Assembly (NCBI GenBank): GCA_000717735.1
Contig: JOBE01000017.1
Span: forward strand, 53,903-117,902
DNA: 64,000 nt
Origin: Streptomyces griseoluteus
GTDB taxonomy: Bacteria > Actinomycetota > Actinomycetes > Streptomycetales > Streptomycetaceae
Direction of reading: 5' to 3'
Shown: piece by piece, positions 1 to 64,000 of the stretch
Numbering within the stretch: the stretch's first letter is position 1
Layout of the letters: every line of letters begins with the position of its first letter
The notes under the pieces: model-generated
Database searches by the model: none
Told to the model about the DNA's origin: nothing
The model's input: only the letters and a program-made list of their open reading frames with translations
Made by a program: the position numbers and the translations under genes

Positions 1-1485
1 CCGCTCGCCGATGCCCCGCTTGGGGACGTTGAGGATGCGGCGGAGCGGGACGTTGTCCTCGGGGTTCGCGAGGACGCGCAGGTAGGCGAGGACGTCCCGG
101 ACCTCCTTGCGCTCGTAGAAGCGCACGCCGCCGACGACCTTGTAGGGCAGTCCGACGCGGATGAAGATCTCTTCGAAGACACGGGACTGGGCGTTCGTCC
201 GGTAGAAGACGGCTACGTCCCCGGCCTTGGCCTCGCCCGTGTCCGTGAGCCGGTCGATCTCGTCGGCGACGAACTGGGCCTCGTCGTGCTCGGTGTCGGC
301 GACGTATCCGGTGATCTGCGCGCCCGCGCCCGCGTTCGTCCACAGGTTCTTGGGGCGGCGGGACTCGTTGCGCTCGATGACGGCGTTGGCCGCGGAGAGG
401 ATCGTCTGCGTGGAGCGGTAGTTCTGCTCCAGGAGGATCGTGGTGGCGTCCGGGTAGTCCTCCTCGAACTGGAGGATGTTGCGGATCGTCGCGCCGCGGA
501 AGGCGTAGATCGACTGGTCGGCGTCACCGACGACGCACAGCTCGGCCGGGCCGAGGTCCTCGTATCCCGTGCCGACGAGCTCCCGCACCAGCGTGTACTG
601 GGCGTGGTTGGTGTCCTGGTACTCGTCGACGAGGACGTGCCGGAACCGGCGGCGGTAGTGCTCGGCGACGTCGGGGAACGCCTGGAGCAGGTGCACCGTC
701 GTCATGATGATGTCGTCGAAGTCCAGGGCGTTGGCCTCGCGCAGCCGCGCCTGGTACATCCGGTACGCCTCGGCGAGCGTCTTCTCGAAACCGTCGACGG
801 CCTGGTCGGCGAAGGTCTCCTCGTCGATCAGCTCGTTCTTGAGGTTCGAGATCTTGGCGCTGAACGACTTCGGCGGGAACTTCTTCGGGTCGAGGTCCAG
901 GTCCCGGCAGACCAGGGACATCAGCCGCTTGGAGTCGGCGGCGTCGTAGATCGAGAAGGAGGAGGTGAAGCCCAGCTTCTTCGACTCGCGGCGCAGGATG
1001 CGGACACAGGCGCTGTGGAACGTCATGACCCACATGGCGTTGGCGCGCGGGCCGACGAGGTGCTCGACGCGCTCCTTCATCTCGCCCGCGGCCTTGTTCG
1101 TGAAGGTGATCGCCAGTATCTGGCCGGGGTGCACGTGCCGCGTGCCCAGGAGGTGGGCGATGCGGTGGGTGAGCACCCGGGTCTTGCCGGAGCCGGCGCC
1201 GGCGACGATGAGCAGCGGGGTGTCGGTGTGGACGACGGCGGCGCGCTGCTGCTCGTTCAGCCCGTCCAGGAGCGCGGCGGGGTCCACGACGGGGCGGGGG
1301 GCGCCGTCCCGGTAGTGGGAGTCCCGGGCGGGCGGAGGCACGTCGAAGTGCTCCCCGAAGAGGTCGTGCGGGACCTCCTCCACGGCCGGGGAGCCGTGCT
1401 CGTGGTCCTCGGGGTGGGGCGGGGGCTCCTCCGAGGAGTGGTTCTGGAGGCCGGCCAGGAAGCTGTCGTCAAAGAGGCTGCTCAT
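1..1485 (-). CDS. pcrA: ATP-dependent DNA helicase PcrA/UvrD, 5' part
   Basis: Superfamily 1A 3'-5' DNA helicase used in excision repair and in clearing replication blocks. The gene runs off the left edge, so only about 495 N-terminal residues are visible. A disordered acidic leader (about 1-65) is followed by a Q-motif (LNEQQRAAV, near 76-84), Walker A AGAGSGKT (near 95-102), motif Ia (FTNKAAGEM), the Walker B box VDEYQDTN, motif III (VVGDADQSIYAFRGA) and motif IV (LEQNYRST). All are typical of actinobacterial PcrA. The ATG at 1485-1483 gives the product MSSLFDDSFLAG. The C-terminal 2B domain and Tudor-like tail are outside the window. Identification is firm. Confidence 0.95.
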   Translation of the reverse strand, partial: MSSLFDDSFLAGLQNHSSEEPPPHPEDHEHGSPAVEEVPHDLFGEHFDVPPPARDSHYRDGAPRPVVDPAALLDGLNEQQRAAVVHTDTPLLIVAGAGSGKTRVLTHRIAHLLGTRHVHPGQILAITFTNKAAGEMKERVEHLVGPRANAMWVMTFHSACVRILRRESKKLGFTSSFSIYDAADSKRLMSLVCRDLDLDPKKFPPKSFSAKISNLKNELIDEETFADQAVDGFEKTLAEAYRMYQARLREANALDFDDIIMTTVHLLQAFPDVAEHYRRRFRHVLVDEYQDTNHAQYTLVRELVGTGYEDLGPAELCVVGDADQSIYAFRGATIRNILQFEEDYPDATTILLEQNYRSTQTILSAANAVIERNESRRPKNLWTNAGAGAQITGYVADTEHDEAQFVADEIDRLTDTGEAKAGDVAVFYRTNAQSRVFEEIFIRVGLPYKVVGGVRFYERKEVRDVLAYLRVLANPEDNVPLRRILNVPKRGIGER

Positions 1486-1553
1486 CGCCTCACGAGTCTA
1501 GGACGCCCCACCGACATCCGGGCCCGCCTTCGGGACGGTCTCTGTGGAAGCGC

Positions 1554-1907
1554 TCACACCCAGAGGGTCGCGATGAAGATGTTCGCCGTGGTCAGGCCGC
1601 CGACGGCGGCGAAGAGGCCCTTGTCGACCTTCTCCTCGTCGCGCTTCACGTAGACCAGACCGAGGATCACGACGAGGACGGCCAGCTTGATGCCGATCTT
1701 GAGGTTGTTGACGGTCTGGTCGTCCGCCTGGTTCAGGCCGACGAGTGCGACGCCGGTGACCAGCATGGTCAGCGCGCCGTGCAGCATCGCGGGGCTGAAG
1801 CGGGGCGTACCGGCTCCCATCGCCTTCATCTGGGTGAGGAACCCGCCCAGCAGGGAGGCGATACCGATGATGTGCAGGGCGACGAAGACATTGATGAGTA
1901 CGTCCAT
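1554..1907 (-). CDS. small conserved integral membrane protein
   Basis: A 117-residue protein starting at MDVLINVFVALH (ATG 1907-1905). Longer in-frame starts upstream give a low-complexity Arg/Pro leader and look wrong. Four hydrophobic segments are visible (about residues 3-23, 38-58, 71-89 and 98-117), with only short loops between them and a conserved-looking KRDEEKVDKG loop before the last helix. No catalytic motif is seen. It sits just upstream of pcrA in the same direction with a 68-base gap, so co-transcription with pcrA is possible. Function unknown. The family is recognisable as a common Streptomyces small membrane protein, but I cannot name it. Confidence 0.8.
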   Translation of the reverse strand: MDVLINVFVALHIIGIASLLGGFLTQMKAMGAGTPRFSPAMLHGALTMLVTGVALVGLNQADDQTVNNLKIGIKLAVLVVILGLVYVKRDEEKVDKGLFAAVGGLTTANIFIATLWV

Positions 1908-2251
1908 GGGGCGGAGCCTAACCGGGCCCCTAGCACCGCCCTCGGGCCGGGTCCACCCGCTCCGGTGCTTCGGTCGGCCGACCGCCGCAATGTTCCCCGG
2001 TCCGGCACTCCGGACGAAAAAGAGCGGTCCTCGACCGTCAACTGTCACCAATAGCGGTCAACTCACCGTGCGGCCGTGACCCCAGGTTTAGCGTCCTCCA
2101 CCAGGTGGCCGGCTCCCCACCACCGCCGGCGATCCGGCGATTGTCGGTCGCCCCCGCCGAGGAACCCGGCGGCGGTCCGTCTCCCCTGTGCGGTCCGCCG
2201 TCGGCCCCCGGTGGGCCCGTTCCCCTCAGGCAGAGGATGTGACCCGCCCTC
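1908..2251. other. intergenic region upstream of the NlpC/P60 gene
   Basis: A 344-base divergent intergenic region. I looked for a ydaO-type c-di-AMP riboswitch, which precedes several actinobacterial cell-wall hydrolase genes, and could not find its conserved blocks. A weak -10-like TAGCGT lies at 2089-2094, without a clear -35. Nothing else stands out. Confidence 0.4.
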
Positions 2252-3358
2252 GTGGCAGCACACCGAAAACCCAAGCAGTCGCCCCTCGGTGGACAGGCGG
2301 TCCGCACCGCCGCCACCCTGGCCCTCGCCTCCGCCGCGACCACGACCCTCTTCGAGGGATCCGCGCACGCCGAGCCCCGGCCGACCACCGCCCAGGTCAA
2401 GGCGAAGGTCGACCGGCTCTACGAGGAGGCCGAGGTCGCCACCGAGCGGTACAACGGGGCGAAGGAGAAGGCCGACGAGGCACGCGCCTCGTTCGACCGG
2501 CTGCGCGACGAGGCCGCCCGCAGAACCCAGCGGCTCAACACCGCCCGGGACCGGCTCGGGGCCATGGCCGCCGCCCAGTACCGGTCCAGAGGCCTCGACC
2601 CCGCCGTGCGGCTCGCCCTCACCTCCGACCCCGTCGAGTACCTGGAGCGGGCCGCGCTCGCCGAGAAGGCCGGGGACCGGCAGGCCGCCGCCGTCAGCGC
2701 GGTACGGCGGGAACTCGGCGCAATCCGGCAGTTGCGCGCCGAGTCGGAGGGGCGCCTGACCTCGCTGCGCGAGCACGAGACGGAGCTACGGCGCCAGAAG
2801 GCGGCCGTACTCGGCAAGCTCCAGGCGGCACGGACCCTGCTCGCCCGGCTGACCGCAGAGGAACGGGCCCGCTACGAGGCGGCCGCGGCGGGCCGGGACG
2901 GCAGCGGCGGCTCGGCAGGCGCCCCGGACGGTACGACCTCCGGCGGCTCCGCACCCGTCCGCGCCGACCGCTCCTCGGGAGGCGAGCGCGCATCGGTGAC
3001 CGCCCCGAACCCACGGGCCGCCGAGGCCATCTCCTTCGCCCGCGCCCAGCTCGGCAAGCCGTACGTGTGGGGCGCGACGGGCCCCTCCGGGTACGACTGC
3101 TCGGGCCTCACCCAGGCCGCCTGGCGCGCCGCGGGCATCTCCCTGCCTCGGACCACGTACACCCAGATCAACGCCGGCCAACGCGTCTCCCGCGCCCAGC
3201 TCGCCCCCGGTGACCTGGTCTTCTTCTACTCCGGCATCAGCCATGTCGGGCTCTACATCGGCGGCGGCCAGATGATCCACGCTCCCCGGCCGGGCGCCCC
3301 GATCCGGGTCGCCCCGATCGACGAGATGCCCTTCGCCGGGGCGACCCGAGTGAGCTGA
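2252..3358 (+). CDS. secreted NlpC/P60 peptidoglycan hydrolase
   Basis: A 368-residue exported D,L-endopeptidase-type cell-wall hydrolase with a GTG start at 2252; the only in-frame ATG just upstream (2237) is followed at once by TGA. A signal peptide (about 1-40, with an Ala-rich core and a likely AHA cleavage site) leads into a long coiled-coil (about 50-200, Glu/Arg/Ala heptads), as in RipA-like and other secreted P60 enzymes. A flexible Gly/Ser linker precedes the C-terminal NlpC/P60 domain (about 255-368). The catalytic Cys283 lies in GYDCSGL, with His331 (SHVGLYIGGG) and His343 (IHAPRPG). The family cleaves the peptide stem between D-Glu and the third residue. Divergent from the membrane gene at 1554-1907. 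Confidence 0.9.
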   Translation: MAAHRKPKQSPLGGQAVRTAATLALASAATTTLFEGSAHAEPRPTTAQVKAKVDRLYEEAEVATERYNGAKEKADEARASFDRLRDEAARRTQRLNTARDRLGAMAAAQYRSRGLDPAVRLALTSDPVEYLERAALAEKAGDRQAAAVSAVRRELGAIRQLRAESEGRLTSLREHETELRRQKAAVLGKLQAARTLLARLTAEERARYEAAAAGRDGSGGSAGAPDGTTSGGSAPVRADRSSGGERASVTAPNPRAAEAISFARAQLGKPYVWGATGPSGYDCSGLTQAAWRAAGISLPRTTYTQINAGQRVSRAQLAPGDLVFFYSGISHVGLYIGGGQMIHAPRPGAPIRVAPIDEMPFAGATRVS

Positions 3359-3419
3359 CGGACCGGCCGGCCGACGCGGACCCGGCCGCCCGGCCGCCCG
3401 GCTCAGGCCCTGCGGCGGT

Positions 3420-4136
3420 TCAGACCAGGCGGCGGGCGGTCGCCCAGCGGGTCAGCTCGTGCCGGTTGGAGAGCTGGAGCTTGCGGAGCACCGCCGAGAC
3501 ATGGGACTCGACGGTCTTCACCGAGATGTAGAGCTGCTTGGCGATCTCCTTGTACGCGTACCCCCGGGCGATCAGCCGCAGCACCTCCCGCTCCCGCTGG
3601 GTCAGCCGGTCCAGGTCCTCGTCCACCGGCGGCGCGTCCGTCGACGCGAAGGCGTCCAGGACGAAGCCGGCGAGCCGCGGGGAGAACACGGCGTCGCCCT
3701 CCTGGACCCGGAAGATCGAGTCGACCAGGTCGGTCCCGGTGATCGTCTTGGTGACGTAGCCACGGGCACCGCCGCGGATCACCCCGATCACGTCCTCGGC
3801 CGCGTCGGAGACCGACAGGGCGAGGAAGCGGACCGGGTCCTCCGACGCCCCCATCAGGTTCGCGCAGCGCCGCAGCACCTCCACCCCGCCGCCGCCCGGA
3901 AGGTGCACGTCGAGGAGGACGACCTCGGGCCGGGTCGCCGTGATGACGGTGACGGCCTGGTCGACGTCGGCCGCCTCGCCGACCACCTCGACGCCGGTGA
4001 CCTCGGTGCGGCCGATCTCGGCCTGCACCCCCGTACGGAACATCCGGTGGTCGTCGACGAGCACCACGCGCACCCTGCGCCCCGTGCCCGCCGCCCCCGC
4101 ATCGGTTCCGGTCGCTGTCCCGGTCTCGTCGCTCAT
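3420..4136 (-). CDS. NarL/LuxR-family response regulator
   Basis: A 238-residue two-component response regulator. The receiver domain (about 22-145) has the acidic pair Asp28/Asp29, the phospho-acceptor Asp76 in VVLLDVHLP and a Lys in GYVTKTI. The LuxR-type helix-turn-helix (about 178-235) reads LTQREREVLRLIARG then VKTVESHVSAVLRKL. The ATG overlaps the stop codon of the upstream kinase gene by four bases (4133-4136), so the pair is translationally coupled and is the cognate partner. The regulator probably binds DNA as a phosphorylation-induced dimer. Targets cannot be read from sequence, but the divergently transcribed PspC membrane protein at 5552 is an obvious candidate. Confidence 0.92.
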   Translation of the reverse strand: MSDETGTATGTDAGAAGTGRRVRVVLVDDHRMFRTGVQAEIGRTEVTGVEVVGEAADVDQAVTVITATRPEVVLLDVHLPGGGGVEVLRRCANLMGASEDPVRFLALSVSDAAEDVIGVIRGGARGYVTKTITGTDLVDSIFRVQEGDAVFSPRLAGFVLDAFASTDAPPVDEDLDRLTQREREVLRLIARGYAYKEIAKQLYISVKTVESHVSAVLRKLQLSNRHELTRWATARRLV

Positions 4137-5395
4137 CCGTCCGCCCTCTCCATCTCAAGCTCCACTTCGGTGCCCCCGCCCTGCGCGGACCGCAGCCGGG
4201 CCGTACCGCCGTGGCGCTGCATCCGGCCGATGATCGATTCTCGTACGCCCATCCTGTCCTCGGGCACCGAGTCCAGGTCGAAGCCCGGCCCCCGGTCCCG
4301 CACCGAGACGAAGACCGTGCGGCCCTCCACCTCGGCGTACACCTGCACGGCCCCGCCCTCGCCACCGTACTTGGCGGCGTTGACCATCGCCTCGCGCGCG
4401 GCCTGAATCTGCGCGACCAGTCCGTCGTCGAGCGGACAGTCACCGACGACGACCACCTCAAGGGGGACGCCGTGCTTGTCCTCGACCTCCGCCGCGGCCT
4501 TCTTCACCGCCTCCGCGAGGGTGTCGGGTTCCTCGTCCCTGCCGGTTCCCTCGGGCTTGTAGAGCCAGTTCCGCAGCTCCCTCTCCTGGGCCCGGGCGAG
4601 GCGGCGCACCTCGCCGGCGTCGTCGGCGCTGCGCTGGATCAGGGTGAGGGTGTGCAGCACGGAGTCATGGACGTGGGCCGCCACCTCGGCGCGCTCCTGG
4701 GCGCGGATGCGCATGGTCCGCTCCTCCGTGAGGTCCTGCGACATCCGGACCAGCCAGGGTCCCGCGAGCAGGGCTATCCCGGTGAGGACCGCGACGGCGG
4801 CGGTGAGGGCCGTGCCGAGCTGGGCGACGGAGCCGCGGACCACGACGAAGACCGCGAGGCCCGTGCCCACCAGTGCGACGCCGACGAGTCCGCGGGCGAG
4901 GTGGAAGGCGCGCCGGCGACGCCCGACGTCGGTCCAGCTGGCCCGGCGGGCGTTGTCCGCCTGTCTCCAGACCAGGACCACGCCGACGCAGATCAGGATC
5001 GTCGGCCAGACGTACCGCCCGCTGTCGCTGTCGACGTTGATGTTCCCGACGAGGACCGCGCCGCCGATGGCCAGGGCTATCAGGGCGAAGATCTGTCCCC
5101 GGTCGGGCTTGCGCAGTCTGCGCCGCCCGTCCGGGGTGGTCTCGAACACGGGGCGCGGGGCGGTCCGGCCGCCGACACCGAGCGGGACGACGATCCAGAA
5201 CGCCGCGTAGATCAGAACCCCCAGGCCGTCCATGAAGAAGAGGACGATGAAGAGCACCCGCACCCAGACGACCGGCAGGCCGAGGTGGCCGGCGAGGCCG
5301 CGGGCGACACCGCCGAGCCACCGCCCGTCGGCGCTCCTGTAGAGCCTGCGCACGGGCGGTTCGTCGGTCTCGGTGACACGAGCGGCTGCGGACAT
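4133..5395 (-). CDS. PspC-domain sensor histidine kinase (HisKA_3)
   Basis: A 420-residue membrane histidine kinase. The ATG at 5395 (MSAAARVTETDE) is preferred over the much longer open frame, which runs antisense to the next gene. Residues about 15-75 form a PspC domain (YRSADGRWLGGVARGLAGHLG, then a hydrophobic helix). Further membrane segments follow to about 225. The HisKA_3 dimerisation box has the phospho-acceptor His243 in AHVHDSVLHTL. A HATPase_c domain carries the N-box (REAMVNAAKYG) and G-box (RDRGPGF). The PspC domain as sensor suggests envelope stress input. It is the first gene of a kinase-regulator operon with a four-base overlap. Confidence 0.92.
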   Translation of the reverse strand: MSAAARVTETDEPPVRRLYRSADGRWLGGVARGLAGHLGLPVVWVRVLFIVLFFMDGLGVLIYAAFWIVVPLGVGGRTAPRPVFETTPDGRRRLRKPDRGQIFALIALAIGGAVLVGNINVDSDSGRYVWPTILICVGVVLVWRQADNARRASWTDVGRRRRAFHLARGLVGVALVGTGLAVFVVVRGSVAQLGTALTAAVAVLTGIALLAGPWLVRMSQDLTEERTMRIRAQERAEVAAHVHDSVLHTLTLIQRSADDAGEVRRLARAQERELRNWLYKPEGTGRDEEPDTLAEAVKKAAAEVEDKHGVPLEVVVVGDCPLDDGLVAQIQAAREAMVNAAKYGGEGGAVQVYAEVEGRTVFVSVRDRGPGFDLDSVPEDRMGVRESIIGRMQRHGGTARLRSAQGGGTEVELEMERADG

Positions 5396-5551
5396 GCATT
5401 GATCGTCACACGTGGGGCCCGCCCGGGACATCAGGGTCTGCCCTGAGATCGCCCCTGGTACCGGCTCGGGGAAGAGGGGGCGCCGAATATCAGGGTCGGG
5501 CCAGGGTCGGCCCCGGTGCCGCTCGGCGTCACGGGCCGTCACCATGGAGGC

Positions 5552-6898
5552 ATGACGAGTTCGATGCCTTCGCAGCACGAGGCCCCGCCGCCGGCGGAGG
5601 CCGTCTCCGCCCCGCCCCTGCGGCGCTCGCGCGGCAGCAAGGTCGTGGGCGGTGTCTGCGGCGGCCTCGGCCGGTACTTCGACCTGGACCCGGTGATCTT
5701 CCGCGTCGCGGTCGGCGTGCTGGCGGTGCCGGGCGGCCTCGGGCTGATCTTCTACGGCTTCGCCTGGCTGCTGCTCCCGCTCGCGGGCGAGGAGGAGAAT
5801 GAGGGGCGGAGGCTGCTGACCGGACGGGTCTCCGGCGCCTCGCTCGCCGCCCTGCTGATGGCCCTGGTGGGCTGCGGGATCTTCCTGTCGATGCTGCACA
5901 GCGGGTCGATGGTGGGCTCCGCCCTGCTCGTGGCGTTCGTGGTGTGCGCGGCGGCGGTCTGGTCGCGGCGCCGGCAGGCCGGCGCGGTGGAGCCGGAGGG
6001 CCGGGTGGAATCCGCCGCCGCCGCACTCGCGGTCTCGGAGGCACCGCCGGAGACGAAGGCCCCGCCGCTGGTCGAGTTCCCCTCCTGGTGGAAGGACCCG
6101 ATAGTCAAGGACGGCTCGACGGGCAAGGTGGCCGTCGGCTACCTGTGGGGACCGCACGGCGTCCTGGACGCGGACGGCAGGGTGAACGGCGAGGAGCCGA
6201 AGCCCGGCAGCCAGTGGGGGCCCGATCCGGCGGCGCCCGGGCGTCCCGAGCCCTCGATCCGGCGGAGCCCGGTCTCCATCGGTGGCCTCGTCCAGCTGCT
6301 CGCCATGGTCGCGGCCGTTCTCGGCACCGCGCTGACCTGGGAGACCGAGCCGCTCGGGACGAGCCTGCAGACCGGTCTGGTGGCCGCCCTCGCGGTCTTC
6401 GGTCTCGGCCTGGTCGTCAGCAGCTTCCTGGGAAGGACGGGGTTCGGCACGATCTTCCAGACCGTGATCACGGCAGCCCTGCTGGCGCTGGCCACGGCCC
6501 TGCCCGACCGGATCACCACCGAGTGGATCCGGGAGACCTGGGCACCGACGTCCATCACGGCCGTGCAGCCGCACTACGAGGTGGGCACCGGGGTCGGCAC
6601 GCTCGATCTGTCCCGGCTTCCCGTCCCGGCGGGCACGACGGTGACGACGGCGGCCGGGGTGGGCGCCGGGCAGCTCAAGGTGATCGTCCCGAAGAACGCG
6701 GTGGTGAAGCTGCGTGCCGAGGTGGCCCTCGGCGACGTGCAGCTGCCGGGCCGGCCTCCCAACGACATCGACATCGCGCCGGACCGCGACGAGACCCACA
6801 CGCTCGCCCCGCCGGCCGGGACCACCCCGGCGGGCACCCTGGACCTCTCGCTCGAGGTCGGCATCGGACAGGTGGAGGTCACCCGTGCTGCTTCATGA
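5552..6898 (+). CDS. PspC-domain membrane protein
   Basis: A 448-residue membrane protein, divergent from the PspC kinase. The start at 5552 (MTSSMPSQHEAPPP) sits after GGAGG, though the spacing is short; Met5 (5564) is an alternative. A PspC domain (about 28-80: RGSKVVGGVCGGLGRYFDLD plus a hydrophobic pair) is followed by further membrane segments (about 90-130 and 250-330) and an extracytoplasmic C-terminal domain ending in repeated beta-strand-like Val/Leu/Gly patterns, resembling DUF4097/LiaF-type adhesin folds. PspC proteins act in envelope-stress responses. Pairing with a PspC kinase suggests one regulatory unit. Confidence 0.85.
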   Translation: MTSSMPSQHEAPPPAEAVSAPPLRRSRGSKVVGGVCGGLGRYFDLDPVIFRVAVGVLAVPGGLGLIFYGFAWLLLPLAGEEENEGRRLLTGRVSGASLAALLMALVGCGIFLSMLHSGSMVGSALLVAFVVCAAAVWSRRRQAGAVEPEGRVESAAAALAVSEAPPETKAPPLVEFPSWWKDPIVKDGSTGKVAVGYLWGPHGVLDADGRVNGEEPKPGSQWGPDPAAPGRPEPSIRRSPVSIGGLVQLLAMVAAVLGTALTWETEPLGTSLQTGLVAALAVFGLGLVVSSFLGRTGFGTIFQTVITAALLALATALPDRITTEWIRETWAPTSITAVQPHYEVGTGVGTLDLSRLPVPAGTTVTTAAGVGAGQLKVIVPKNAVVKLRAEVALGDVQLPGRPPNDIDIAPDRDETHTLAPPAGTTPAGTLDLSLEVGIGQVEVTRAAS

Positions 6899-7145
6899 GT
6901 TCCGCCCCGGCCGACTGCTCGTCGGCGTCACCGCCCTGACCCTGGCGGCCGTCTACGCCGGCGATGCCACCGGCTCCTGGACGACCCCGTGGTACGTGGT
7001 GGTCCCGGTGCTCTGCGTCGGTCTCGGCACGGCCGGGCTGGCGACCTGGGTCGCCTATCGAATACGGCGCCGCTCGGCGAGGAGCCGGTCCAGCGACAGC
7101 ACGGACGCGCCGGCCAGCAGCAGCGGGAGCCAGGCCATCAGATAG
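6885..7145 (+). CDS. small membrane protein coupled to the PspC gene
   Basis: An 86-residue frame starting GTG at 6885, overlapping the end of the PspC gene by 14 bases (product LLHEFRPGRLLVGVTAL after the start). Two hydrophobic segments (about 10-27 and 36-60) are followed by a basic Arg/Ser tail. The arrangement suggests translational coupling. Its last 91 bases overlap the 3' end of the convergent DoxX gene, so the end of one of the two frames is unusual. Function unknown. Support is the membrane topology and the overlap; no family is recognised. Confidence 0.55.
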   Translation: MLLHEFRPGRLLVGVTALTLAAVYAGDATGSWTTPWYVVVPVLCVGLGTAGLATWVAYRIRRRSARSRSSDSTDAPASSSGSQAIR

Positions 7146-7687
7146 GCGAGGTCGTTGCCGAGGTAGTACGGGTTCACCTGCCAGCTCACGGTCAGCCAGA
7201 GGCTCAGCGAGATCAGCGCGCCCCCGAGCGCCGCCAGGCGTGCGAAGAGACCGAGGAGCGTCCCGATCCCGACGGCGAGCTCCCCGAAGGCGATGGCGTA
7301 CCCGAAGCCGGTGGGATTCTCGAGGGCGAGGTCGACCAGGGCGGGAATGGCCGAGGAGTCCCGGACGCCTCGCATCGTCTCGCCGATGGAGCCACTGCCG
7401 GTGTCCGCGAGGAAGGCGGAGTCGGTGAGCTTGTCGAGCGCGGCGTAGACGAAGGTGACGCCGAGGAAGAGCCGCAACGGAAGGAGCGCGTAGCGGGAGG
7501 CGACGGCCTTCCACTCGTCGACGGAGGCCTTCCACCCTCCCGGGGCGGCCTTCCACCGGGCACGACGTCCGGGGTCACCGTCGCCGACGGTGGCATTGCC
7601 GGCCGTGCCGTTGCGGGCGGTGCCGTTGCCAGCCGTGCCGTTCCTGCCGTCGCCTGTGTCGTCCGCCCGATCCGCCTGTCCCGTCAT
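7055..7687 (-). CDS. DoxX family membrane protein
   Basis: A 210-residue integral membrane protein. The N-terminal 35 residues contain tandem NGTAGNGTARNGTAGNAT repeats encoded by short direct DNA repeats at about 7584-7650. A Trp/Lys amphipathic stretch follows, then the DoxX core (about 66-205) with four membrane helices: LPLRLFLGVTFVYAALDKL, the IAFGELAVGIGTLLGLFARLAALGG helix pair, and the LAYLMAWLPLLLAG segment. Family members are linked to thiol/redox balance and quinone-type reactions, but many are uncharacterised. The 3' end overlaps the convergent small membrane gene by 91 bases. Confidence 0.85.
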   Translation of the reverse strand: MTGQADRADDTGDGRNGTAGNGTARNGTAGNATVGDGDPGRRARWKAAPGGWKASVDEWKAVASRYALLPLRLFLGVTFVYAALDKLTDSAFLADTGSGSIGETMRGVRDSSAIPALVDLALENPTGFGYAIAFGELAVGIGTLLGLFARLAALGGALISLSLWLTVSWQVNPYYLGNDLAYLMAWLPLLLAGASVLSLDRLLAERRRIR

Positions 7688-7777
7688 CGTCGGTCACCTC
7701 TCCACGCCCCGCACGAGTGTTCGCGGAACGATTCTCCCCGCATCCTCGCTCCGGGGACACGCGAAGGGGCCGGACGC

Positions 7778-9019
7778 TCAGTCGACGACGTCGATCGTGA
7801 CCCGGTTGGTCTCGACACCGGCCGCCGTCACGACCGAGACCTCCACCCTGCCCGGCTCCACGTCCGCCGGGAGCGGGACGGTCAGGGCCGCGTCGGTGGG
7901 GTTGGCGAAGCCGCCCGGGACCGGGACCAGCGGCACGTGGGCGTGGACGGGGCCGACGCGGACGACCAGCCGGGTGAGCGGGTCGGGTGCGCCGGCGCCG
8001 GGCGGGACGAAGCCGCAGCCTCGGATCTCGATGTCGTCGCCCGTCCGGATCGGGGCGTCGAGGTCACCCGCCTCACGGGACCGGACCACGGAGTGGATCG
8101 TGGGGCGGACGCCCTCGGTGAGCTTCGCGGCCAGGTACCAGGCCGCGGAGCCGCCGAGGAGGAGCACGAGGGACCACGGCACCTGGGGAAGCGCGTCGGG
8201 GTGGCGGGCCAGCCCGACGGCGGTCAGGGCCAGGACGGAACCGGAGACGAGGAGGTACTGGACGTCGGCGAGGCAGGCCCGGCCGCTGTCGTCGCAGAGC
8301 AGATCGGCGGCGCGCGGACGGTCGGCGCGCACCTTCTGGAGGCGGCGGGACGCGATCCCCGCCGTGACGACGAGACGGGCGGTCACCGTGACGGCCGACA
8401 CCAGGGCGAGGACGGTCAGCAGACCGGCACCGCGGCCCAGACCGAAGGCGGTCGCGCCCGGTGCGAGGAAGGCCAGGAAGAGGAGGGTGTATCCGAGGAG
8501 CAGGAGCCAGGCGGCGGCGACGGCGCGGGTGGTGGAGAGCCGGTTGTCCTCACCGATCAGAGGGGCGAGGGGACCCCCGCGGGAGCGGTGGGCGTGGGCG
8601 GCGACGCTGAGGAGGGCGGCGATGACCAGGGCGGTGCAGAGTCCGGCCGTGCGGGCGCCGGTCCAGCCGCTCGCGACGGCGGTGAGGGCCTGGCCGAGGA
8701 GGAGGGCCAGGACGGTGCCCCAGACGGCGCCGAGGCTGCCGCGCCGCACCCGGTCGAGCCAGGCCACCCCGGCCTCCCGGCCGTGGGCGGAGACCGCGCG
8801 GGCGGACTGGGCGAGCTCGTCGGAGACCCATTGGCGAGCGGCGACCGGCGAGTGGGCGACGGCCGCGGGGACGCCGTGCCCTGCGGCGAGTTCGTCGCGC
8901 CGGGCGAGGAAGGCGGCGACGGCGCGACGGTGGCCGGCCTGTCCGCAGTGGGCGCAGCCGGCGCATGCCGTCGCGTGCTCGCCGTACTGTCTCGCCTCTT
9001 GAACCGCCACGGTGCTCAC
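7778..9019 (-). CDS. multi-pass membrane protein with Cys-rich N terminus
   Basis: A 413-residue protein (GTG start) of unknown function. The N terminus has a compact Cys/His cluster (HATACAGCAHCGQAGH, about 15-30) that looks able to bind a metal. Then come a soluble helix region, paired hydrophobic helices (about 97-140, 165-215 and 258-310), and a C-terminal beta-rich extracytoplasmic domain (about 320-413) with IPT/TIG-like strand patterns (IEIRGCGFVPPGAG, VEVSVVTAAGVETNRVTI). No catalytic motif is visible. It is followed by the DoxX gene in the same direction with a 90-base gap. I recognise no named family. Confidence 0.75.
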   Translation of the reverse strand: MSTVAVQEARQYGEHATACAGCAHCGQAGHRRAVAAFLARRDELAAGHGVPAAVAHSPVAARQWVSDELAQSARAVSAHGREAGVAWLDRVRRGSLGAVWGTVLALLLGQALTAVASGWTGARTAGLCTALVIAALLSVAAHAHRSRGGPLAPLIGEDNRLSTTRAVAAAWLLLLGYTLLFLAFLAPGATAFGLGRGAGLLTVLALVSAVTVTARLVVTAGIASRRLQKVRADRPRAADLLCDDSGRACLADVQYLLVSGSVLALTAVGLARHPDALPQVPWSLVLLLGGSAAWYLAAKLTEGVRPTIHSVVRSREAGDLDAPIRTGDDIEIRGCGFVPPGAGAPDPLTRLVVRVGPVHAHVPLVPVPGGFANPTDAALTVPLPADVEPGRVEVSVVTAAGVETNRVTIDVVD

Positions 9020-9186
9020 TTCCCGAGCTCACTTCACGACACGTACCGGTGCGGCCCTGGGGTCAACCGGCCGTTGATTCCACGGAATTGTGTCGTACTG
9101 GCGGCTCCCGCGCGTGCCGCGTGCGCCCCGCTCGGGAGTGATTGCCGCGCCATCTCATTGACGTACAGAAGGGTGAAGCGATGGTG

Positions 9187-9975
9187 TTACGACAGGAGTT
9201 CGGGCTCCGCTCGGCTGATCCTGCGCCAGAGGGGCTGGTAGTTGATCCAGGCGACGAGGTCGCTGCCGAGCTGTTCGCGGGTGGCGACGGCCTCGCGGTG
9301 GTCGATGAGGACCGGTTTGCCGGCCGCTCGTGCGGTCAGCTGTACCTGGGCGCAGCGTTCCAGGGCGATGAACCACCAGGCCGCCGCGTCGACGGAGGTG
9401 CCGACGGTGAGGAGCCCGTGGTTGCGGAGCACGATCGCTTTGAAGGCGCCCAGGGCGACGGCGATCCGGCGGGCCTCCTCGGTGTCGACGGTGACTCCTG
9501 TGTAGGCGTCGTAGAGGGCGTGGTCCTGGTAGAAGGCGCAGGCCTCCTGGGTGATCGGGTCGAGGAGTTCGCCGAGTGCGGCCAGGGCCCGTCCGTGGAG
9601 GGAGTGGGTGTGGGCGACAGCGACGGCGTCGGGCCGGGCCCGGTGGACCGCGGCGTGCACGGTGAACGCGGCCTGGTTGACGTGCCGGCCGCCCCGGAGG
9701 ACCTGTCCTTCGCCGTTGACCAGGATGAGGTCGCCCGCGGCCACCTCCTCGAACGGGGCGCCGAAGGGGTTCACCCAGAAGCATTCGGGGTACTCGGGGT
9801 CGCGGGCGGTGATGTGGCCCGAGACGCCCTCCTCGTAGCCGAACCGTCCGAAGAGCCTGAGCGCGCCCGCGAGCCGCTGTTTGCGGTGGACGCGTTCCTC
9901 CTCCGCCGTCGCGTGGACGGGCGGCATGGCGAAGTGGAGCCGGTCGAGGGGGACGGGGTCGGGTATCACGCTCAT
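9187..9975 (-). CDS. class II aldolase/adducin family protein
   Basis: A 262-residue protein of the class II aldolase/adducin fold, which includes fuculose- and ribulose-phosphate aldolases and related lyases. Metal ligands are visible as HTHSLHG (about 122-128) and a later His in LRNHGLL. A Gly-rich GVSGHIT segment near residue 51 contributes to the substrate phosphate or carboxylate site. The family splits phosphorylated or free aldols using a divalent metal. There is no neighbouring sugar kinase or isomerase, so the substrate cannot be inferred. The gene lies downstream of guaA in the same direction, separated from it by a strong terminator hairpin. Confidence 0.85.
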   Translation of the reverse strand: MSVIPDPVPLDRLHFAMPPVHATAEEERVHRKQRLAGALRLFGRFGYEEGVSGHITARDPEYPECFWVNPFGAPFEEVAAGDLILVNGEGQVLRGGRHVNQAAFTVHAAVHRARPDAVAVAHTHSLHGRALAALGELLDPITQEACAFYQDHALYDAYTGVTVDTEEARRIAVALGAFKAIVLRNHGLLTVGTSVDAAAWWFIALERCAQVQLTARAAGKPVLIDHREAVATREQLGSDLVAWINYQPLWRRISRAEPELLS

Positions 9976-10029
9976 GCGCCGGAAGGTAACGCCCGGCCGG
10001 GCAAGTCACCAGAGCCCGGACACGACGAA

Positions 10030-10059
10030 GCCGCCGCCCCGGTTGCCCGGGACGGCGGC
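10030..10059 (-). terminator. terminator hairpin after guaA
   Basis: Arms 10030-10042 and 10047-10059 pair over 13 positions with a single mismatch around a TTGC loop (10043-10046). The hairpin lies 22-51 bases past the guaA stop and ahead of the aldolase gene start, so it ends guaA transcription. Confidence 0.8.
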
Positions 10060-10080
10060 CTCATGCACGTGCGGGAGCGA

Positions 10081-11682
10081 CTACTCCCACTCGATGGTGC
10101 CCGGCGGCTTGCTGGTGACGTCGAGGACGACGCGGTTGACGTCGGCGACCTCGTTGGTGATGCGGGTGGAGATCTTGGCCAGCACGTCGTACGGCAGACG
10201 CGACCAGTCGGCCGTCATGGCGTCCTCGGAGGAGACGGGACGCAGCACGATCGGGTGGCCGTAGGTGCGGCCGTCGCCCTGGACGCCCACGGAGCGGACG
10301 TCGGCGAGCAGGACGACCGGGCACTGCCAGATCTCGCGGTCGAGGCCGGCCGCGGTGAGCTCCTCGCGGGCGATGGCGTCGGCCTCGCGCAGCAGGTCCA
10401 GGCGCTCCTTGGTGACCTCGCCGACGATGCGGATGCCGAGGCCGGGGCCGGGGAACGGCTGGCGCTGGACGATCTCCTCGGGCAGGCCGAGCTCCTGGCC
10501 GACCATGCGGACCTCGTCCTTGAAGAGCTGGCGGAGCGGCTCGACGAGCTCGAACTCCAGGTCCTCGGGGAGGCCGCCCACGTTGTGGTGGGACTTGATG
10601 TTGGCGGTTCCGGTGCCGCCGCCGGACTCGACGATGTCCGGGTAGAGCGTGCCCTGGACGAGGAACGCGACGTCCTCGCCGGTGCCGGCCGACTCGGCGA
10701 CGATCTCGGCCTGCGCCTGCTCGAAGACCCGGATGAACTCGCGGCCGATGATCTTCCGCTTGGTCTCGGGGTCGGAGACGCCGGCGAGGGCGGTGAGGAA
10801 CCGCTCCTGCGCGTCGACGACCTTGAGGTTGACGCCGGTGGAGGCGACGAAGTCCTTCTCGACCTGCTCGGTCTCGCCCTTGCGCATGAGGCCGTGGTCG
10901 ACGTACACGCAGGTGAGCTGCGAGCCGATGGCCTTCTGCACGAGCGCGGCGGCCACGGCGGAGTCGACGCCGCCGGAGAGGCCGCAGACGGCGCGCTTGT
11001 TGCCGACCTGGGCGCGGATGGCCGCGACCTGCTCCTCGATCACGTTGCCCGTGGTCCAGCTGGGCTCGATGCCGGCGCCGCGGTAGAGGAAGTGCTCCAG
11101 GATCTGCTGGCCGTGCGTGGAGTGCAGCACCTCGGGGTGGTACTGGACGCCGTACAGCTTCTTCTCGTCGTTCTCGAAGGCGGCGACCGGCACGACGTCC
11201 GTGGACGCGGTGACGGAGAAGCCCTCGGGGGCGGCGGAGCAGGCGTCGCCGTGCGACATCCACACGGACTGCTCGACCGGGGTGCCCTCGAAGAGGGTGG
11301 AGCCGGCCTTGGAGACGTGCAGCGGGGTCCGGCCGTACTCGCGGGCGCCGGTGTTGTCGACGGTGCCACCGAGGGTCGTCGCCATCAGCTGGAAGCCGTA
11401 GCACATACCGAAGACGGGGATGCCCGCCTCGAAGAGGGCGCGGTCGAGACGGGGGGCGTTCTCCGCGTACACGGAGGACGGGCCGCCGGAGAGGATGATC
11501 GCCTTGGGGTTCTTGGCCAGCATCTCGGCCACCGGCATGGTGGACGGGACGATCTCGCTGTAGACCCGGGCCTCACGGACGCGGCGGGCGATGAGCTGGG
11601 CGTACTGGGCGCCGAAGTCGACAACGAGGACTACGTCCGGGTTGGAGACGTCGGGCGCGGCAGCGGGAGTCGCTGATGACAC
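10081..11682 (-). CDS. guaA: GMP synthase (glutamine-hydrolysing)
   Basis: A 533-residue two-domain enzyme converting XMP, Gln and ATP to GMP in the cytoplasm. The class I glutamine amidotransferase domain (about 15-205) carries the nucleophile Cys94 in [11 protein letters not shown] and the His/Glu pair in YHPEV. The ATP-pyrophosphatase domain (about 210-410) has the PP-loop SGGVDS. The dimerisation domain ends in [15 protein letters not shown]. The start is GTG at 11682. It lies divergent to a leader peptide/chorismate mutase unit. Together with guaB and guaB3 at 28-31 kb it supplies guanine nucleotides. Length and all motifs match the family. Confidence 0.97.
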
Positions 11683-11786
11683 TACGGCGGCCTTCCGGCG
11701 GTAGGGAGCGTCCCCCGAGAGGGGGGTTATTTGTCGATTCTACCGGCGCGCCGCCGACGCTTTTCGTCTCACCATCCGAACCCGGT

Positions 11787-11819
11787 TTGGCCCGCGCTCG
11801 TCGTCGGGGTCCATACTGT
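11787..11819 (+). promoter_or_regulatory. candidate promoter of the chorismate mutase leader
   Basis: TTGGCC at 11787-11792 and CATACT at 11812-11817 (or TACTGT at 11814-11819) form a plausible though long-spaced (19 bases) -35/-10 pair. It would place transcription start at or next to the ATG at 11824, so the leader ORF would be translated from a leaderless mRNA. Confidence 0.4.
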
Positions 11820-11823
11820 CGGC

Positions 11824-11895
11824 ATGCGCGAGTTCACGACCTTCGTCTTTACCTATGGCAACCGGCCCACCGGCTGCCATGGTCGTGCTGCTTGA
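11824..11895 (+). CDS. Phe/Tyr-rich leader peptide (attenuator)
   Basis: A 23-codon ORF starting MREFTTFVFTYG with three Phe and one Tyr among codons 4-11, followed by an intrinsic terminator and the chorismate mutase gene. The codon block reads TTC-ACG-ACC-TTC-GTC-TTT-ACC-TAT at 11833-11856. A hairpin begins directly behind it: GGCA (11857-11860) with TGCC (11875-11878), and CCGG (11862-11865) with CCGG (11870-11873), with one A/C mismatch. This is the layout of a ribosome-sensing leader: Phe or Tyr shortage would stall the ribosome on these codons. That chorismate mutase is the first step toward Phe and Tyr supports the reading. Confidence 0.7.
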   Translation: MREFTTFVFTYGNRPTGCHGRAA

Positions 11896-11919
11896 GCAAC
11901 TGACAAGCGACTTCCCAGG

Positions 11920-11956
11920 CGCCCCGGGCCGACAGGCCCGGGGCGTTCTGCGTTTT
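11920..11956 (+). terminator. attenuator terminator before chorismate mutase
   Basis: A perfect 11-bp stem (11920-11930 with 11935-11945, loop GACA) followed by TTCTGCGTTTT. It lies between the leader ORF and the chorismate mutase RBS. The 3' half of its 5' arm (GGGCC, 11926-11930) can instead pair with GGCCC at 11864-11868 inside the leader, giving a candidate antiterminator. Confidence 0.75.
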
Positions 11957-12003
11957 CCGGGCCGGGTCGCTCCAAGGCATCCGACACCACGAGGAGCCCA
12001 GCC

Positions 12004-12294
12004 ATGACCGCCCTGCCCCAGACCGAGAAGACCGGCGCCCACACCGACGAGGCGGCGATGCTGATCGGTGACGCCCGGGAGCGCATCGACGCGCTCGACG
12101 ACCGGATCATCGGTCTCATCCAGGAACGGATGGCCGTCTCGGCCGTCATCCAGGAGGCCCGGATCTCCTCGGGCGGCCGCCGGGTGAACCTGGCGCGCGA
12201 GATGGAGGTCCTCGGCCACTTCCGGGACGCGCTGGGCAAGCCGGGCACGGCGCTGGCCATGACAATGCTGGAGCTGTGCCGCGGGCGCATCTGA
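12004..12294 (+). CDS. chorismate mutase, AroQ type
   Basis: A 96-residue monofunctional chorismate mutase of the all-helical AroQ class, turning chorismate into prephenate for Phe and Tyr. It has the N-terminal helix with the substrate-binding Arg (IGDARERIDALDDRIIGLIQERM, about 21-43), the turn ARISSGGRRVNLAREMEVL and a C-terminal helix. There is no fused prephenate dehydratase or DAHP synthase domain. An RBS (GAGGAG, 11991-11996) sits 7 bases before the ATG. Expression is probably governed by the leader peptide and terminator just upstream. Confidence 0.9.
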   Translation: MTALPQTEKTGAHTDEAAMLIGDARERIDALDDRIIGLIQERMAVSAVIQEARISSGGRRVNLAREMEVLGHFRDALGKPGTALAMTMLELCRGRI

Positions 12295-12316
12295 GTGCCC
12301 CCGGGATCCCTCGCGA

Positions 12317-12373
12317 GCGCCCCGCGTCCGATCCGGCGCCCCGCGTCCGATCCGGCGCCCCGCGTCCGGCCCG
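12317..12373. repeat. three tandem 19-bp repeats
   Basis: Unit GCGCCCCGCGTCCGATCCG at 12317-12335 and 12336-12354, and a third copy with two changes at 12355-12373. Partial units flank them (12374-12382 and about 12392-12400). They lie just past the chorismate mutase stop. Confidence 0.85.
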
Positions 12374-12794
12374 GCGCCTCCGTGGCCGCGCGAGCGCCCC
12401 GCATGTGAGTGGGTGACCGCATCTGAGTTCGGGCCCGCTCTCACCCGTACGGCGCGTGACCGGCTCCGGCCCGGCTTCGTTGGTCCGGGTGTCCGTGCCA
12501 GCCAGGGGCGGGCCCGTAAGAAACCACGCGTGGCTTCGCTGGGGCGTGTGGCGTACCTCAGGTACGTCGTGGGACCTCGCACCAGCGCTTGTGACCGGAC
12601 AGCAGGGGACAGCAGCCCGGTCACGCAGAAAGGGCGGTCGGTCCCGGGGACGCCCGGGGCCGGCCGCAACCGGCCGATCTCTCCCGATCCCTCCCGCACC
12701 TGCCGTCCCCGTTGCTCTCCTCTCCCACGCGGCGCGACCCCCCGGCGCCGCCCCGCTCGGCACCGCCGCTGCCCTGATACCGGTGCCGACCCCC

Positions 12795-12840
12795 AAGGGC
12801 CCCGTGCCGCCGCGACCGGAATCGCGGGCACGGGGCCCTT
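12795..12840. terminator. bidirectional terminator hairpin
   Basis: A perfect 14-bp stem, AAGGGCCCCGTGCC (12795-12808) with its complement at 12827-12840, 18-base loop. It begins with AA and ends with TT, so it could stop transcripts from either side of this convergent region. Confidence 0.65.
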
Positions 12841-12862
12841 GCCCGCACCCACCCGCCTCGGA

Positions 12863-12876
12863 CGTGACGCGCGTCA
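12863..12876. promoter_or_regulatory. CRP-like palindrome GTGACGCGCGTCAC
   Basis: A perfect 14-bp palindrome that fits the GTG-N6-GNCAC pattern described for Streptomyces Crp. A -10-like TACAAC at 12899-12904 would put a start near 12911, about 41.5 bases from the palindrome centre, the class II activator spacing. The start point is inferred. Confidence 0.45.
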
Positions 12877-12929
12877 CACAAAGATCCCGTGCAACCGCTA
12901 CAACCATCCCGGCCGGTCGCGGGTCATCT

Positions 12930-12953
12930 ATGCAGCATCACCAAAGCTGGTGA
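12930..12953 (+). CDS. 7-residue mini-ORF MQHHQSW
   Basis: ATG at 12930, TGA at 12951-12953. The last codons lie in a perfect hairpin, TCACCA (12938-12943) with TGGTGA (12948-12953). The TGA abuts a strong terminator. The size and position resemble an attenuator leader, but no gene on this strand follows. It may be a free-standing small RNA with an accidental ORF. Confidence 0.35.
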   Translation: MQHHQSW

Positions 12954-12993
12954 GGGCGCTGCACTCGGAGGGGGGTGCAGCGCCCTTTCCGTT
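12953..12993 (+). terminator. intrinsic terminator of the small transcription unit
   Basis: A perfect 11-bp stem AGGGCGCTGCA (12953-12963) with TGCAGCGCCCT (12976-12986), then TTCCGTTT. Its 5' arm can alternatively pair through GCTGC (12958-12962) with GCAGC at 12932-12936, so two exclusive folds exist. Confidence 0.7.
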
Positions 12994-13029
12994 TCCGCGA
13001 CCTTCCGCGGTCGGATGGCCCGCGCCGCG

Positions 13030-14835
13030 CTATGCCTTCTTCGGCGGGACCGCCGGCATCCCCAGGAACGGCAGCCGCAGGGCACCGAAGGCCTCGGCCG
13101 GGACCGTCGGCGACTTCGGTTCGACCGCCGCGAGCCGTACGTACTCCTCGCCCTGCCGCGGTCGCGTGTCCTCCTCGCCCTTGTTCGGCCAGAAGGACAT
13201 GGCCCGCTCGGCCTGCGCGGTGATCGTCAGGGACGGGTTGACGCCGAGGTTGGCGGAGACGGCCGCCCCGTCGACGACGGAGATCCCGGGGTGCCCGTAG
13301 AGCCGGTGGTACGGGTCGATGACGCCGGACTCGGCGTCGGCGCCGATCGGGCAGCCGCCCAGGAAGTGGGCGGTGAGCGGGGTGCCCATCAGTTCGCCGA
13401 TGTTGGAGCCGGCGAAGCCGTTGATCTCCTCGGCGAGGAGGGTGGCGGCCCGGGTGGCCTCGGGGATCTGGACCGGGTTCGGCGCCCCATGGCCCTGGCG
13501 GGCCGTGAGCAGGCCCTTTCCGAGGCCGCCGGGCTTCCGGTAGGTCGTGAGGGAGTTGTCGAGGGACTGCATGACCAGGCCGATGATGGTCCGCTCCGAC
13601 CAGTGCCAGTTGGAGAGCGAGCGCGCGGCGAGCGTGGGGTGCTTGAGCAGGTTGAGGAACCAGCTGCGTACCCGGTGGGCCCCGTACGGGACCTGGAAGA
13701 CGGTCAGGCTGCCCATGGAGTTGGAGCCCTTGCCGTACCGCACCGGCTCGATGTGGGTGTTGGCGTCGGGGTGGACGGACGAGGTGATGGCGACGCCCTT
13801 GGTGAAGTCGGCCTTCTCCTTGCCGTGCTTCTTGCGGTAGCGGCGGTCGGTGGTCTGCGCGCCGACGAGGCCCTCGGAGTTGGTGCGGGTCAGCTCGCCG
13901 AGCCGTCGCGAGATCCGGGGCAGCAGTCCGCTGTCCTTCATCCGGTGCAGCAGGGTCTGGGTGCCGTACGTGCCGGCCGCGATCACCACGCGGCGGGCGG
14001 TGAACGTCCGCCCGTTCCCCTTCCGCCGCCGGTCGGTGGGCAGGGTCTTCACCGCGAAGCCGCCCCGCGAGTCCTCGGTGACGGTGACGACCGTGGTCAT
14101 GGGGTGGACGGTGGCGCCCGCCTTCTCCGCGAGGTGGAGGTAGTTCTCGTTGAGGGTGTTCTTGGCGCCGTGACGGCAGCCGGTCATGCACTCGCCGCAC
14201 TCGGTGCAGGCGCGCCGGGCCGGGCCCACGCCGCCGAAGTAGGGGTCGGCGACCTCGGCGCCGGGCTTGGCCTTCGCCTTACCGTCGGCATCGGCACCAT
14301 CACCGAAGAAGACGCCGACCGGCGCCATGTGGAAGGTGTCGCCGATGCCCATGGCCTGGGCGGCCGCCTTGAGGTGTACGTCGGAGGGGGTCGTCGTCGG
14401 GTTGAGCCGGACGCCGAGCATCCGCTGGGCCTGGTCGTAGTACGGCCGCAGCTCGTCCTGCCAGTCCGTGATGTCCTTCCACTGCGGGTCGTCGAAGAAC
14501 GGCTTGGGCGGTACGTAGAGGGTGTTGGCGTAGTTGAGGGAGCCGCCGCCTACGCCGGCGCCCGCGAGCACCATGACGTTGCCGAGCAGATGGATGCGCT
14601 GGATGCCGTAGAGGCCGAGCGCCGGGGCCCAGAGGAAGTTCTTCACGTCCCAGGAGTTCTTCGGCAGGCTCGCGCGGGTGAAGCGGCGCCCGGCCTCCAG
14701 GACGCCGACCCGGTAGCCCTTCTCGGTGAGACGGAGGGCGGTGACCGAACCGCCGAAGCCGGAGCCGACGACGAGGACGTCGTAGTCGTACGCACTGTCC
14801 TCGTCCTGATTCTGGGCAGGGGGTACCACGGTCAT
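13030..14835 (-). CDS. GMC-family oxidoreductase (cholesterol oxidase-like)
   Basis: A 601-residue FAD-dependent glucose-methanol-choline oxidoreductase. The dinucleotide fold begins at about residue 19 (VLVVGSGFGGSVTALRL). A GMC signature (AGAGVGGGSLNYANT) lies near 92-106. A Cys-rich stretch CTECGECMTGC at about 204-214 resembles a ferredoxin-like loop of the ChoD-type family. The C-terminal GMC_oxred_C portion ends with the FAD-binding VVDGAAVSANLGVNPSLTITAQAE. There is no signal peptide. The family oxidises alcohols or sterols, but this ChoD-like branch is not proven to use cholesterol. The SSADH gene lies upstream by 39 bases in the same direction, so the two are probably one operon. Confidence 0.88.
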   Translation of the reverse strand: MTVVPPAQNQDEDSAYDYDVLVVGSGFGGSVTALRLTEKGYRVGVLEAGRRFTRASLPKNSWDVKNFLWAPALGLYGIQRIHLLGNVMVLAGAGVGGGSLNYANTLYVPPKPFFDDPQWKDITDWQDELRPYYDQAQRMLGVRLNPTTTPSDVHLKAAAQAMGIGDTFHMAPVGVFFGDGADADGKAKAKPGAEVADPYFGGVGPARRACTECGECMTGCRHGAKNTLNENYLHLAEKAGATVHPMTTVVTVTEDSRGGFAVKTLPTDRRRKGNGRTFTARRVVIAAGTYGTQTLLHRMKDSGLLPRISRRLGELTRTNSEGLVGAQTTDRRYRKKHGKEKADFTKGVAITSSVHPDANTHIEPVRYGKGSNSMGSLTVFQVPYGAHRVRSWFLNLLKHPTLAARSLSNWHWSERTIIGLVMQSLDNSLTTYRKPGGLGKGLLTARQGHGAPNPVQIPEATRAATLLAEEINGFAGSNIGELMGTPLTAHFLGGCPIGADAESGVIDPYHRLYGHPGISVVDGAAVSANLGVNPSLTITAQAERAMSFWPNKGEEDTRPRQGEEYVRLAAVEPKSPTVPAEAFGALRLPFLGMPAVPPKKA

Positions 14836-14874
14836 GGCTCTCCTCGTACGAAAAGGGGTGAAAGGGGAAGGACG

Positions 14875-16539
14875 TCAGCGCAGGCGGAGGGCCTTCATCG
14901 CCTTCAGGGACACGCTCATGAACGCGGCGTACTTCTCGTCGTCCATCCCGAAGGAGGGCGCGAGGGGCATCAGCCGCTGCTGGGCGACGGTCTGGGCCTC
15001 GGTGTACTTGAGGATGCCCTCCGAGCCGTGGCGGCGGCCGAGCCCGGAGTCCTTCATGCCGCCCATCGGGGACTGCACGCTGCCGTAGGCGGGGGCGTAT
15101 CCCTCGTTGATGTTGACGGTGCCGGTGCGCAGGCGGGCGGCGACGGCGTGGCCGCGGCGGGAGTCCTTCGTCCAGACGGACGAGTTCAGTCCGTACGGGG
15201 TGGCGTTGGCGAGGGCGACGACCTCGTCCTCGTCGGTGAAGCGGTAGATCGAGACGACCGGGCCGAAGGTCTCCTCGGAGCAGACCGCCATCGGGGCCTC
15301 GACGCCGTCGAGGATGGTCGGCTCGTAGAAGAGGGGGCCGATGTCGGGGCGCGCGACGCCGCCCGCGACGAGCGTGGCGCCCTTGGCGACGGCCTCGTCG
15401 ACGTGCTTCGTGACGGTCTCCAGCTGCCGCTCGCCGACGAGGGAGCCCATGTCGGCGCCGTAGGCGAGGGCGCTGCCGAGCCGCATCGCCTTCGTACGGG
15501 CGGCGAAGCGGGCGACGAAGTCGTCGGCGACCGACTCGTGCACGTACAGGCGCTCGATGGAGATGCAGAGCTGTCCGGCGGAGGAGAAGCAGGCGCGGAC
15601 GGCTCCGGCGGCGGCCTTCTCTATGTCGGCGTCCTTGAGGACGAGCATCGCGTTCTTGCCGCCGAGTTCGAGGGAGACGCCGACGAGCCGGGCGGCGGCG
15701 CCCTGGGCGACCTCGCGGCCGGTGCGGGTGGAGCCGGTGAAGGAGACGTAGTCGGCGTGCTTGACGACCTCGGGGCCGACGACCGGGCCCTCGCCGAGGA
15801 CGACCTGGAAGACCTCGGCGGGAAGACCGGCCTCGATGAGCAGGTCACGGGCCCACAGCGCGGTGAGCGCGGTCTCGGTGTCCGGCTTCATGACGACGGC
15901 GTTGCCCGAGACGAAGGCGGGGAGCGCGTCGCCGACGGAGAGTTCGAGCGGGTAGTTCCAGGGCGCGATCTGGCCGACGACCCCGCGCGGCTGGCGCAGC
16001 TCGGTGACCTTGGTGAGGGTCGGCACGACGCCGGTGTGGTGGCGGGGGCGCAGGTAGGAGCCGGCCTTGCGGCCGTAGTGGCGGGCGGCGACGGCCACCG
16101 CCTGCACCTCCTCGTGGGCGTGCAGGCGCGCCTTGCCGGTCTCCAGCTGGATGAGGTCGAGGACCTCGGACTGGCGCTGGAGGACGAGGTCGTGGAAGCG
16201 GAGGAGGACGGCGGCGCGGGTCTTGACCGGGGTGGCGGCCCAGACGGCCTGGGCGGCTCGCGCGCGCGTGAAGGCCTCGGCGACGTCCTCGGGCGTGGAC
16301 TCGGGCAGGTCCGCCAGCTTGTCCCCGGTGAAGGGGGTGTGGTTGGCCGTCCGGCCGGAGCCGACGACGCCCCGGGTGAGCCGGGCGACCACCTCGGGCG
16401 TCACGACGTCGGCGGCGGTGCGCACGCCGGCGGGCACGGGCGCGACCGGGTTCGTGGCCGCGGCGGGGGCGGCGGCTCCTGCCTTCGCGGCGGGGGCGTC
16501 GGGAACCGAGAGGGCGGCGGGGGCCTGCGAGTCCGTCAT
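14875..16539 (-). CDS. gabD2: succinate-semialdehyde dehydrogenase-type aldehyde dehydrogenase
   Basis: A 554-residue NAD(P)-dependent aldehyde dehydrogenase close to the actinobacterial GabD2 branch. An Ala/Pro-rich leader (about 1-55) precedes the ALDH fold. Seen are the cofactor-site Asn in APWNYPL, the FTGSTRTG nucleotide loop, the general-base Glu in SLELGGKN and the nucleophile Cys in SAGQLCIS. The reaction is succinic semialdehyde to succinate, linking GABA breakdown or a 2-oxoglutarate bypass to the TCA cycle. The exact substrate is inferred from family. It is first in an apparent operon with the GMC oxidoreductase, which could in principle generate the aldehyde. Confidence 0.87.
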   Translation of the reverse strand: MTDSQAPAALSVPDAPAAKAGAAAPAAATNPVAPVPAGVRTAADVVTPEVVARLTRGVVGSGRTANHTPFTGDKLADLPESTPEDVAEAFTRARAAQAVWAATPVKTRAAVLLRFHDLVLQRQSEVLDLIQLETGKARLHAHEEVQAVAVAARHYGRKAGSYLRPRHHTGVVPTLTKVTELRQPRGVVGQIAPWNYPLELSVGDALPAFVSGNAVVMKPDTETALTALWARDLLIEAGLPAEVFQVVLGEGPVVGPEVVKHADYVSFTGSTRTGREVAQGAAARLVGVSLELGGKNAMLVLKDADIEKAAAGAVRACFSSAGQLCISIERLYVHESVADDFVARFAARTKAMRLGSALAYGADMGSLVGERQLETVTKHVDEAVAKGATLVAGGVARPDIGPLFYEPTILDGVEAPMAVCSEETFGPVVSIYRFTDEDEVVALANATPYGLNSSVWTKDSRRGHAVAARLRTGTVNINEGYAPAYGSVQSPMGGMKDSGLGRRHGSEGILKYTEAQTVAQQRLMPLAPSFGMDDEKYAAFMSVSLKAMKALRLR

Positions 16540-16712
16540 GAGGGCGAGCGTAGGCGGCGTTCCGCCCTTTGGGTACCCGTCGGTAATGCGATTTCACCGG
16601 GTGCGCACATCACGCCAGCGATCACTGGCACATAAGGCCTGATCAGGGGCTTACGGCCGACGGGAGTCCCTCGTCGGAGATTTTCGCGGGTGCTCGGTCG
16701 CCCTCGCGGGTT

Positions 16713-18368
16713 TCAGTCGCCCGGCGCCCGCCAGTGCCGGAGGACGACGTCGAACTGCTCGCGGGTGGTCTCCCAGCTCGACTCGGGCGCGGACATGTAG
16801 ATGGCGTACTCGGTTCCGTCGTCCTCGTAGTACATGAGGTCGATCGCGTGCCGGGGCCCGGGGAAGTCCTTCTTCTCGGTCCAGGTGAACTCCCACTGGC
16901 ACGAGCGGACCTGGTCTCGGTAGGTGACCTGGCCGAGCTTGACCCGGACGTAGTCCATCCGCTTCGCGAGCGTGCGCTCCAGGTCGAGGGCGTGCGCGTA
17001 CGGGTTCTCGAAGTCGGGGCTGTCGTCGATGCTGATCCGGATGCGGTGGCGGCCGTTGTCCGGGGTGTAGTCGATCTGGTCCCCCTCCGTCTGCCGCTTC
17101 CAGCCGTCCGGCACGACGAGGCTGAAGCCGGCCGGATCCGTGACGCGGTGCCAGCCGGCGGGCACGTCGTTCGCCGTTTTGCCCTGGGTGGAGGGAACGG
17201 GGCTGGTGGCCGTGGTCGGTCCGCCCCCGCCCTTCCGGTCACCGCCCGCGTAGTGCATGGCGGCGAACACGGCGCCGCCCGCGACGACTCCGGCGAGCAG
17301 GGCCGCGATGACGACCGTACGCCAACGGCCCCGGCCGGGCGCCGGAGAGGACGGCACCAGGGTGGGCGGAGGGGGCACGGGAGGGACGGGCGGCTGCGGG
17401 CGGGTGGAACCGGCCTCGGGGCCCGGTTCGACCAGGTCGAGGCCGAAGGGGGAGACCGGCCCGCCTCCCGCCGAGTCCAGGTCCTCCCTGGCCACCCGCT
17501 GGGTCGGCACGTACGCCTGCGCCGCCTCCGGCGTACGCCCCTCCATCGCGTCGAGCAGCATCCGCTCGGCCTCCTCGGCGCGCGGACGGTGCCCCGGGTC
17601 CTTGCGCAGCAGGGCCACGATGACGGGGGCCAGCGCCCCCGCCTTGCGCGGGTGCGGCGGCTCCTCCGTCACCACGGCCTGCATGGTGCTGATCGGGGAG
17701 GTGCGGCGGAACGGCGAGGTGCCCTCCACCGCCGTGTACAGGGTGGCGCCGAGGGACCACAGGTCGGAGGCGGGACCCGGGTCGCCGCCCTGTACCCGCT
17801 CGGGCGCCAGATAGTCGATGGAGCCGACGAGTTCACCGGTCCGGGTGATCGTCGAGTCCCCCTCGATCGCCGCGATCCCGAAGTCGGTGATGAGGACGCG
17901 TCCGTCGCGCGCGAGGAGGACGTTGCCCGGCTTGACGTCCCGGTGCAGCACCCCGGCCGCGTGCGCGGCGCGCAGCGCACCGAGGACGTGCAGCCCGATC
18001 CTGGCGGCCTCGCGGGGCTCGATCGGGCCCGCCTCCTTGGCGGCGTCGGCGAGCGAGGGCCCGTCGACGTACTGCATCACGATCCACGGCCGGTCGTCGT
18101 GCTCGAGGACGTCGTGGACCGTCACGACTCCCGGGTGGGTGATCCGGGCGGCGGCCCGCGCCTCCTTCTGCGTCCGGGCGTGCAGCACCAGCCGGTCCGC
18201 CTCGGCCACGAACCGGCCCGCCGTCAACTCCTTGACCGCCACCACGCGGTGCAACACCTCGTCGTGCGCGCGCCAGACCTTGCCCATGCCGCCGCGTCCG
18301 ATGGACTCGCCCAGCCGGTAACGACCGGCGAGCAACAGCCCCGACCCTGTGCCCTGAGAATGTTCCAC
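16713..18368 (-). CDS. membrane Ser/Thr protein kinase
   Basis: A 551-residue Hanks-type kinase with GTG start. The kinase domain spans about 15-275: Gly loop GRGGMGKV (24-31), Lys46 in VAVKEL, catalytic HRDVKPGN (His142-Arg143-Asp144), DFG and the APE-like APERVQG. All catalytic residues are intact. A Pro-rich juxtamembrane linker (about 290-345) leads to one membrane helix (about 347-370) and an extracytoplasmic domain of about 180 residues with no PASTA repeats. It is probably a sensor kinase. It is the last of three kinase-family genes transcribed together in this strand; S. coelicolor has a comparable cluster (SCO4775-4779). Confidence 0.93.
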   Translation of the reverse strand: MEHSQGTGSGLLLAGRYRLGESIGRGGMGKVWRAHDEVLHRVVAVKELTAGRFVAEADRLVLHARTQKEARAAARITHPGVVTVHDVLEHDDRPWIVMQYVDGPSLADAAKEAGPIEPREAARIGLHVLGALRAAHAAGVLHRDVKPGNVLLARDGRVLITDFGIAAIEGDSTITRTGELVGSIDYLAPERVQGGDPGPASDLWSLGATLYTAVEGTSPFRRTSPISTMQAVVTEEPPHPRKAGALAPVIVALLRKDPGHRPRAEEAERMLLDAMEGRTPEAAQAYVPTQRVAREDLDSAGGGPVSPFGLDLVEPGPEAGSTRPQPPVPPVPPPPTLVPSSPAPGRGRWRTVVIAALLAGVVAGGAVFAAMHYAGGDRKGGGGPTTATSPVPSTQGKTANDVPAGWHRVTDPAGFSLVVPDGWKRQTEGDQIDYTPDNGRHRIRISIDDSPDFENPYAHALDLERTLAKRMDYVRVKLGQVTYRDQVRSCQWEFTWTEKKDFPGPRHAIDLMYYEDDGTEYAIYMSAPESSWETTREQFDVVLRHWRAPGD

Positions 18369-18515
18369 GTGCCCCCGCCTGTTCCTTCGGATGCCAGATT
18401 ACGGAGGGGTGCGGGGGTGACGGAACCTCGGGGCGGTCATAGGAACAGCACTGTGACCGGGGGCCGGTGGCGATTCCCGCGCTCCGTCGCGGCCCGGCCC
18501 CGGTTCCGTCGCGGC

Positions 18516-18664
18516 CCGTCCGTCGTTCCGTCACGGTCCGTCCGTCGTTCCGTCACGGTCCGTCCGTCGTTCCGTCACGGTCCGTCCGTCGTTCCGTCAC
18601 GGTCCGTCCGTCGTTCCGTCACGGTCCGGCCCTCGTTCCGTCACGGTCCGGCCCTCGTTCCGCC
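18516..18664. repeat. 22-bp tandem repeat array
   Basis: About seven head-to-tail copies of a 22-bp unit with core TCCGTCGTTCCGTCACGG. The inner copies are identical; the last two copies carry GGCCC for GTCCG, and the final unit is degenerate. The array fills most of the 300-base gap (18369-18668) between two kinase genes. No gene is seen in it. Confidence 0.9.
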
Positions 18665-18668
18665 GTGA

Positions 18669-21572
18669 TCAGCGCCCCGGGCGGAACGCCTTCGTCGCCT
18701 CGTCGAAGATCTCGCGGATCTTGTCCCGCTCACCGTTCGGGCCGATGACCTGGACGACGTGGTAGCGCCCGCCGTCGATCAGGGCGAGATTGCGGACGAA
18801 CACCTGGCGCCCCGTGCTGTCCAGCCACCAGTAACTGCCCGTGGCCGTCGCCGTCCTGCCGATGTCGACCCGGCGCACCTCGTCCACGTCCGCCCAGCTC
18901 GACGACCGCCAGGGCTCCAGCTCGCGCTCCTTGGCGTTCTGGTACTCCAGCGGGTCGGAGCCGTGGTCCCGGACGCTGTCACGACCGGGGACGACGATCA
19001 TCGTGAAGTCGCCGCCTGTGTACCGCACTTGCCCGGCGTCGTTGATGGGGCTGCGCCGCCAGCCGTCCGGCACCCCGATCCGGAAGCCTTCCGGGTCCTG
19101 CCGCAGCGCGTACCCGACTGCGAGCGCGGGCGCCCCCGGATCCGCGGCGGGCGGGGTGGTGCGCGGCGCGGTGGGCCGCGCCGCGGTCGCGGACGGACGG
19201 CTCGTGGGGCCGGACGGGGGTGCGGTGGTACGCGGAGGCTGACCGGCGGTGGGGGTGGCGGTCAGCGAGGGGGACGCGTCCGGCGCCTCCTCCCCACCGG
19301 GCAGGAACAGGACGGCGTACGCGACGGCCCCGCCGAGCAGGAGGAAGACGAGGATCAGGAGCGTACGGCCGAGGGCGCGCGGGGAACCCGGGGCCCTGGA
19401 GGACGAGGAACGCGGGGCGCGGGGGGATCTGCTCGCGCGCTGCGGGATCTCCTCGTGGAACTCCTCGAACTCCTGCCGCGCATCCGCCCGTACGGGGTCG
19501 GGCGCCCGCTCGCCCGGATGCGCGCCTTGGCGGCGGGCCGGGGGACGCGGGTCCTTGCCGCGCTTGTGTCGGTGGCGCCCGGCGCCCGCTCCCCCGCGCC
19601 GACGGCGTACCAGCTCGCCCCTTCGGCGCACGATCGGCAGCCGCGTCCCGTCGAACGACGGAGGCGGTACGGCCCCGGCACCGGCCTCCGGTTCCGGAGC
19701 CGAGCGCACGAGGGAACGCAGCCAGCCGCGCAGCTCCTCGAAGTCGGGGCGCTCGGTGGGGTCCTGGCGCAGCAGGGACTCCACGACGGGCCGGAGCGGC
19801 CCGCACTCCTCGGCGAAGGCGGGAGGCTCGGCGCACACCAGCTGGACCAGCTCGGCGGCGCTGTCCTCCGGGTAGGGGGCGTGGCCCTGAACGGCCCGGT
19901 AGAGGAGCGCGCCGAGCGCCCACAGGTCGGTGGCGGGGCCGATGGGCGGGGCCAGGCGCCAGTTCTCGTGGACGGGGCCGGCCTGTTCGGGCGCCCAGCG
20001 CTCCGTGACGGCACCGACGACCGCGATCCGGGTCTGCCGGGCCCGCTCGGCGGCGAGCCGGGTGGTCGGGCCCCGGTCCGCCTGGGCGGGGACGCCGACC
20101 CGTACCTCCTCCTGGCCACCGGCGGGGACCGGGAGGCGCGCGGGGGGCGGGGTCACCGCCGTGTACCCGGCGGGCAGGGCCGGACGGCCCGAACCGGGCA
20201 GCACAGGGCCACGGCTGGGACCCGAACCGCCACCGGCCGGGATCGGGCCGGAAGCGTCCCGCGAGGCGTGCGGGCCGTCGCTCCAGCTGCCGGCCAGCAT
20301 CACGCGCGGCGGCGGGCCGCTCTGCGGTCCTTCACCGTACGGCTCGTCGCCGTCGTCCTCGTCGTCCTCGTCGTCGTCCGCCACCCGCGCCCACCACTGC
20401 GGCTCGGGCGCGCCGGCCGCCTGCCCGGTCGGCACCGGGGGCGGCTCGGGCGGGTCCACCGGCGCGGGGCGCTGGGCGGGGAGCGCCCCCGTCTCGCCGA
20501 GCCGGGCGGCTGCGCGCGCACCGGCCCGGTAGGCGGCGATGGCCCCGGCCCGCGCGGCCCGGACATCGGCGGTGGGCGGCACGGCGGGGTGCGGCGTCCC
20601 GGCGGCGGGCGGGGCCGCCGTACGGCCGTAGGGGTCGGCGCCGTACGGGTCGGAGGGTCCGTAGGGAGAGCGTGCGTCGTCGGAGTCGTCGGAGTCGTCG
20701 GGGTCGTAGGAGCCGGAGTCGGGGTCCGAGTCGCACGAATCGGAGCTTTCCGGGGCAGAGCCGTACGAGTCGGCGCCGTACTCGCCGGAACCCGGATCCT
20801 CGGCCGGCGCCTCCTCGATCGGGCCGGCGAACTGCCCGTCCGCCTCCTCGTAGACCTCCGCCTCGTACAGATCGGAGGCGTACTCCTCGCTGCCGTACTC
20901 CCCGGAGCCGTACTCCTCCGGCGTGGGCCACGCGGACGCGGGCTCGGGCCCGTCCTCCTCCGGATCCGGTACCGGCGCGTACCCGCAGAGGGCCTCCTCC
21001 GCGGCGCCCACCGCGAGGCCCGAGAGGACCACCCGGCCGTCGTCGCAGACGAGCACGGTCCTGGAGGTGATGTTCCGGTGCACCCACCCGTGGGTGTGGA
21101 GCGCGCGCAGGGCGGTGAGGACGTCGGCGCCGATCTCGGCCGCGCGGTACGGGTTGAGCGGGCGCTCGGCGAGGAACGCGGCCAGCGGCCGGGCCGCCAC
21201 GCGTTCGCTCACTATCCAGAGCGAACCGGCCTCCGCGAAGACGTCGAAGACCTGGTCGAGGAGGGGATGGTCGGGGATCTGCGCGGCGGCCTGGGCCGCC
21301 TCGATCGCCCGGCGGACGACGGGCTCGGCCGGCCGGCGGGTGGCCCGCCCGGCGCCGCCGTAGGGGCCCGCCCCGCCGCCCTCGTCGTCGAGCACCTCGG
21401 CGTCGACGAACTCCGGCAGCGGCACCTGGCGGACCAGGACCTCATGACCGCTGTACGTGTCGAAGGCGCGCGTCCCGGCCGGGTCGTGCGCGTCCCCGTG
21501 CACGTCCGCGTCAGCCGGCGGCAGCGGCAGGCGGTAGCGGTCCGCGAGCACCCTTCCCGCGTAGTCGTCCAC
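18669..21572 (-). CDS. kinase-like membrane protein, probable pseudokinase
   Basis: A 967-residue protein with a protein-kinase fold whose catalytic residues are changed. The HRD motif reads HRN (about 165-167, VHRNITSRTVLV), the DFG position reads LSG (about 183-185), and the beta-3 Lys position reads VLVRQV. Between the two halves of the C-lobe lies an acidic, low-complexity insert of about 350 residues rich in Glu, Asp, Tyr and Ser. Helical C-lobe features resume at ATDLWALGALLYRAVQG and RQDPTERPDFEELRG. A single membrane helix (LLILVFLLLGGAVAYAVLFL) and an extracytoplasmic domain similar to those of the neighbours follow. The GTG at 21572 after GGAGG is preferred; GTG 21593 is an alternative. 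It is likely a scaffold or regulator of the adjacent active kinases. Confidence 0.85.
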   Translation of the reverse strand: MDDYAGRVLADRYRLPLPPADADVHGDAHDPAGTRAFDTYSGHEVLVRQVPLPEFVDAEVLDDEGGGAGPYGGAGRATRRPAEPVVRRAIEAAQAAAQIPDHPLLDQVFDVFAEAGSLWIVSERVAARPLAAFLAERPLNPYRAAEIGADVLTALRALHTHGWVHRNITSRTVLVCDDGRVVLSGLAVGAAEEALCGYAPVPDPEEDGPEPASAWPTPEEYGSGEYGSEEYASDLYEAEVYEEADGQFAGPIEEAPAEDPGSGEYGADSYGSAPESSDSCDSDPDSGSYDPDDSDDSDDARSPYGPSDPYGADPYGRTAAPPAAGTPHPAVPPTADVRAARAGAIAAYRAGARAAARLGETGALPAQRPAPVDPPEPPPVPTGQAAGAPEPQWWARVADDDEDDEDDGDEPYGEGPQSGPPPRVMLAGSWSDGPHASRDASGPIPAGGGSGPSRGPVLPGSGRPALPAGYTAVTPPPARLPVPAGGQEEVRVGVPAQADRGPTTRLAAERARQTRIAVVGAVTERWAPEQAGPVHENWRLAPPIGPATDLWALGALLYRAVQGHAPYPEDSAAELVQLVCAEPPAFAEECGPLRPVVESLLRQDPTERPDFEELRGWLRSLVRSAPEPEAGAGAVPPPSFDGTRLPIVRRRGELVRRRRGGAGAGRHRHKRGKDPRPPARRQGAHPGERAPDPVRADARQEFEEFHEEIPQRASRSPRAPRSSSSRAPGSPRALGRTLLILVFLLLGGAVAYAVLFLPGGEEAPDASPSLTATPTAGQPPRTTAPPSGPTSRPSATAARPTAPRTTPPAADPGAPALAVGYALRQDPEGFRIGVPDGWRRSPINDAGQVRYTGGDFTMIVVPGRDSVRDHGSDPLEYQNAKERELEPWRSSSWADVDEVRRVDIGRTATATGSYWWLDSTGRQVFVRNLALIDGGRYHVVQVIGPNGERDKIREIFDEATKAFRPGR

Positions 21573-21730
21573 GACGCCTCCCCACGCGCGCACGCTGTCC
21601 CCGTGGACCCGCGGATCCCCTGAAATGGGGCGGGATCACGCGAGTCCGTCAATTCCGGTCCGGCACCGTGCAGTTAACGGCTCTGTTCGACTTCGTACGG
21701 TCCTCGAACTCTCACGATACGTGGCACGGG

Positions 21731-24133
21731 TCAGTCCTTGGGGCTGAACGTGGCGAACGCCGTCTCCCGCAGCGTCCGGCACTCCGCGCCGTTCCACTCC
21801 TCCGCCTTGCAGCTGATCATGATGGAGTAGCCGTGCTTGGCGTCCACCTTGAAGCCGCGGTTGAGGACGTGGACGCGCATGCCCTGCTGGATCCGCTCGA
21901 ACTCCCAGTCGGCGACGGTCGGGTAGCCCTTGTACGAGACCGTCCTGATGCCGAAGTGCTGGTAGCCCTTGCTGGTGGCGGCCACGCCGATCTTGCCCAG
22001 CTCCCAGGCGGCCGCCGCGTCGTCCTTCGGGCTGGCGTTGAAGTCGACCTGGATGCGCGGGAAGCCGCCGCTCTCGCTGAATATCCCGCCGCCGCTGTAT
22101 CCCGGTATCGAGCGCACCCGGAACGTCGAGGGCATCACCATGGAGAAGTGGAAGCGCTCGTTGGTGACGAGGGTGTAGCCCGCGGGCAGCTGCGTACCCG
22201 TGCCGCCGCTCGGCTTGCCGGACGGCGTGACGCCGGTGCCGTTCGACCCTCCGGTGGAGCCCGTCGTGCCGTTGGCGCCCGTCGACCCCGTGGAGCCGGT
22301 GTCGCCGGGCTGCGCGCCGCCCTGCTGGCCGGGGCCGCCCGTCTGCCCCTTGTCTCCGCCGGAACCTTCGGAGCCCGCGGAACCGTCGCCGCCGGCCGAG
22401 GCGCCGGCCGAGGCCGTGGTGCCGCCGGTCTCCTTGCCCTGGTTGCCCTCGTCCCCGCCACCGCTGAGGGAGACCGCGAGGATCGTCCCGAGCAGGGCGA
22501 GCACGGCGACGGCGGCGATGATCACCATCGTGCGGCGCGGTACGACATCGGTCAGCGGCGCCCGCTTCGGCGCGGAGCCGGCACTCGCCTGCGCGCCGAC
22601 GCCGACACCGGCACCCGTGCTGGACCGCGGATTCGTCCTCGGCTCCGCCTTCACGGACGCCGCCGCGTTGCGTACGGACTTCAGGGCGCCCCGCATCCGG
22701 TCGGCGGACGCGTCGGCCCCCTTGTCCCGGGCGGGCGCCGGGACCACCGGCGCGGCCTGCTCGGGGCGCGGCGGGAGTGGTACGACCCTGGTGACCTCGG
22801 GCGAGGCCACCGGTGCCGGGTCCGGCGCGTCGAGCACGGCCCGCAGCAGGACCCGGGCGCGGGCGTCGTCGAGCCGCTGGGCCGGGTCCTTGGCGAGGAG
22901 GCCGTAGATGACCTGCTCGAGCTCGGGTCCGGCGTTCTTCGGCGGGTCGACCGGCTCGGTCATCACCGCGGTGAGGGTGGCGATGGCGGAGCCCTTGTCG
23001 TACGGCGGGCTGCCCTCGACCGCCGCGTAGATGAGGCCGCCGAGCGACCACATGTCGGCGGCGGGGCCGGGCTTGTGGCCGCGAGCGCGCTCCGGGGAGA
23101 TGTACGAGGGGGCGCCGACGAGCATGCCGGTGGAGGTGATCGAGGGGTCGCCCTCCACCTGGGCGATGCCGAAGTCCGTGAGGACGACCCGGCCGTCCTC
23201 GGCGATCAGCACGTTGGACGGCTTCACGTCGCGGTGCAGGATGCCCTCGCGGTGCGCCGAACGCAGCACGTCGAGGATGGCGAGGCCGACCTCGGCGGCC
23301 CGCCGGGGCGTGAGCGTGCCGTCCTCGCGCACGGCGTCCGCGAGGGACTTGCCCTCGATGAGCTCCATGACGATCCAGGGACGGTCGTCCTCGTCGACGA
23401 CGTCGTACACGGTCACGGCGCCGTTGTTCCGGATCCGGGCGATGGCCTTCGCCTCGCGCAGGGTCCGGGTGATGAGGCGTCGCTTCTCGTCCTCGTCGAT
23501 GCTGGTGGGGAAGCGGAGTTCCTTGACGGCCACGGTGCGGCCGAGGGTCTCGTCGACCGCGCGCCACACGGTGCCCATGCCGCCGCGGCCGAGGACCGCG
23601 CCGAGCCGGTAGCGGCCCGCGAGGAGACGCCCCTCGCCGACCGGGGCCTTGCGCATCCGGTCGCCGCCGGTGCCGCGCGCGGCGCCGGCCGACGTGCGGC
23701 GGTCGCTCTCGCCGTCACCGTCGCCCGCGCCGAAACCGGCCCGTCCGGTCGAAGGCTCGGTCCCGCGCAGCCGACCGGCCGCGGCGGCGTCCTGAACGTC
23801 CCTCACGTCCGGTACGCCCGAACCCCGTACGCCGGAGCCCTGCCCATCCGAGCCCTGAGCGCCCGAGTCCCGGGGGTCCGGGTCCCGCACGTCGGAGTCC
23901 CGGGGGCCGGCCGCGTCACCGGCGTCCGCCGGGCCGCGCGCGTCCCGCGCGTCGTCGGCGTCGCCCGTGGCCCCTACAGCCCCCGCACCCTGTCTGACCT
24001 GCGCGTCCTTCACGTCCGACGCCGACTCACGCGCGGCCGGGACCACTCCTCGGTCGCCGCCGGTCGCGGCCCCCGGGGCGGCGTCCTGCCTGGGGTCCTT
24101 CGCCGTGTCCCGCGACTGCTCCGCCTCCGACAT
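21731..24133 (-). CDS. membrane Ser/Thr protein kinase
   Basis: An 800-residue Hanks-type kinase. It has an unusually long charged N-terminal region (about 1-165, Asp/Arg/Gly-rich, disordered), then the kinase domain (about 170-435) with GRGGMGTV, VAVKEL, HRDVKPSN, DFG and SPERARG, all intact. A juxtamembrane linker precedes one membrane helix (near 540-562, TMVIIAAVAVLALLGTILAV). A long Gly/Ser/Thr-rich stalk (about 565-650) carries an extracytoplasmic beta-rich domain homologous to those of the next two genes. It is the first of three kinase-family genes on this strand. Substrates are unknown. The stalk suggests sensing at or beyond the peptidoglycan. Confidence 0.92.
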   Translation of the reverse strand: MSEAEQSRDTAKDPRQDAAPGAATGGDRGVVPAARESASDVKDAQVRQGAGAVGATGDADDARDARGPADAGDAAGPRDSDVRDPDPRDSGAQGSDGQGSGVRGSGVPDVRDVQDAAAAGRLRGTEPSTGRAGFGAGDGDGESDRRTSAGAARGTGGDRMRKAPVGEGRLLAGRYRLGAVLGRGGMGTVWRAVDETLGRTVAVKELRFPTSIDEDEKRRLITRTLREAKAIARIRNNGAVTVYDVVDEDDRPWIVMELIEGKSLADAVREDGTLTPRRAAEVGLAILDVLRSAHREGILHRDVKPSNVLIAEDGRVVLTDFGIAQVEGDPSITSTGMLVGAPSYISPERARGHKPGPAADMWSLGGLIYAAVEGSPPYDKGSAIATLTAVMTEPVDPPKNAGPELEQVIYGLLAKDPAQRLDDARARVLLRAVLDAPDPAPVASPEVTRVVPLPPRPEQAAPVVPAPARDKGADASADRMRGALKSVRNAAASVKAEPRTNPRSSTGAGVGVGAQASAGSAPKRAPLTDVVPRRTMVIIAAVAVLALLGTILAVSLSGGGDEGNQGKETGGTTASAGASAGGDGSAGSEGSGGDKGQTGGPGQQGGAQPGDTGSTGSTGANGTTGSTGGSNGTGVTPSGKPSGGTGTQLPAGYTLVTNERFHFSMVMPSTFRVRSIPGYSGGGIFSESGGFPRIQVDFNASPKDDAAAAWELGKIGVAATSKGYQHFGIRTVSYKGYPTVADWEFERIQQGMRVHVLNRGFKVDAKHGYSIMISCKAEEWNGAECRTLRETAFATFSPKD

Positions 24134-24323
24134 GCGTCCCCTCTGCGATCCCTGATCTTCGCCGCGTCTGCCGCTTCCCGCGCGATGCGGTAACCCGCCC
24201 TGGAAGAGAGGCCATTGTCCCTCACCTCTGGACGGGCGGCGCCCCCGGGTCCGTACTCCGGGATGACGACGCCCCCGGACGCCCCCCAGGTTCCCACCGG
24301 ACGCGGGAGACCCGGACGTCCTG

Positions 24324-26030
24324 TCAGATCGGCACGATGTCGGGCGCGCCGAGCCGCGCGGCGTCCGCCGTCAGGTCGTCGGGCTGCCGCTGCGACTCGC
24401 GTTCCGCCTCGACGCGCTTCTCGTAGTGCTCGACCTCCTTCGCGATCTGACGGTCGTCCCAGCCGAGGACCGGCGCCATGAGCTCCGCGCACTCACGGGC
24501 GCTGAGCGTGCCCCGGTCGAAGGTCTCGATGGAGATCCGGGTCCGCCGGGTGAGCACGTCGTCGAGGTGGCGGGCGCCCTCGTGCGAGGCGGCGTAGACG
24601 ATTTCGGCGCGCAGGTAGTCGTCGGCGGCCGGGAGCGGTTCGGCGAGCGCGGGGTCCTCGGCGATGAGGTCGAGGATCTGCTCCGTCAGGGAGCCGTACC
24701 GGTTGAGGAGATGCTCGACCCGGACGACGTGGAGGCCGGTGCGCGCGGCGATCCTGGCCCGCGCGTTCCACAGGGCCCGGTAGCCCTCGGCGCCGAGCAG
24801 CGGGGTGTCCTCGGTGACGCAGGGCGCGACGCGCTGGTCGAGGCCGTGCACCGCCTCGTCGACGGCGTCCTTCGCCATCACGCGGTACGTCGTGTACTTG
24901 CCACCGGCCACCACGACCAGGCCGGGGACCGGGTGGGCGACGGTGTGTTCGCGCGAGAGCTTGCTCGTGGCGTCCGACTCGCCGGCGAGCAGGGGCCGCA
25001 GGCCCGCGTAGACGCCCTGGACGTCGTCGCGGGTGAGCGGGGTGGCGAGCACCGTGTTCACGTGCTCCAGGAGGTAGTCGATGTCCGCGCTGGACGCGGC
25101 CGGGTGGGCCTTGTCGAGGTCCCATTCGGTGTCGGTGGTTCCGACGATCCAGTGACGCCCCCAGGGGATCACGAAGAGCACGGACTTCTCGGTGCGCAGG
25201 ATCAGCCCGGTGGTGGAGTGGATGCGGTCCTTGGGGACGACGAGGTGGATGCCCTTGGAGGCGCGGACGTGGAACTGGCCGCGCTCCCCGATGAGGGCCT
25301 GGGTGTCGTCGGTCCACACCCCGGTGGCGTTGACGATCTGCTTCGCCCTGATCTCGTACGCGACGCCCGCCTCGACGTCCTGGACACGGGCGCCGACGAC
25401 CCGCTCGCCCTCTCGCAGGAAGCCGATGACGCGGGCCCTGCTGGCGGCCCTGGCGCCATAGGAGGCGGCGGTGCGCACGAGGGTGGTGACGAAGCGGGCG
25501 TCGTCCATCTGGGCGTCGTAGTACTGGAGGGCGCCGACCAGGGCGTCCTTCTTGAGGCAGGGGGCGACGCGCAGGGCGCGGCTCCGGGAGAGGTGCCGGT
25601 GGACGGGGAGGCCGCGGCCGTGGCCCGAGGAGAGTGACATCGCGTCGTACAGCGCGACTCCGGAGCCGGCGTAGAACCGCTCCCAGCCCTTGTGCTGGAG
25701 CGGATAGAGGAAGGGGACCGGCTTCACCAGGTGGGGCGCGAGCCGTTCGAGGAGCAGTCCGCGCTCCTTGAGGGCCTCCCTGACCAGGGCGAAGTCCAGC
25801 ATCTCCAGGTAGCGCAGGCCGCCGTGGATGAGCTTGCTGGACCGGCTCGATGTGCCGGAGGCCCAGTCGCGGGCCTCGACGATGCCGGTGGAGAGCCCTC
25901 TCGTGGCGGCGTCGAGCGCCGTTCCGGCGCCGACGACTCCCGCGCCGACGACCAGCACGTCCAGTTCGCGCTCCGCCATGGCCGCGAGCGCTTCCACGCG
26001 CTCGGTGGGTCCCAGTGTCGCTGTCCTCAC
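24324..26030 (-). CDS. glpD: aerobic glycerol-3-phosphate dehydrogenase
   Basis: A 568-residue FAD-dependent, membrane-associated dehydrogenase oxidising sn-glycerol-3-phosphate to dihydroxyacetone phosphate and passing electrons to menaquinone. The FAD fold starts LDVLVVGAGVVGAG (about 23-36). The signature GTSSRSSKLIHGGLRYLE and the C-terminal DAO_C domain (from about 420) are present. The GTG at 26030 follows GGGAGG at a good distance, and the longer upstream frame is Arg/Ala/Cys low complexity. The length fits the family. There is no glycerol kinase or facilitator beside it, so this may be a second GlpD serving phospholipid glycerol turnover. Confidence 0.93.
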   Translation of the reverse strand: MRTATLGPTERVEALAAMAERELDVLVVGAGVVGAGTALDAATRGLSTGIVEARDWASGTSSRSSKLIHGGLRYLEMLDFALVREALKERGLLLERLAPHLVKPVPFLYPLQHKGWERFYAGSGVALYDAMSLSSGHGRGLPVHRHLSRSRALRVAPCLKKDALVGALQYYDAQMDDARFVTTLVRTAASYGARAASRARVIGFLREGERVVGARVQDVEAGVAYEIRAKQIVNATGVWTDDTQALIGERGQFHVRASKGIHLVVPKDRIHSTTGLILRTEKSVLFVIPWGRHWIVGTTDTEWDLDKAHPAASSADIDYLLEHVNTVLATPLTRDDVQGVYAGLRPLLAGESDATSKLSREHTVAHPVPGLVVVAGGKYTTYRVMAKDAVDEAVHGLDQRVAPCVTEDTPLLGAEGYRALWNARARIAARTGLHVVRVEHLLNRYGSLTEQILDLIAEDPALAEPLPAADDYLRAEIVYAASHEGARHLDDVLTRRTRISIETFDRGTLSARECAELMAPVLGWDDRQIAKEVEHYEKRVEAERESQRQPDDLTADAARLGAPDIVPI

Positions 26031-26423
26031 GCTGCCGCCTCCCGTCGTCCCCCGTCTGTCCCGCACAAGCCGCACGAATCGCGCCGCACGAGCACAAGCC
26101 GCCCGCACACGCACGAGCCGCGCAAGCGCGAACCGCACGAGCACGAGCCGCACGCGCCGTCGTACGCGCACGAACCCCGCGCACACGTGCCGCGAACCGG
26201 GCCCGTCCATGTGGTCCGGCTCACAGCTTGATTCTGGCCCGCCCCCGCGACTTCAGCCACCGCCTCGCCACCGACCTGTGGATAACACTCGGCGACCTTC
26301 GGTCCCACAATGCCGCATATCGGTCATATTTACGCCTAGTCTGACATTGCGCTCGACTCGTTCTGTCCACCCGGGCTTGCGCGTCGCGTCCCCTCCGGCT
26401 ACTGGGAAGGACGGCCCACCCCC
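26031..26423. other. 393-base divergent intergenic region with CACGAGC repeats
   Basis: The part nearest glpD (about 26060-26200) is built of irregular copies of CGCACGAGCACRAGCCGC and shorter CACGAGC/CACAAGC pieces. The right part (26290-26400) is AT-richer and contains TAGTCT (26337-26342), a -10-like hexamer for the + strand gene at 26424. Confidence 0.5.
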
Positions 26424-27665
26424 ATGCCCGCTGATCTCGCCGTCATCGGCCTCGGCCACCACGGACTGCCCCTCGCCCAGGCCGCCACCGCCGCAGGCGT
26501 CGACACCATCGGCTACGACACCGATCCCCGCCCCGTCGCCGAACTCGCCGCCGGCCGGTCCCCCGTCGACGGCTCGCTGACCGTGCCCGAGATCCGCCGG
26601 ATGCTCGCCGGCGGCTTCCGGCCGACCGCCGACCCCGCCGAGCTCGGCCGGGTCCGTACCGCCGTCCTCTGCGCACCGACCCCCCTCGGCCCCGACCGCG
26701 CCCTGGACCTCACCGCCGTCACCGACGCGGCCCGCGTACTCGCCGCCCGGCTGCGCCCCCACACCACCGTCCTCCTGGAGTCGCCGGTCCCCCCTGGCAC
26801 CACCGAGGGCGTGCTCCGCGACCTCCTCGAAACGGGCTCGGGCCTCCGCGCCGGACGCGACTTCCACCTCGCGTACTCGCCGGGCCGCCTCGACCCCGGC
26901 AGCCGTACCCATGGCTTCGCCGGCACCCCCAAGGTCATCGGCGGGCTCACCCCGGCCTGCACCGAAGCGGCGGCCGCCTTCTACGGCCGGCTCACCGACA
27001 AGGTGGTACGCGCGCGTGGCCCCCGCGAGGCGGAGACGGTCAAGCTCCTGGAGACCAACTTCCGGCACGTCAACATCGCCCTGGTGAACGAGATGGCGGT
27101 CCTCTGCCACGAACTCGGCGTCGACCTGTGGGACGTCATCCGCTGCGCCGAGACCAAGCCCTTCGGCTTCCAGGCCTTCCGCCCCGGACCGGGGGTGGGC
27201 GGCCACGGCGTCCCCGTCGACACCGTCGGTGCCCACCGGCCGCTCCGCCTCGTCGAACTCGCGGGCCAGGTCAACGAACGCATGCCGCGGTACGTGGTCC
27301 AGCGCGCCGCCACCCTCCTGAACGAGCACGGCAAGTCGGCCCGCGGCGCCCGGATCCTGCTCCTGGGGATCTCGTACAAGCCGGACCTCCCCGACCGCCA
27401 GGGCTCCCCCGCCGACGAGATCGCCCGCCGCCTCATGGACCTGGGCGCGGCCGTCAGCTACCACGACCCGCACGTCCCGGACTGGCGCGTCCGCGAACTC
27501 CCGGTCCCCCGCGCGGACTCCCTCTACGAGGCCGCCGCCCACGCCGACCTGACGGTCCTGCTCCAGCACCACCGCACGTACGACCTCCAGGGCCTCTCCG
27601 TGAAGGCCCAACTCCTCCTCGACACCCGAGGCGCCACCCCGGGCGGCGCCGCCCACCGCCTCTGA
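26424..27665 (+). CDS. nucleotide-sugar dehydrogenase family, catalytic Cys absent
   Basis: A 413-residue UDP-glucose/GDP-mannose dehydrogenase fold. The N-terminal NAD domain has VIGLGHHGLPLA (about 6-17), the central domain has NFRHVNIALVNEMA, and the C-terminal substrate domain has LLLGISYKPDLPDRQGSP. In active members the motif GPGxGGHC supplies the nucleophile Cys; here it reads GPGVGGHGVPVD with Gly262 at that position. The protein therefore probably cannot do the normal two-step oxidation to a uronate. It may be a one-step dehydrogenase, an epimerase-like enzyme or non-catalytic. No polysaccharide genes lie beside it. Confidence 0.85.
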   Translation: MPADLAVIGLGHHGLPLAQAATAAGVDTIGYDTDPRPVAELAAGRSPVDGSLTVPEIRRMLAGGFRPTADPAELGRVRTAVLCAPTPLGPDRALDLTAVTDAARVLAARLRPHTTVLLESPVPPGTTEGVLRDLLETGSGLRAGRDFHLAYSPGRLDPGSRTHGFAGTPKVIGGLTPACTEAAAAFYGRLTDKVVRARGPREAETVKLLETNFRHVNIALVNEMAVLCHELGVDLWDVIRCAETKPFGFQAFRPGPGVGGHGVPVDTVGAHRPLRLVELAGQVNERMPRYVVQRAATLLNEHGKSARGARILLLGISYKPDLPDRQGSPADEIARRLMDLGAAVSYHDPHVPDWRVRELPVPRADSLYEAAAHADLTVLLQHHRTYDLQGLSVKAQLLLDTRGATPGGAAHRL

Positions 27666-27739
27666 GGCGGGACCCGCTGAACACCTATGCCGTTGTCATG
27701 AGCACCTGCTAGCCTCCGGGACCACCGCGCGCCCGTCCC

Positions 27740-27826
27740 GTGCGCGCACCGTCCCGGGGGCCGTACGCAGCCCTGGTCGGGTTCGGAATCGTCCTCGTGC
27801 CGCTGGTCGCGGCGCTCACCGGCTGA
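27740..27826 (+). CDS. possible 28-residue membrane peptide
   Basis: GTG at 27740, TGA at 27824-27826. The product is basic at the N terminus and then hydrophobic (YAALVGFGIVLVPLVAALTG). It lies between the nucleotide-sugar dehydrogenase and the next membrane protein gene. No clear RBS is seen. It is listed because the topology is plausible, not because a family is known. Confidence 0.3.
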   Translation: MRAPSRGPYAALVGFGIVLVPLVAALTG

Positions 27827-27884
27827 CGCGCCTCCAAGCCCAGCCGTTCCACCTGCTTCACCGTTCCCTGGGGGGATCCGCCAC

Positions 27885-28376
27885 ATGAGCCAGCCCGTTC
27901 CGCCGCCGCCCGGCAACCCGTTCGCCGGCGGCGCACCCGAGCCCTACCCGATGGCACCGCCGCCCGCGCCCGTCCGCGACAACGTGGGGCTCGGCCTGCT
28001 GGCCGCCCTGGTCGCCGGGCTCGTCGCGGGCGGGGTCTACGGAGCCGTCATGGGCGGCATCGAGCGGGAGATCGGCTGGGCCGCCATCGGTGTCGGCTTC
28101 CTCGTCGGTCTCGCCGCGGGCAAGGTCGGCGGCCGCAACCCCGTCCTGCCGGTCGCCAGCGCGGTGCTGTCCCTCGGCGCCGTCTACCTCGGCCAGCTCG
28201 TGGGCATCGCGGTCATGGTCGCCGAGAAGCTGAACGTCTCCGCCACGGACGTGTTCCTGAACGAGTTCGGGCCGCTGACCGAGGCCTGGAACGAGGGCAA
28301 GGACGCCATGACGTTCCTGTTCATCGCCCTGGCCGCCTTCGCCGCGTTCTCGGCGGCCAAGAAGTCCGCCCGGTAG
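27885..28376 (+). CDS. conserved membrane protein
   Basis: A 163-residue protein with a Pro-rich cytoplasmic leader (about 1-30) and four hydrophobic segments (about 34-57, 61-77, 86-112 and 138-156). The second and third are Gly/Ala-rich (VYGAVMGGIEREIGWAAIGVGFLVGLAAGKVGG), suggesting tight helix packing. The start follows GGGGGGATC at a workable distance. No catalytic residues are visible and I do not recognise a named family. It is convergent with guaB3, from which it is separated by a perfect terminator. Confidence 0.75.
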   Translation: MSQPVPPPPGNPFAGGAPEPYPMAPPPAPVRDNVGLGLLAALVAGLVAGGVYGAVMGGIEREIGWAAIGVGFLVGLAAGKVGGRNPVLPVASAVLSLGAVYLGQLVGIAVMVAEKLNVSATDVFLNEFGPLTEAWNEGKDAMTFLFIALAAFAAFSAAKKSAR

Positions 28377-28390
28377 TCCCCGGAACACGC

Positions 28391-28422
28391 GAGGGCCCCG
28401 CACCACCCGGTGCGGGGCCCTC
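28391..28422. terminator. bidirectional terminator
   Basis: A perfect 14-bp stem GAGGGCCCCGCACC (28391-28404) with 28409-28422, loop ACCC, between the convergent membrane gene and guaB3. Confidence 0.85.
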
Positions 28423-28441
28423 GTACGCGTACAGGACGACG

Positions 28442-29566
28442 TCAGCGCTTGTGCTGCGCGTCCGCGACCGTGACCTCGACGCGCTGGAACTCCTTGAGCT
28501 CGCTGTAGCCCGTCGTCGCCATCGCGCGGCGCAGGGCGCCGAAGAAGTTCATCGAGCCGTCCGGGATGTGGGACGGGCCCGCGAGGATCTCCTCGGTGGT
28601 GCCGACGATGCCCAGGTCGACCAGCTTGCCGCGCGGCACGTCCTCGTGGACGGCCTCCATGCCCCAGTGGTGGCCCTTGCCGGGCGCGTCCGTGGCGCGG
28701 GCCAGCGGGGAGCCGATCATGACCGAGTCGGCGCCGCAGGCGATGGCCTTCGGCAGGTCGCCGGACCAGCCGACGCCGCCGTCGGCGATGACGTGCACGT
28801 ACCGGCCGCCGGACTCGTCCATGTAGTCGCGGCGGGCGGCGGCCACGTCGGCGACCGCGGTCGCCATCGGGACCTGGATGCCGAGCACGTTACGGGTGGT
28901 GTGCGCGGCGCCGCCGCCGAAGCCGACGAGGACACCCGCCGCGCCGGTGCGCATCAGGTGCAGGGCCGCGGTGTACGTGGCGCAGCCGCCGACGATGACC
29001 GGGACGTCCAGCTCGTAGATGAACTGCTTCAGGTTCAGCGGCTCCGCGGCGCCGGAGACGTGCTCGGCGGAGACCGTCGTGCCGCGGATGACGAAGATGT
29101 CCACGCCGGCGTCGACGACGGCCTTGGAGAACTGCGCGGTGCGCTGCGGGGAGAGCGCGGCGGCGGTGACGACACCGGAGTCGCGCACCTCCTTGATGCG
29201 CTGCCCGATCAGCTCTTCCTTGATCGGGGCGGCGTAGATCTCCTGCAGACGGCGGGTCGCGGTCGCCTCGTCCAGCTCGGCGATCTCGTCGAGCAGCGGC
29301 TGCGGGTCCTCGTACCGGGTCCAGAGACCCTCCAGGTTCAGGACGCCGAGGCCGCCCAGCTCGCCGATGCGGATGGCGGTCTGCGGCGACACGACCGAGT
29401 CCATGGGAGCGGCCAGGAACGGCAGCTCGAACCGGTAGGCGTCGATCTGCCAGGCGATCGAGACCTCCTTCGGGTCCCGGGTGCGCCGGCTCGGGACGAC
29501 GGCGATGTCGTCGAACGCGTACGCCCTGCGGCCGCGCTTGCCGCGCCCGATCTCGATCTCAGTCAC
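28442..29566 (-). CDS. guaB3: GuaB3 family IMP dehydrogenase-related protein
   Basis: A 374-residue (beta/alpha)8 protein of the IMPDH/GMPR superfamily without CBS domains. The NAD- and phosphate-binding features are kept (IADGGVGWSGDLPKAIACGADSVMIGS, PMDSVVSP). The catalytic loop that reads GSICTTR in IMPDH reads GAAHTTR here, so the nucleophile Cys is replaced by His. A cyanobacterial GuaB3 has been reported as a GMP reductase. The activity of the Cys-less actinobacterial form is open. GTG start. It follows guaB in the same direction after a terminator hairpin. Confidence 0.9.
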   Translation of the reverse strand: MTEIEIGRGKRGRRAYAFDDIAVVPSRRTRDPKEVSIAWQIDAYRFELPFLAAPMDSVVSPQTAIRIGELGGLGVLNLEGLWTRYEDPQPLLDEIAELDEATATRRLQEIYAAPIKEELIGQRIKEVRDSGVVTAAALSPQRTAQFSKAVVDAGVDIFVIRGTTVSAEHVSGAAEPLNLKQFIYELDVPVIVGGCATYTAALHLMRTGAAGVLVGFGGGAAHTTRNVLGIQVPMATAVADVAAARRDYMDESGGRYVHVIADGGVGWSGDLPKAIACGADSVMIGSPLARATDAPGKGHHWGMEAVHEDVPRGKLVDLGIVGTTEEILAGPSHIPDGSMNFFGALRRAMATTGYSELKEFQRVEVTVADAQHKR

Positions 29567-29623
29567 GATGTGTGGCCTTTCCCTCTACGTCTGCGCCTAC
29601 CAGTATCCCCGACACAAGCGTGA

Positions 29624-29656
29624 GGGGCGGCTCCGGCCACATGCCGGAACCGCCCC
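29624..29656 (-). terminator. terminator after guaB
   Basis: GGGGCGG(C)TCCGGC at 29624-29637 pairs with GCCGGA(A)CCGCCCC at 29643-29656, loop 29638-29642. It separates guaB from guaB3, so guaB3 needs its own promoter or readthrough. Confidence 0.75.
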
Positions 29657-29672
29657 CACGCGTCGCGCTGTG

Positions 29673-31217
<1,545 letters not shown>

Positions 31218-31315
31218 CTAACGGGCCGAAGCCGTGTCTCATTCCACGATCAAGATCAGCGCAAACCTTTGGACGTTCCCACGTGTACGAAAGGGACGAC
31301 AAGCCCCAGTGAGTC

Positions 31316-32008
31316 TTACTGCTCGGCCAGCGCCCTGAGCCGGCTGAGCGCGCGGTGCTGGGCGACCCTGACGGCACCCGGGGACATGCCGAGCATCTGT
31401 CCGGTCTCCTCGGCGGTCAGTCCGACCGCGACGCGGAGCACGAGCAGTTCGCGCTGGTTCTCCGGGAGGTTGGCGAGCAGCTTCTTGGCCCACTCGGCGT
31501 CGTCGCTGAGGAGCGCGCGCTCCTCGGGGCCGAGGGAGTCGTCGGGCCGCTCGGGCATCTCGTCGGAGGGCACGGCCGTGGATCCGGGGTGCCGCATGGC
31601 GGCGCGCTGGAGGTCGGCGACCTTGTGGCCGGCGATGGCGAAGACGAAGGCTTCGAAGGGCCTGCCCGTGTCCTTGTAGCGCGGCAGCGCCATCAGGACG
31701 GCGACGCAGACTTCCTGGGCCAGGTCCTCGACGAAGTGCCGGGCGTCGCCGGGCAGCCGGTTGAGGCGGGTGCGGCAGTACCGCAGGGCGAGCGGGTGCA
31801 CGCGGGCGAGCAGGTCGTGCGTGGCCTGCGCGTCACCGTCGACGGCGCGATGGACGAGCGCGCCGATCTCCCCTTGCCCGGCAGGCATGGGGGAACCCAC
31901 GGTCTCGTCGTCGCGCATCGCTCCATGGTGCCCCGACGCTTCTGCGTTCGCGGCACCGCGTCCGTAGTTGTGCACCGAAGCGTTATGAGCAGGTGCGCCG
32001 GAGCTCAT
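31316..32008 (-). CDS. shbA: ECF-type RNA polymerase sigma factor ShbA
   Basis: A 230-residue ECF sigma factor. Region 2 (about 50-120: [36 protein letters not shown]) and region 4 (about 170-225: [49 protein letters not shown]) are clear. The ATG at 32008 follows GGGAGGGGAGGG at ideal spacing. The GTG 32059 and the ATG 31918 (MRDDE) are alternatives; many homologs may start at the latter. Position next to guaB and bldM matches the S. griseus shbA gene, whose product drives hrdB, and mycobacterial sigD. Name from synteny and sequence. Confidence 0.85.
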
Positions 32009-32161
32009 ATCCCGCGCCCTCCCCTCCCGCTCGATCGACTCGTCCCCGAGGAACTCCACACCTCAAGGATGCGGCATAGCGCGGGGAAGTGACACAAGCC
32101 CACCCCGTCCACCCCACGACGGACGCGGACGAGGACGGGGACGTGGCAGGTGACCTGCGAT

Positions 32162-32773
32162 TCAGCGGACCAGGCCCCAGCGGAATCCGAGGGCGACCGC
32201 GTGCGCCCGGTCGGATGCACCCAGCTTCTTGAAGAGGCGCCGGGCGTGGGTCTTGACGGTGTCCTCGGACAGGAACAGCTCACGCCCGATCTCCGCGTTG
32301 GACCTGCCGTGGCTCATGCCTTCGAGGACCTGGATCTCACGCGCGGTGAGGGTGGGCGCGGCGCCCATCTCGGCCGAACGGAGCCGACGCGGGGCGAGCC
32401 GCCAGGTCGGGTCGGCCAGCGCCTGGGTGACGGTGGCCCGCAGTTCGGCGCGCGAGGCGTCCTTGTGCAGATAGCCGCGGGCACCGGCGGCGACCGCGAG
32501 GGCGACGCCGTCGAGGTCCTCGGCGACCGTGAGCATGATGATGCGGGCGCCGGGGTCCGCGGAGAGCAGCCGGCGGACGGTCTCCACGCCGCCCAGACCG
32601 GGCATGCGTACGTCCATCAGAATCAGGTCCGAGCGGTCCGCGCCCCAGCGGCGGAGGACTTCCTCGCCGTTGGCCGCGGTGGTCACGCGCTCGACGCCGG
32701 GCACGGTCGCGACCGCGCGGCGGAGCGCCTCTCGGGCAAGCGGGGAGTCGTCGCAGACGAGGACGGATGTCAT
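32162..32773 (-). CDS. bldM: developmental response regulator BldM
   Basis: A 203-residue FixJ/NarL-type orphan response regulator needed for aerial growth and sporulation in Streptomyces. The receiver domain has Asp8/Asp9, Asp54 (LILMDVRMPG) and Lys in GYLHKDAS. The LuxR HTH spans about 140-200 (LTAREIQVLEGMSHGRSNAEIG, then EDTVKTHARRLFKKLG). No kinase lies beside it. The sequence and 203-residue length agree with the S. coelicolor protein as I remember it. BldM works as a homodimer and as a heterodimer with WhiI. A BldN-type promoter precedes it. Confidence 0.96.
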   Translation of the reverse strand: MTSVLVCDDSPLAREALRRAVATVPGVERVTTAANGEEVLRRWGADRSDLILMDVRMPGLGGVETVRRLLSADPGARIIMLTVAEDLDGVALAVAAGARGYLHKDASRAELRATVTQALADPTWRLAPRRLRSAEMGAAPTLTAREIQVLEGMSHGRSNAEIGRELFLSEDTVKTHARRLFKKLGASDRAHAVALGFRWGLVR

Positions 32774-33205
32774 GCGTGACCTCCGCGGCTCTCGCAGCTG
32801 TTGCGCGTCACCTTGAGCCTCCAGGGCTGTACGTAATCGTCACCTGTGCGATTGACGCTCTCGGACACCTGCCCGATCGCTTGTTCCTTCAACCGCCTCC
32901 GCACACTCAACGACGGTCACTCGAAAGAGTTACGGGTCGGACGGCAGCGTTCGGCACTCTACGTGAGGGGCCGTGCGCGGAGGAGAGCGACGCGAGCCTT
33001 CTGCCCAGCATCGAGAGGTACTGCCCCATTTAGCGGGTTTTCTTCCCTTTTCGCGGTGTCTGTGGCTAGATTCGCAATGAGTCATATTTACATCTACTTA
33101 GACAGTAGGTGTACCGACCGGACCTGTCGGGACCCGAGGAGCCCGGCCATCAGCCATCCACCCGCCCACCTATCCGTTCGACACGGTTTCAAGGGGACAA
33201 GCGCA
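32774..33205. other. 432-base divergent regulatory region bldM/whiD
   Basis: It contains the BldN promoter of bldM (32907-32934), a -10-like TAGATT for whiD (33067-33072) and an inverted repeat, TACATCTACT (33089-33098) with AGTAGGTGTA (33104-33113), between that promoter and whiD. No coding frame is convincing. Confidence 0.65.
32907..32934 (-). promoter_or_regulatory. BldN-type promoter of bldM
   Basis: On the minus strand, CGTAAC (32934-32929) and CGTTGA (32912-32907) are separated by exactly 16 bases, matching the sigma-BldN consensus. The start would lie near 32900, leaving a leader of about 127 bases before bldM. Confidence 0.8.
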
Positions 33206-33604
33206 ATGGCAGATTTCTCCCGCCTTCCCGGACCCAACGCCGATCTGTGGGACTGGCAACTGCTCGCGGCCTGCCGCGGAGTCGACAGCTCCCTGTTCTT
33301 CCACCCTGAGGGAGAGCGCGGCGCGGCACGGAGTGCGCGTGAGAACTCGGCGAAAGAGGTCTGCATGCGGTGCCCGGTACGCGCGGAGTGCGCGGCTCAC
33401 GCACTCGCCGTGCGGGAGCCCTACGGCGTATGGGGCGGCCTCACCGAGGACGAACGCGAAGAGCTCATGGGACGCGCGCGCAATCGCCTGATCACCGCGG
33501 CTCCGACAGCATCGTCGGCACCGTCGGTCGCGTCCATGACCTCCGTGACATCCATGACGACATCGGCGTCGGCAGCGGGCCGACCATCTGTGGAGCGCAC
33601 GTGA
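33206..33604 (+). CDS. whiD: WhiB-like [4Fe-4S] regulator WhiD
   Basis: A 132-residue Wbl protein needed for the late stages of spore maturation. The cluster ligands Cys23, Cys53, Cys56 and Cys62 (ACRG; CMRCPVRAEC) are at the WhiD spacing. The turn GVWGGLTEDERE follows (about 80-91). The C-terminal tail (about 100-132) is Ser/Thr/Ala/Met-rich and looks longer than the S. coelicolor protein (about 112 residues). ATG 33206 is chosen because the upstream frame reads through the promoter region. The family binds the primary sigma factor through region 4. Divergent from bldM. Confidence 0.94.
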   Translation: MADFSRLPGPNADLWDWQLLAACRGVDSSLFFHPEGERGAARSARENSAKEVCMRCPVRAECAAHALAVREPYGVWGGLTEDEREELMGRARNRLITAAPTASSAPSVASMTSVTSMTTSASAAGRPSVERT

Positions 33605-33643
33605 AGGAACGTTTCTCCATGTAACTGAAGGGCAGAACCGCGC

Positions 33644-33671
33644 CCACGCGCGCGTCGCTTCGCGCGCGTGG
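33644..33671. terminator. terminator hairpin between whiD and the LysR gene
   Basis: CCACGCGCGCG (33644-33654) pairs perfectly with CGCGCGCGTGG (33661-33671), loop TCGCTT. The right arm belongs to CGCGCGTGGCGGCGCGG, which is repeated at about 33692-33708 inside the LysR 3' end. Confidence 0.65.
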
Positions 33672-33687
33672 CGGCGCGGACCCTCAT

Positions 33688-34581
33688 TTACGCGCGCGTG
33701 GCGGCGCGGGTCAGTTCGTCCAGGGTGGCGGCGACGGCCGGGACCTGGGCGAGGTCCGGCAGCGTGAGGGCCACGATCTCCCGCTCCACCGCGGGCTCCA
33801 CGGTCACGGTCCGCGCACCCTTGGGCCGTACGGACTCGATGGCCAGCTCCGGCAGGACGGCCACGCCCAGGCCGGCGCCGACCAGGCCCACCACGGCCGG
33901 GTAGTCGTCGGTGGCGAAGTCGATACGAGGGGTGAAGCCCGCCTCCTCGCAGACGTCCACGAGCTGGCGGCGGCAGCGCGGGCAGCCGGCGATCCAGGAC
34001 TCGTCCGCGAGTTCCGCGATGCCCACCGACGCGGCCCCGGCGAGCCGGTGCCCCTCGGGGACGAGGCCCACCAGCCGGTCGGCGAGGAGCGGGCGGACGA
34101 CCAGGTCGTCCCACTCCGCCTGGCCCGCCCCGTACCGGAAGGCGAGGGCCACGTCGCAGTCGCCGTCGCGGAGCATCTCGATCGAGCGCGGCGGTTCGGC
34201 CTCGACGAGCGAGACGCGGGTGCCGGGGTGCGCGGCCCGCAGGGCGGCGAGCGCGGTGGGGACGAGGGTGGAGCTGCCGCTGGGGAAGGAGACCAGGCGG
34301 ACCCGGCCCGCCCGGAGCCCGGCAATGGCGGCGACCTCCTCCTCGGCTGCGGTCAGCCCGGCGAGGATGCCGGAGGCGTGCCGGACGAGGACCTCTCCCG
34401 CCTGGGTGAGGCGCATCTCGCGTCCGGTGCGGATCAGCAGCGGCGTGCCGGCGGAGGCTTCGAGGGCCTTCATCTGCTGGCTGACGGCGGGCTGCGTGCA
34501 GCCGAGTTCGCGCGCGGCGGCCGAGAAGGAGCCGGTGGCGGAGACGGCGCGCAGGACGCGGAGATGGCGTGCCTCGATCAT
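33688..34581 (-). CDS. LysR-family transcriptional regulator
   Basis: A 297-residue LysR regulator. The N-terminal winged HTH (about 1-62: IEARHLRVLRAVSATGSFSAAARELGCTQPAVSQQMKALE) is followed by the periplasmic-binding-like effector domain. A Cys pair in WIAGCPRCRRQ near residue 195 is notable and could sense oxidation. The ATG 34581 follows GGAG at 4 bases; ATG 34593 is another option. It is divergent from the MOSC-SDR operon with an 81-base gap, so it probably controls that operon and itself from the shared region. Confidence 0.9.
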   Translation of the reverse strand: MIEARHLRVLRAVSATGSFSAAARELGCTQPAVSQQMKALEASAGTPLLIRTGREMRLTQAGEVLVRHASGILAGLTAAEEEVAAIAGLRAGRVRLVSFPSGSSTLVPTALAALRAAHPGTRVSLVEAEPPRSIEMLRDGDCDVALAFRYGAGQAEWDDLVVRPLLADRLVGLVPEGHRLAGAASVGIAELADESWIAGCPRCRRQLVDVCEEAGFTPRIDFATDDYPAVVGLVGAGLGVAVLPELAIESVRPKGARTVTVEPAVEREIVALTLPDLAQVPAVAATLDELTRAATRA

Positions 34582-34662
34582 GCGCTCCAGCATAAGCGAG
34601 TCTTGGATGGGGCTGCACATTTTCGCTGGAGACTTTGAGATGTGCGCCCGTAAGGTGCCCGC

Positions 34663-35379
34663 ATGACCTTGCTGAGTGTGAATGTGGGCCGCGCCAGGGC
34701 AGTGGACTACACCGACGCCGCTTCCGGCCTCACCGCCATCGACAAGCGTCCCGTCGAGGGGCCGGTGCGGATCGAGGCCCCCGGGGTGCCCGGTGTCGGG
34801 AGGAGCGGGCTCGCCGGGGACACGGTCTGCGACCTGCGGTTCCACGGCGGCAACGACCGGGCCGCGTACGCCTTCGCCCGCGAGGACCTGGATCTGTGGG
34901 AACGGGAGCTCGGTCGCGAGCTGGCCAACGGCTCCTTCGGCGAGAACCTCACCACCCGGGGCCTCGACGTGAACGGGGCGCTGATCGGCGAGCGGTGGCG
35001 GATCGGTGAGAACGGCAAGGAAGCGATCCTGGAGGTCACCGGCGGCCGTATCCCCTGCCGTACGTTCGCGGGCTTCGTGGAGGAGAAGGGTTGGGTCCGG
35101 CGGTTCACGCAGTCCCAGGCCGGTCCCGGCGCGCTGCTGCGCGTGATCGTGCCGGGCGAGATCCGCGCCGGTGACCCGATCACGGTCGTCCACCGGCCCG
35201 ATCACGACATCACCGTCGCGCTGCTCCACCGCGCCGCGACGGCCGAACGCACGCTGCTGCCCCGTACGTTGGCCGCCGCGGAGTGGATGGAGTCGGGACT
35301 CCTCGCCCTCGCACGTCAGTACGCGGACAAGTACGCGGCGGGCGGCGCCGACGAGCAGGGCACTACCGTGCCCGTATGA
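34663..35379 (+). CDS. MOSC domain protein (YiiM-like)
   Basis: A 238-residue MOSC domain protein of the YiiM branch. The core motif FHGGNDRAAYAFAREDLD (about 66-83) and SFGENLTTRGLD are typical. The conserved Cys lies in GGRIPCRTFAGF (about 131-142), which in MOSC proteins is associated with molybdenum-cofactor sulfur handling or N-hydroxylated substrate reduction (YiiM reduces 6-N-hydroxylaminopurine). The 3-alpha domain follows at the C terminus. It overlaps the next gene by four bases (ATGA). Confidence 0.9.
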   Translation: MTLLSVNVGRARAVDYTDAASGLTAIDKRPVEGPVRIEAPGVPGVGRSGLAGDTVCDLRFHGGNDRAAYAFAREDLDLWERELGRELANGSFGENLTTRGLDVNGALIGERWRIGENGKEAILEVTGGRIPCRTFAGFVEEKGWVRRFTQSQAGPGALLRVIVPGEIRAGDPITVVHRPDHDITVALLHRAATAERTLLPRTLAAAEWMESGLLALARQYADKYAAGGADEQGTTVPV

Positions 35380-36149
35380 CGACTGCACTGATTACGGGCG
35401 CCACCGCTGGCATCGGGGCCGCTTTCGCACGGAGGCTCGCGGCGGACGGCCACGATGTCGTGCTCGTGGCCCGGGACATGAAGCGGCTCCGGGAGCAGGC
35501 GACCGAGCTGCACGACCGGCACGGCGTCGAGGCCGGGGTGCTCGCGGCGGACCTCTCCGAGGAGAAGGGCATCGCCGCCGTCGAGGCGCGGCTCTCGGAC
35601 CCGAAGCGGCCGGTGGACCTGCTCGTGAACAACGCGGGCTTCGGCAACAAGGGCCGCTTCCTCGAAGTGTCCATGGCCGACGAGCTGAAGATGCTCACGG
35701 TGCACTGCGAGGCGGTGCTGCGGCTGACCTCGGCCGCCGCCGCCTCGATGAAGGAGCGCCGCAGGGGCGCCGTGGTGAACGTCGCCTCCGTGGCGGCCTT
35801 CGTGCCCCGCGGGACGTACGGGGCGTCGAAGGCGTGGGTCGTGCAGTTCACCCAGGGCGCCGCCCGGGACCTGGCGGGCAGCGGGGTACGGCTGATGGCG
35901 CTCTGCCCCGGCTTCGTACGGACCGAGTTCCACGAGCGGGCCGGGATGGGGACGGACAACATCCCCGGCTGGATGTGGCTCGACGCGGACAAGCTGGTGA
36001 CGGCGGCGCTGTCGGACCTTGAGCGGGGGAAGACGCTGTCGATCCCCGACCCCCGTTACAAGGCCCTGATGGGTGTGGTGAAGCTGGCGCCGCGCGGCCT
36101 GCTCGGCGGGGTCTCCTCTAAGGCCGGCCGCAAGTACGGCCCGAAGTAG
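35376..36149 (+). CDS. short-chain dehydrogenase/reductase
   Basis: A 257-residue classical SDR with the cofactor loop TGATAGIG (7-14), NNAG (about 88-91) and the active-site Tyr-Lys in YGASK (about 149-153) with the Ser in NVASVAAF. The sequence resembles the DltE/ymfI-like group acting on lipophilic carbonyls. NADP is likely, judging from the Arg after beta-2 (VARDMKRLRE). The start ATG 35376 overlaps the MOSC stop, so it is translationally coupled. Substrate unknown. The C terminus (VKLAPRGLLGGVSSKAGRKYGPK) is basic and may contact membrane. Confidence 0.9.
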   Translation: MTTALITGATAGIGAAFARRLAADGHDVVLVARDMKRLREQATELHDRHGVEAGVLAADLSEEKGIAAVEARLSDPKRPVDLLVNNAGFGNKGRFLEVSMADELKMLTVHCEAVLRLTSAAAASMKERRRGAVVNVASVAAFVPRGTYGASKAWVVQFTQGAARDLAGSGVRLMALCPGFVRTEFHERAGMGTDNIPGWMWLDADKLVTAALSDLERGKTLSIPDPRYKALMGVVKLAPRGLLGGVSSKAGRKYGPK

Positions 36150-36161
36150 TCGCCCGTACGG

Positions 36162-38027
36162 TCACCGCCCCTCGACGTCGAGAGCGGCGAGGGTGTCGAG
36201 AGCGCCGGCGGAGTCGAGAGCGGCGAGGGCGGCGAGGTCCAGTCGGCTGACGGTGCCGTCCGGCCAGGTCACGGTCGTGCGGAGGCCGTCGATCCGGACG
36301 TCCGCGAGGTCGGCCACCGGAGCGGGATCGGGTTCGGCGGTGAGTGACGCGAGGGCCACGAAGAGGGTCGCCGGGCCGGTCGTGGTGCCGTGCAGGGCCA
36401 GGGTCCGGCTGCCGGGCCCCTGAAGGGTCTCCCCGGTGGGGAGTTCGGCCGTCCCGGGGCCGTAACCGTGGACCGGGTGGAGCTGGGCGTGCGGCCCCTC
36501 GGGGGTGGTGGCCCAGCCCGTCTGCCGTACGGGAGTCCCTTCCGGGGCGCCGAGTACGAGGTGGGCGCGGAGCTCGGCGCGGCCGTGGGCGAGCGTCGCG
36601 GAGACCACCCGGACTCCGGGCAGCGGACGGTGGGCGGAGGCGGCCCGGTCGGGACCGGTGCCGAGCGGGGTGGCGGGGCCGCGGGCCGTGGCCGGGCCGC
36701 CGTCCGGCAGCAGGGCGAAGTGGTTGTCGGCGGCCGCGGTTCCCGTACTGGGTCCCGTACGGGTCGAGTAGGCGTGGCGGGCGTAGCCGGGGTCGTCCTC
36801 ACCCGGCTCGGCGCTGTGCACATGGTTGCTGCCGTGGTTGTGGAGGCGTACGAGTCCGTCGGCGGCGGTCGTCTGGACGAGCAGCCCGGCCGGGGCGAAG
36901 GGGCGCACGGTGTCGGCGCGTTCGGCGGGCAGGGGTTCCTCGGGGTCGGTCCAGGCGTGGTGGCCGGCGGGCAGGAGGAGACCGAGGAAGCCCTTGGACG
37001 CCCAGTAGGGGGAGCCGGGCCCGGAGTACTCCTGGACCAGCGGCGGGTACGGGCCGTGCCAGCCGAGGGTGAGGAGCCCGTTCGTGTCGGTGGCGCCCCG
37101 GTCGAGGAAGTACCGCAGGGTGCCGGAGGCGAGGCGGCGGGTGGCGCCGGGCGTGAGCGGGGTGTGTCCGGTGAGGGCACCGAGCCAGGGCGCGGCGGCC
37201 GCGGCGAAGCGGTAGATCAGGGACCGCCCGTACGGGAGGGGGGCGCCGTCCGCGTCGAAGAGGTGGACGTAGCCGTCGAGATGGGCGCGCAGACGGGGCC
37301 CGTACCGGTCGAGGAGCGCGCGGTCGCCGGCGAGGTGGGCGTGGAGCACGGGGTAGAAGTGCAGGGCCCAGGCGTTGTAGTGGTCGAAGGCGCGGTTGTC
37401 GCCGTCGCTGTACCAGCCGTCGCCGAGGTACCAGTCCTCGATGCGGGCGAGGGAGCGGTCGATCGTGGCGGCGGCGCGGTCGGTGTCGACGCCCGCGTCC
37501 TGGAGGAAGCCCGCGACGGTGAGGCCGAAGAGCCACCAGTTGTTGTCGACGGGGGACGGTCCGAGGGCGGGGCGGAGCCAGTCGGCGACCTGTTCGCGGG
37601 TGCGGTCGTCGAGCCGGTCCCAGAGCCAGGGGCGGGTGAGGCGCAGGCCGAGGGCGACGGAGGCGGCTTCGACGATCGCCTGGCGGGTGCCGGTGGTGAG
37701 GGGCCAGCAGTCGGGGCCTCCCGCGCCCGGCTCGCGGGTGCCGGCCGCGAGCCCCTCGGCGTACCGGTCCAGGTGGCCGTACGGGTCCGCTCCCCCGGCG
37801 CCCGCGACCCTGAGCGCGGCGAGGAGGAAGGTGCGGGCCCAGCCCTCCAGGCCGTCGGAGCGGGTTCCGGACCAGCTGGGGCGGGGCCCGGGAAGGCCGA
37901 TCAGCGCACGTTCCGGCGAGGCGAAGGGGCGTACGGCCAGGAGGAGTCGGTCGGCCGTGGCCTCCCAGTGGGCACGAGTCCAGCCGGTGTACGGGCTGAG
38001 CTCACGATTCTCGGGCGGCGTGGGCAT
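36162..38027 (-). CDS. DUF2264 family protein (putative glycan-active enzyme)
   Basis: A 621-residue DUF2264 protein. The N-terminal half is an alpha-toroid-like region (WLRPALGPSPVDNNWWLFGLTVAGFL, DGWYSDGDNRAFDHYNAWALHFYP), resembling heparinase II/III-type lyases and related unsaturated-uronate enzymes. The C-terminal half is beta-rich (from about 400, RLHNHGSNHVH). There is no signal peptide, so it should act inside the cell on imported oligosaccharides. It is divergent from the DeoR/LacI regulator and ABC importer genes, which suggests one utilisation locus. The precise reaction is not known. Confidence 0.85.
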   Translation of the reverse strand: MPTPPENRELSPYTGWTRAHWEATADRLLLAVRPFASPERALIGLPGPRPSWSGTRSDGLEGWARTFLLAALRVAGAGGADPYGHLDRYAEGLAAGTREPGAGGPDCWPLTTGTRQAIVEAASVALGLRLTRPWLWDRLDDRTREQVADWLRPALGPSPVDNNWWLFGLTVAGFLQDAGVDTDRAAATIDRSLARIEDWYLGDGWYSDGDNRAFDHYNAWALHFYPVLHAHLAGDRALLDRYGPRLRAHLDGYVHLFDADGAPLPYGRSLIYRFAAAAAPWLGALTGHTPLTPGATRRLASGTLRYFLDRGATDTNGLLTLGWHGPYPPLVQEYSGPGSPYWASKGFLGLLLPAGHHAWTDPEEPLPAERADTVRPFAPAGLLVQTTAADGLVRLHNHGSNHVHSAEPGEDDPGYARHAYSTRTGPSTGTAAADNHFALLPDGGPATARGPATPLGTGPDRAASAHRPLPGVRVVSATLAHGRAELRAHLVLGAPEGTPVRQTGWATTPEGPHAQLHPVHGYGPGTAELPTGETLQGPGSRTLALHGTTTGPATLFVALASLTAEPDPAPVADLADVRIDGLRTTVTWPDGTVSRLDLAALAALDSAGALDTLAALDVEGR

Positions 38028-38112
38028 GATGCTCCCTGAGGGCTCCCTGGGTGACGTCTGCGTCGCCCGGAATCCTGAACAGGCTCCGATCGGACGTCAA
38101 GAGATTCAGAGC

Positions 38113-38144
38113 GAATGATCGAAACAAGTGTCGTTCGATCATTC
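38113..38144. promoter_or_regulatory. candidate operator of the sugar-locus regulator
   Basis: An inverted repeat GAATGATCGAA (38113-38123) and TTCGATCATTC (38134-38144) with a 10-base spacer, upstream of the DUF2264 gene. A half-site TTTCGATCA recurs at 39488-39496 just before the binding-protein gene. Confidence 0.6.
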
Positions 38145-38151
38145 CTGGGCT

Positions 38152-38316
38152 AGGGTCTGTCCGGCGGATCAGGGCCGGACGGGCCGCGGCGTCCGGTGCG
38201 GTACATCGCAAGGCGCCGGAGCGCCCTCATAGCGGAGCTATGCGGGCGTTTCGGCAACACGGCGAGGTGCCGTGCCAGGCGTCGCGGACCCGGCCCTGAT
38301 CCGCCGGACAGACCCT
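38152..38316. mobile_element. 165-bp MITE-like element
   Basis: Perfect 26-bp terminal inverted repeats (38152-38177 and 38291-38316, starting AGGGTCTGTCCGGCGGATCA) enclose 113 bases with no ORF of note. Internal CATAGC/GCTATG (near 38228-38242) forms a small hairpin. The flanks read CTAG on the left and CTGG on the right, so a target duplication is not clean. It is probably mobilised by an IS5-type transposase elsewhere. Confidence 0.8.
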
Positions 38317-38356
38317 GGGGTCGACAGACCACCACCACGCGAGGGGGAACCGCACC

Positions 38357-39484
38357 GTGCGCGAGAGTGCTGCCGAACGACACGACCGACTGCTGGCCCT
38401 GGTCCGCGAGCGCGGCACCGCCCGCGTCGCCGAGCTGGCCGAACGGCTCGGGGTCTCCCCCGTCACCGCCCGCCGTGACGTCGAGGTCCTGTCCGGCCGG
38501 GGCCTGATCGACCGGGTGCACGGCCAGGTCTCCTGGCCGCGCCGGCAGGGCGCACCGGGCGGCGGGCGGTCCGGCGAGGGCCTGGTCATCGGACTTCTCG
38601 CACCCTCCGCCACGTACTACTTCGCCGAGGTCATCCGGGGGGCGCACGAGGCCGCCGCCCGCGCGGGCGCCCGGCTGGTGCTCCGCGTCTCGGACTACCG
38701 GCCCGAGGAGGACAGGGCCCGCACCGAGGGGCTGCTCGCGGCGGGCGCCGAGGGCGTCCTCGTCGCACCCGGCTGGCGCGGACCGGAGGACCGGCTCGCG
38801 TACGGGGACTGGCTGGCCGAACTCCCCGTACCGGCCGTGCTCCTGGAGCGCAGGGCCGAGCCGGGCAGCCCGCTGGACGGCCTGGACCGGGTCGCCTCCG
38901 ACCACGGCCACGGCGTCCTGCTCGCCCTGCGCCACCTGCTCGACCTCGGTCACGCGACGCCGCTGCTCGTGGCGCGCCGGGACTCCCCGACCGCGCTCGC
39001 GGTGCGCGCCGGCTACGCCGAGGCGCTCGGGACGCTCGGCCTCACGGAGCCGCGGCCCGTCATCGACTCCGTACCGGCGGAGGCGGACCCGGAGGGCTTC
39101 GAGCGGGCGGTGCGGGCGCTGCACGAGGCGGTCGGCTCGGGGCTCGCGAGCGCGGCCCTGGTCCACAACGACGTGGACGCGATCGAGATCGTGCAGCGCC
39201 TGGCCGTGCTCGGCGTACGGGTGCCGCAGGACCTGGCCCTGATCGCGTACGACGACGAGGTCGCGGCGCTCGCCGACACCCCGCTGACGGCGGTCGCGCC
39301 GCCGAAGCGGCAGGTGGGGCGGCACGCCACCGAGCTGCTGGTGGAGCGACTCTCCGAAAACGCAGCGGGTGCCGCGGCGGGTTCCGAGGACTCCGGCGAG
39401 GAGGCGGCGCGGCGCCATCTGGGCCTGCTGCCGAGGCTCCGGGTGCGGGACTCGTGCGGGGCACGCTCCACCCCCTCGATCTGA
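38357..39484 (+). CDS. DeoR-HTH/LacI-binding-domain hybrid regulator
   Basis: A 375-residue regulator with a GTG start. Residues about 5-60 are a DeoR-type winged helix (AAERHDRLLALVRERGTARVAELAERLGVSPVTARRDVEVL). Residues about 75-345 form a LacI/ribose-binding-protein-like sugar sensor (IGLLAPSATYYFAEVIRGAHEAA, ALIAYDDEVAALADTPLTAVAPPKRQVG). Such hybrids repress sugar-uptake operons until their ligand binds. Both neighbours, the divergent DUF2264 gene and the downstream ABC genes, carry matching TTTCGATC-like motifs. A MITE lies directly upstream of the gene. Confidence 0.9.
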   Translation: MRESAAERHDRLLALVRERGTARVAELAERLGVSPVTARRDVEVLSGRGLIDRVHGQVSWPRRQGAPGGGRSGEGLVIGLLAPSATYYFAEVIRGAHEAAARAGARLVLRVSDYRPEEDRARTEGLLAAGAEGVLVAPGWRGPEDRLAYGDWLAELPVPAVLLERRAEPGSPLDGLDRVASDHGHGVLLALRHLLDLGHATPLLVARRDSPTALAVRAGYAEALGTLGLTEPRPVIDSVPAEADPEGFERAVRALHEAVGSGLASAALVHNDVDAIEIVQRLAVLGVRVPQDLALIAYDDEVAALADTPLTAVAPPKRQVGRHATELLVERLSENAAGAAAGSEDSGEEAARRHLGLLPRLRVRDSCGARSTPSI

Positions 39485-39585
39485 TCACTTTTCGATCAAT
39501 CAATCTTTCGCTCTTGACTTCGGTCATGAACGGTCACAGGATCACGGCCACAACCTCCCAGCCGTCCGTCCCCAGGAGCCGTGCC

Positions 39586-40902
39586 GTGACCCGTAGTTGG
39601 AGCAGAACGTCCCGCGTCATAGCCGGCACCGCCACCGCCCTCGCCGTGCTCACGGCCTGCGGCGGCGGCGGTGACGACACCGCGAACAAGCCGAACGAGC
39701 CCGTGACCATCACCTTCTGGGGCTGGGCCAAGGGCTCCAAGGACGTCGTCGACGCCTTCAACGCCTCCCACACCGACATCCGGGTGAAGTTCGAGGAGAT
39801 CCCCTCCGGCACCGCCGGCGGCTACGCCAAGATCTCCAACGCCGTGAAGGCCGGCAACGCCCCCGACCTCGTCTCCATCGAGTACTCCTCGCTCCCCGAG
39901 TTCGTCAGCTCCGGCGCCCTCCAGGACATCGGCGGCGAGTTCACCGAAGCCGACCGCGCCAAGCTCCTGCCACAGACCGTCGAACTCACCACCCTCGGCG
40001 GCAAGACCTGGGCCGTCCCCTTCGACGCGGCCCCGCAGGCCTTCTTCTACCGCAAGGACCTCTTCGCGAAGTACAAGGTCGAGGTCCCCACCACCTGGGA
40101 CGCGTTCAGGAAGGCCGCCGAGCAGGTGAAGAAGGCCGACGCCAAGGCCCGTATCGCCACCTTCTTCCCGGACGACCCGACCACCTTCGAGGCCATGGCC
40201 TGGCAGGCCGGCGCCCAGTGGTTCAAGGCCGAGAACGACACCTGGAAGATCGACACCACCGACGCGGCCACCACCAAGGTCACCGCCTACTGGCAGGGCC
40301 TCCTCGACGCCGGGCTCGTCCACAAGAACGCCTCCTTCAGCCCCGAGTGGACCGGCTCCCTCAAGAACGGCACCACCATCGGCTACCTCGGCGCCTCCTG
40401 GGGCGCAGGCGTCCTCAAGGGCACCCTGCCCGAGCAGGACGGCAAGTGGGCCGTCGCCCCCATGCCGAGCTGGGACGGCAAGCCCGCCAGCGGCATGCTC
40501 GGCGGCACCTCCTTCGCCGTGACCAAGGACAGCAAGCGGAAGGCCGCCGCCGTCACCTTCGCCGAGTGGATGTCGACCACCGAGGACGGCGTCAAGGCCC
40601 GGATCGCCTCCGGCACCTCCTCCGCCTTCCCGGCAGCCGCAGCCCTCCGGCCCGTCGCCAAGAAGGCCTTCGACGCGAGCTACTACGGCGGCCAGGACAT
40701 CTACGCCCTCTTCGAGGCCTCCGGCGCCTCCATCAGCCCCAACTGGGCCTGGGGACCCACCACCGGCACCACCAACACCACCATCAAGGACCACTTCGGC
40801 AAGATCGCCCAGGGTGGCCCCGGCATCGCCGACGCCGTCAAGGCCGGTCACGACGCCACCGTCGCCGAACTCACCAAGCGCGGCCTGAAGGTCGAGGGCT
40901 GA
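39586..40902 (+). CDS. sugar ABC transporter substrate-binding lipoprotein
   Basis: A 438-residue family 1 extracellular solute-binding lipoprotein. The GTG 39586 follows AGGAG by 8 bases. The signal peptide carries a lipobox LTAC with Cys25. The two-lobed fold shows the usual segments (ITFWGWAKGSKDVVDAFNASH, WAVPFDAAPQAFFYRKDLF, PTTWDAFRKAAEQ). It captures an unidentified saccharide outside the membrane. It is first in an operon with two permeases (4-base gap, then an overlap). A longer frame from 39454 exists but lacks an RBS and signal. Confidence 0.92.
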   Translation: MTRSWSRTSRVIAGTATALAVLTACGGGGDDTANKPNEPVTITFWGWAKGSKDVVDAFNASHTDIRVKFEEIPSGTAGGYAKISNAVKAGNAPDLVSIEYSSLPEFVSSGALQDIGGEFTEADRAKLLPQTVELTTLGGKTWAVPFDAAPQAFFYRKDLFAKYKVEVPTTWDAFRKAAEQVKKADAKARIATFFPDDPTTFEAMAWQAGAQWFKAENDTWKIDTTDAATTKVTAYWQGLLDAGLVHKNASFSPEWTGSLKNGTTIGYLGASWGAGVLKGTLPEQDGKWAVAPMPSWDGKPASGMLGGTSFAVTKDSKRKAAAVTFAEWMSTTEDGVKARIASGTSSAFPAAAALRPVAKKAFDASYYGGQDIYALFEASGASISPNWAWGPTTGTTNTTIKDHFGKIAQGGPGIADAVKAGHDATVAELTKRGLKVEG

Positions 40903-40906
40903 CCGC

Positions 40907-41815
40907 ATGAAGGCCCGCACCCGCGCCGCCACGATCCTGCTGACCCCCTTCTTCCTGCTCTTCACCGCGGTGATGGTGGTGCCGATCGGATACGCGGTCT
41001 GGCTCAGCCTCTTCACCGAGAAGCAGTCCGGACTGGGCTTCGGCGGCACCGAGACCGTCTTCACAGGCCTCGACAACTACACCGCGGCGCTGGGTGACCG
41101 GGCCTTCCGCGAGGGCTTCGGCGTCCTGCTCGGATACTGCCTGTTCTACATCCCGCTGCTGCTCGCCGGAGCCCTCGGCCTCGCCCTCCTGCTCGACTCG
41201 GCACTCGCCCGCGCCCGCCGCTTCTTCCAGCTCGCGCTCTTCCTGCCGCACGCCGTCCCCGGCATCATCGCCGCCCTGATCTGGGTCTACCTCTACACGC
41301 CCCAACTCAGCCCGGTCGTCCAGGCCATGGAGGCCGGAGGCATCGGCTTCGACTTCTTCTCCCCCGAAGGCGCCCTGCCCTCGATCGTCAACATCGCCCT
41401 GTGGGAATGGCTCGGCTACAACATGGTCATCTTCTACGCGGCCCTCCAGGCCATCGACCGCTCCGTCCTCGAAGCGGCCACCGTCGACGGGGCCGGCGCC
41501 TGGCGCATCGCCTTCTCCGTCAAGATCCCGCTCGTCAAGGCCTCCCTCGCGATGGTCGGCCTCTTCACGGTCATCGGCTCCCTCCAGCTCTTCACCGAGC
41601 CGCTGATCCTCAACAAGGGCACCGGATCCGCCGTCACCTCCACCTGGACGCCGAACATGTACGCCTACACCGCGGCCTTCGACCGCAACGACTACGGACT
41701 CGCCGCCGCCGCCTCCGTACTCCTCGCCCTGACGGCGGCGCTGCTCTCCTTCGCCGTCACCAGGCTGACCGGCCGCCGCAAGGCGGGCACGGCCCGGAAG
41801 GAGCGCACCGCATGA
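40907..41815 (+). CDS. sugar ABC transporter permease (MalF-like)
   Basis: A 302-residue permease with six membrane helices and the EAA loop (LEAATVDGAGAWRIAFSVKIPLVKASL, about 187-213) that contacts the ATPase. Four bases after the binding-protein gene and overlapping the next permease by four bases. No ATPase gene follows. In Streptomyces many sugar importers of this class are energised by the shared ATPase MsiK, encoded elsewhere. Confidence 0.93.
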   Translation: MKARTRAATILLTPFFLLFTAVMVVPIGYAVWLSLFTEKQSGLGFGGTETVFTGLDNYTAALGDRAFREGFGVLLGYCLFYIPLLLAGALGLALLLDSALARARRFFQLALFLPHAVPGIIAALIWVYLYTPQLSPVVQAMEAGGIGFDFFSPEGALPSIVNIALWEWLGYNMVIFYAALQAIDRSVLEAATVDGAGAWRIAFSVKIPLVKASLAMVGLFTVIGSLQLFTEPLILNKGTGSAVTSTWTPNMYAYTAAFDRNDYGLAAAASVLLALTAALLSFAVTRLTGRRKAGTARKERTA

Positions 41816-42666
41816 GCGGTCCCCGCACCCCGAACCGATGGCTCTCCAAGACGGCCGTCAACGGCTCCCTCCTCCTCGCCGTCGTCTACATGCTCTTCCC
41901 GCTCGTGTGGCTGCTCACCGCCGCCACCAAGGACGCCGGCGGCCTCCTCGCAGGGAACGCCTTCTCCTTCGAGGGCTTCGACCTGGGCGGCAACCTCACC
42001 CGGCTCGCCGAGTACAACGACGGCATCTACTTCCACTGGTACCTGAACAGCCTCCTCTACGCCGGAGTCGGTGCCCTGGCCTGCTCATTCGTCAGCGTCG
42101 CCGCCGGATACGCCTTCCACGTCTACGACTTCAAGGGCAAGGAGAAGCTGTTCGGCCTCGTCCTGCTCGGCGTGCTCGTCCCCACCACCGCGCTCGCCCT
42201 GCCGATGTACCTCCTGGCCAGCGAGGTCGGCGTCGTCAACACCTACTGGGCCGTCCTCATCCCCGTCCTCGTCAACCCCTTCGGCGTCTACCTGTCCCGG
42301 GTCTTCTGCGCCGGCTACATCCCCGACGAGGCCCTGGAGGCAGCCCGTATCGACGGAGCGGGCGAGCTGCGCGTCTTCTGGTCCATCGGTCTGCGCATGG
42401 TCATGCCCGGCTTCGTGACCGTCTTCCTCTTCCAGTTCACCGCCGTGTGGAACAACTTCTTCCTCCCCCTGGTGATGCTGTCGGACCAGAAGCTGTACCC
42501 GCTGAGCCTCGGCCTGTACGCGTGGAACAGCAACGCCCACGCCGAACCCGACTACTACCCCCTCGTCGTCACCGGATCCCTGCTCGCCGTCGTCCCCCTC
42601 GTCGTCGCCTTCGTCTCCCTCCAGCGCCACTGGAAGGCCGGTCTGACGGCCGGCAGCGTCAAGTGA
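41812..42666 (+). CDS. sugar ABC transporter permease (MalG-like)
   Basis: A 284-residue inner-membrane permease, partner of the preceding protein. Six hydrophobic segments and the EAA loop (LEAARIDGAGELRVFWSIGLRMVMPG) are visible. It starts at ATG 41812 with the ATGA overlap. The hydroxyacid dehydrogenase gene begins 17 bases after its stop. It completes the membrane channel of the importer. Confidence 0.93.
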   Translation: MSGPRTPNRWLSKTAVNGSLLLAVVYMLFPLVWLLTAATKDAGGLLAGNAFSFEGFDLGGNLTRLAEYNDGIYFHWYLNSLLYAGVGALACSFVSVAAGYAFHVYDFKGKEKLFGLVLLGVLVPTTALALPMYLLASEVGVVNTYWAVLIPVLVNPFGVYLSRVFCAGYIPDEALEAARIDGAGELRVFWSIGLRMVMPGFVTVFLFQFTAVWNNFFLPLVMLSDQKLYPLSLGLYAWNSNAHAEPDYYPLVVTGSLLAVVPLVVAFVSLQRHWKAGLTAGSVK

Positions 42667-42683
42667 GGAGCTCAGGTACAACG

Positions 42684-43706
42684 ATGCACCCGACCACTGA
42701 CAACCGCCCGTCCCTCCTCCTCGCGATGGGCAGGGGCGTTCCCGAACGCCTCCTCACCGACACCCACCGCACCCGCCTCACCCGGCTCGCGGACACCGAC
42801 CCGCACCTGGTGGCACACGACCTGACCGCCCCCGACACGCGCGTCGCGGCCGCCCTCGCGGAGGCCGAGGTCCTCCTCACCTGCTGGGGAGCGACCCCCC
42901 TCACCGCCGAGGTCCTGGACCGCGCGCCGCGCCTGCGGGCCGTCGTCCACGCCGCGGGCTCCGTCAAGCACCACATCACCGACGCCTGCTGGGAACGCGG
43001 CCTCCGCGTCACCTCGGCCGCCGCCGCCAACGCGCTGCCCGTCGCCGAGTACACGCTCGCCGCGATCCTCTTCGCCGGGAAGCGGGTCCTCGGCTCGGCC
43101 CAGCGCTACGCCGAACTCCGCACCGGCCACGCCTGGCTCACCGAGTCCACGACCTGGGGCAACTACCGCCGCACCGTCGGCATCGTCGGCGCCTCCCGCA
43201 TCGGCCGGCGGGTCGTCGACCTCCTGCGCCCCTTCGACCTCGACATCCTCCTGTACGACCCGTACGTCGACGTCCCGCCGCCCGGCGTGGAACTGGTGAC
43301 CGATCTCGACGAACTGTGCGCCCGCAGCACGGTCGTCTCGGTGCACGCTCCGCAACTCCCGTCCACGTACCGCATGATCGGCGCGGCCCAGCTCGCCGCG
43401 ATGCCGGACGGCGCGACCCTGATCAACACCGCCCGAGGCTCCCTGATCGACGAGGAGGCCCTGCTCCCGCACCTCCTCACCGGCCGCCTCCACGCCACCC
43501 TGGACGTCACGGACCCGGACCTCCCGCCCCCCGACTCCCCCCTCTACACCCTCCCGAACGTCCTGCTCACCCCGCACGTGGCCGGCTCCCTGGGCAACGA
43601 ACTGCACCGGATGGCGGACCAGGCGCTCGACGAGGTCGCGCGGTACGCGCGCGGGGAGCCGTTCGCGGAGGAGGTCAGGGCGTCAGACCTCCAGCGTTCG
43701 GCGTAG
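42684..43706 (+). CDS. D-2-hydroxyacid dehydrogenase family protein
   Basis: A 340-residue NAD-binding hydroxyacid dehydrogenase. The nucleotide loop reads VGIVGASRIGRRVVDLL (about 165-181). The catalytic Arg lies in NTARGSLIDEEAL and the His in LLTPHVAGSLG. The acidic residue between them is in TLDVTDPDL, an Asp where many family members have Glu. It probably reduces or oxidises a 2-keto/2-hydroxy acid formed from the imported sugar, and it is the last gene of the transporter operon. Its last 24 bases overlap the convergent STAND gene. Confidence 0.88.
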   Translation: MHPTTDNRPSLLLAMGRGVPERLLTDTHRTRLTRLADTDPHLVAHDLTAPDTRVAAALAEAEVLLTCWGATPLTAEVLDRAPRLRAVVHAAGSVKHHITDACWERGLRVTSAAAANALPVAEYTLAAILFAGKRVLGSAQRYAELRTGHAWLTESTTWGNYRRTVGIVGASRIGRRVVDLLRPFDLDILLYDPYVDVPPPGVELVTDLDELCARSTVVSVHAPQLPSTYRMIGAAQLAAMPDGATLINTARGSLIDEEALLPHLLTGRLHATLDVTDPDLPPPDSPLYTLPNVLLTPHVAGSLGNELHRMADQALDEVARYARGEPFAEEVRASDLQRSA

Positions 43707-46700
43707 TCCCAGGCACAGGCGCTCGGCCTCGGCGAGGACGAGGGGGGCGGTGTCGGCATCACTCCGCAGGACGGCGGGCAGGACCCGGTCCCAGGGCCCG
43801 AGGTGCAGCGCGAGCGCGACGAACTCCCGGGCCTTGGCCGGGTCCGGGTGGGCGAGGGCCAGGCCGGCGTAGCCGTCGGCGCACCGGTGACCCAGCGCGT
43901 GCAGTCCCGCGAGGACCGAGGCCGCCCGCTCGAACTCCGCCGCCTCCACGAGGTGCCGGGCGACGGGGAGCAGGTCGGCCGGCGTGCTCCCCGGCAGCCC
44001 CCGGGCGTACTCGGTCGCCTCGTCATGGTCGCCGAGCAGCACGAGCGCGTGGCTGACATGGGACGCCTGGGTCGTCCGGTACAGAGCACTCCCCTCTGTC
44101 CGCACCTGCGCCGCGAGCCGCACGGCCTCCTCGCGCCGGTCAAGGGCGAGGAGCGCGCGCACGAGGTCCGGCACGACCTCCAGGGCGAAGCCCTGCCGCC
44201 GGTACTCCTGCGCGTCGGCCAGCCACCGTCCCGCCTCGTCCGTCCGGCCGTCCCTGGCCAGGCCCGCCGCCATGGCGGCGTACAGTCGCCCCACCTCGAA
44301 GCGAGGCCGGGCCCGTACGAGAGGCTCGACGTACTCCCACGCTCCGGCCCTCACGAGACCGCGCACAGCCTGGTCGAAGAACGTGCCGCCCCTGCTCCCG
44401 TCCCGCTCGGCCATCCGTGCCACGGCCGCGTGTTCGCGCCGGGCGAGCCGGGCGTCGAGCACCACTCTCAGCCACCGGTCGCGTTCCCAGTCCTCCCGAT
44501 CCCGGGCCAGCTCCTCCGCGCGGTCCACCTGCCCGCTCGCCACCAGGGCGAGCACCGGGAACAGGCCATGGGCCGCGGCGGGGTGGCGCTCCACCTCCGC
44601 CAGGAGGCGTCGCACCGGCTCCCCCCAGCCGTCCACCGCGGTCAGGTCCTTCGCCACCGAGAGGACGGTACCGATCACGGTCCGGGGCCCGGGGGCGCGC
44701 AGGGCCGGTTCGATCGAGGTGAGCAGGGCGACCGCGGCCGACCGGTCACCGGCGTCGAGCAGGGCGTCCGCCACGCCGATCCCCGCCAGGGCACCCGTCC
44801 GGCCGCCGGTCACCAGGGTCATCGCCTCCGCCCGCAGGCCGGCACCGCACAGGGCCCTCGCGTACTCCCCGATCACCTTGTCCCGCTGCACCCCCTCCAG
44901 GCGGGAAAGGAGCTTCCCGGCCCGGTCGAGGTGCCCGGCGCGGACGCGGGCGCTCACGAGCCTCCGGCACAGGTCGACCGAGTAGGGGCGGCTGAGCGCG
45001 TCCAGCGCCTGCTCCGCCTCGTCCAGGAGCCCCGCCGCCAGCTGTGCGTCGGCGAGCGTGCGCAGGATGGAATCACGCTTGTCCGGCGAGGCCTCGGCAG
45101 CGCTCCGTGCCCGGTCCCCCACACCGGCGCTCGCCAGCTCGAACCCAAACTCCGCGATGGCCGACGTCCCGAACAGCCAGGAGGCCCACCGGTCGAGCCG
45201 GTCGAACTCGCCCAGCGCCGCCAGCGCCCGTACGGTCTCTGAAAAGCCCGCGCCCCAGCGCCGGGCATCGAACGCCCGCAGCGCGTCGGCCCGCAGCCCG
45301 GCCCCCCGCTCCTCGTGCCCGGCCTCCCGCAGGGCACGGGAAGCGTCGAGGAAATAGGCGAGACCCAGCCCCCCTCCGTTCTCGGCAGCGTCCCGGACCA
45401 TCCGCTCGACCTCGTCCGCCCGGCCGGTCAGGAGCAGCGCCCTGATCACCCGGTCCACCACGCGCACCCGGAGCCCTTCCGTCTCCTCGGTGTGTGCGAG
45501 AGCGAGGGCCCGCTCGTGGTGCCCGGCCGCGCAGAGCGCGTCGACGAGTGCCAGCAAGGGTCCGTGCCGGAACCGCGAGTCGTCGACGGAGTGGACGATC
45601 CGCTCCGCCCGGGACAGGGCGCCCGCAGCGAAGAGCACGGGCACGAGAGCCTCGCTCATGGGGCCGTGCTCGAGCGGGTCCCCGTCGGTCAGGACGAGCT
45701 CTTCGGCCTCCGCGATCAGCTTCCCCGCCTGGCTTCGTTCACCGACGGCGAGGAGCCTCCCGGCCACCGCGCACAAGCCCTCCACGGTGGTCAGCCGGTC
45801 CTCGCCGCGCACGATCGCCAGCGCCCGGTCCACCTGGCCCGCGGCTGCCCAGGCCGCCGCGAGGCCGACCGGCGCCCGGCCGCCCCGGCGGATCAGTTCC
45901 GCCCGCCGGAATCCGAGCCGCAGCATCGTCGCCACGAGCCCGGCCCCGTCCCCGCGTTCAAGGACGGCCTCCCCCGCCGCGCGGACCTCGCCCAACGGCC
46001 CTCCGACCCCGCCCGTCTCCTCGAGCAACCGATCGTGCCGGGCCTCGTCGAGGGCGCAGGCGAGCATCCGGTCCAGGTCGCCGGCCGCCCGGAGCATCGG
46101 GAAGTAGCCGTGCAGGAGGTACGCGGGGGTGGTGGCCGGCCAGCCCCGGTCCCGCCAGGTCCCGGCCCAGCCGTGCAGCACCTCGCGGCACCGGGTCAGC
46201 TCCCGGTCGCCCAGCATCTCCCGTGCGCTGGCGGCCAGTTCCTCGTGCGCGAGCAGGTACGCCTCGCCCCGTGCCGCGAACGTCCGCCCCGGGCCCGTAC
46301 GGAGCAGGTCCCTCACCCGGTAGGGGACGGCTCCGGTCAGCTCGGCCAGGTCGTCGGCCGTCAGACCGCCACCAGCCGCCGTGAGGAGTGCAAGAAGGTC
46401 GTGCGGGAGGCCCTCCGCATCCAGGAGTCGCTTCAGCTCGCGTTCCGCCTCCGCCCGGATCACGCGGGCCCTCGGCGACGGGGCCAGGATCCGTACGGCC
46501 GCAGGGTCCCGGAGCGGGTGGTCGTCGGGGACGTCGACCGGGAGCGGCGGGTTCAGGCGCCCGGAGACGATGACGGGCAGGTCGTACGGGAGGAGGGACG
46601 CGATCGAGTGGGCGTCCGGGCCCGTCGTCACGCCCCGGTCCTCGTCGAGACCGTCGACGAGGAGGACGAGGCGCTCGCCGCGCGCCGCGCAGGCCTCGGC

Positions 46701-47162
46701 GGCGGAGGCGTACATGCGCAGCAGGTGGGCCTCGCGGGTCGCCGCCGTCAGGAGCACGGGCAGGCCCTCGCCCGCCAGCTCCGCGAGCTGTTCCAGGACG
46801 ACGTCCACGTACGCGGCGACGTCGTTCTGCGCGCCGAGCCGGGCCGTGATGAAGAAGGGGACGATCCGCACCCCCGGCGGGGGGTTGAGGGCGAACCAGG
46901 ACAGCAGGGCCGTCTTTCCGGCCCATGCCTCGGCCCGCCACCAGATGTACGTGGGGCCGGAGTCGGCGAGACAGAAGGCCGCGAGCTCCGCCAACTCGCG
47001 CTCGCGGCCGTCGAGTTCCTCGGGGCGGATCCTATGGACCTGCTCGTGGTATCCGGAGCGGACCGCCGGTTCCGGTACGCCGATCCGGTTGTTGTGGCCG
47101 ATCACGACGTTGCCCGCTGTGTCCGCGACCGTGACCGACCGCTCTCCCCCTGCCCACTCCAT
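43683..47162 (-). CDS. STAND-like P-loop NTPase with helical repeats and RHIM-like N terminus
   Basis: A 1159-residue protein. Residues 14-27 contain GNVVIGHNN, whose V-x-I-G-x-x-N core resembles RHIM-type amyloid signalling motifs known at the N termini of bacterial NLR-like STAND proteins. The P-loop domain has Walker A AEAWAGKT (77-84) and Walker B LVLLVDGLDED (165-175), followed by a winged-helix-like segment. About 800 residues of degenerate TPR-type helical repeats (AGHLDRAGKLLSRLEG, GQVDRAEELARD) make up the rest. This domain plan is that of signalling or conflict-system NTPases that oligomerise on sensing a trigger. No effector enzyme domain is seen. It is divergent from the SnoaL gene with a 46-base gap. 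Role in phage defence is inference. Confidence 0.7.
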   Translation of the reverse strand: MEWAGGERSVTVADTAGNVVIGHNNRIGVPEPAVRSGYHEQVHRIRPEELDGRERELAELAAFCLADSGPTYIWWRAEAWAGKTALLSWFALNPPPGVRIVPFFITARLGAQNDVAAYVDVVLEQLAELAGEGLPVLLTAATREAHLLRMYASAAEACAARGERLVLLVDGLDEDRGVTTGPDAHSIASLLPYDLPVIVSGRLNPPLPVDVPDDHPLRDPAAVRILAPSPRARVIRAEAERELKRLLDAEGLPHDLLALLTAAGGGLTADDLAELTGAVPYRVRDLLRTGPGRTFAARGEAYLLAHEELAASAREMLGDRELTRCREVLHGWAGTWRDRGWPATTPAYLLHGYFPMLRAAGDLDRMLACALDEARHDRLLEETGGVGGPLGEVRAAGEAVLERGDGAGLVATMLRLGFRRAELIRRGGRAPVGLAAAWAAAGQVDRALAIVRGEDRLTTVEGLCAVAGRLLAVGERSQAGKLIAEAEELVLTDGDPLEHGPMSEALVPVLFAAGALSRAERIVHSVDDSRFRHGPLLALVDALCAAGHHERALALAHTEETEGLRVRVVDRVIRALLLTGRADEVERMVRDAAENGGGLGLAYFLDASRALREAGHEERGAGLRADALRAFDARRWGAGFSETVRALAALGEFDRLDRWASWLFGTSAIAEFGFELASAGVGDRARSAAEASPDKRDSILRTLADAQLAAGLLDEAEQALDALSRPYSVDLCRRLVSARVRAGHLDRAGKLLSRLEGVQRDKVIGEYARALCGAGLRAEAMTLVTGGRTGALAGIGVADALLDAGDRSAAVALLTSIEPALRAPGPRTVIGTVLSVAKDLTAVDGWGEPVRRLLAEVERHPAAAHGLFPVLALVASGQVDRAEELARDREDWERDRWLRVVLDARLARREHAAVARMAERDGSRGGTFFDQAVRGLVRAGAWEYVEPLVRARPRFEVGRLYAAMAAGLARDGRTDEAGRWLADAQEYRRQGFALEVVPDLVRALLALDRREEAVRLAAQVRTEGSALYRTTQASHVSHALVLLGDHDEATEYARGLPGSTPADLLPVARHLVEAAEFERAASVLAGLHALGHRCADGYAGLALAHPDPAKAREFVALALHLGPWDRVLPAVLRSDADTAPLVLAEAERLCLGLRRTLEV

Positions 47163-47208
47163 CCGCCCAACCTAGACTGGAAGGGTCCTACCTGGGTCGG
47201 GAGGCGCC

Positions 47209-47907
47209 ATGAGCTTTGTACAAATCATCGACTGCAAGACCAGTCGGGTCGACGACCTGAACCGCCTCATGGATCAGTGGGTCGAGCAGACCAAGGGCAA
47301 GCGGACCGCCACCCACAGCATCGTCGGCAAGGACCGCTCGGACGCCTCCCACGTCGTGGAGATCGTCGAGTTCCCCTCGTACGACGTGGCGATGCGGAAC
47401 TCGCAGCTCCCCGAGACCGACCGGATCTTCCGGGAGATGGTCGCTCTCTGTGACGAGATGCCGACCTTCACCGACCTGGACGTGGTGCGGGACGAGGCGC
47501 TGTACAAGGGCAACGCCCGGCGGCTCCTGGAGATGTTCGCCGCCGAGCCGGAGCTCGCGCTGCTCGACGAGGTGCTGGCCGAGGGCTACCACGACCACGA
47601 TCCGACCAACGAGCAGGACGTCATCGGCATGGACGCCGTCCGGCGCGAGGTCAGGATGTGGCGGGGCGGCTTCGACTTCGCCTTCACCGTCGACGACCAG
47701 ATCGCCGAGGGCGACCGGGTCTGCACCCGCTGGAGCTTCAACGGCTCCCACGTGGGCGACTTCATGGGGCTCCAGCCCACCGGCATGGAGGTGACCATGA
47801 CGGGGACGGTGATCCACCGCTTCCGGGACGACGGGAAGATCGTGGAGGGGTGGTGGCAGTACGACCTGCTCGGCCTCATGGGGCAGCTCGGCGCCGTGGA
47901 GGCGTAG
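47209..47907 (+). CDS. SnoaL-like polyketide-cyclase family protein
   Basis: A 232-residue protein. The N-terminal part (about 1-95) looks like a small alpha/beta barrel stress-response or antibiotic-monooxygenase-type domain (VDDLNRLMDQWVEQTKGKRTATHSIVG, HVVEIVEFPSYDVAM). The C-terminal part (about 100-230) is a SnoaL-like cone fold (GNARRLLEMFAAEP, RWSFNGSHVGDFMGLQPTG, KIVEGWWQYDLLGLMGQLG). No polyketide genes are nearby. Members act as cyclases, hydrolases or simple ligand binders. Function open. Confidence 0.85.
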   Translation: MSFVQIIDCKTSRVDDLNRLMDQWVEQTKGKRTATHSIVGKDRSDASHVVEIVEFPSYDVAMRNSQLPETDRIFREMVALCDEMPTFTDLDVVRDEALYKGNARRLLEMFAAEPELALLDEVLAEGYHDHDPTNEQDVIGMDAVRREVRMWRGGFDFAFTVDDQIAEGDRVCTRWSFNGSHVGDFMGLQPTGMEVTMTGTVIHRFRDDGKIVEGWWQYDLLGLMGQLGAVEA

Positions 47908-47940
47908 ACCGCGGAGGCGTAGGAGGAGCGGGAAAGGCGC

Positions 47941-47977
47941 GAGGCCCGGTGCCCCCGCGACGGGGGCACCGGGCCTC
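47941..47977. terminator. bidirectional terminator between SnoaL gene and groEL
   Basis: A perfect 16-bp stem GAGGCCCGGTGCCCCC (47941-47956) with 47962-47977, loop GCGAC. The sequence CCGGGCCTCGGTGATC is repeated directly behind it (about 47970-47985 and 47993-48008). Confidence 0.85.
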
Positions 47978-48023
47978 GGTGATCAGCGGGGCGCCGGGCC
48001 TCGGTGATCGGTGACGACTGGCG

Positions 48024-49658
<1,635 letters not shown>

Positions 49659-49780
49659 TCAGCCCTCTCGGAATAGGGTGGAACGAACCGCGCCCCGGGG
49701 CGCCTGGAAGGGGCCTCGGGGCGCAGCTCTGAGCATCTGCTTCAGTGCTCGGTACTTCGGTACTTCAGTACTTCGGTGAA

Positions 49781-50089
49781 TTACTTCTCGACGATCGCGA
49801 GCACGTCGCGAGCCGAGAGGACGAGGTACTCCTCGCCGTTGTACTTCACCTCGGTGCCGCCGTACTTGCTGTACAGCACGACATCGCCGGTCTTGACGTC
49901 GAGCGGCAGACGCTCGCCGTTCTCGAAGCGACCCGGGCCAACGGCCAGGACGACGCCCTCCTGGGGCTTCTCCTTGGCGGTGTCCGGGATGACCAGGCCA
50001 GAGGCGGTGGTCTGCTCGGCGTCGAGCGGCTGGACCACAATGCGGTCCTCGAGCGGCTTGATGGCAACCTTGGAGCTGGTGGTCGTCAC
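49781..50089 (-). CDS. groES: co-chaperonin GroES
   Basis: A 102-residue Hsp10, the lid of the GroEL chamber, with the conserved beta-barrel, the mobile loop ([21 protein letters not shown], about 25-45) and the roof. GTG start at 50089. It is the first gene of the groES-groEL1 operon. The promoter -35/-10 pair (50243-50248 and 50219-50224) lies among two CIRCE elements, so HrcA repression at normal temperature is expected. Confidence 0.96.
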
Positions 50090-50186
50090 GATCCGACCTC
50101 CCCCTTCGGAGATTACGGGGTTAACTGTCTGAGGTGGCGACCAGGTGGATCCGTCGTCGCGGGTGCCGGACCTGCCTGTCGCTGTG

Positions 50187-50213
50187 TTGGCACTCTCCGG
50201 TGGGGAGTGCCAG
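50187..50213 (-). promoter_or_regulatory. CIRCE operator, proximal
   Basis: TTGGCACTC (50187-50195), 9-base spacer, GAGTGCCAG (50205-50213). It is a near-consensus HrcA site close to the predicted transcription start of groES. Confidence 0.85.
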
Positions 50214-50218
50214 AGCCG

Positions 50219-50248
50219 AGACTATGACCGCGATTAGCACTCGGTCAA
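50219..50248 (-). promoter_or_regulatory. groES promoter
   Basis: On the minus strand TTGACC (50248-50243) and TAGTCT (50224-50219) with an 18-base spacer. The distal CIRCE overlaps the -35 and spacer; the proximal CIRCE covers the start region. Confidence 0.7.
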
Positions 50249-50260
50249 GCGGAGTGCCAA
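50234..50260 (-). promoter_or_regulatory. CIRCE operator, distal
   Basis: TTAGCACTC (50234-50242), 9-base spacer, GAGTGCCAA (50252-50260), one mismatch from consensus. Its outer TTA is also the stop codon (TAA on the minus strand) of the small lipoprotein gene. Confidence 0.9.
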
Positions 50261-50488
50261 TTCATCGCTCCGTGGCGTGACCGGCCGACCCTTTCCCGCC
50301 CCCTCGCATCCCTTCGCGTCCACGGCGTCCTTCGTGGGTGAGGGGCGGGGGTTCACCCGCTCCACCGCCTTCCGGCCGAGCCGTTCGATCGGGTCGACCG
50401 AGGAGGCGCAGGCCGGGAGGGCGAGCAGCGCGCCGGTCACGGCGAGGGCCGCGACCCGGCGCCCGGGGCGTACGGGGAGCGTCCTCAC
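50234..50488 (-). CDS. small putative lipoprotein
   Basis: An 84-residue frame starting GTG at 50488, overlapping the deacetylase stop by four bases. The product begins with a basic and hydrophobic signal and a lipobox LPAC (RRVAALAVTGALLALPACAS), with the lipid-carrying Cys near residue 27. The rest is short and basic. The last codons and the stop lie inside the distal CIRCE. Function unknown. The signal and coupling support it as real. Confidence 0.6.
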   Translation of the reverse strand: MRTLPVRPGRRVAALAVTGALLALPACASSVDPIERLGRKAVERVNPRPSPTKDAVDAKGCEGAGKGRPVTPRSDELALRLTEC

Positions 50489-51408
50489 ACGTAGTCCTCG
50501 AGCTTCGCGACCGCGTACCCCTTGGCCGTGATCACGTTCATCACCCGGCGGATCATGTCGGGCATGGACCCCTTCCAGTCGCCCTTGCCCCGGAAGTGGG
50601 TGAGCACGATGTCGCCGGGGTGCAGGTCCCGGTCCCACTCGCGCCACTCCATGCGGTCGGGGAAGGCCTCGGAGGCCCACAGCGGAACCGCCTTGATCCC
50701 GCAGCTCTTGGCGGCGCGCAGGGTGTCCTCGTTGTAGTTGCCGTACGGCGGGCGGAAGAGCAGCGGCCGCTTGCCGTAGCGCTTCTCGATGACGTCCTGC
50801 ATGCCGCAGATCTCGCGCTTCTGCTGCCCGTACGAGAGTCCGGGCAGGTAGCGGTGGTTGAGGGTGTGGTTGTGCAGGGAGACCCCGCCCTCCTGCGACT
50901 TCTGCATGCGGGCGAAGTAGCCGTAGTCGTCCTTGACGACGTAGTCGCTGAGGAAGGCGCTGTACGGGATCTTCAGGTCCGTCATCATCCGCAGCAGCGC
51001 GGGGTCCTTCTCGGCGCCGTCGTCGATCGTCAGGAAGACGACCTTCTGCTTGGTCGGCACGGTGGTGAAGACGGGCGGCAGCCCTTCGCCGTCGGTCTCG
51101 AAGCCCTTGCGGGTGGTGATCTCCGGCTTCACGGCGGGCGGGGCGGGCGCGTCGAGCGGGGGCCGGGCGAGGCCCCACTTCTTCGCGGCGAGCACGCGGG
51201 CGGCGCGCTGCGCGCGGATCTTCTCGACGTACGCGTCGAGCGCGCCCGACGCGGCCTGCGCCGGGGGCTGCTGGCCGGCGGCGGGGGCGGGCGCGCCGGC
51301 GTCCGGCTCGGCGCCGCCGGAGCAGGCCGTGGCTGCGGAGGCGAGGGCGGCGACGACGAGCGCCGCCCCGAGCGCACGAGACGAACGATGCGCACCTTTT
51401 GCCATCAT
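50485..51408 (-). CDS. polysaccharide deacetylase lipoprotein
   Basis: A 307-residue exported NodB-type carbohydrate esterase 4. ATG 51408 follows AAAAGGAAC. The lipobox lies in SAATACSGG. The CE4 core (about 125-300) has the catalytic Asp pair TIDDGAE, the metal HNHTLNH and the RPPYGNYNEDT box, ending LTHFRGKG. It removes acetyl groups from a surface glycan or peptidoglycan. It is followed by a small lipoprotein gene with GTGA overlap. A paralogue with the same C-terminal VAKLEDYV-like ending lies at 55261-56136. Confidence 0.9.
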   Translation of the reverse strand: MMAKGAHRSSRALGAALVVAALASAATACSGGAEPDAGAPAPAAGQQPPAQAASGALDAYVEKIRAQRAARVLAAKKWGLARPPLDAPAPPAVKPEITTRKGFETDGEGLPPVFTTVPTKQKVVFLTIDDGAEKDPALLRMMTDLKIPYSAFLSDYVVKDDYGYFARMQKSQEGGVSLHNHTLNHRYLPGLSYGQQKREICGMQDVIEKRYGKRPLLFRPPYGNYNEDTLRAAKSCGIKAVPLWASEAFPDRMEWREWDRDLHPGDIVLTHFRGKGDWKGSMPDMIRRVMNVITAKGYAVAKLEDYV

Positions 51409-51534
51409 TTGTTCCTTTTGTCGTACGAGTCGTATGGCGCCGCATCCTGTCAGCGCCCGTCCACCTCCCGGGGCGCGACACCGCCGTACCGCACGTACGT
51501 CCCCCGGCCGGCCCACAGCATCACAGGGCCCACA

Positions 51535-52731
51535 ATGGGACGGGTGACCGACCTCGCCTCCTTCGCCTCCCTGCTCGGCCCCGAGGGGCAGACCCTCCTC
51601 ACCGCCCTGCGCGACCACGACCCCGCCCAGGAGCTCGCGGTCGTCTCCCGGCTCCGCCGCGACCACCCCGCCGAGCTGGTCACGGCGGCCGTCGGCCAGG
51701 CACGGCTGCGGCAGCGGGCGGTGGCGAAGTTCGGTGCGGAGGACGCGTACCGGATGTACTTCACGCCGAACGGCGTCGAGCAGTCGACCCGCGCCTCGGT
51801 CGGCACGTACCGGGCGGCCCGCCTGAAGGCGCTCGGCGTCCGCGGCGTCGCGGACCTCTGCTCCGGGATCGGCGGCGACGCGATCGCCCTCGCCCGCGCC
51901 GGGATCTCCGTCCTCGCCGTCGACCGCGACCCGCTGACCGCCGAGGTGGCCCGCGCCAACGCCGAGGCGCTCGGCCTCGCGGAGCTGATCGAGGTGCGGT
52001 GCGCGGACGTCACCGACATCGACACCGCCCCCTACGACGCGGTCTTCGTCGACCCGGCGCGGCGCGGCGGCCGGGGCAGGATCTTCGACCCGGAGGCGTA
52101 CTCCCCGCCCCTCTCCTGGGCGGTCGAGGCGGCTCGCAAGGCCCCGCACGCGGCCCTGAAGGTGGCCCCCGGCATCCCGCACGAGGCGGTGCCCGACGAG
52201 GCCGAGGCCGAGTGGATCTCGGACGGCGGCGACGTCAAGGAGGCCGTCCTCTGGTTCGGTACGGAACCGGGCGCCCGCCGGGCCACCCTGCTGCCCTCGG
52301 GCGCGGGGCTCACCGGCCGCGGCCTGCCCGACCCGGCGGTCCGTCCGGTCGGCCGCTACCTCTACGAGCCGGACGGCGCGGTCATCCGCGCGCACCTCGT
52401 CGCCGAGGTCGCCGAGGACCTGGGCGGCGGTCTGATCGACGAGACGATCGCCTACGTCACGGCGGACGCGCTCGTCCCCACCCCGTACGCCGCCGCCTAC
52501 GAGATCACCGACGAGCTCCCCTTCAACCTGAAGAAGCTGAAGGCCCTGCTGCGGGAACGCGAGGTCGGCACCCTGACGGTGAAGAAGCGCGGCTCGGCGG
52601 TGGAGCCGGAGGAGATCCGCCGCAGGGTGAAGCCGAAGGGCCCGAACGCGGCAACCGTCCTGCTCACGCGGGTGGCGGGGGCCCCGACGATGCTGATCGG
52701 CCGCCCGGCGCGCCCCGACGGCGACCGCTGA
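51535..52731 (+). CDS. class I SAM-dependent methyltransferase with THUMP-like tail
   Basis: A 398-residue methyltransferase. The SAM-binding motif is VADLCSGIGGDAIALARAG (about 104-122), then AVDRDPLTAEVARANAEALG and VFVDPARRGGRGRIFDPEAYSPP, a D-P-A-R motif IV variant. The C-terminal segment (about 300-398, FNLKKLKALLREREVGTLTVKKRGSAVEPEEIRRRVKPKG) matches the THUMP-like methyltransferase tail of actinobacterial proteins, suggesting an RNA substrate. ATG 51535 is used; GTG at 51544 is an alternative. Divergent from the deacetylase gene. Confidence 0.88.
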   Translation: MGRVTDLASFASLLGPEGQTLLTALRDHDPAQELAVVSRLRRDHPAELVTAAVGQARLRQRAVAKFGAEDAYRMYFTPNGVEQSTRASVGTYRAARLKALGVRGVADLCSGIGGDAIALARAGISVLAVDRDPLTAEVARANAEALGLAELIEVRCADVTDIDTAPYDAVFVDPARRGGRGRIFDPEAYSPPLSWAVEAARKAPHAALKVAPGIPHEAVPDEAEAEWISDGGDVKEAVLWFGTEPGARRATLLPSGAGLTGRGLPDPAVRPVGRYLYEPDGAVIRAHLVAEVAEDLGGGLIDETIAYVTADALVPTPYAAAYEITDELPFNLKKLKALLREREVGTLTVKKRGSAVEPEEIRRRVKPKGPNAATVLLTRVAGAPTMLIGRPARPDGDR

Positions 52732-52813
52732 GCGCCGGCTCCGAACGGCGGGCGGTGAGCGCCGGCTCCGCGCGGGCAACCGGTGAGCCGGGCCCGCCGG
52801 CGCCCCGCGGAGC

Positions 52814-53437
52814 TCAGTGGCCCCCGCGCGTCAGGCGGAGCGCGAGGCGGTAGTGGCCGACCGCCTTCACCAGGCCCGTCAGGCCCGTGCCCCACAGGAT
52901 CAGGGCGATCCCCATGCCGTACGCGACCAGGCCGTAGCCGTCGTTCCGGCTGACGCCCATCGGGACCGCGAAGCCCATCCACAGCCCGAAGCCGCACATC
53001 GCGGCGGACAGCAGCAGCCAGCAGACGCTGAGGACGGGGGCGCGCAGGCGGGCGTCCGTCGGGCCGTGCCGGTCCAGGGCCGCCCAGAGGACGAGGCGTT
53101 CGCGCACGACCCGGTCGCGTCGCAGGGCGCGGACCGTCAGCCACACCGCCGTGCCGAGGACGCCGATGCCCGGCACCGCCGCGACGAGGCCCGTCAGCAT
53201 CATGATCGGGTCGGGGACCGGGCTGCCGAGCGAGATGAGCAGGACGCTGGTCAGCCCCCAGCCCAACTGGAGCATGAGGAACCCGAGCAGGAACATCACG
53301 AGCCGCCCGCCGCCGAGCAGCCGCCTGCCGAGCTCGTCGAGGGCCAGCGCCCGGTCGGCGATCCGCGCGTCCCGGTCGGGCCAGCTCTGGAGCTCGGCGG
53401 GCGGGGGCGGCGGAGGCAGCAGGGTACGCGGGGACAT
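52814..53437 (-). CDS. conserved membrane protein
   Basis: A 207-residue protein starting ATG 53437 (MSPRTLLPPPPPP). TAGGGT seven bases upstream suggests a leaderless transcript. A Pro-rich leader and a charged amphipathic stretch (about 20-38) precede four hydrophobic segments: about 42-64, 70-95, 126-152 and 160-190. No enzyme motif is seen. It is not a family I recognise. Convergent with the methyltransferase gene. Confidence 0.75.
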   Translation of the reverse strand: MSPRTLLPPPPPPAELQSWPDRDARIADRALALDELGRRLLGGGRLVMFLLGFLMLQLGWGLTSVLLISLGSPVPDPIMMLTGLVAAVPGIGVLGTAVWLTVRALRRDRVVRERLVLWAALDRHGPTDARLRAPVLSVCWLLLSAAMCGFGLWMGFAVPMGVSRNDGYGLVAYGMGIALILWGTGLTGLVKAVGHYRLALRLTRGGH

Positions 53438-53513
53438 GCCGAGCACCCTAAAGGGGCGCCGAACGGGCCCTGTTGGACACCCCCCGAGACGCCGGGCCCG
53501 CCCCCGGACACCG

Positions 53514-54755
53514 TCACCCTCCGCCCAGCTCCCGCGTCTTCTCCCGCAGCAGCGCCCGCTCGCTCTCGTTGCGGGTCAGCGCGGCGGCCCGCTCGAACTC
53601 CGCACGGGCCTCCGCCACCCGCCCGAGCCGGGCCAGCAGGTCGCCCCGCACGCTCGGCAGCAGGTGATAGCGGGTCAGGGCGGGTTCGGCGGCGAGGGCG
53701 TCGACGATCGGGAGGGCCGCCGCCGGACCCTCGGCCATCGACACGGCGACCGCGCGGTTCAGCTCGACCACCGGGGAGGGGGCGAGCGTCCCCAACTGCC
53801 GGTACAGCGCGGCGATGGTCGCCCAGTCGGTCTCCTCGTACGAGGCGGCCCGCGCGTGGCACGCGGCGATGGCGGCCTGGAGGGCGTACGGCCCGTACGA
53901 ACGCCCGTCCCCGGCCCGCTCCAGGGCGGCGAAGCCGCGCCGGACCATCAGCCGGTTCCAGCGCCGCCGGTCCTGCGCGGCGAGCAGCACCGGCCGCCCG
54001 TCGGGCCCGGTCCTCGCCGCCGCCCGGGAGGCCTGCAGCTCCAGGAGGGCGGCCAGGCCCTGCGCCTCGCCCTCGTCCGGGACGAGGGCGGCCAGGACCC
54101 GGGCAAGGCGCAGCGCGTCCTCGCACAGGCCGGGCCGCAGCAGGTCGTCGCCCGCGGTGGCCGCGTACCCCTCGTTGAAGATCAGGTAGACGACCTCCAG
54201 GACGGAGCCGAGCCGGGCCGCCCGCTCCTCCCCGTACGGCACCTCGAAGTCGACGCCCGCCTTCGCGAGCGTCCGCTTGGCGCGGGTGATCCGGGCCGCG
54301 ACGGTCGCCTCCGGTACGAGGAAGGCGCGGGCGATCTCGTCCGTGCGGAGCCCGCCGACGAGCCGCAGGGTCAGGGCGGCCCGCGCCTCGGCGGAGAGCA
54401 CCGGGTGACAGGCGGTGAAGATCAGCCGCAGCACGTCGTCGTCGATGTCGCCGGGGCCCGCCGGCTCGGGGTCGTACGACTCCTCGGTGAGCGTCCTGCC
54501 CACCTCGGCGAGCTTCCGCGCGTACGTCTCGCGCCGCCGCACCAGGTCGACGGCGCGGTGCTTGGCGGTGGCCGTCAGCCAGGCTCCCGGCCGCTCCGGG
54601 ACCCCTGACCGCGGCCACTGCTCCAGGGCGGCGAGGAGCGCGTCCTGGGCGATCTCCTCGGCGATGCCGACGTCCCGGACGATCCGCGCCGCGGTGGCGA
54701 CGATCCGCGCCGACTCCATCCGGAAGACCGTCTCCAGCGTGCTCTCCACCGTCAC
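53514..54755 (-). CDS. ECF42-type RNA polymerase sigma factor
   Basis: A 413-residue extended ECF sigma factor. The sigma2/sigma4 core (about 1-185: VRDVGIAEEIAQDALLAALEQW, then LTLRLVGGLRTDEIARAFLVPEATVAARITRAKRTL) is joined to a C-terminal helical, TPR/SnoaL-like domain of about 220 residues (VYLIFNEGYAATAG, then AVELNRAVAVSMAEGPAAAL-type). This architecture and the partner YCII/DGPF gene directly upstream (40-base gap) define the ECF42 group, which has no anti-sigma factor and is controlled by its own C-terminal domain. The GTG at 54755 is the first start; a second GTG lies 6 bases on. Confidence 0.9.
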   Translation of the reverse strand: MTVESTLETVFRMESARIVATAARIVRDVGIAEEIAQDALLAALEQWPRSGVPERPGAWLTATAKHRAVDLVRRRETYARKLAEVGRTLTEESYDPEPAGPGDIDDDVLRLIFTACHPVLSAEARAALTLRLVGGLRTDEIARAFLVPEATVAARITRAKRTLAKAGVDFEVPYGEERAARLGSVLEVVYLIFNEGYAATAGDDLLRPGLCEDALRLARVLAALVPDEGEAQGLAALLELQASRAAARTGPDGRPVLLAAQDRRRWNRLMVRRGFAALERAGDGRSYGPYALQAAIAACHARAASYEETDWATIAALYRQLGTLAPSPVVELNRAVAVSMAEGPAAALPIVDALAAEPALTRYHLLPSVRGDLLARLGRVAEARAEFERAAALTRNESERALLREKTRELGGG

Positions 54756-54795
54756 GGTTCACATGACAGCACACGGGACCGACAAGGCGGCCGGA

Positions 54796-55161
54796 TCAGC
54801 CCTCCGGCATCTCCTCGACCTCGCGGACCTCCAGGCCGACCTTCCACTGCGGCGGGTGGACGGCCAGGAAGCGCTTCCCCCACTCGACGGCCTCGGCCAT
54901 GTCCTTGCACTGGAGCATGGCGTAGCCGCCGACGACCTCCTTGGTCTCGGTGAACGGGCCGTCGGTGTACGACAGCTTCCCGTCCGACCAGGTGATCCGG
55001 GTGGCCTCGGCGGTCGGCCTGAGCCCGGCCGTGTCGACCATGGCGCCGGCCTTGTTGATCTCCTCGAAGAGCGCGCCCATCCGCTCCTCGAAGCCGGGGT
55101 CGGCGCTCTCCATGTCGATGGTGTTCTCCTCGATGCGGACGAGGGACAGGAAGCGGGGCAT
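54796..55161 (-). CDS. YCII-related DGPF-domain protein
   Basis: A 121-residue YCII/DGPF protein, the usual genetic partner of ECF42 sigma factors. The signature TDGPFTETKEVVGGYAMLQC is at about 66-85. ATG 55161 after GAGGAG is used; the longer frame starting at 55209 adds only a His/Arg leader. It probably works upstream or downstream of the sigma factor in one regulatory loop. The biochemical role is not settled. Confidence 0.9.
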   Translation of the reverse strand: MPRFLSLVRIEENTIDMESADPGFEERMGALFEEINKAGAMVDTAGLRPTAEATRITWSDGKLSYTDGPFTETKEVVGGYAMLQCKDMAEAVEWGKRFLAVHPPQWKVGLEVREVEEMPEG

Positions 55162-55260
55162 GACGACTCCTCGGTGGTGCGGGTTGCGGGGCCGTTCCCC
55201 GCCTTCCACACATACGTCGAACGGGCCGGGCCCGCATCGACACCACGCACGGAGAACTTC

Positions 55261-56136
55261 TCAGACGTAGTCCTCCAGGCGGGCCACGGTGAATCCCTGC
55301 TCCTGGATGCGGCGCAGCATCGTGGCCGTCATCTCGGTCATCGTCCGGCCCTTGAGCTCGGACGGGCCGCGGAAGTGGGCCAGGATGATGTCGCCGGGGC
55401 GCAGCTTCCGGTCGCCGCGCTGGTACTGCATGTTCTTGATCTGCATGGACTCGCGCCACAGCACGATCGCGTCGACGCCGCACGTGCCCGCCGCCGCGCG
55501 GGTGTCCTCGTTCCAGTTGCCGTAGGGCGGGCGGAAGAGCCGCGGGGCCGTGCCGTACCGCTGCGTCAGCTTCGTCTGCTGACCGCAGATCTCGCGGCGC
55601 TGGGCCTCGCGGGAGAGGGTGCGCAGGTCGGGGTGGGTGAGGGTGTGGTTGGCGAGCCCGTGGCCCTGGGCGACGAGCGGGGCGAAGTAGGCGTAGTCGC
55701 CGCGGATGGCCGCGTCGGTGAGGAACATCGTGACGGGGACCTTGAGGTCCTTCATCATCGTCACGAACTCGGGGTCCTTCTCCGCACCGTCGTCGATCGT
55801 GATGAAGACGATCTTCTCGGTGGTGGGGATGTCGCTGATGACGGGGACGGGTCCGCCGGGCCGCCGGACGACCGGCTTGGTGGCGGGCGGGGCCGGCGGC
55901 GCCGCGAAGGGCTTGAGCCCCCACTTGCGGTACGCGGCGGGGGCGGCGGCCCCTGGAGCCTTGTCCCCGGCGGAATCCCCGGCGGCGTCGCCCGCCGGGT
56001 CGCCCGCCGAGGGCGTCTCCGTGCCCGCGGACGGCGTCCTCGGGGCCGGAGCGGTGGCGGTGTCCTCCGACGCGCAGCCGGTCATGAGCAGGGCGACGGC
56101 GGTGAGGGCCGCCCACAGCGCGATCGTCTTCTTCAC
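55261..56136 (-). CDS. polysaccharide deacetylase lipoprotein (paralogue)
   Basis: A 291-residue CE4 deacetylase. The signal with lipobox LMTGC (Cys21) is followed by an Asp/Ala/Gly-rich linker (about 25-70) and the NodB core with TIDDGAEKDPEF, NHTLTHPD, RPPYGNWNEDT and LAHFRGPSE. It shares the core and a matching ending (VARLEDYV) with the gene at 50485-51408, so the two are diverged duplicates. It should act on a cell-surface glycan outside the membrane. Confidence 0.9.
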   Translation of the reverse strand: MKKTIALWAALTAVALLMTGCASEDTATAPAPRTPSAGTETPSAGDPAGDAAGDSAGDKAPGAAAPAAYRKWGLKPFAAPPAPPATKPVVRRPGGPVPVISDIPTTEKIVFITIDDGAEKDPEFVTMMKDLKVPVTMFLTDAAIRGDYAYFAPLVAQGHGLANHTLTHPDLRTLSREAQRREICGQQTKLTQRYGTAPRLFRPPYGNWNEDTRAAAGTCGVDAIVLWRESMQIKNMQYQRGDRKLRPGDIILAHFRGPSELKGRTMTEMTATMLRRIQEQGFTVARLEDYV

Positions 56137-56182
56137 GCGTTGTGGGATGCCCGTCCGAACCGAAAGGTTGCCCGATCCTCGC

Positions 56183-56437
56183 CTATTCCACCGATTCGAA
56201 GCGCCAGCGGTGGACCGGACGGGTGATCAGCTCCGCCTCCGGCTCCGGCAGCTCCGGCAGCTCGGCGTCGAAGGACTCCGCCTCCCACCAGGTGAGGACG
56301 AGGACGCGGTCCTGGGGTGCGCGGAGGAGTTCCCGGCGGACCGGCTCGCGGGCCAGGACCTGGGCGCGCGCCCACTCCAGGAGCTCGGCGCCCCGGTCCT
56401 GGGCGGCCCGCGCCTCCCACATGAGGGTGAGCCTCAC
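56183..56437 (-). CDS. small conserved protein coupled to tsaD
   Basis: An 84-residue cytosolic protein starting GTG at 56437 and overlapping the tsaD stop (56434-56436) by four bases. The product begins [23 protein letters not shown] after the start, and the rest includes [13 protein letters not shown]. The alpha/beta pattern resembles a small ferredoxin-like fold, but no family is recognised. The overlap suggests coupled translation with tsaD, while the longer frame starting at 56617 is the tsaD shadow. Confidence 0.7.
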
Positions 56438-57534
56438 GAGTACAGGTTCTCCTTGCTGACCTCGTGCACGTGATCGTGGTCGTGGGTGCGGCCGGGCACG
56501 TGCGGGTCCGTCACCGGGAGCGACGAGTCCGCCGACAGCTCCAGGTCGGAGGCCGGCCGGTTGCGGGCGACCATCTCGGAGCCGAGGGCCGCGACCATCG
56601 CGCCGTTGTCGGTGCACAGGCCGGGGCGCGGCACCCGCAGCCGGATGCCGGCCCGCTCGCAGCGCTCCTCCGCGAGGGCCCGGAGGCGCGAGTTGGCGGC
56701 GACGCCGCCGCCGATCATCAGATGGTCGACGCCCTCGTCCTTGCAGGCCCGGACGGCCTTGCGGGTGAGGACGTCGACGACCGCCTCCTGGAAGGACGCG
56801 GCCACGTCCCGTACCGGCACGTCCTCGCCGGCCGCCCGCTTGGCCTCGATCCAGCGGGCCACGGCCGTCTTGAGACCGGAGAAGGAGAAGTCGTACGCGG
56901 GGTCCCGGGAGCCGCTCAGGCCGCGCGGGAACGCGATGGCGGCCGGGTCGCCCTCCCTGGCGAGCCGGTCGATGACCGGTCCGCCGGGGAAGCCGAGGTC
57001 GAGGACGCGGGCGATCTTGTCGAAGGCCTCGCCGGCCGCGTCGTCGATGGTGGCGCCGAGGGGCCGCACGTCGGAGGTGATGTCGGCGGAGAGCAGCAGC
57101 GAGGAGTGGCCGCCGGAGACGAGCAGGGCCATCGTCGGCTCGGGCAGCTTGCCGTGCTCCAGCTGGTCGACGCAGATGTGCGAGGCGAGGTGGTTGACGC
57201 CGTAGAGCGGCTTGCCGAGGGCGTACGCGTACGCCTTGGCGGCCGATACGCCGACGAGCAGCGCGCCCGCGAGGCCGGGCCCGGCGGTGACGGCGATGCC
57301 GTCGAGGTCCTTCGGGGAGACGCCGGCCGTCCTGAGGGCGCGTTCGATCGTCGGGACCATCGCCTCCAGGTGGGCGCGGGAGGCGATCTCGGGCACGACG
57401 CCGCCGAAGCGGGCATGGGTGTCGACGCTGGAGGCGACGGCGTCGGCGAGGAGGGTGGTGCCGTGGACGATGCCGACGCCGGTCTCGTCACAGGAGGTCT
57501 CGATGCCGAGTACGAGGGGTTCGTCAGCAGCCAT
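56434..57534 (-). CDS. tsaD: tRNA t6A threonylcarbamoyltransferase TsaD
   Basis: A 366-residue Kae1/Qri7/TsaD protein that transfers the threonylcarbamoyl group to A37 of ANN-decoding tRNAs. It has the metal-binding HxxxH in [10 protein letters not shown] (about 111-120), the ASKHA fold signature ([15 protein letters not shown], about 8-22) and [11 protein letters not shown]. Stop and start overlap the small downstream gene, and rimI lies 31 bases upstream. In bacteria it works with TsaB and TsaE, both encoded here, and TsaC, encoded elsewhere. Confidence 0.96.
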
Positions 57535-57565
57535 CAGTCATTCCAGCCATGGGTCGGTACGGACA

Positions 57566-58054
57566 TCAGATCTCGGTCTCGGTTCCTTGGACGGTCAGTC
57601 GCATCACGAGCGCGTCCACGTTTCCGGGCTGGTAGTAGCCGCGCCGGAAGCCGATCGGCTCGAAGCCGAAGCGCTCGTAGAGCTTCTGGGCCCGGGTGTT
57701 GTCCACGCGCACTTCGAGGAGGACCTCGTCGCACTCGAAGGCGGTGGCTTCCTTCAGGAGGTCGGTGAGGAGCCGGGCGCCGAGGCCGGTGCCCCACTGG
57801 TCGCGGGCGACGGCGATGGTCTGCACGTCGCCGAGTCCGCCGGCGGCGGCGAGCCCGGCGTATCCGACGATCCGCCCCGCGCCGTCCTCGGCGACGACGT
57901 AGTGGCGCGTGGCCCCGGGGCCGCGCGCGTGCGCGAGCTCCGACCAGAACATCCCCGCCGACCAGGCGTCCTCGGGGAACAGCTCGTCCTCGAGGGCCAG
58001 CACCGGGGTGATGTCCCACCAGCGCATCTCGCGCAGCTCCACGGAGCCGGTCAC
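57566..58054 (-). CDS. rimI: ribosomal-protein-alanine N-acetyltransferase
   Basis: A 162-residue GNAT acetyltransferase. The acetyl-CoA loop reads IAVARDQWGTGLGARLLTDLL (about 86-106) and the C-terminal Tyr region KLYERFGFEPIGFRRGYYQP is typical of RimI. It acetylates the N-terminal Ala of ribosomal protein S18 in E. coli. The GTG 58054 start overlaps the tsaB stop by four bases, so translation is coupled. It forms the tsaE-tsaB-rimI-tsaD cluster. Confidence 0.92.
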   Translation of the reverse strand: MTGSVELREMRWWDITPVLALEDELFPEDAWSAGMFWSELAHARGPGATRHYVVAEDGAGRIVGYAGLAAAGGLGDVQTIAVARDQWGTGLGARLLTDLLKEATAFECDEVLLEVRVDNTRAQKLYERFGFEPIGFRRGYYQPGNVDALVMRLTVQGTETEI

Positions 58055-58707
58055 GTGGGTGTGACCACCTTGTAGTTCTTCGGCACCTGCGCGTCGGGGC
58101 GGCGCAGGTACATCGGCAGCGGGTCGAGGAACCCGTCCCCGCCGGCCGCCAGCTTCTCCGCCGCGAGGGCGGCGAGCGCCGCCGCCGACTGGTGCTCGGG
58201 GTCGCGGGCGTCGGGGAAGGCCTCCGGGTAGAGGCGGGCGCCCGCGCCGACGACCGGGAGGCCGGCGAGCCGCTCGGCGATGTCGGCGGGCCGGTCGACG
58301 CCCGCGTCGGTCGCGCGCGTGCGGGAGTCGTCGTACCGCGCCCAGTAGACCTCCTTGCGGCGCGCGTCCGTGGCGACGGCGAAGGGCTCGTCGATCCCGG
58401 AGGCGTACGCGAGGCCGTCGAGGGTGCAGAGTCCGTGAACCGGCACCCCGAGGGCGGAGGAGAAGGCGGCGGCCGTGACGAGGCCGACGCGCAGGCCCGT
58501 GTACGGGCCGGGGCCGACACCGACGACGACGCCGGTGACCGCGTCGAGCTTCAGCCCGGCCTCCTTGAGGACCCGGTCGACGGCGGGCAGCAGCAGCTCC
58601 CCGTGACGGCGGGCGTCGACCTGGCTCGACGAGGCGACGACGGCCTCGCCGTCGTGCAGGGCGACGGTGACGGCGGGGGTGGCGGTATCCATGGCGAGCA
58701 ACAGCAC
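58051..58707 (-). CDS. tsaB: tRNA t6A synthesis factor TsaB
   Basis: A 218-residue ASKHA-fold partner of TsaD. The start region (LLLAMDTATPAVTVAL, about 2-17) and VVVGVGPGPYTGLRVGLVTA (about 62-81) are typical, and the metal-binding residues of TsaD are absent, as expected. It is needed for t6A in all bacteria. GTG at 58707 is used; the Met at residue 6 is an alternative. It is divergent from the LD-transpeptidase-like gene by 96 bases. Confidence 0.95.
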   Translation of the reverse strand: MLLLAMDTATPAVTVALHDGEAVVASSSQVDARRHGELLLPAVDRVLKEAGLKLDAVTGVVVGVGPGPYTGLRVGLVTAAAFSSALGVPVHGLCTLDGLAYASGIDEPFAVATDARRKEVYWARYDDSRTRATDAGVDRPADIAERLAGLPVVGAGARLYPEAFPDARDPEHQSAAALAALAAEKLAAGGDGFLDPLPMYLRRPDAQVPKNYKVVTPT

Positions 58708-58803
58708 GCGAACAGCCTACGGCTCCCGGGCACGGTGCCCCGCCCCTCGCTCCCCCTGCTGCTACCGTCACCCTTCGATACGTTCGTACGAGAGGTGGGC
58801 ACG

Positions 58804-59370
58804 GTGGCACGGAGCAGCTCGGGATTCGTGGCCGGGCTCACGGCGGCGGCCGTCGCGGCGGTCGGCTTCCTGGCCTACCAGGCCTCCGCGAACGTGCCGG
58901 CGAACCTGACGGAGAAGCCGCGGGCGACGAGCACCGCCGCCCCGTCGATCTCGCCGAGCGGCGGCCCGACACAGCCTCCCAGGAACCCCCTCGCCATCCC
59001 GGCGAACTCGGGCACCGGTGAGCGGGTCGTGTACGCGCTCGCCGACCGCCGGGTGTGGCTGGTCGACGAGAAGGGCAAGGCCACACGTACGTTCACGGTG
59101 ATGCCCAGCACGGTGGACCCGGCGCCCGGGTCGTACAGCGTGACCTCGCGCTCGGGCTCGGTGCGCGGTTCGGACGGCGTGCAGATCGAGCACGTGGTGC
59201 GGTTCGCGACGGCCGAGGACGTGTCGATCGGCTTCAGCGCGGCGGTCGACGGCTCGACGCCGAGCCCGGACCCGTCGAGGAAGACGGGCGGGATCCGCAT
59301 GAAGCGGACCGACGGGGACGCGCTGTGGATGTTCGCGGTGATCGGCGCGAAGGTCGTCGTCGTCGCCTGA
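58804..59370 (+). CDS. L,D-transpeptidase-like protein lacking the catalytic Cys
   Basis: A 188-residue exported protein (GTG start), with a signal or anchor helix (about 8-30), a Ser/Pro/Thr linker and a beta-rich C-terminal domain (about 75-188). Its strand pattern and terminal GGIRMKRTDGDALWMFAVIGAKVVVV follow the YkuD order HGC-IR-L...DA..L...V..G..V, but the His and the nucleophile Cys are replaced (TGGIRM). It therefore probably binds rather than cross-links peptidoglycan. Assignment to the YkuD fold is inference. Confidence 0.6.
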   Translation: MARSSSGFVAGLTAAAVAAVGFLAYQASANVPANLTEKPRATSTAAPSISPSGGPTQPPRNPLAIPANSGTGERVVYALADRRVWLVDEKGKATRTFTVMPSTVDPAPGSYSVTSRSGSVRGSDGVQIEHVVRFATAEDVSIGFSAAVDGSTPSPDPSRKTGGIRMKRTDGDALWMFAVIGAKVVVVA

Positions 59371-59394
59371 GAGGCGGCGGCCCGGGGTGCGGTG

Positions 59395-59571
59395 CTACGC
59401 CGCCTCCTCCCGCACGGGCAGGTTCAGGATCTCGTCCCGCTCCGCCCGTTCCACCCGCTCGGAGTGGAGCGGCGGTGGGGTCGAAAGGGTGCGGGCGGCC
59501 ACGCAGGACGCCAGCAGCTCACTCATCGGGACGCGGTCCCGGCTGTGTCCCGCGCGCTCCTGCGTCGCCAT
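59395..59571 (-). CDS. 58-residue protein under a predicted iron box
   Basis: A short acidic protein with ATG at 59571 and TAG at 59397-59395. The RBS GGGAGG lies 7 bases upstream. The product contains MSELLASCVAARTL and ends LNLPVREEAA. It is too short for standard gene calling but has a good RBS and an iron-box palindrome 14 bases upstream of the start. It is downstream of tsaE in the same direction. Function unknown; possibly a small protein made under iron starvation. Confidence 0.65.
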   Translation of the reverse strand: MATQERAGHSRDRVPMSELLASCVAARTLSTPPPLHSERVERAERDEILNLPVREEAA

Positions 59572-59582
59572 GCATGCCTCCC

Positions 59583-59603
59583 GTAGGTTAGGTACACCTA
59601 ACC
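59583..59603 (-). promoter_or_regulatory. DmdR/IdeR-type iron box
   Basis: GGTTAGGTACACCTAACC at 59586-59603 is a perfect palindrome apart from its AC centre. The 19 bases from 59583 match the Streptomyces DmdR1 iron-box consensus at 15 positions. It lies just upstream of the 58-codon gene. Confidence 0.75.
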
Positions 59604-59695
59604 AGCTCGTGCATCCATGTCACCACGCCACGTACGAACGACGCAACACCTTCCCGACACGTTGTCGGAATCTACGTCTCCGCCCGCACAGGCGC

Positions 59696-60196
59696 TCAGA
59701 GCACTTCCAGGTCCTCACCGGCCCAGCGTCGGCCGATCCCGCGCAGCACGACCGTGCGCCGGTCGTCGTCGGTGTCACCCGTCACCCGGTGGATCAAAAG
59801 GTGCAGCCGGTCGTCGGTCAGCTCCTCGACCTTGCCGTCACCCCACTCGACGACGACGACCGACTCGGGCAGCGAGACGTCCAGGTCGAGGTCCTCCATC
59901 TCGTCGAGACCGCCGCCGAGGCGGTACGCGTCCACGTGCACCAGGGCAGGGCCGCCGACCAGGGACGGGTGGACGCGGGCGATGACGAAGGTCGGGGAGG
60001 TGACGGCCCCGCGCACCCCGAGCCCCTCGCCGAGGCCCCGGGTCAGGGTGGTCTTGCCCGCGCCGAGTTCACCGGTGAGCATGACGAGGTCGCCGGGGCG
60101 GAGGATCTTCGCGAGGCGGCGGCCGAGTTCCTGCATCCGCTGGGGGGAGTCGACGGAGAGGGTGGCGCCGGAGAGGGGCGGGTGCGCTGCTTCCAT
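59696..60196 (-). CDS. tsaE: tRNA t6A synthesis ATPase TsaE
   Basis: A 166-residue P-loop ATPase with Walker A GELGAGKTT (about 42-50), SPTFVIAR switch and Walker B-like VVVVEWGDG. It drives turnover of the TsaBD complex. The ATG at 60196 is preferred over the TTG at 60205. A 197-bp MITE lies directly upstream, between tsaE and the hydrolase gene, so an mRNA starting further up would carry a long hairpin here. Confidence 0.93.
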   Translation of the reverse strand: MEAAHPPLSGATLSVDSPQRMQELGRRLAKILRPGDLVMLTGELGAGKTTLTRGLGEGLGVRGAVTSPTFVIARVHPSLVGGPALVHVDAYRLGGGLDEMEDLDLDVSLPESVVVVEWGDGKVEELTDDRLHLLIHRVTGDTDDDRRTVVLRGIGRRWAGEDLEVL

Positions 60197-60209
60197 GCCC
60201 GCCAATTTA

Positions 60210-60406
60210 GCCTGACCGGCAATTGGGGGGCGGCGGCGCGGGGCTGGGCACGCGCATCTGCGGCGTTGTCGTCAATCACCGACTTCCCCGAGCTCTCGGC
60301 TTCGCTCGAGCAGGGGAGACCCCATCGCGTCGGCTCAATCCTCCGCCTTGCAGCTGCACGCACCCAGCCCCCGCTCCTTCTCCCGCCCCCCAATTGCCGG
60401 TCAGGC
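60210..60406. mobile_element. 197-bp MITE with TTA target duplication
   Basis: Terminal inverted repeats of 24 bp (outer GCCTGACCGGCAATTGGGGG) bound the element, and TTA flanks both ends (60207-60209 and 60407-60409), a 3-bp duplication as made by IS5-group transposases. Internal sequence includes a common Streptomyces palindromic module (about 60285-60325). No ORF. The right TTA is the stop codon (TAA) of the hydrolase gene. Confidence 0.85.
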
Positions 60407-61591
60407 TTATCCGTTGCGGGACTCCGGATCGGCCGCGACCGGCGCCGGCACCGCTCCCACCCGTACGAGCAGGTCGGCGAGGCGGTCGGTGACCGCCTCC
60501 GGGTGTTCCAGCATCACGAGATGGCCGCCGTCCGGGACGATGACCAGCTCCGCGTCCGGGAGCAGATCGGCGATGGCCTCGGTGTGGGAGCTGGGGGTCA
60601 CCAGGTCGTGGTCCCCGGCGAGCGCGAGCACCGGCAGTCCGGCGAGGACGGGCAGGGCGGCGGCCTTGTCGTGCTCGGCGAAGGCCGGGTAGAAGGCGGC
60701 GACCACGTCGATCGGGGTCGACTCGATCATCCGCTCCGCGAAGCGGGCGACCGCCGGGTCGACGTCCCTCGACGCGAACGAGTACTTCTTGATCAGCCCG
60801 GCGAACAGGTCCGCGGTCGCCCTGCGGCCCCGCTCGACCAGCTCCGCCTGGGAGCCGAGCGCCCGCAGCACCCCCGGCAGGACCCGGCGGACGGCGTTGA
60901 CGCCGGCGATGGGGAGCCCGTACGACACCTCCGCGAGCTTTCCGGCCGACGTGCCGACGAAGGCGACGCCGACGACCCGGTCGCTGACGAACTCCGGGTA
61001 CCGCTCGGCGAGCGCCATGATCGTCATGCCGCCCATCGAATGCCCGACGAGGACGAGCGGGCCCTCGGGCGCGGCGACGTCGAGGACGGCCTTGAGGTCG
61101 CGGCCGAGCTGGTCGATGGTGACGGGGACACCGTCGGCACCGGCCTGCGAGACGCCGGTGCCCGAACGGCCGTGACTGCGCTGGTCCCAGTGGACGGTCC
61201 TGACGAGACCGCGCAGCGCCGCCCGCTGGAAGTGCCAGGAGTCCTGGTTGAGGCAGTAGCCGTGACTGAAGACGACGGTGACGGGGGCGGGCTCCTTGCG
61301 CCCGAAGAGCCGCCGCCTGCGGGCGGCCGGAGCTGCGTCCTCGACCTCGTCCACCTCGTAGTACAGGACGGTCGAGTCGTCGGCGAGGGCCCGGCCGGAC
61401 GTCCCGCGCAGCCCGCCGTACGGGCCGGTGGCGTCGAGCGCGAGCCGCGCCTTCTGCCGTACGGAACGGCCGACGGTCAGCCGCTCGGCGGCGACCCCGA
61501 CCGCGGCGCCCGCGGCGAGGACGCCTATCGCGGCGCCGGCGAACCCGGCGCGCCGCCAGCTGGTGGTACCGGTGCCGCCTGCCTCGACCAC
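60407..61591 (-). CDS. alpha/beta hydrolase
   Basis: A 394-residue hydrolase with an N-terminal hydrophobic anchor (about 12-35) and a canonical alpha/beta fold (about 95-375): oxyanion region VVFSHGYCLNQDSW, nucleophile Ser in VLVGHSMGGM, acid in LALAGDHDLVTP and His in PDGGHLVMLE. Substrate unknown; an ester or lactone is likely. It begins 12 bases after alr and ends in the TTA that flanks the MITE, so the original stop codon may have been replaced by the insertion. Confidence 0.9.
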   Translation of the reverse strand: MVEAGGTGTTSWRRAGFAGAAIGVLAAGAAVGVAAERLTVGRSVRQKARLALDATGPYGGLRGTSGRALADDSTVLYYEVDEVEDAAPAARRRRLFGRKEPAPVTVVFSHGYCLNQDSWHFQRAALRGLVRTVHWDQRSHGRSGTGVSQAGADGVPVTIDQLGRDLKAVLDVAAPEGPLVLVGHSMGGMTIMALAERYPEFVSDRVVGVAFVGTSAGKLAEVSYGLPIAGVNAVRRVLPGVLRALGSQAELVERGRRATADLFAGLIKKYSFASRDVDPAVARFAERMIESTPIDVVAAFYPAFAEHDKAAALPVLAGLPVLALAGDHDLVTPSSHTEAIADLLPDAELVIVPDGGHLVMLEHPEAVTDRLADLLVRVGAVPAPVAADPESRNG

Positions 61592-61603
61592 GCCGTGGCC
61601 CCC

Positions 61604-62752
61604 CTACTCGCCCAGGTACACGCGCGGGACGCGCGCGCCGATCCGGGTGACGATCTCGTACGCGATGGTGTCGGCGGCCACCGCCCAGTCCTCCGCGGTC
61701 GGCTCGCCCCGCTCCCCCGAGCCGAAGAGCACGGCCTCGGCGCCGGGCTCGGGCGTGTCGCCGCCGAGGTCGACCACGAACTGGTCCATGGCGACCCGCC
61801 CCGCGACCGTACGGACCTTGCCGTCGACGAGGACGGGCCCGCGGCCGGAGGCGTGCCGGGGGACGCCGTCGGCGTACCCCAGCGGCACGAGCCCGAGGGT
61901 GGTCTCACCCTCGGTGACGTAGTGGTGCCCGTAACTCACCCCGTGGCCGGCCGGCACCTGCTTGACGAGCGCGACGCTCCCCTTCAGCGACATCACCGGC
62001 TTGAGGCCCAGCTCGGCCGACGTGCCGAGCTCGGGGCTCGGCGAGACGCCGTACATCGCGATGCCGGGCCGGACCAGGTCGAAGTGGGCCTCGGGAAGGG
62101 TGAGGGTGGCCGGCGAGTTGGCGATGTGCCGGACCTCGGGCTCGACGCCGGCCTTCTCGGCATGGTCGAGCATCGAGCGGAAGACGTCGAGCTGGGCGGC
62201 GATGGAGGGGTGGTGGGGCTCGTCGGCGCAGGCGAAGTGCGACCAGAGCCCGGTGACCTTGACGAGGCCGTTCTTCTCCGCCGTGAGGGCCTCGCCGACG
62301 AGCCGGGGCCAGTCGGCGGGCTGGCAGCCGTTGCGCCCGAGCCCGGTGTCGGCCTTGAGCTGGATACGAGCGGTCCGCCCGGTCCTTCCGGCCGCCTCGA
62401 CGACCTCCTCCAGGGCCCACACGCCGCTCACGGACATGTCGAGACCGGCCTCGATGCCCTGGTCCCACGGATCCCCGGGCGTCCAGAGCCAGCACATGAC
62501 CGGCACGTCGGTGATCCCGGCGGCCCGCAGCGCGAGCGCCTCGTGCGGCGTGGCCGTCCCGAGCCAGTCGGCCCCCGCCTCCAGGGCGGCGCGGGCACAG
62601 CGGACGGCGCCGTGTCCGTACGCGTCGGCCTTGACCACGGCCATGACGCGGACGTGGGGGGCGACGCGGGCGCGCAGCGTGCGGACGTTGGCACGCAGCG
62701 CACCGAGGTCGATCTCGGCGCGGGCTCTGCGGGGCGGCGGTGTCTCAGTCAT
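61604..62752 (-). CDS. alr: alanine racemase
   Basis: A 382-residue PLP enzyme making D-Ala for peptidoglycan. The PLP Lys41 is in MAVVKADAYGHG. The catalytic Tyr of the second base lies in the GVSYGHHY segment, followed by LGLVPLGYADGVPR. The barrel plus C-terminal beta domain length is typical. It is upstream of the hydrolase and tsa genes in the same direction, the usual actinobacterial order. Confidence 0.96.
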   Translation of the reverse strand: MTETPPPRRARAEIDLGALRANVRTLRARVAPHVRVMAVVKADAYGHGAVRCARAALEAGADWLGTATPHEALALRAAGITDVPVMCWLWTPGDPWDQGIEAGLDMSVSGVWALEEVVEAAGRTGRTARIQLKADTGLGRNGCQPADWPRLVGEALTAEKNGLVKVTGLWSHFACADEPHHPSIAAQLDVFRSMLDHAEKAGVEPEVRHIANSPATLTLPEAHFDLVRPGIAMYGVSPSPELGTSAELGLKPVMSLKGSVALVKQVPAGHGVSYGHHYVTEGETTLGLVPLGYADGVPRHASGRGPVLVDGKVRTVAGRVAMDQFVVDLGGDTPEPGAEAVLFGSGERGEPTAEDWAVAADTIAYEIVTRIGARVPRVYLGE

Positions 62753-62772
62753 CGCGCCCAGTCTCTCAGGTG

Positions 62773-63654
62773 TCAGCTGCCGGGCCGCTTTCCCCAGATG
62801 TAGACCCGGTCACCCTTGCGCAGCACGTCCCAGAGTTTCCCGGCGTCGCGGTAGCTCAGATTGACGCAGCCCCGGCTGCCGGTGGGCGTGGCGAGCTGCC
62901 CGTAGACGGCGTGGAAGGCCTGGCCGCCGCTGAAGAACTGGGAGAAGGGCATGGGGGTGTCGTAGATGGACGACCAGTGGTCCTTGTGGCGCCAGTAGAC
63001 GGAGTGCCAGCCGGTACGGGTGGCGTACCCGGGCCGCCCGCTGCGGATGTTGACGACGGCGAAGGTGACTTTCTTGTCCTTGCGCACCCACATCAGCTGC
63101 CGGTCGAGATCGACGCAGGCGACGGCGTACTTCGTGACGGGGCAGCGGCGCCCGGGGTCGAGGTTCTTCCGGGCGGCGAGCAGCTCGGCCCTGGCCCAGG
63201 TGACGGGCCCCGCGTACCCGTTGGCGGGCTTGATCTTCTCCCTGACCTGGAAGGCCTGGACGGCCCGGCAGTCGGCGGCGGACTGCTTCCCGTCGACGCG
63301 CAGCTTCAGCAGCCGCTCGACCTGCCGCTGGTGGGTCCCGGTGGAGGCGGTACAGGCGGCGCCGACGGCACTGCGGGGCATGTACTCGACGGACTCGTCG
63401 ACCTCCTGCTCCGGCTCGGGCACGGGCACACCCCCCTCCGAACGCAAGGGCGGCAACACCTGATCGGGCGTATCCATCGGATACTCGGCCCGCCCACCCC
63501 CGACCACCCCGGGCACGAGCGACTCGGCGGACTCGCCGGGCGGCACGGGACCGCCCCCGCCTCCCGGCTCATCGGCGACGGCGACGGGCCCGACGGCGAG
63601 CGCGGCGGCAAGAACGAACGACAACGACGCGACACGACTTCTCCAACTGATCAC
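62773..63654 (-). CDS. secreted L,D-transpeptidase
   Basis: A 293-residue exported YkuD enzyme. The GTG at 63654 starts a signal peptide (SWRSRVASLSFVLAAALAVGPVAVA). The frame further upstream is Gly/Pro repeat DNA. After an acidic linker, a peptidoglycan-binding-like domain (VERLLKLRVDGKQSAADCRAVQAFQVREKIKPANGYAGP) precedes the catalytic domain, whose nucleophile Cys is in TGSRGCVNLSYRDA and His in AFHAVYGQL. It makes 3-3 cross-links in the wall. It lies 20 bases upstream of alr. Confidence 0.9.
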   Translation of the reverse strand: MISWRSRVASLSFVLAAALAVGPVAVADEPGGGGGPVPPGESAESLVPGVVGGGRAEYPMDTPDQVLPPLRSEGGVPVPEPEQEVDESVEYMPRSAVGAACTASTGTHQRQVERLLKLRVDGKQSAADCRAVQAFQVREKIKPANGYAGPVTWARAELLAARKNLDPGRRCPVTKYAVACVDLDRQLMWVRKDKKVTFAVVNIRSGRPGYATRTGWHSVYWRHKDHWSSIYDTPMPFSQFFSGGQAFHAVYGQLATPTGSRGCVNLSYRDAGKLWDVLRKGDRVYIWGKRPGS

Positions 63655-64000
63655 CCCACCCACCCAAACCCCACCCCCGCCACCCAGCACACCGAGAGAC
63701 GCGGCTGGGGCAACGGGTTCGCCCGAGTGGGGGTCCGGGGGCACAGCCCCGACGGGGGCCCAGGGGCACAGCCCCCACGGGCAGCCCCCACGGGGGCCCG
63801 GCGGCGCAGCCCCGACGGGGCCCAGGGGCACAGCCCCCACAGGGGCCCAGGGCAGGGGCGCAGCCCCGACGGGGGCCCGGGGGCTTGCCCCCGGACACAT
63901 CCCCCGCCAGCCCCCGGCAGGGTTTCGGGAAGGGGTGGGGTGGGGGCTCAACGCCCTCGGCTACGACCCCCCGCACACATCCCGCCACGCCGCCCCCAAC
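63655..64000. other. noncoding GC-rich region with repeated GGGGCACAGCCCCC units
   Basis: The right edge. Between 63720 and 63900 it holds about six irregular copies of GGCCCAGGGGCACAGCCCC and related palindromic units. The open frames in it are Gly/Pro/Cys repeats and not convincing. Confidence 0.6.

Follow-up and report, generated by a model that had tools for sequence, protein, structure and literature searches.

Streptomyces and other actinobacteria probably sense a shortage of aromatic amino acids with the ribosome. In the window, a 64,000-nucleotide stretch of Streptomyces griseoluteus DNA, a short open reading frame with Phe and Tyr codons precedes a chorismate mutase gene, and we read this leader, with a probability of about 85%, as a ribosome-mediated transcription attenuator of that gene. 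The proposed attenuator is well supported by sequence comparisons, and starvation for Phe or Tyr would open the chorismate mutase gene. Such an element would be a likely Phe/Tyr-responsive control point at the Phe/Tyr branch in Streptomyces, the main antibiotic producers. Its parts are as follows.

11812 to 11817, plus strand: -10 box (CATACT) in the promoter of the leader, with six bases between it and the ATG
11824 to 11895, plus strand: leader peptide ORF of 23 codons and a stop, probably leaderless, MREFTTFVFTYGNRPTGCHGRAA
11842 to 11856, plus strand: proposed sensing core TTC GTC TTT ACC TAT (F7 V8 F9 T10 Y11)
11855 to 11880, plus strand: hairpin 1 (pause or anti-antiterminator), AUGGCAACCGG CCCA CCGGCUGCCAU
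11863 to 11931, plus strand: alternative antiterminator, in which 15 base pairs join region 2 to region 3
11920 to 11945, plus strand: terminator hairpin, a perfect 11 bp (11920-11930/11935-11945)
11946 to 11956, plus strand: U tract, weak and interrupted, GTTCTGCGTTTT
11991 to 11996, plus strand: Shine-Dalgarno sequence GAGGAG of chorismate mutase
12004 to 12294, plus strand: chorismate mutase, the putative controlled gene (PF01817; NF005894; TIGR01808)

The leader lies between the divergent guaA (minus strand, 10081-11682), whose product has GMP synthase domains, and the chorismate mutase gene (12004-12294). Chorismate mutase scores 118.9 bits against NF005894 (cut-off 73) and 52.2 bits against TIGR01808 (cut-off 52.15), and among the matches listed the nearest named homolog, at 97% identity, is that of S. 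exfoliatus NRRL B-2924. Its C-terminal end, LELCRGRI, contains, judging by these residues, the Arg-Gly dyad of AroQ-delta; this dyad is invariant within the AroQ-delta subclass according to the accessible text of PMC4281200. Short direct repeats resembling gatccggcgccccgcgtcc, spotted by eye, lie at 12313-12370 of the window, a little past the stop codon of chorismate mutase.

Four columns of the -10 box (A 11813, A 11815, C 11816 and T 11817) are invariant in all 80 aligned sequences. For S. lividans, the accessible part of PMC8079986 gives a mean hexamer-to-TSS distance of 6.3 nt, and because the six-base gap between -10 box and ATG fits this value, the leader mRNA is probably leaderless, with its 5' end at the ATG. 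A sequence scan of the interval between terminator and gene found no TAnnnT hexamer.

A scan for chorismate mutase with one genome per species confirmed 316 relatives, the best 80 of which were used. In 79 of these best 80 of 316 loci, the 420 nt upstream of the gene contain both core and terminator; at the remaining locus, L056, the 420 nt searched reach no further than the tail of the element. The leader is near-invariant over the 79 relatives and the window, with at most one of the 80 sequences deviating at any of the 12 positions of TTTACCTATGGC. A covariance model, R1, built from 65 sequences matched 276 of 293 genomes of the order and 270 of 273 of the genus, the window's own genome included, with the downstream gene checked in only part of them. 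Two of the three genus genomes without a match lack the gene, and in the third a contig ends there. The window's own genome has a single full-scoring match, and nine of its ten weaker matches cover the terminator end only.

Searching 24 genomes with the protein sequence of chorismate mutase (a set without G023 and G027, two of the twelve non-matching genomes of the same order), we found the gene in 20, while in G041, G065, G227 and G265 gene and element are both absent. The element is upstream of the gene in 19 of the 20 gene-bearing genomes (the weakest being L151, E = 0.012), including ten that had escaped the strict order-wide scan; in the 20th, G091, the contig starts 108 bp before the gene. 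G041 and G065 are near-complete Streptomyces genomes with no detectable chorismate mutase of this family and no leader. With its own promoter-like site, ORF and terminator, the element could be taken for a free-standing gene for a small protein or small RNA, unrelated to chorismate mutase, but we consider this very unlikely: among the 24 genomes it is absent without chorismate mutase and upstream of it wherever the contig permits, other families place it before DAHP synthase, the first enzyme of the same pathway, and the coevolution of regions 2 and 3 described below would lack a reason.

The original prediction described a 23-codon ORF with three Phe and one Tyr at codons 4-11, which is present, with Phe at codons 4, 7 and 9 and Tyr at codon 11. 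It also staked itself on conservation of the Phe/Tyr block across species. The part of the block kept in the 80 aligned sequences is F7-x-F9-x-Y11, whereas the Phe at codon 4 proved variable (T at 11833 in only 5/80), and the core is conserved in Streptomyces and beyond. Among 120 aligned leaders (80 close and 40 divergent; L144, the G021 match that does not precede its chorismate mutase, was left out), 118 carry an F-x-Y-G core, FTYG in 100 and another F-x-Y-G in 18, the exceptions being one FTFG and one FGHG. In all 120, the stretch of seven codons that finishes with the Tyr-position codon contains two to five aromatic ones. Rare variants of the core in L118, L123 and L125, which amount to natural tests of its requirements, comprise Tyr to Phe (FTFG), the common codons TTC/TAC (FGYG) and Tyr to His (FGHG).

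The two codons nearest the hairpin are kept as such, TTT in 116/120 and TAT in 117/120 leaders. Both are rare in the window: 39 ORFs, chosen mechanically by a third-position G+C filter that is biased against TTT and TAT, contain 5 TTT among 353 Phe codons and 8 TAT among 318 Tyr codons, and five genes taken without the filter contain 0 among 60 and 0 among 49. Conservation of TAT can be attributed to its AU, which pairs in the stem of hairpin 1; TTT is unpaired in hairpin 1 yet conserved, and this suggests a role in decoding.

An in-frame start lies 4-9 nt past a -10-like hexamer in 110 of the 120 leaders, a lenient count in which any in-frame start was allowed. In the remaining ten, which all belong to family f3, no recognised hexamer accompanies the in-frame start. 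GTG is the start codon at two loci (L044, L066). Past the core, spacing to the terminator is unconserved modulo 3 (82, 25 and 13 of the 120 sequences), and a one-base insertion in L050, L052 and L068 puts the tail out of frame and leaves the other RNA largely unaltered. Because the frame is kept before the core and lost after it, the codons appear to matter up to the Tyr codon and the RNA beyond it, as expected of the codon-sensing attenuator first proposed.

So strongly kept an F-x-Y-G might instead be an arrest peptide, with a metabolite rather than codon starvation as the signal that makes a conserved FTYG stall the ribosome. This strikes us as improbable, since neighbouring residues and aromatic identities vary (FTFG, FGHG, WWFTYG, TYFFGY, SYFSYRH, FWRFYGYR), as codon sensing permits; pairing in the hairpin accounts for the final bases of TAT as well as for the Gly codon; and residues past the core change frame in several species. 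Two features of the codons count against an attenuator as well. Strictly kept regulatory codons are few, and E. coli pheL keeps more of them than the Streptomyces leader. Trp, which a gene of the Phe/Tyr branch does not need, stands inside the aromatic block of 15 of the 120 chorismate mutase leaders. These Trp-bearing leaders (L116, L118, L120-L126, L129, L134, L137-L140) often read FWFTYG.

The whole leader folds better than 200 of 200 shuffles (z -5.5), and the antiterminator segment alone is equalled by 8 of 200 (z -2.0). Folded as separate pieces, hairpin 1 (mean -15.3 kcal/mol), the antiterminator (14-17 pairs, mean -32.5 kcal/mol) and the terminator (mean -32.0 kcal/mol) each form in all 80 close sequences. 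The structures originally proposed are present where stated, with some corrections. A hairpin expected after the Tyr codon (11857-11878) is there, but it starts inside TAT, spans 11855-11880 and takes the last two bases of that codon into its stem (AUGGCA/UGCCAU). The terminator with a T-run (11920-11956) has the perfect 11-bp hairpin, but the run is weak and broken, which counts against the attenuator reading. The antiterminator, proposed as GGCCC (11864-11868) with GGGCC, exists and is longer: its 15 pairs comprise CGGCCC (11863-68) with GGGCCG (11926-31) together with GGC:GCC, GCC:GGC and UGG:CCA, and enclose an inner hairpin around the leader stop codon.

Hairpin 1 is the weakest part of the switch. 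RNAalifold on divergent alignments recovered the terminator, with two-sided changes at 6 of its 13 consensus pairs, and did not recover hairpin 1, which is missing from the best fold of L197, L210, L212 and L224. Within Streptomyces, column-wise covariation of hairpin 1 was equalled or exceeded in 500 of 500 shuffles by all five measures, and the antiterminator score in 290 of 500; this scoring gives neither structure support, because most columns are invariant. The GGCCC block is one base out of register in about a quarter of Streptomyces sequences.

Between species, region 2 tracks region 3: GGCCC/GGGCC is replaced by GGUCC/GGACC in L036 and by GGACCC/GGGUCC in L205, and in L224 region 2 GAGCCCGG is matched by region 3 CCGGGCUC. 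We compared the duplex energies of cognate and permuted region 2:3 pairs, a test that ignores phylogeny. A first round gave 0 of 2000 permutations for 54 pairs and 7 of 5000 for 26 region-3 types. With other families added, and again ignoring shared descent, 85 unique pairs gave -18.27 for cognate versus -16.73 for permuted pairs (0/5000), and 46 pairs, one per region-3 type, gave -17.44 versus -15.42 (0/5000). The permutation test includes L219, whose terminator was mis-picked (0 region 2:3 pairs); the other 32 of those 33 leaders have 10-15 such pairs. These comparisons indicate that the antiterminator coevolves with the terminator arm, so that the alternative stem, like the aromatic block, is conserved as the original prediction anticipated.

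Very high nucleotide conservation 3' of the core, together with equilibrium folds that always end in the terminator, would also fit an RNA controlled by a protein or a ligand-binding aptamer, with the ORF merely keeping the RNA open. We give this explanation little credence, because competing helices account for most of the conserved bases, the aromatic codons suit the pathway, and no Rfam family reaches its gathering score in the window (0 matches, a search that includes any Phe leader or T-box). A permissive Rfam search (E up to 10) returned eight matches, all far below their cut-offs, the best at 24.3 bits versus 112.

In the attenuator that we favour, plentiful charged tRNA-Phe, and perhaps tRNA-Tyr, would let the ribosome reach the stop codon at 11893, where it would disrupt region 2 and the inner hairpin so that the 3:4 terminator halts transcription. 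A ribosome stalled with TTT (11848) in the A site would mask the first arm of hairpin 1 and leave CGGCCC...GGCUGCCAUGG free; the free region 2 would then pair with nascent region 3, the terminator would come too late, and chorismate mutase would be transcribed. A stall at TAT would mask part of CGGCCC and give a weaker antiterminator, so Phe is expected to matter more than Tyr. We folded these stall states assuming that the leading edge of the ribosome lies 11-15 nt past the first A-site base. The antiterminator left by a stall at TTT amounts to -29.4 to -31.6 kcal/mol and that left by a stall at TAT (11854) to -20.4 to -21.4 kcal/mol, and none forms with the ribosome at the stop codon. The model predicts that Phe limitation would be a stronger signal than Tyr limitation.

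Stalls at codons 4 or 7 likewise leave the antiterminator available, so the selective retention of codons close to the hairpin is not accounted for by the folds alone. Once its 3' arm exists, the terminator forms at equilibrium in every stall state, and the switch would therefore have to be kinetic, decided during transcription, as in other attenuators. Before that arm exists, the antiterminator outcompetes hairpin 1 even without a masking ribosome, so hairpin 1 can act only kinetically.

Of 394 genomes in the class, each of two broader models, R2 and R3, matched 103, at different cut-offs. From a longer list we fetched 60 match stretches outside the main set, chiefly full-length matches or new families. 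We counted as an aromatic leader any ORF 10-45 codons long that, at the expected place, has three or more Phe, Tyr or Trp codons out of seven; the stretches were sorted by eye and then by this fixed criterion, with the same result. In all 46 loci with an aromatic leader, a region homologous to chorismate mutase (8 loci) or DAHP synthase (38 loci) lies downstream, 137-355 nt from the match start, and none of the 14 loci without one (13 distinct places, as L227 and L240 coincide) precedes either gene. Random offsets in the same loci gave an aromatic leader in 3 of 1054 trials. The models were extended stepwise from the Streptomyces set, which biases them toward shared features in other families.

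Chorismate mutase is the downstream gene in families f1, f2, f3, f33, f37, f39, f48 and f50, and DAHP synthase in f4, f19, f28, f30 and f40. The DAHP synthase loci are L190-L192, L194, L195, L197, L198, L200-L205, L207-L212, L214, L216, L217, L219-L223, L231-L233, L236, L239, L243 and L246-L250. In f19, which we take to be probably Pseudonocardiaceae, 56 of 61 genomes (55 of 60 genera) were matched, with the downstream gene checked in the fetched loci only. Against PRK08673 (cut-off 335), the DAHP synthase protein scores 475.7 bits at L190 and 466.5 bits at L211, and the leaders of these two loci read MQRNFWRFYGYRP... and VRNRFFSYGDAP..., respectively. Trp occurs in 32 of the 38 DAHP synthase leaders, which would fit a gene on which all three aromatic amino acids depend; it is not a clean rule for DAHP synthase only, because some chorismate mutase leaders carry Trp too. 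One tentative reading, to which we give somewhat less than even odds, is that a single ancient actinobacterial aromatic-sensing cassette, consisting of a leaderless F-x-Y leader and a multi-strand RNA switch, regulates the shikimate pathway at a different gene from family to family, either chorismate mutase or DAHP synthase, that it passed between these two genes by movement or inheritance, and that the rare TTT and TAT codons are kept to set its sensitivity.

Phe and Tyr are precursors of many Streptomyces products, and the leader would offer a simple engineering target. With so many leaders preceding chorismate mutase or DAHP synthase, one can study attenuator evolution and changes of target, and put to the test what rare codons do in attenuators.

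Leader-peptide attenuation is a textbook mechanism. E. coli pheA encodes a bifunctional chorismate mutase/prephenate dehydratase (CM-PDT), and its leader pheL has many Phe codons and is led by a Shine-Dalgarno sequence. Like the Streptomyces element, pheL-pheA combines a Phe-codon leader with a terminator/antiterminator switch on chorismate mutase activity; unlike it, the Streptomyces element precedes a monofunctional actinobacterial chorismate mutase, has a probably leaderless leader and keeps two rare codons. E. coli pheL-pheA is named as an attenuator in the accessible text of PMC11802643. Although attenuation is known, its application to Streptomyces chorismate mutase appears to be undescribed, as suggested by open-access literature (mostly listings of titles and abstract starts) in which we found no description of such an attenuator. 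The main text of two Streptomyces transcript maps (PMC4895711, PMC7738537) contains no attenuation or leader peptide terms.

Attenuators of S. lividans TK24 are given in Table 4 of PMC8079986, within its accessible part, as alaL, ilvL, thrL, trpL1, trpL2, leuL1, leuL2 and metL. They too are leader peptides before amino acid genes, several of them reportedly transcribed leaderless, but in that text none of the eight serves Phe, Tyr or chorismate mutase, and its main text leaves chorismate, phenylalanine and tyrosine unmentioned. A 2005 survey of actinobacterial attenuators (PMC1262725, accessible sections) covers Trp, Cys, Leu/Ilv and T-box cases and reports conserved structures to be absent for pathways outside those listed. 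In the same sections, the trp attenuators of Streptomyces and Corynebacterium share GGCC-type complementary triples between antiterminator and terminator, and differ from the present element in their Trp codons and trp genes. Those sections also report that mutated candidate regulatory codons of S. coelicolor ilvB proved unimportant, which counts against our reading.

The aroR-aroF element of C. glutamicum resembles the Streptomyces element in placing an aromatic leader on an aromatic pathway gene, a likeness drawn from published descriptions; aroR controls DAHP synthase, whereas the Streptomyces element would control chorismate mutase. The aroR-aroF attenuator was reportedly described by Neshat in 2014. 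Accessible passages of PMC11802643 and PMC4046766 present it as an actinobacterial attenuator with a Phe-Tyr-Phe leader. It responds to Phe and not to Tyr in the accessible text of PMC11802643, a report with which our prediction of a stronger response to Phe than to Tyr agrees.
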